Assembly (NCBI GenBank): GCA_019247865.1
Contig: JAFBAJ010000787.1
Coordinates: 1-7,713, forward strand
DNA from: Acidobacteriota bacterium
GTDB taxonomy: Bacteria; Acidobacteriota; Blastocatellia; Pyrinomonadales; Pyrinomonadaceae
Length of the DNA: 7,713 nt
Reading direction: 5' to 3'
Below are positions 1-7,713 of the stretch, piece after piece (within the stretch, counting starts at the first letter, position 1; each line of letters starts with the position of its first letter). The notes beneath the pieces are model-generated. The model searched no databases and was not told the DNA's origin. It saw only the letters and a list, made by a program, of their open reading frames with translations. A program made the position numbers and the translations under genes.

Positions 1-1142
1 CCCTGATAAGTGTTGTCGGAGCTGCGCAGAATATGCCAGAAGCTTGGAGCGCCGGGAGTGTTGCCGCCACGATAGACGGCGATGTCTGCTCGGAGGTCGC
101 CGTCAAAGTCGAACTGAGTTTTCAAAGGCAGCGTCGTGCCGCTCGGCTCAAGAATCACTGTGACGTTGTTGGAGCCGAAATTGGCGACGGCCAGATCGGG
201 CGTGCTGTTGCGATTAAAGTCCGCGACGGCCAGATCGACCGGAGTCGAGCCCGCGCCGAGAATGCCGAAATGCGTAAAGCCTCCGCTTCCGTTGCCGTAG
301 ACGATGAACACAGCTCCGCCGCCGATGAGCGCCGCGTCGGGCTTCCCGTCACGATTGAAATCCGCGACCACAGTCCCGAACGGCGCGGCCGTGACGGCGA
401 TGCTTCCTCCGGCGACGAAATCCCCCGCGCCCGTGCCGAGCAGCGTAGAGACATTCGTGCCCTGCACTCCGACCAGATCGAGCTTGCCGTCGTTGTTGAA
501 ATCTCCGGCGGCGATGTCCGCTCCGCGTGAGTTGATGTTCAGCAGCACGCTTGAGGGAAAGCCTCCGGCTCCATTCCCGTACAGGAGATAGACGCCTCCG
601 CCCGGCACTGACTGTCCGGGGCCGGACGTGCTGATCGCGAAATCCAGCTTGTTGTCCAGATTGAAGTCAGCCGCCGCGACATCAACCAGGCCGACGTTGC
701 CCGACCCGAATTGAGTTGTGACAGGGGCTGCAAAGCCGCCTGTCCCGTCACCCAGACGCACATAGATCGAGTGCGGGCCGAACGGAGCCGCGCCGCCCTG
801 TATGAACACCAGGTCGAGCTTGCCGTCGTTGTTAACATCCTTAGTGTCCGAATAGATGGTTGCGACGGCGGATGTGTTAGCGGTAAGGGCCGGAAGAAAC
901 GATCCGGTTCCGTCATTGAGGAGGATGGAGTACTTCGCCGAAGCATCGGTCACATAGATGTCCGGGGCTGCGTCGCCGTTGATGTTTCCGGCCCCGATAA
1001 ACGCCGGGCTCAGGTTGGCCTGAACCGTAATGGTCGTCGTTGTCGCCTCGACGGTTTGAGCTTTGACTGCGGGCGCTGCTAAGAAGCTGGAGAAGCAAAG
1101 GAGCAGGAGGAATCTCCTGGCGTGTATGAGCCGGACGTTCAT
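1..1142 (-). CDS. Secreted FG-GAP/VCBS-repeat protein, N-terminal part (3' end off the left edge)
   Basis: Reading leftward from the ATG at 1142-1140, the frame stays open for 380 codons to the window edge, so the C-terminus is missing. Residues 1-29 form a Sec signal peptide: MNVRLIHARR, then a hydrophobic core FLLLLCFSSFLAAP, with likely cleavage after VKA or VKAQ. The mature part carries FG-GAP/VCBS repeats about 47-57 residues apart. Each has a calcium-loop-like DxNxDGxxD motif: degenerate NINGDAAPD at 53, DVNNDGKLD at 102, DFNLDNKLD at 159, DFNNDGKLD at 214, DFNRDGKPD at 261 and DFNRNSTPD at 308. From about 344 the repeat type changes to FDFDGDLRADIAVYR with SFWHILRSSDN, a module seen in secreted proteins of Acidobacteriota-like bacteria. 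Known family members fold as integrin-alpha-like beta-propellers. The ligand is unknown, and a surface or adhesive role is inference. A purine-rich GAGAGGA lies 9 nt upstream of the start. Confidence 0.88.
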   Translation of the reverse strand, partial: MNVRLIHARRFLLLLCFSSFLAAPAVKAQTVEATTTTITVQANLSPAFIGAGNINGDAAPDIYVTDASAKYSILLNDGTGSFLPALTANTSAVATIYSDTKDVNNDGKLDLVFIQGGAAPFGPHSIYVRLGDGTGGFAAPVTTQFGSGNVGLVDVAAADFNLDNKLDFAISTSGPGQSVPGGGVYLLYGNGAGGFPSSVLLNINSRGADIAAGDFNNDGKLDLVGVQGTNVSTLLGTGAGDFVAGGSIAVTAAPFGTVVADFNRDGKPDAALIGGGAVFIVYGNGSGGFTHFGILGAGSTPVDLAVADFNRNSTPDLAVANFGSNNVTVILEPSGTTLPLKTQFDFDGDLRADIAVYRGGNTPGAPSFWHILRSSDNTYQ

Positions 1143-1254
1143 CGCATTGTTTCCTCTCGCAAGGGAGTCGAGGTACATGCTAAAGACAGATTTATACCTG
1201 CTCGTGCGCCCGTGCAGCGTATTACTTTAAGAATATTTGAGCCGAAGGCTTGAT
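1143..1254 (-). promoter_or_regulatory. Intergenic region between protease gene and FG-GAP gene, likely promoter
   Basis: About 110 bp separate two genes on the same strand. Just after the protease stop is a short hairpin, AGCC-TTC-GGCT (1240-1250). It is followed by CAAATATTCTT and not a T-run, so it is at most a weak terminator. Farther along the minus strand is an AT-rich TATAAAT block near 1188-1194 that could be a -10 element. No convincing -35 box lies 16-18 nt upstream. The promoter call is inference. Confidence 0.3.
1152..1158 (-). promoter_or_regulatory. Ribosome binding site of the FG-GAP/VCBS gene
   Basis: On the minus strand GAGAGGA lies 9 nt before the ATG at 1142. A nearer ATG at 1147 reads ATG-CGA-TGA and stops at once, its TGA overlapping the real ATG. 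The signal peptide begins only at 1142, which settles the start. Confidence 0.55.
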
Positions 1255-2889
1255 TTAACGGGAGGGATTGGCCGCCGCGTTGTTGCGCGGATTGGCCTGA
1301 TTCGTGTTGGCGTTGTCGTTCTCAGGCGTAGCCGGAGGCTCCGGCGCTTTCCAGCCGGAGTGTTCGAGCAGAGTGATGGCGAAACGCACCGGGACGGCGA
1401 AGTTCGAGGCCGTGTTCTCGGTAAAGACGGCGAAGTTGACGCCGATGACGCGCCCCGATTGGCCGAAGAGCGGCGCGCCGGAGCCGCCCTCTGCCGTCTG
1501 CGCGCTGTGGACGATGCGGCGCGCATCCATGTCGAGGTCTGTGATGTAGCCGCGCGTGGTCATCGGCTGAATGCGCTTGGTCTCCGAGAGATAATTGATG
1601 AGCGTTTCGAGCGACGAGCCGTAACGCGCATTGATGCTGCGCGCCTCCGAATCTTCGACCATCGCGAGGATGCGATCAGGCCCGTTCGGATAACCCATCA
1701 TCGCCACCTCTTTGCCGATGCCGACGGCGTCCGTGTCACGGTCGAGCGGCAACACGGGAATCTGCGACGGCAGCTCGCTCGGATTCACTGTGCAGACGGC
1801 CAGGTCGTCGCGCGCGGCGGCCTGTTTGAACTTGAGCGTGATGGCCGGAGCATGACCTGGAAAATAGGCGACCAGCTTTTTGAGGCGCGGCTTGGCGTCG
1901 ATGCCCGTCACGGTGAGGTTCTGCGCGCGCTCGTCTGCGAGCCAGGGCTGCGCGACATGCTTGTTCGTGATGACGAAGCCGTCGCCGACATAAAAGCCTG
2001 TCCCGACGAACTCGTATTCGGCGATAGCGCCGTTGCCTTCCGTCGTCAGCTCCGCCGGTTGCTCTCCGTTCTGGATCACCACGCCGTCATCGCTCATCTG
2101 CGATTCGGCATAGCGCAGTGGTCGCCCGCTCGACGGCTCGACGAAGACGAACGAGCCGGAGATGAGGCAGACTCCGCCGCTGAATTCCGGCACCAGCTTG
2201 GGGACGAAAGAGAGGCTGTCGCGAATCTCTTTGTTGGTCTGGTTGGCTTTGTTCAGCTCATCGCTGGTCTTGTTGAGGTCCTGCGCGAGCTGTCCCTGCT
2301 TGGCTCCGAGTTGTTCGCCCGCGCGGCGTATGTTCTGGATCTCTTTGTACGCGGCGAAGCCCAGGTAGAGCACGCCGCCGACGAGCGCGAGCGTGATGGC
2401 GAGCGCGATCAGCTTCGTGCTCGGATTGATCTCGCGCACCAGCTCGCGCGTGAACTCGCGCAGGAAAACTTTGGCGTCGTCGCGCCGTGCGGTCGCGGCC
2501 GATTCGATCGCGGCGTTCTCGATGAAGGGCGCAACCTGCGACTCGCGCCGCTGCCCGATGACCATCGGGAGCGAGCGGACGGGAAAGAACTGGAGCGCCA
2601 GATTCGTCGCCTCAAAACGCACCTCGTCGCCGTCCGTGATCTTCTTGCCGACCGCGAGCGGCTCTCCGTTATGCGTGATGTCAAGCGATTCGTCGAACTT
2701 CGAGACGCGATAGTTGCCGTTCGCGCGCGCCAGTTCGAGCACCGTGCCGTTGGCCGTGACCGGCAGCGAAGAGCCGCGCAGCCGCAGGTCGCAGCTATCG
2801 CCCGCGCCGATGCGTATCCGCTCGTGCGAGAGCACCTCCGTGTGCCTGTCTTCGCCCGCGACGATGTGTATGACTAATCCGCTCGCCAT
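1255..2889 (-). CDS. FHA-like / membrane helix / coiled coil / trypsin-like (HtrA-type) serine protease
   Basis: The 544-residue protein has four parts. Residues 1-104 resemble an FHA fold: RIRIGAGDSCDLRL at 25-38 and HNGEPLAVGKKITDGDEVRF at 73-92. The usual GR and SxxH phosphothreonine-binding residues are not evident, so it may not bind phosphopeptides. Residues 159-179 form one membrane helix (LIALAITLALVGGVLYLGF). About 181-225 is a polar Glu/Gln/Lys-rich heptad-like coiled coil. From about 290 to 510 is a chymotrypsin-fold protease with the triad readable: His311 in VITNKHV, Asp362 in RDDLAV and Ser470 in AEGGSGAPLF. No PDZ domain follows, unlike DegP or DegS. The C-terminus is an Asn/Pro/Ala-rich tail (515-544). 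Likely topology is FHA-like part in the cytoplasm and protease outside, based on the lysine/arginine-rich stretch before the helix (inference). The substrate is unknown. The start is the first ATG of the frame and gives the complete FHA-like domain; its ribosome binding site is weak. Confidence 0.88.
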   Translation of the reverse strand: MASGLVIHIVAGEDRHTEVLSHERIRIGAGDSCDLRLRGSSLPVTANGTVLELARANGNYRVSKFDESLDITHNGEPLAVGKKITDGDEVRFEATNLALQFFPVRSLPMVIGQRRESQVAPFIENAAIESAATARRDDAKVFLREFTRELVREINPSTKLIALAITLALVGGVLYLGFAAYKEIQNIRRAGEQLGAKQGQLAQDLNKTSDELNKANQTNKEIRDSLSFVPKLVPEFSGGVCLISGSFVFVEPSSGRPLRYAESQMSDDGVVIQNGEQPAELTTEGNGAIAEYEFVGTGFYVGDGFVITNKHVAQPWLADERAQNLTVTGIDAKPRLKKLVAYFPGHAPAITLKFKQAAARDDLAVCTVNPSELPSQIPVLPLDRDTDAVGIGKEVAMMGYPNGPDRILAMVEDSEARSINARYGSSLETLINYLSETKRIQPMTTRGYITDLDMDARRIVHSAQTAEGGSGAPLFGQSGRVIGVNFAVFTENTASNFAVPVRFAITLLEHSGWKAPEPPATPENDNANTNQANPRNNAAANPSR

Positions 2890-3075
2890 ATTTTCAGAAC
2901 AGCTCGGCCGACAACAAACGAGGCGACAGCGCGTGACCGCCTACTCTACCACGCGCGGTCTCACGAGCAGTCGCCTTTCCACGCGAATATTACAATAATA
3001 ACTACGAAGCAGGCAAAGAAGTGGATGCCATTCGCCTCCGCCACGCACGCCGTGTTAGCATCACACACGAAATTT
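2890..3075. promoter_or_regulatory. Divergent intergenic region with AT-rich core, probable promoters
   Basis: This stretch lies between the leftward protease gene and the rightward ferredoxin gene. Its one clearly AT-rich segment is GAATATTACAATAATAAC (2985-3002). On the plus strand TACAAT (2991-2996) matches the -10 consensus at five of six positions and would start transcription near 3003. No good -35 box lies 16-18 nt upstream. On the minus strand the same core reads TAATAT, a poorer -10 match. If the ferredoxin starts at the earlier ATG (3025), this region ends at 3024. Confidence 0.35.
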
Positions 3076-3480
3076 ATGTCAAAGCAAATATCATTTATCG
3101 AAGAACGAGAGCGCGTCTGCGCCCTGGCGCCGGTCGCGTATGCGCCGATTCGTCATCACGTCTTTGTCTGCAACGGAAAATCGTGCGCGGCGGTCGGAAG
3201 CGCGGAGGTCAAAGAGGCCCTGACGCGCGAGCTGCTGGCGCGCGGCGTCCTCTTCGGCAAAGAGAGCAAAGGGAAGAATCCTTCGGGGAGCATCGTCCTC
3301 ACGGATTGCAGCTCGGTCGGCTTCTGCGCCGTCGGCGCGGCCGTGCTCGTCTACCCGGACGGCGTCTGGTACGCGCAGGTGCGCGCCGCAGACGTGCCGG
3401 AGATCGTCGAAGAACACCTGATGAACGGCCGCGTGGTCGAAAGACTCGCGCTGCTCAAAATTACAGCGGAAGGAAAATGA
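3076..3480 (+). CDS. Thioredoxin-fold [2Fe-2S] ferredoxin (NuoE/HoxE-like)
   Basis: This is a small cytoplasmic electron-transfer protein. From the ATG at 3076 it is 134 residues, beginning MSKQISFIEERERV. The same frame extends to an ATG at 3025 (151 residues), preceded by AAGAAG, and to a GTG at 3021 in another frame. I prefer 3076 because the extra residues look non-domain-like, but the start is uncertain. Counting from 3025, HVFVCNGKSCAAVGSAEV (45-62) matches the first ligand motif of NuoE/HoxE-type proteins (C-x4-C, Cys49 and Cys54). LTDCSSVGFCAVGAAVLV (92-109), followed by YPDGVWY, is the second ligand motif. The family norm there is C-x3-C; here Cys95 and Cys101 are five residues apart. 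No hydrogenase or complex I subunit lies in the window, so the redox partner is unknown. The TIR gene begins 73 bp downstream on the same strand. Confidence 0.85.
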   Translation: MSKQISFIEERERVCALAPVAYAPIRHHVFVCNGKSCAAVGSAEVKEALTRELLARGVLFGKESKGKNPSGSIVLTDCSSVGFCAVGAAVLVYPDGVWYAQVRAADVPEIVEEHLMNGRVVERLALLKITAEGK

Positions 3481-3553
3481 ATTAACAGGAACGGGCCGAA
3501 GCAATCAGGAGCGCACATAGCCTGCGAGAAATCTTTATCTTTATCACGAACGA
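3481..3553 (+). other. Leader between ferredoxin and TIR genes
   Basis: This 73-bp gap shifts from GC-rich to AT-rich and ends with a doubled CTTTAT (ATCTTTATCTTTATC, 3531-3545) just before the TIR start. I see no terminator for the ferredoxin and no clear two-box promoter. Co-transcription and a separate promoter both remain possible. Confidence 0.35.
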
Positions 3554-4567
3554 ATGATAAATTTTTTCATCAGTTATAATCAGGCTGACAAGTCATGGGC
3601 AGAGTGGATTGCGTGGCAATTAGAAGAAGCTGATTATACGACCATCCTTCAGGATTGGGATTTTCGACCGTCAGAGAATTTTATCCTCAAGATTAATGAG
3701 GCTATTCAGAACAGCGAACGCACCATCGCTGTTTTATCACCTGCTTATTTGAAATCGATCTATGCTCTTCCTGAATGGGCGGCAGCCTTTGCCCAAGACC
3801 CTACAAGTACGCAGGGAATTCTCCTTCCCGTATGTGTGGAGGAATTTGATTATCAGAAGGGATTGCTCAACCAGTTAATACGCATTGATTTAGTAGGCAA
3901 AGATGAAGAAGCAGCTAAGGAAGCTCTTCTTGAGGGCATCAAACGCGGGCGGGCAAAACCACTTACCCAACCGGAATTTCCCGCTCCTCCCAGATCAATA
4001 ACCGCACCTCCGGCATTCCCTGGCGCGGGCGTTAAAAAGATTTCCGTTCCACCTCTGGTCAAGATGTTCGCGGTGTTCTTCATCATCATTGCGATTGTTT
4101 ATGCCGCATGGACTCGTCTTTTTAAGCAGCAGCCAGAGCCGCCAGTTCCTTGTCCAAAGTTAGCTGAAGGAATGGCGCAATACTACGAAGCGGAGGACGC
4201 CGAATTTTCAGGCGATGCCTCTCTGGACTTTGGGCATCCGGGATATTCAGGTAGTGGCTATGTCTCCGGGTATGGCGGGCGGACCGAAACGGCAACAACT
4301 TTTTTGGTCAACGTCCCGTCCGCAGGTCAGTATCGAGTTGGCCTTTGCTATGGAAACGGAAATCTTTCTGCACGGACACTCACCATCTATGTTAATGATA
4401 AACAGGCCAAACAGACATACCTGCCGAACGCTGCCCGGTGGAATATCTGGCGCATGCAGACGGAATCTTTATCCCTCCAGTCAGGCCCTAACCGAATAAA
4501 GTATCAAAAAAACTCGAACGATAACGGCCAGGTGAATTTGGATTTCATCCAGATTGCCGGAGAGTAA
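3554..4567 (+). CDS. TIR domain / membrane helix / CBM6-CBM35-like carbohydrate-binding protein
   Basis: The 337-residue protein has three parts. Residues 1-131 are a bacterial TIR domain: FFISYNQADKSWAEWIAWQL (4-23), LQDWDFRPSENF (32-43), RTIAVLSPAYLKS (56-68), then LPEW with Glu74 as the candidate catalytic glutamate, and LLPVCVEEF (90-98). Many bacterial TIR domains cleave NAD+; activity here is inference. A Pro-rich linker (138-167) leads to one membrane helix at 169-187 (MFAVFFIIIAIVYAAW), preceded by KK and K. Residues 208-335 look like a CBM6/CBM35 beta-sandwich: QYYEAEDAEFSG (209-220), HPGYSGSGYVSGY (228-240), AGQYRVGLCYGNGN (257-270) and VNLDFIQI (327-334). These include YEAE and Asp330, the residue types that bind structural calcium in those families. 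Inferred topology is TIR inside and CBM outside. No enzyme domain accompanies the CBM. The gene is AT-richer than its neighbours (27 of 60 G/C in 3601-3660 against 36 of 60 in 5881-5940), suggesting transfer. The ribosome binding site is weak (ACGAACGA). Confidence 0.87.
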   Translation: MINFFISYNQADKSWAEWIAWQLEEADYTTILQDWDFRPSENFILKINEAIQNSERTIAVLSPAYLKSIYALPEWAAAFAQDPTSTQGILLPVCVEEFDYQKGLLNQLIRIDLVGKDEEAAKEALLEGIKRGRAKPLTQPEFPAPPRSITAPPAFPGAGVKKISVPPLVKMFAVFFIIIAIVYAAWTRLFKQQPEPPVPCPKLAEGMAQYYEAEDAEFSGDASLDFGHPGYSGSGYVSGYGGRTETATTFLVNVPSAGQYRVGLCYGNGNLSARTLTIYVNDKQAKQTYLPNAARWNIWRMQTESLSLQSGPNRIKYQKNSNDNGQVNLDFIQIAGE

Positions 4568-4579
4568 TGTGCCGGAGAG
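4555..4579. repeat. 10-bp direct repeat around the TIR gene stop codon
   Basis: TGCCGGAGAG occurs at 4555-4564 and again at 4570-4579, with the TAA stop (4565-4567) between the copies. I found no third exact copy at the left side of the TIR gene. It may be a small slippage duplication. Confidence 0.5.
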
Positions 4580-4610
4580 ATTAGCTCTTATCCATCATTA
4601 ATCTGTTTTA
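4578..4610. terminator. Weak terminator-like inverted repeat between convergent TIR and gcvPB genes
   Basis: AGATTA (4578-4583) pairs with TAATCT (4599-4604) across a 15-nt loop and is followed on the plus strand by GTTTTA. The stem is short and AT-rich, so it would be a weak terminator at best. Its place between convergent genes is the main support. Confidence 0.25.
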
Positions 4611-6137
4611 TGCAGCGGAGGCGGCTTCTTTCGGTTTCCAGCGGAGGACGGGCTTGCGCGCGGCGGCGGCTTCGTCGAGGCGACCGATGCGTGTGGTGTG
4701 CGGGGCGTTGATGACCGTGTCGGGGTCTTCGACCGCTTCGTGTGCGATGGCGCGCATGGCGGCGATGAATTGATCCAGTTCCTGTCGTCCGACGGACTCG
4801 GTCGGCTCGATGAGCATCGCGCCCTGCACGATGAGCGGGAAGTAGATCGTCATCGGATGAAAGCCGTAGTCGATCAGCCGCTTGGCGATGTCGAGCGTGT
4901 GGACGCCCTTGCGCGATTGTCGCTTGTCCGTGAAGACGACCTCGTGCATCGGCGGCGCGTCGAAAGGCTTGTCGTAATCTTCCTTCAAACCGTGCGCGAT
5001 GTAACGCGCGTTGACGACCGCAGCCTCCGTCGCCTCTCTCAAACCCTCTGCGCCGTGCGTCTGGATGTAAGCCAGCGCGCGCACCATCATTCCGAAGTTG
5101 CCGTGAAAAGCTTTGACGCGTCCGATGGATTGCGGGCGGTTGAAGTCGAGCTTAAAACTTTCTCCATCTTTCACGACGCGCGGGGTCGGCAGGAACGGTT
5201 CTAACTCTTTGCTGCAACAGCAGGGGCCGCAACCCGGGCCGCCTCCGCCGTGCGGCGTCGAAAAGGTCTTGTGCAGGTTGAGGTGGATCACGTCCACGCC
5301 CATATCGCCGGGACGCGCGACGCCGACCAGCGCGTTCATGTTCGCGCCGTCCATGTAGACCAGGCCGCCTGCTTCATGCACGATCCGGCAGATCTCTTCG
5401 ATGTTCTTCTCAAAGAGGCCGAGCGTGTTCGGGTTGGTCAGCATCAGTCCGGCCACGTCGCCCGCCGCACACAGCTCGCGCAGGTGATCTAAGTCCGTCA
5501 AGCCTTCGGCCGTCGATTTGATCGTCCTGACGGTAAAGCCAGAGAGATTGGCCGAGGCTGGATTCGTGCCGTGCGCCGAATCGGGAATGAGCATCGTGCG
5601 CCTTTTCGCCGAAGCTCCTTCGCCATCGCGCGCGTCGATGAAGGCGCGGATCAGCATCACTCCCGTCATCTCTCCGTGCGCGCCCGCAGCCGGTTGCAAA
5701 GAGACGCCCGCGAGCCCTGTGATCTCCGACAGATTTTCCTGTAGCTCGTAGATCAGTTCGAGCGCGCCCTGCGAATCCTCTTCGGACGCGAGCGGATGCA
5801 GATTGGCATAGCCGCCGATGCGCGCCACCTTCTCGTTGAGGCGCGAGTTGTATTTCATCGTGCAGGAGCCGAGCGGATAGAGCCCCAGGTCTATCGAATA
5901 GTTCCACGTCGAGATGCGCGTGAAGTGGCGCACCACGTCCACCTCGCTCACCTCCGGCACGCCTTCCAGGTCATCGTCCCGCCGCAATTCCTGCGGCACC
6001 AATTCATCCAGCGGCGTCTCGTCCACATCGAGCGCGGGCAGCTTGTAACCGACGCGCCCGTGCTGCGAACGCTCAAAGATGAGCTGCTCGTTCTGCGACG
6101 GATGCGAAGTGACTTTAGTGATGTTGGTTGAACTCAT
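4608..6137 (-). CDS. gcvPB: Glycine dehydrogenase (decarboxylating), subunit 2 (P-protein beta)
   Basis: This is the PLP-carrying half of the two-subunit P-protein of the glycine cleavage system. With GcvPA it decarboxylates glycine and passes the aminomethyl group to lipoylated GcvH in the cytoplasm. At 509 residues it is near full family length. Landmarks: STWNYSIDLGLYPLGSCTMKYN starts at 76, SLQPAAGAHGEMTG at 146-159, PDSAHGTNPASA at 185-196, the cofactor-contacting Asp263 in YMDGANMNAL, and HLNLHKTFSTPHGGGGPG at 285-302, where Lys290 is the expected PLP-binding lysine. An oddity follows directly: CGPCCCSKELEPFLP, with cysteines at 303, 306, 307 and 308, where homologs I know of have small or aliphatic residues (roughly GAGPVGVK). 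The start at 6137 gives a typical N-terminus, but no Shine-Dalgarno is visible before it. It lies 104 bp after gcvPA, separated by a large palindrome. Confidence 0.96.
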   Translation of the reverse strand: MSSTNITKVTSHPSQNEQLIFERSQHGRVGYKLPALDVDETPLDELVPQELRRDDDLEGVPEVSEVDVVRHFTRISTWNYSIDLGLYPLGSCTMKYNSRLNEKVARIGGYANLHPLASEEDSQGALELIYELQENLSEITGLAGVSLQPAAGAHGEMTGVMLIRAFIDARDGEGASAKRRTMLIPDSAHGTNPASANLSGFTVRTIKSTAEGLTDLDHLRELCAAGDVAGLMLTNPNTLGLFEKNIEEICRIVHEAGGLVYMDGANMNALVGVARPGDMGVDVIHLNLHKTFSTPHGGGGPGCGPCCCSKELEPFLPTPRVVKDGESFKLDFNRPQSIGRVKAFHGNFGMMVRALAYIQTHGAEGLREATEAAVVNARYIAHGLKEDYDKPFDAPPMHEVVFTDKRQSRKGVHTLDIAKRLIDYGFHPMTIYFPLIVQGAMLIEPTESVGRQELDQFIAAMRAIAHEAVEDPDTVINAPHTTRIGRLDEAAAARKPVLRWKPKEAASAA

Positions 6138-6156
6138 GGTTGAATAATTTTATTTG

Positions 6157-6235
6157 CCACAGAGGGCACAGAGAGCACAGAGACAAAGAAAAGAATTCTT
6201 GTTTTTACCCTCTGTGTTCTCTGTGTCCTCTGTGG
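6157..6235. repeat. 79-bp near-perfect palindrome of CACAGAG units between gcvPA and gcvPB
   Basis: The left arm at 6157-6182 (CCACAGAGGGCACAGAGAG, then CACAGAG) pairs with the right arm at 6210-6235, with 24 of 26 positions complementary by my count. The 27-nt middle (6183-6209) is itself partly symmetric around AAGAATTCTT (6191-6200). Each arm holds three CACAGAG units 9-10 bp apart. It starts 20 bp from the gcvPB start and ends 7 bp from the gcvPA stop. In RNA it would form one long hairpin. CCACAGAG-type repeats recur between genes in many environmental bacterial genomes, as far as I recall, so a dispersed REP- or MITE-like element is likely. There are no T-runs suited to a classical terminator of the leftward operon. 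Confidence 0.9.
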
Positions 6236-6241
6236 CTGAAT

Positions 6242-7591
6242 TTATTTCGTCAATGTTGCTAATCCGTCTATCAAGGCATCAATCTCGGCGCGCGTGTTGG
6301 TCTCGGTCACGCAGACGAGAAAGTCGTTCGGCCTGTCCTGATAAAAACGTGAAAGCGCGAGACCGCCGGTGATGTTCTGCTCGGAGGCCAGACGTTTTAG
6401 GAGTTCTCCTGCTTCGATTGGCGCGCGGACGACGAACTCGTTAAAGCGCGGCGCGCTGAAGGGAAGCGAGAAGCCTTCGAGCTCTGAAATTTTGCGGGCG
6501 GTGTGCGCAGCCTTCTGCGCGCATTGCTCTGCGACCTCCTGCAGCCCGCGACGGCCCATCGTTTCGAGATAGATGGTCGCGGCCAGCGCGATCAGTCCCT
6601 CGTTGGTGCAGATGTTGGAGGTCGCTTTCTCGCGGCGTATGTGCTGCTCGCGCGTGGCGAGCGTGAGGACGAAGCCGCGTCGGCCCTCTTTGTCGAAAGC
6701 CTCGCCGACGAGGCGGCCGGGAATCTGGCGCGCGTACTTTTCGCGCGTCGCGAAGAGGCCGAGATAAGGGCCGCCGAACGAGAGCGGGATGCCGAAGGAT
6801 TGGCCTTCGGCGACGACGATGTCCGCGCCGCACGCGCCCGGCGAGCGCAGGAGGCCGAAAGAGATGGCTTCGGTCACACAGACGATGAGCAGCGCGCCGA
6901 CCGCGTGCGCTTTATCAGCCAGCGCCTTCACGTCTTCGATGCAGCCGAAGAAGTTCGGTGACTGCACGACGAGCGCGGCCGTCTGGTTGTCCAGCTTATT
7001 CAGAGCCTCAGCGCCGAGCCGTCCCGTCTCCTGATCGAAATCGAGCTGTTCGAGCTCGATGCCGTAATGCTGGACGTAGGTGTTGGCGACTTCCAGATAT
7101 TCAGGATGCACGCTCGCGGCGGCGGCGACCTTCTTGCGCCGCGTGATGCGCTCGGCCATCAGGACTGCTTCGGCGAGGCCCGTCGAGCCGTCGTACATCG
7201 AAGCGTTCGCCACGTCCATGCCGGTCAGCTGGCAGACGAGCGTCTGGAACTCGAAGATGGCCTGCAATGTGCCCTGCGAAATCTCCGGCTGGTAGGGCGT
7301 GTAGGCCGTGAAAAATTCCGAGCGCTGGATGAGATGATCGACGATGGTCGGAGAGTAATGCTGATACGCGCCCGCGCCGAGAAAGCTCGGACGGCGCGAG
7401 GCCGTGTTGCGCGCGGCGCGACCTTCAAAGCCAGCTACGAGCTCCAGCTCCGAGATGGCCGCAGGGATGTTGAGCTGCCCCTTGAGACGTAAATTTTCAG
7501 GGATCGAGCTGAAAAGTTCTTCCGCCGAATCGAGGCCGACGGTGCGCAGCATCTCGGTGCGTTCGTCCGGCGAGTTGGGAATGTAACGCAA
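6242..7591 (-). CDS. gcvPA: Glycine dehydrogenase (decarboxylating), subunit 1 (P-protein alpha)
   Basis: This is the partner of GcvPB in the glycine cleavage P-protein, 449 residues, the usual length. Subunit 1 lacks the PLP lysine but shapes the active site. Landmarks: RYIPNSPDERTEML at 2-15, FLGAGAYQHYSPTIVDHL at 70-87, TAYTPYQPEISQGTLQAIFE at 95-114, ASMYDGSTGLAEAVLM at 130-145, SPNFFGCIED at 211-220, GQSFGIPLSFGGPYLG at 263-278, and REQHIRREKATSNICTNEGL at 314-333. The start is a TTG at 7591-7589. It is chosen because the conserved MRYIP-type N-terminus begins there and the next ATG (codon 14) would cut it off. The TTG is 3 nt after the gcvH stop, with GGAG 12 nt upstream, so translation is probably coupled to gcvH. 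Confidence 0.96.
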   Translation of the reverse strand: MRYIPNSPDERTEMLRTVGLDSAEELFSSIPENLRLKGQLNIPAAISELELVAGFEGRAARNTASRRPSFLGAGAYQHYSPTIVDHLIQRSEFFTAYTPYQPEISQGTLQAIFEFQTLVCQLTGMDVANASMYDGSTGLAEAVLMAERITRRKKVAAAASVHPEYLEVANTYVQHYGIELEQLDFDQETGRLGAEALNKLDNQTAALVVQSPNFFGCIEDVKALADKAHAVGALLIVCVTEAISFGLLRSPGACGADIVVAEGQSFGIPLSFGGPYLGLFATREKYARQIPGRLVGEAFDKEGRRGFVLTLATREQHIRREKATSNICTNEGLIALAATIYLETMGRRGLQEVAEQCAQKAAHTARKISELEGFSLPFSAPRFNEFVVRAPIEAGELLKRLASEQNITGGLALSRFYQDRPNDFLVCVTETNTRAEIDALIDGLATLTK

Positions 7592-7594
7592 AGC

Positions 7595-7713
7595 TTATTC
7601 TGTCTCCGCTTTCGTAAAGTCTTCGTATTCGGCAGCCGTCAACATGCTGTCCACCTCGCCCGGGCTCGACAGGCGGACGCGAATCATCCACGCTTCGCCG
7701 TACGGGTCTGTGT
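7595..7713 (-). CDS. gcvH: Glycine cleavage H-protein, C-terminal fragment (5' end off the right edge)
   Basis: The last 38 codons before a TAA at 7597-7595 are visible. They read TDPYGEAWMIRVRLSSPGEV, then DSMLTAAEYEDFTKAETE. This matches the C-terminus of the H-protein, where (N)xDPYGxGWM and the closing LLxxxxYxxF are conserved. The lipoyl-lysine region and start codon are outside the window. H-protein carries the aminomethyl group from the P-protein to the T-protein. The position 3 nt upstream of gcvPA agrees with a gcvT-gcvH-gcvPA-gcvPB operon; gcvT is expected just beyond the edge but is not seen. Confidence 0.9.
   Translation of the reverse strand, partial: TDPYGEAWMIRVRLSSPGEVDSMLTAAEYEDFTKAETE
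7604..7607 (-). promoter_or_regulatory. Possible ribosome binding site of gcvPA inside the end of gcvH
   Basis: GGAG on the minus strand lies 12 nt before the TTG start of gcvPA and within the last codons of gcvH. The spacing is long. With the rare TTG start, this suggests low or coupled initiation. Confidence 0.3.

Follow-up and report, generated by a model that had tools for sequence, protein, structure and literature searches.

A bacterial TIR protein with one predicted membrane helix and a CBM35 domain, a candidate envelope receptor whose sensor part recurs on other domains

Introduction

To our knowledge, the known bacterial TIR systems respond to cytoplasmic cues. Several described systems resemble the protein reported here in one respect or another, and the likenesses given in this paragraph follow the accessible parts of the cited articles. 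Animal Toll-like and IL-1 receptors likewise have one membrane helix, a cytoplasmic TIR domain and a ligand domain across the membrane (PMC7075850). Sugar-binding folds are joined to immune-type effectors in the NPCBM/FGS conflict systems as well (PMC8195603), and the DGR-diversified C-type lectins have a common C-terminal lectin sensor behind varied N-terminal parts, TIR and kinase domains included, some of these sensors being predicted to be periplasmic (PMC10907252). The plant TIR-lectin PP2-A5 also combines an N-terminal TIR with a C-terminal beta-sandwich of the sugar-binding type (PMC12355970). Furthermore, conflict systems with TIR domains and, separately, with membrane-bound binding-protein domains have been described (PMC7159879). 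The accessible parts of these five articles do not mention a TIR-helix-CBM layout, and a literature search, with preprints and most subscription papers outside its scope, turned up no description of a bacterial TIR-helix-CBM protein, in agreement with the preliminary description of this DNA, whose author knew of no described system of this layout. The window, which is the whole stretch of 7,713 nucleotides analyzed here (contig JAFBAJ010000787.1 of the Acidobacteriota assembly GCA_019247865.1), carries one gene of this kind.

Domain organization of the TIR-CBM35 protein

The gene is located at 3554-4567 on the plus strand and encodes 337 amino acids plus a stop codon; homologs are known. Its TIR domain comprises residues 1-133 (3554..3952, +) and is matched by Pfam TIR_2 at residues 4-125 (E 3.8e-32, 111.8 bits versus a curated cut-off of 28). 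It is followed by a proline-rich linker, read from the sequence, at residues 134-165 (3953..4048, +), with a pLDDT below 50 at residues 140-164, and by a predicted membrane helix at residues 166-190 (4049..4123, +), which is based on hydrophobicity as well as on the structure model. The single hydrophobic 19-mer of the protein covers residues 168-186, with a mean Kyte-Doolittle value of 2.41. The C-terminal CBM35 domain spans residues 205-337 (4166..4564, +). Pfam CBM_35 matches residues 211-334 (E 3.9e-9) over its curated cut-off, whereas CBM_6 stays under its own, so that of the CBM6/CBM35-like domain initially proposed the CBM35 part holds and membership in CBM6 is ruled out. A Golvesin_C match is below the curated cut-off. 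An AlphaFold2 model built from 93 rows, which replaced a first 30-row model with a poor TIR half, has TIR-type alpha/beta elements at residues 2-130, a low-confidence linker at 140-164, a helix at 166-190 and the beta strands of a sandwich at 208-336. With a mean pLDDT of 84.9 and a pTM of 0.51 the relative placing of the two halves is not fixed, and the model supports both folds, the N-terminal TIR and the C-terminal CBM35 sandwich. Pfam, with both families over their curated cut-offs, the hydrophobic stretch and the model, with its one predicted helix, agree on the three-part layout claimed in the preliminary description, and homologs share the order of the parts. A promoter and terminator scan gave signals no commoner than in shuffles.

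The LPEW motif with Glu74 as candidate catalytic residue, which had also been pointed out before, is present in the translated open reading frame (codon at 3773..3775, +). Glu74 sits in the helix that carries the catalytic residue of NADase TIRs, is invariant in the 30-row alignment A1 of homologs described below, and aligns with the glutamate of the oyster TIR-STING (6wt6) as well as with that of a Toll-like receptor TIR (7ylf). We know of no NADase function of Toll-like receptors, and since their TIRs have the aligned glutamate, too, Glu74 alone is no proof of an enzyme; judged from the sequence, it is necessary but not sufficient for calling this TIR a NADase. The TIR half shares its fold with the TIRs of SPARTA, SARM1, AbTir and TIR-STING, and it matches the folds of MyD88 and TRR-2 as well as those of NADase TIRs. 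The best PDB sequence matches of this kind of TIR, here called type A (types A, B and C are labels coined in this analysis), are TRR-2 and TIRs of Toll-like receptors. Clustering activates the TIRs of SARM1, TIR-STING and SPARTA, and titles of matched structure entries mention a SPARTA oligomer and tetramerized activation. In PADLOC, the best matches of the query (P0001) were weak and covered the TIR part alone, and no ThsB family was among its six matches (E up to 0.1). A search for STALD (ThsA partner) gave no match in the own genome and none in 14 control genomes either.

In the CBM35 half, Trp296 (codon at 4439..4441, +) faces chain position 470 of PaCITase (3wnp) in the alignment, which is Trp506 in the numbering of the entry. 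A later tryptophan in the same PaCITase stretch numbers as 514 and matches the Trp514 of the accessible part of the corresponding article, where it is equated with PsCITase Trp515 (PMC5408701). As the entry numbering fits this pair, Trp296 corresponds to PsCITase Trp507, which the same accessible part describes as the platform of the canonical CBM35 site (PMC5408701, section 10). By alignment, Trp296 occupies the place of the canonical CBM35 stacking tryptophan and marks a candidate sugar site. The query lacks the second sugar site of CITase and has Glu304 there. The module 2w3j, which we take to be uronate-binding, has a tryptophan at the Trp296-equivalent place as well, and therefore the ligand of the query CBM35 is not fixed to the CITase type. 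The half also contains one residue of a conserved cysteine pair, Cys200 (codon at 4151..4153, +) and Cys265 (codon at 4346..4348, +); the enzyme CBM35s aligned here have arginine at the place of Cys265, and the place of Cys200 precedes those alignments.

Homologs and the helix-CBM35 cassette

A protein search of about 5.8 billion sequences gave 1469 matches, the best 120 of which, query included, were listed. Among these, 29 of the 119 others (P0002-P0030) have the full layout of TIR type A, helix and CBM35, with 51-65% identity to the query. The resulting alignment A1 has 30 rows, two of which (P0028 and P0030) are shortened N-terminally and one (P0029) C-terminally. Its invariant positions include Glu74, Cys200 and Cys265; nearly invariant are Trp296, Trp299, Asp323, Asn328 and Asp330. 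In each of the 30 proteins a hydrophobic stretch separates the two halves, with a lowest score of 1.88. The recurrence of the layout in 29 homologs, and thus in 30 proteins, rules out that two genes were joined by an assembly error, a concern raised in the preliminary description. Two further proteins among the best 120 matches, P0036 and P0078, carry the helix and CBM35 as a cassette on another TIR type.

A search with residues 160-337 alone returned 50 proteins, query included, whose N-terminal parts were classified by Pfam scan for part of them and by the Pfam column of the listing and by eye for the rest. The cassette is located on TIR type A, the type of the window, in 25 of the 50, on TIR type B ('KIFISYRR') in 11, including P0131 and P0135, which begin within or after the TIR and were assigned by eye, and on TIR type C ('RIFLCHS') in three. 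One protein each has a winged helix of the Trans_reg_C family (P0121, E 1.3e-17) and a Ser/Thr kinase (P0141, E 6.4e-46) in this place; in eight, a short tail alone precedes the helix, and one is a fragment (P0144). The kinase fusion was found on two contigs, the longest of 94 kb, from three sources, and a follow-up search from it gave 20 proteins, two of them new: in P0145 the cassette follows a tandem of TIR C and TIR B, and in P0146 it follows a TIR B. The domain motif is present in 55 of the 56 cassette proteins examined. Both cysteines are present in all of these 55, and W-x-x-W in 54, since P0029 is truncated (these counts omit P0144, which lacks the motif). In a tree of 54 cassettes, which omits P0029 and P0144 and, like the counts, does not include P0145 and P0146, the output changes seven times, against a minimum of five with six labels and an average of 22.1 with shuffled labels, so that outputs, although clustered, have been exchanged several times. 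The kinase fusion forms a group with P0131 and P0135 (support 99/92) that lies within a TIR-B group (97/81), and the winged-helix fusion is placed with weak support (80/77). Because the helix and CBM35 are also present on other TIRs, a kinase and a DNA-binding protein, it is likely that they form a plug-in sensor module. The attachment of one module to three types of TIR, to a kinase and to a DNA-binding domain also strengthens the receptor layout suggested earlier.

The eight short proteins (P0123, P0124, P0126, P0128, P0129, P0130, P0132 and P0136; 188-204 amino acids) consist of an N-terminal tail with KATVQ, the helix and CBM35, and could be partners or decoys of the receptors. In a PADLOC analysis of six relatives, the TIR, kinase and PLD parts matched general defence families: P0134 matched Aga_TIR (E 1.7e-18) and the kinase fusion P0141 matched mad6 and PD-T4-6, and there was no PADLOC match for the winged-helix fusion P0121. 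A defence role deduced from these matches was set aside, as they are too general.

TIR type A is joined to other domains as well. Among the 90 other listed matches (P0031-P0120, of the best 120 of 1469), 23 have a hydrophobic stretch past residue 110, and a Pfam scan covered 19 of these. It named a PLD-like C-terminal domain in P0034 and P0035, an NMT1 C-terminal domain in P0066, bacterial SH3 in P0074 and thioredoxin in P0112; cassette proteins aside, only the TIR was named above the cut-off in the remaining scanned ones. P0086 has three hydrophobic stretches. In related genomes, TIR type A is located on NB-ARC in L023 and L024, both with TPR, and on NACHT in L025, and L022 has it with AAA and TPR matches that are both below the cut-off. 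P0038 and P0044 have TIR-A, a helix and a domain without Pfam name that is von Willebrand A-like by eye alone. Two 'P-x-F-P-G'-like linker pieces after the TIR (window 3953-4048) were found by pattern in 73 of 97 TIR-A proteins, also in ones without a helix, and may be a docking site. P0005, P0006, P0009, P0011, P0028, P0032, P0036 and P0134 have a Pro/Ser/Thr-rich stretch and then a terminal two-cysteine motif, roughly C-x-A/P-E-x-R-L-x-G-x-C; this tail may be an independent part, as P0032 has TIR, helix and tail and lacks the CBM.

Position relative to the membrane

Since kinase and DNA-binding domains, which work in the cytoplasm, replace the TIR in cassette fusions, the CBM is most likely located across the membrane. 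The pair of Cys200 and Cys265 fits an oxidising compartment, some homologs have Pro/Thr/Ser-rich stretches after the CBM, and CarboxypepD_reg matches P0125 over and P0122 just under the cut-off. The Lys/Arg counts flanking the helix give no topology decision. Acidobacteria are diderms, and the cassette homolog P0127 is assigned to a Pyrinomonadaceae genome. As the query has one helix, no sorting signal seen beyond it and a host that is likely diderm, it is most likely that CBM35 is outside the cytoplasm, in the periplasm rather than at the cell surface, which narrows the possible ligands to glycans that reach the periplasm or are made there. The "outward" sugar domain of the preliminary description therefore holds as far as it most likely lies off the cytoplasmic side, but not as a domain of the cell surface, and direct sensing of extracellular material is unsupported; detection of phages or competitors and NAD+ cleavage, which were suggested there as well, are candidate functions.

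Genomic context and distribution

The TIR-CBM35 gene has a G+C content of 48.2%, compared to 60.5-63.6% in its five neighbors. The ferredoxin-like gene upstream of it (3025-3480, +), whose own matches are below curated cut-offs, has a match in 30 of 40 relatives, in 13 of them, own genome included, at an identity of at least 59%. Divergent to it lies a gene (1255-2889, -) whose product is a membrane protein that has a trypsin-like domain and, below threshold, an FHA-like match. The two adjoin each other in 11 of 12 relatives' loci, and a glycine-cleavage gene is near in two of the 12. The TIR-CBM gene was found in none of these 12 loci at E 1e-6, some of which soon reach the contig end. This suggests an accessory gene that was acquired. 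A search for a partner gene found none. At the edge of the window, an open-ended gene with FG-GAP repeats (3-1178, -) likely encodes a secreted repeat protein, and an imperfect inverted repeat with CACAGAG-type units was noticed by eye at about 6157-6236, between two glycine dehydrogenase genes.

At E 1e-20, P0001 has matches in two of 396 genomes of the phylum and in four of 119 of the family. The full layout is present in one genome of either set, always that of the window, and the others match by the TIR part. A helix-CBM profile matched three of 162 genomes of the own class at E 1e-10, the window's own included, and in the other two it matches the CBM part within longer frames; the three genome sets overlap. 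The own genome has seven TIR_2 matches and a single match to the helix-CBM profile. The protein database holds many full-layout and cassette copies, in contrast to the single layout-bearing genome among those searched. A scan of genome contigs, with two search patterns that both lie in the CBM, gave 19 loci whose matches all begin at residue 184 or later, at the CBM end; the one that was read (L003) encodes a long protein with the CBM and without a TIR. Carriage by mobile elements was rejected for viruses (12 pattern matches in a viral-contig scan, no relative), for plasmids (19 records, none reaching 80% of the query, the 10 rows listed matching the TIR part only) and for phages (four Listeria records matching the CBM part alone).

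Proposed function and alternative explanations

The sequences themselves show in which order the parts follow, that they are conserved, and that the helix and CBM35 recur behind other N-terminal domains; the two folds and the membrane helix are predicted. For the function, we tentatively propose a membrane protein whose periplasmic CBM35 binds a glycan, so that copies gather and the cytoplasmic TIR cleaves NAD+ or signals from it; this could well be correct, and somewhat more easily be wrong. A glycan polymer with many sites would gather several receptor copies, this clustering would be the trigger, the long disordered linker would allow the TIRs to come together, and the clustered TIRs would switch on NAD+ cleavage or make an NAD+-derived signal; the response of the cell might be death, dormancy or gene control. 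As role we favor envelope surveillance, directed at a wrong type or quantity of glycan in the periplasm, because TIR type A is also located on NB-ARC and NACHT proteins, the bacterial NLR kind, in related genomes. We count the layout (n=30), the cassette reuse, the cysteine pair, Trp296, the TIR fold, TIR-A on NB-ARC/NACHT and the helix-linked fusions of TIR-A to other C-terminal domains in favor of a glycan receptor. Against it, or against its NADase part, we count that a single kinase fusion and a single winged-helix fusion were found, the weak PADLOC matches, the tryptophan of 2w3j, the glutamate of Toll-like receptors, the MyD88 and TRR-2 folds, the undecided Lys/Arg counts, the lack of a partner gene and the occurrence of the full layout in the window's own genome alone among those searched.

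The chief alternative is that the TIR acts in signaling as a scaffold. The protein would then be a receptor for nutrient or envelope glycans, with the TIR as docking scaffold like in animal Toll-like receptors and not as enzyme, in parallel to the kinase and DNA-binding versions. Ordinary signaling outputs on the same cassette (P0121 and P0141) and the match to the MyD88 and TRR-2 scaffolds as well as to NADase TIRs speak for it, but the invariance of Glu74 in 30 of 30 proteins and the presence of TIR type A on NB-ARC/NACHT proteins do not fit well, and we regard it as rather unlikely. Still clearly less probable is an anti-phage or stress effector that is triggered inside the cell and uses the helix and CBM35 merely as envelope anchor. 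A TIR type common to NLR-like proteins and an accessory gene of low G+C content that is absent at all 12 relatives' loci would be in line with it, whereas a mere anchor needs neither the conserved tryptophan nor the cysteine pair, and would not account for the presence of this CBM in the kinase and winged-helix fusions. That the joint is an artefact of assembly or gene decay is hardly credible: many homolog contigs are short, and among the genomes searched the full layout is confined to the window's own, which is 74% complete in 855 contigs, but 30 proteins share the joint and the conserved sites on contigs of up to 202 kb, and the kinase fusion comes from two contigs and three sources.

Going beyond the glycan-triggered TIR of a single protein, a bacterial, likely acidobacterial, receptor kit is possible, if more doubtful than assured, in which a swappable CBM35 sensor and a swappable TIR are arranged around one helix. 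On its sensor side, CBM35 would be combined with a kinase, a DNA-binding domain or any of three TIR types; on its TIR side, the TIR would plug into sensors of the glycan, solute, wall or redox type; and the TIR versions would be Toll receptors of bacteria, which respond to glycans in the periplasm with an NAD+ signal. If this is true, immune surveillance is placed at the envelope. Since kinase and DNA-binding versions of the cassette exist, an easy reporter output can be used to read its input, which makes the ligand sensed by the TIR version directly testable.

Comparison with known systems

The TIR-NB-ARC and TIR-NACHT proteins of related genomes have the same TIR type and an NTPase in place of the helix and CBM. 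With the CBM35s of alpha-1,6-glucan enzymes (5x7o, 5x7g, 3wnk) the query has fold, sequence and the stacking tryptophan in common, but it is without enzyme, has a cysteine pair of its own and lacks the second CITase site (PMC5408701, accessible part). The varying N-terminal outputs of the TRADD-N proteins, TIR and HTH included, are like those of the cassette proteins, whereas the NPCBM/FGS systems, according to the accessible part of the same article, differ by intracellular sensors of other families and by the involvement of NTPases or adaptors (PMC8195603). The DGR sensors are C-type lectins instead of CBM35, diversified by a retroelement and linked to NTPases (PMC10907252, accessible part), and PP2-A5 is a plant protein with a different lectin family, for which the accessible part of the article describes no membrane helix (PMC12355970). 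The definition of Toll-like receptors comprises an LRR ectodomain, a helix and a TIR; the query has its TIR first and a CBM35, and is not a member. Compared to animal Toll-like and IL-1 receptors, CBM35 replaces LRR or Ig domains, the order starts with the TIR, and the host is a bacterium (PMC7075850, accessible part). Despite this non-membership the query may work like a Toll-like receptor, and it is likely a bacterial look-alike of the animal Toll receptors: if a TIR is coupled to a glycan sensor that spans the membrane, its response would come under envelope control, as is the case for Toll receptors.
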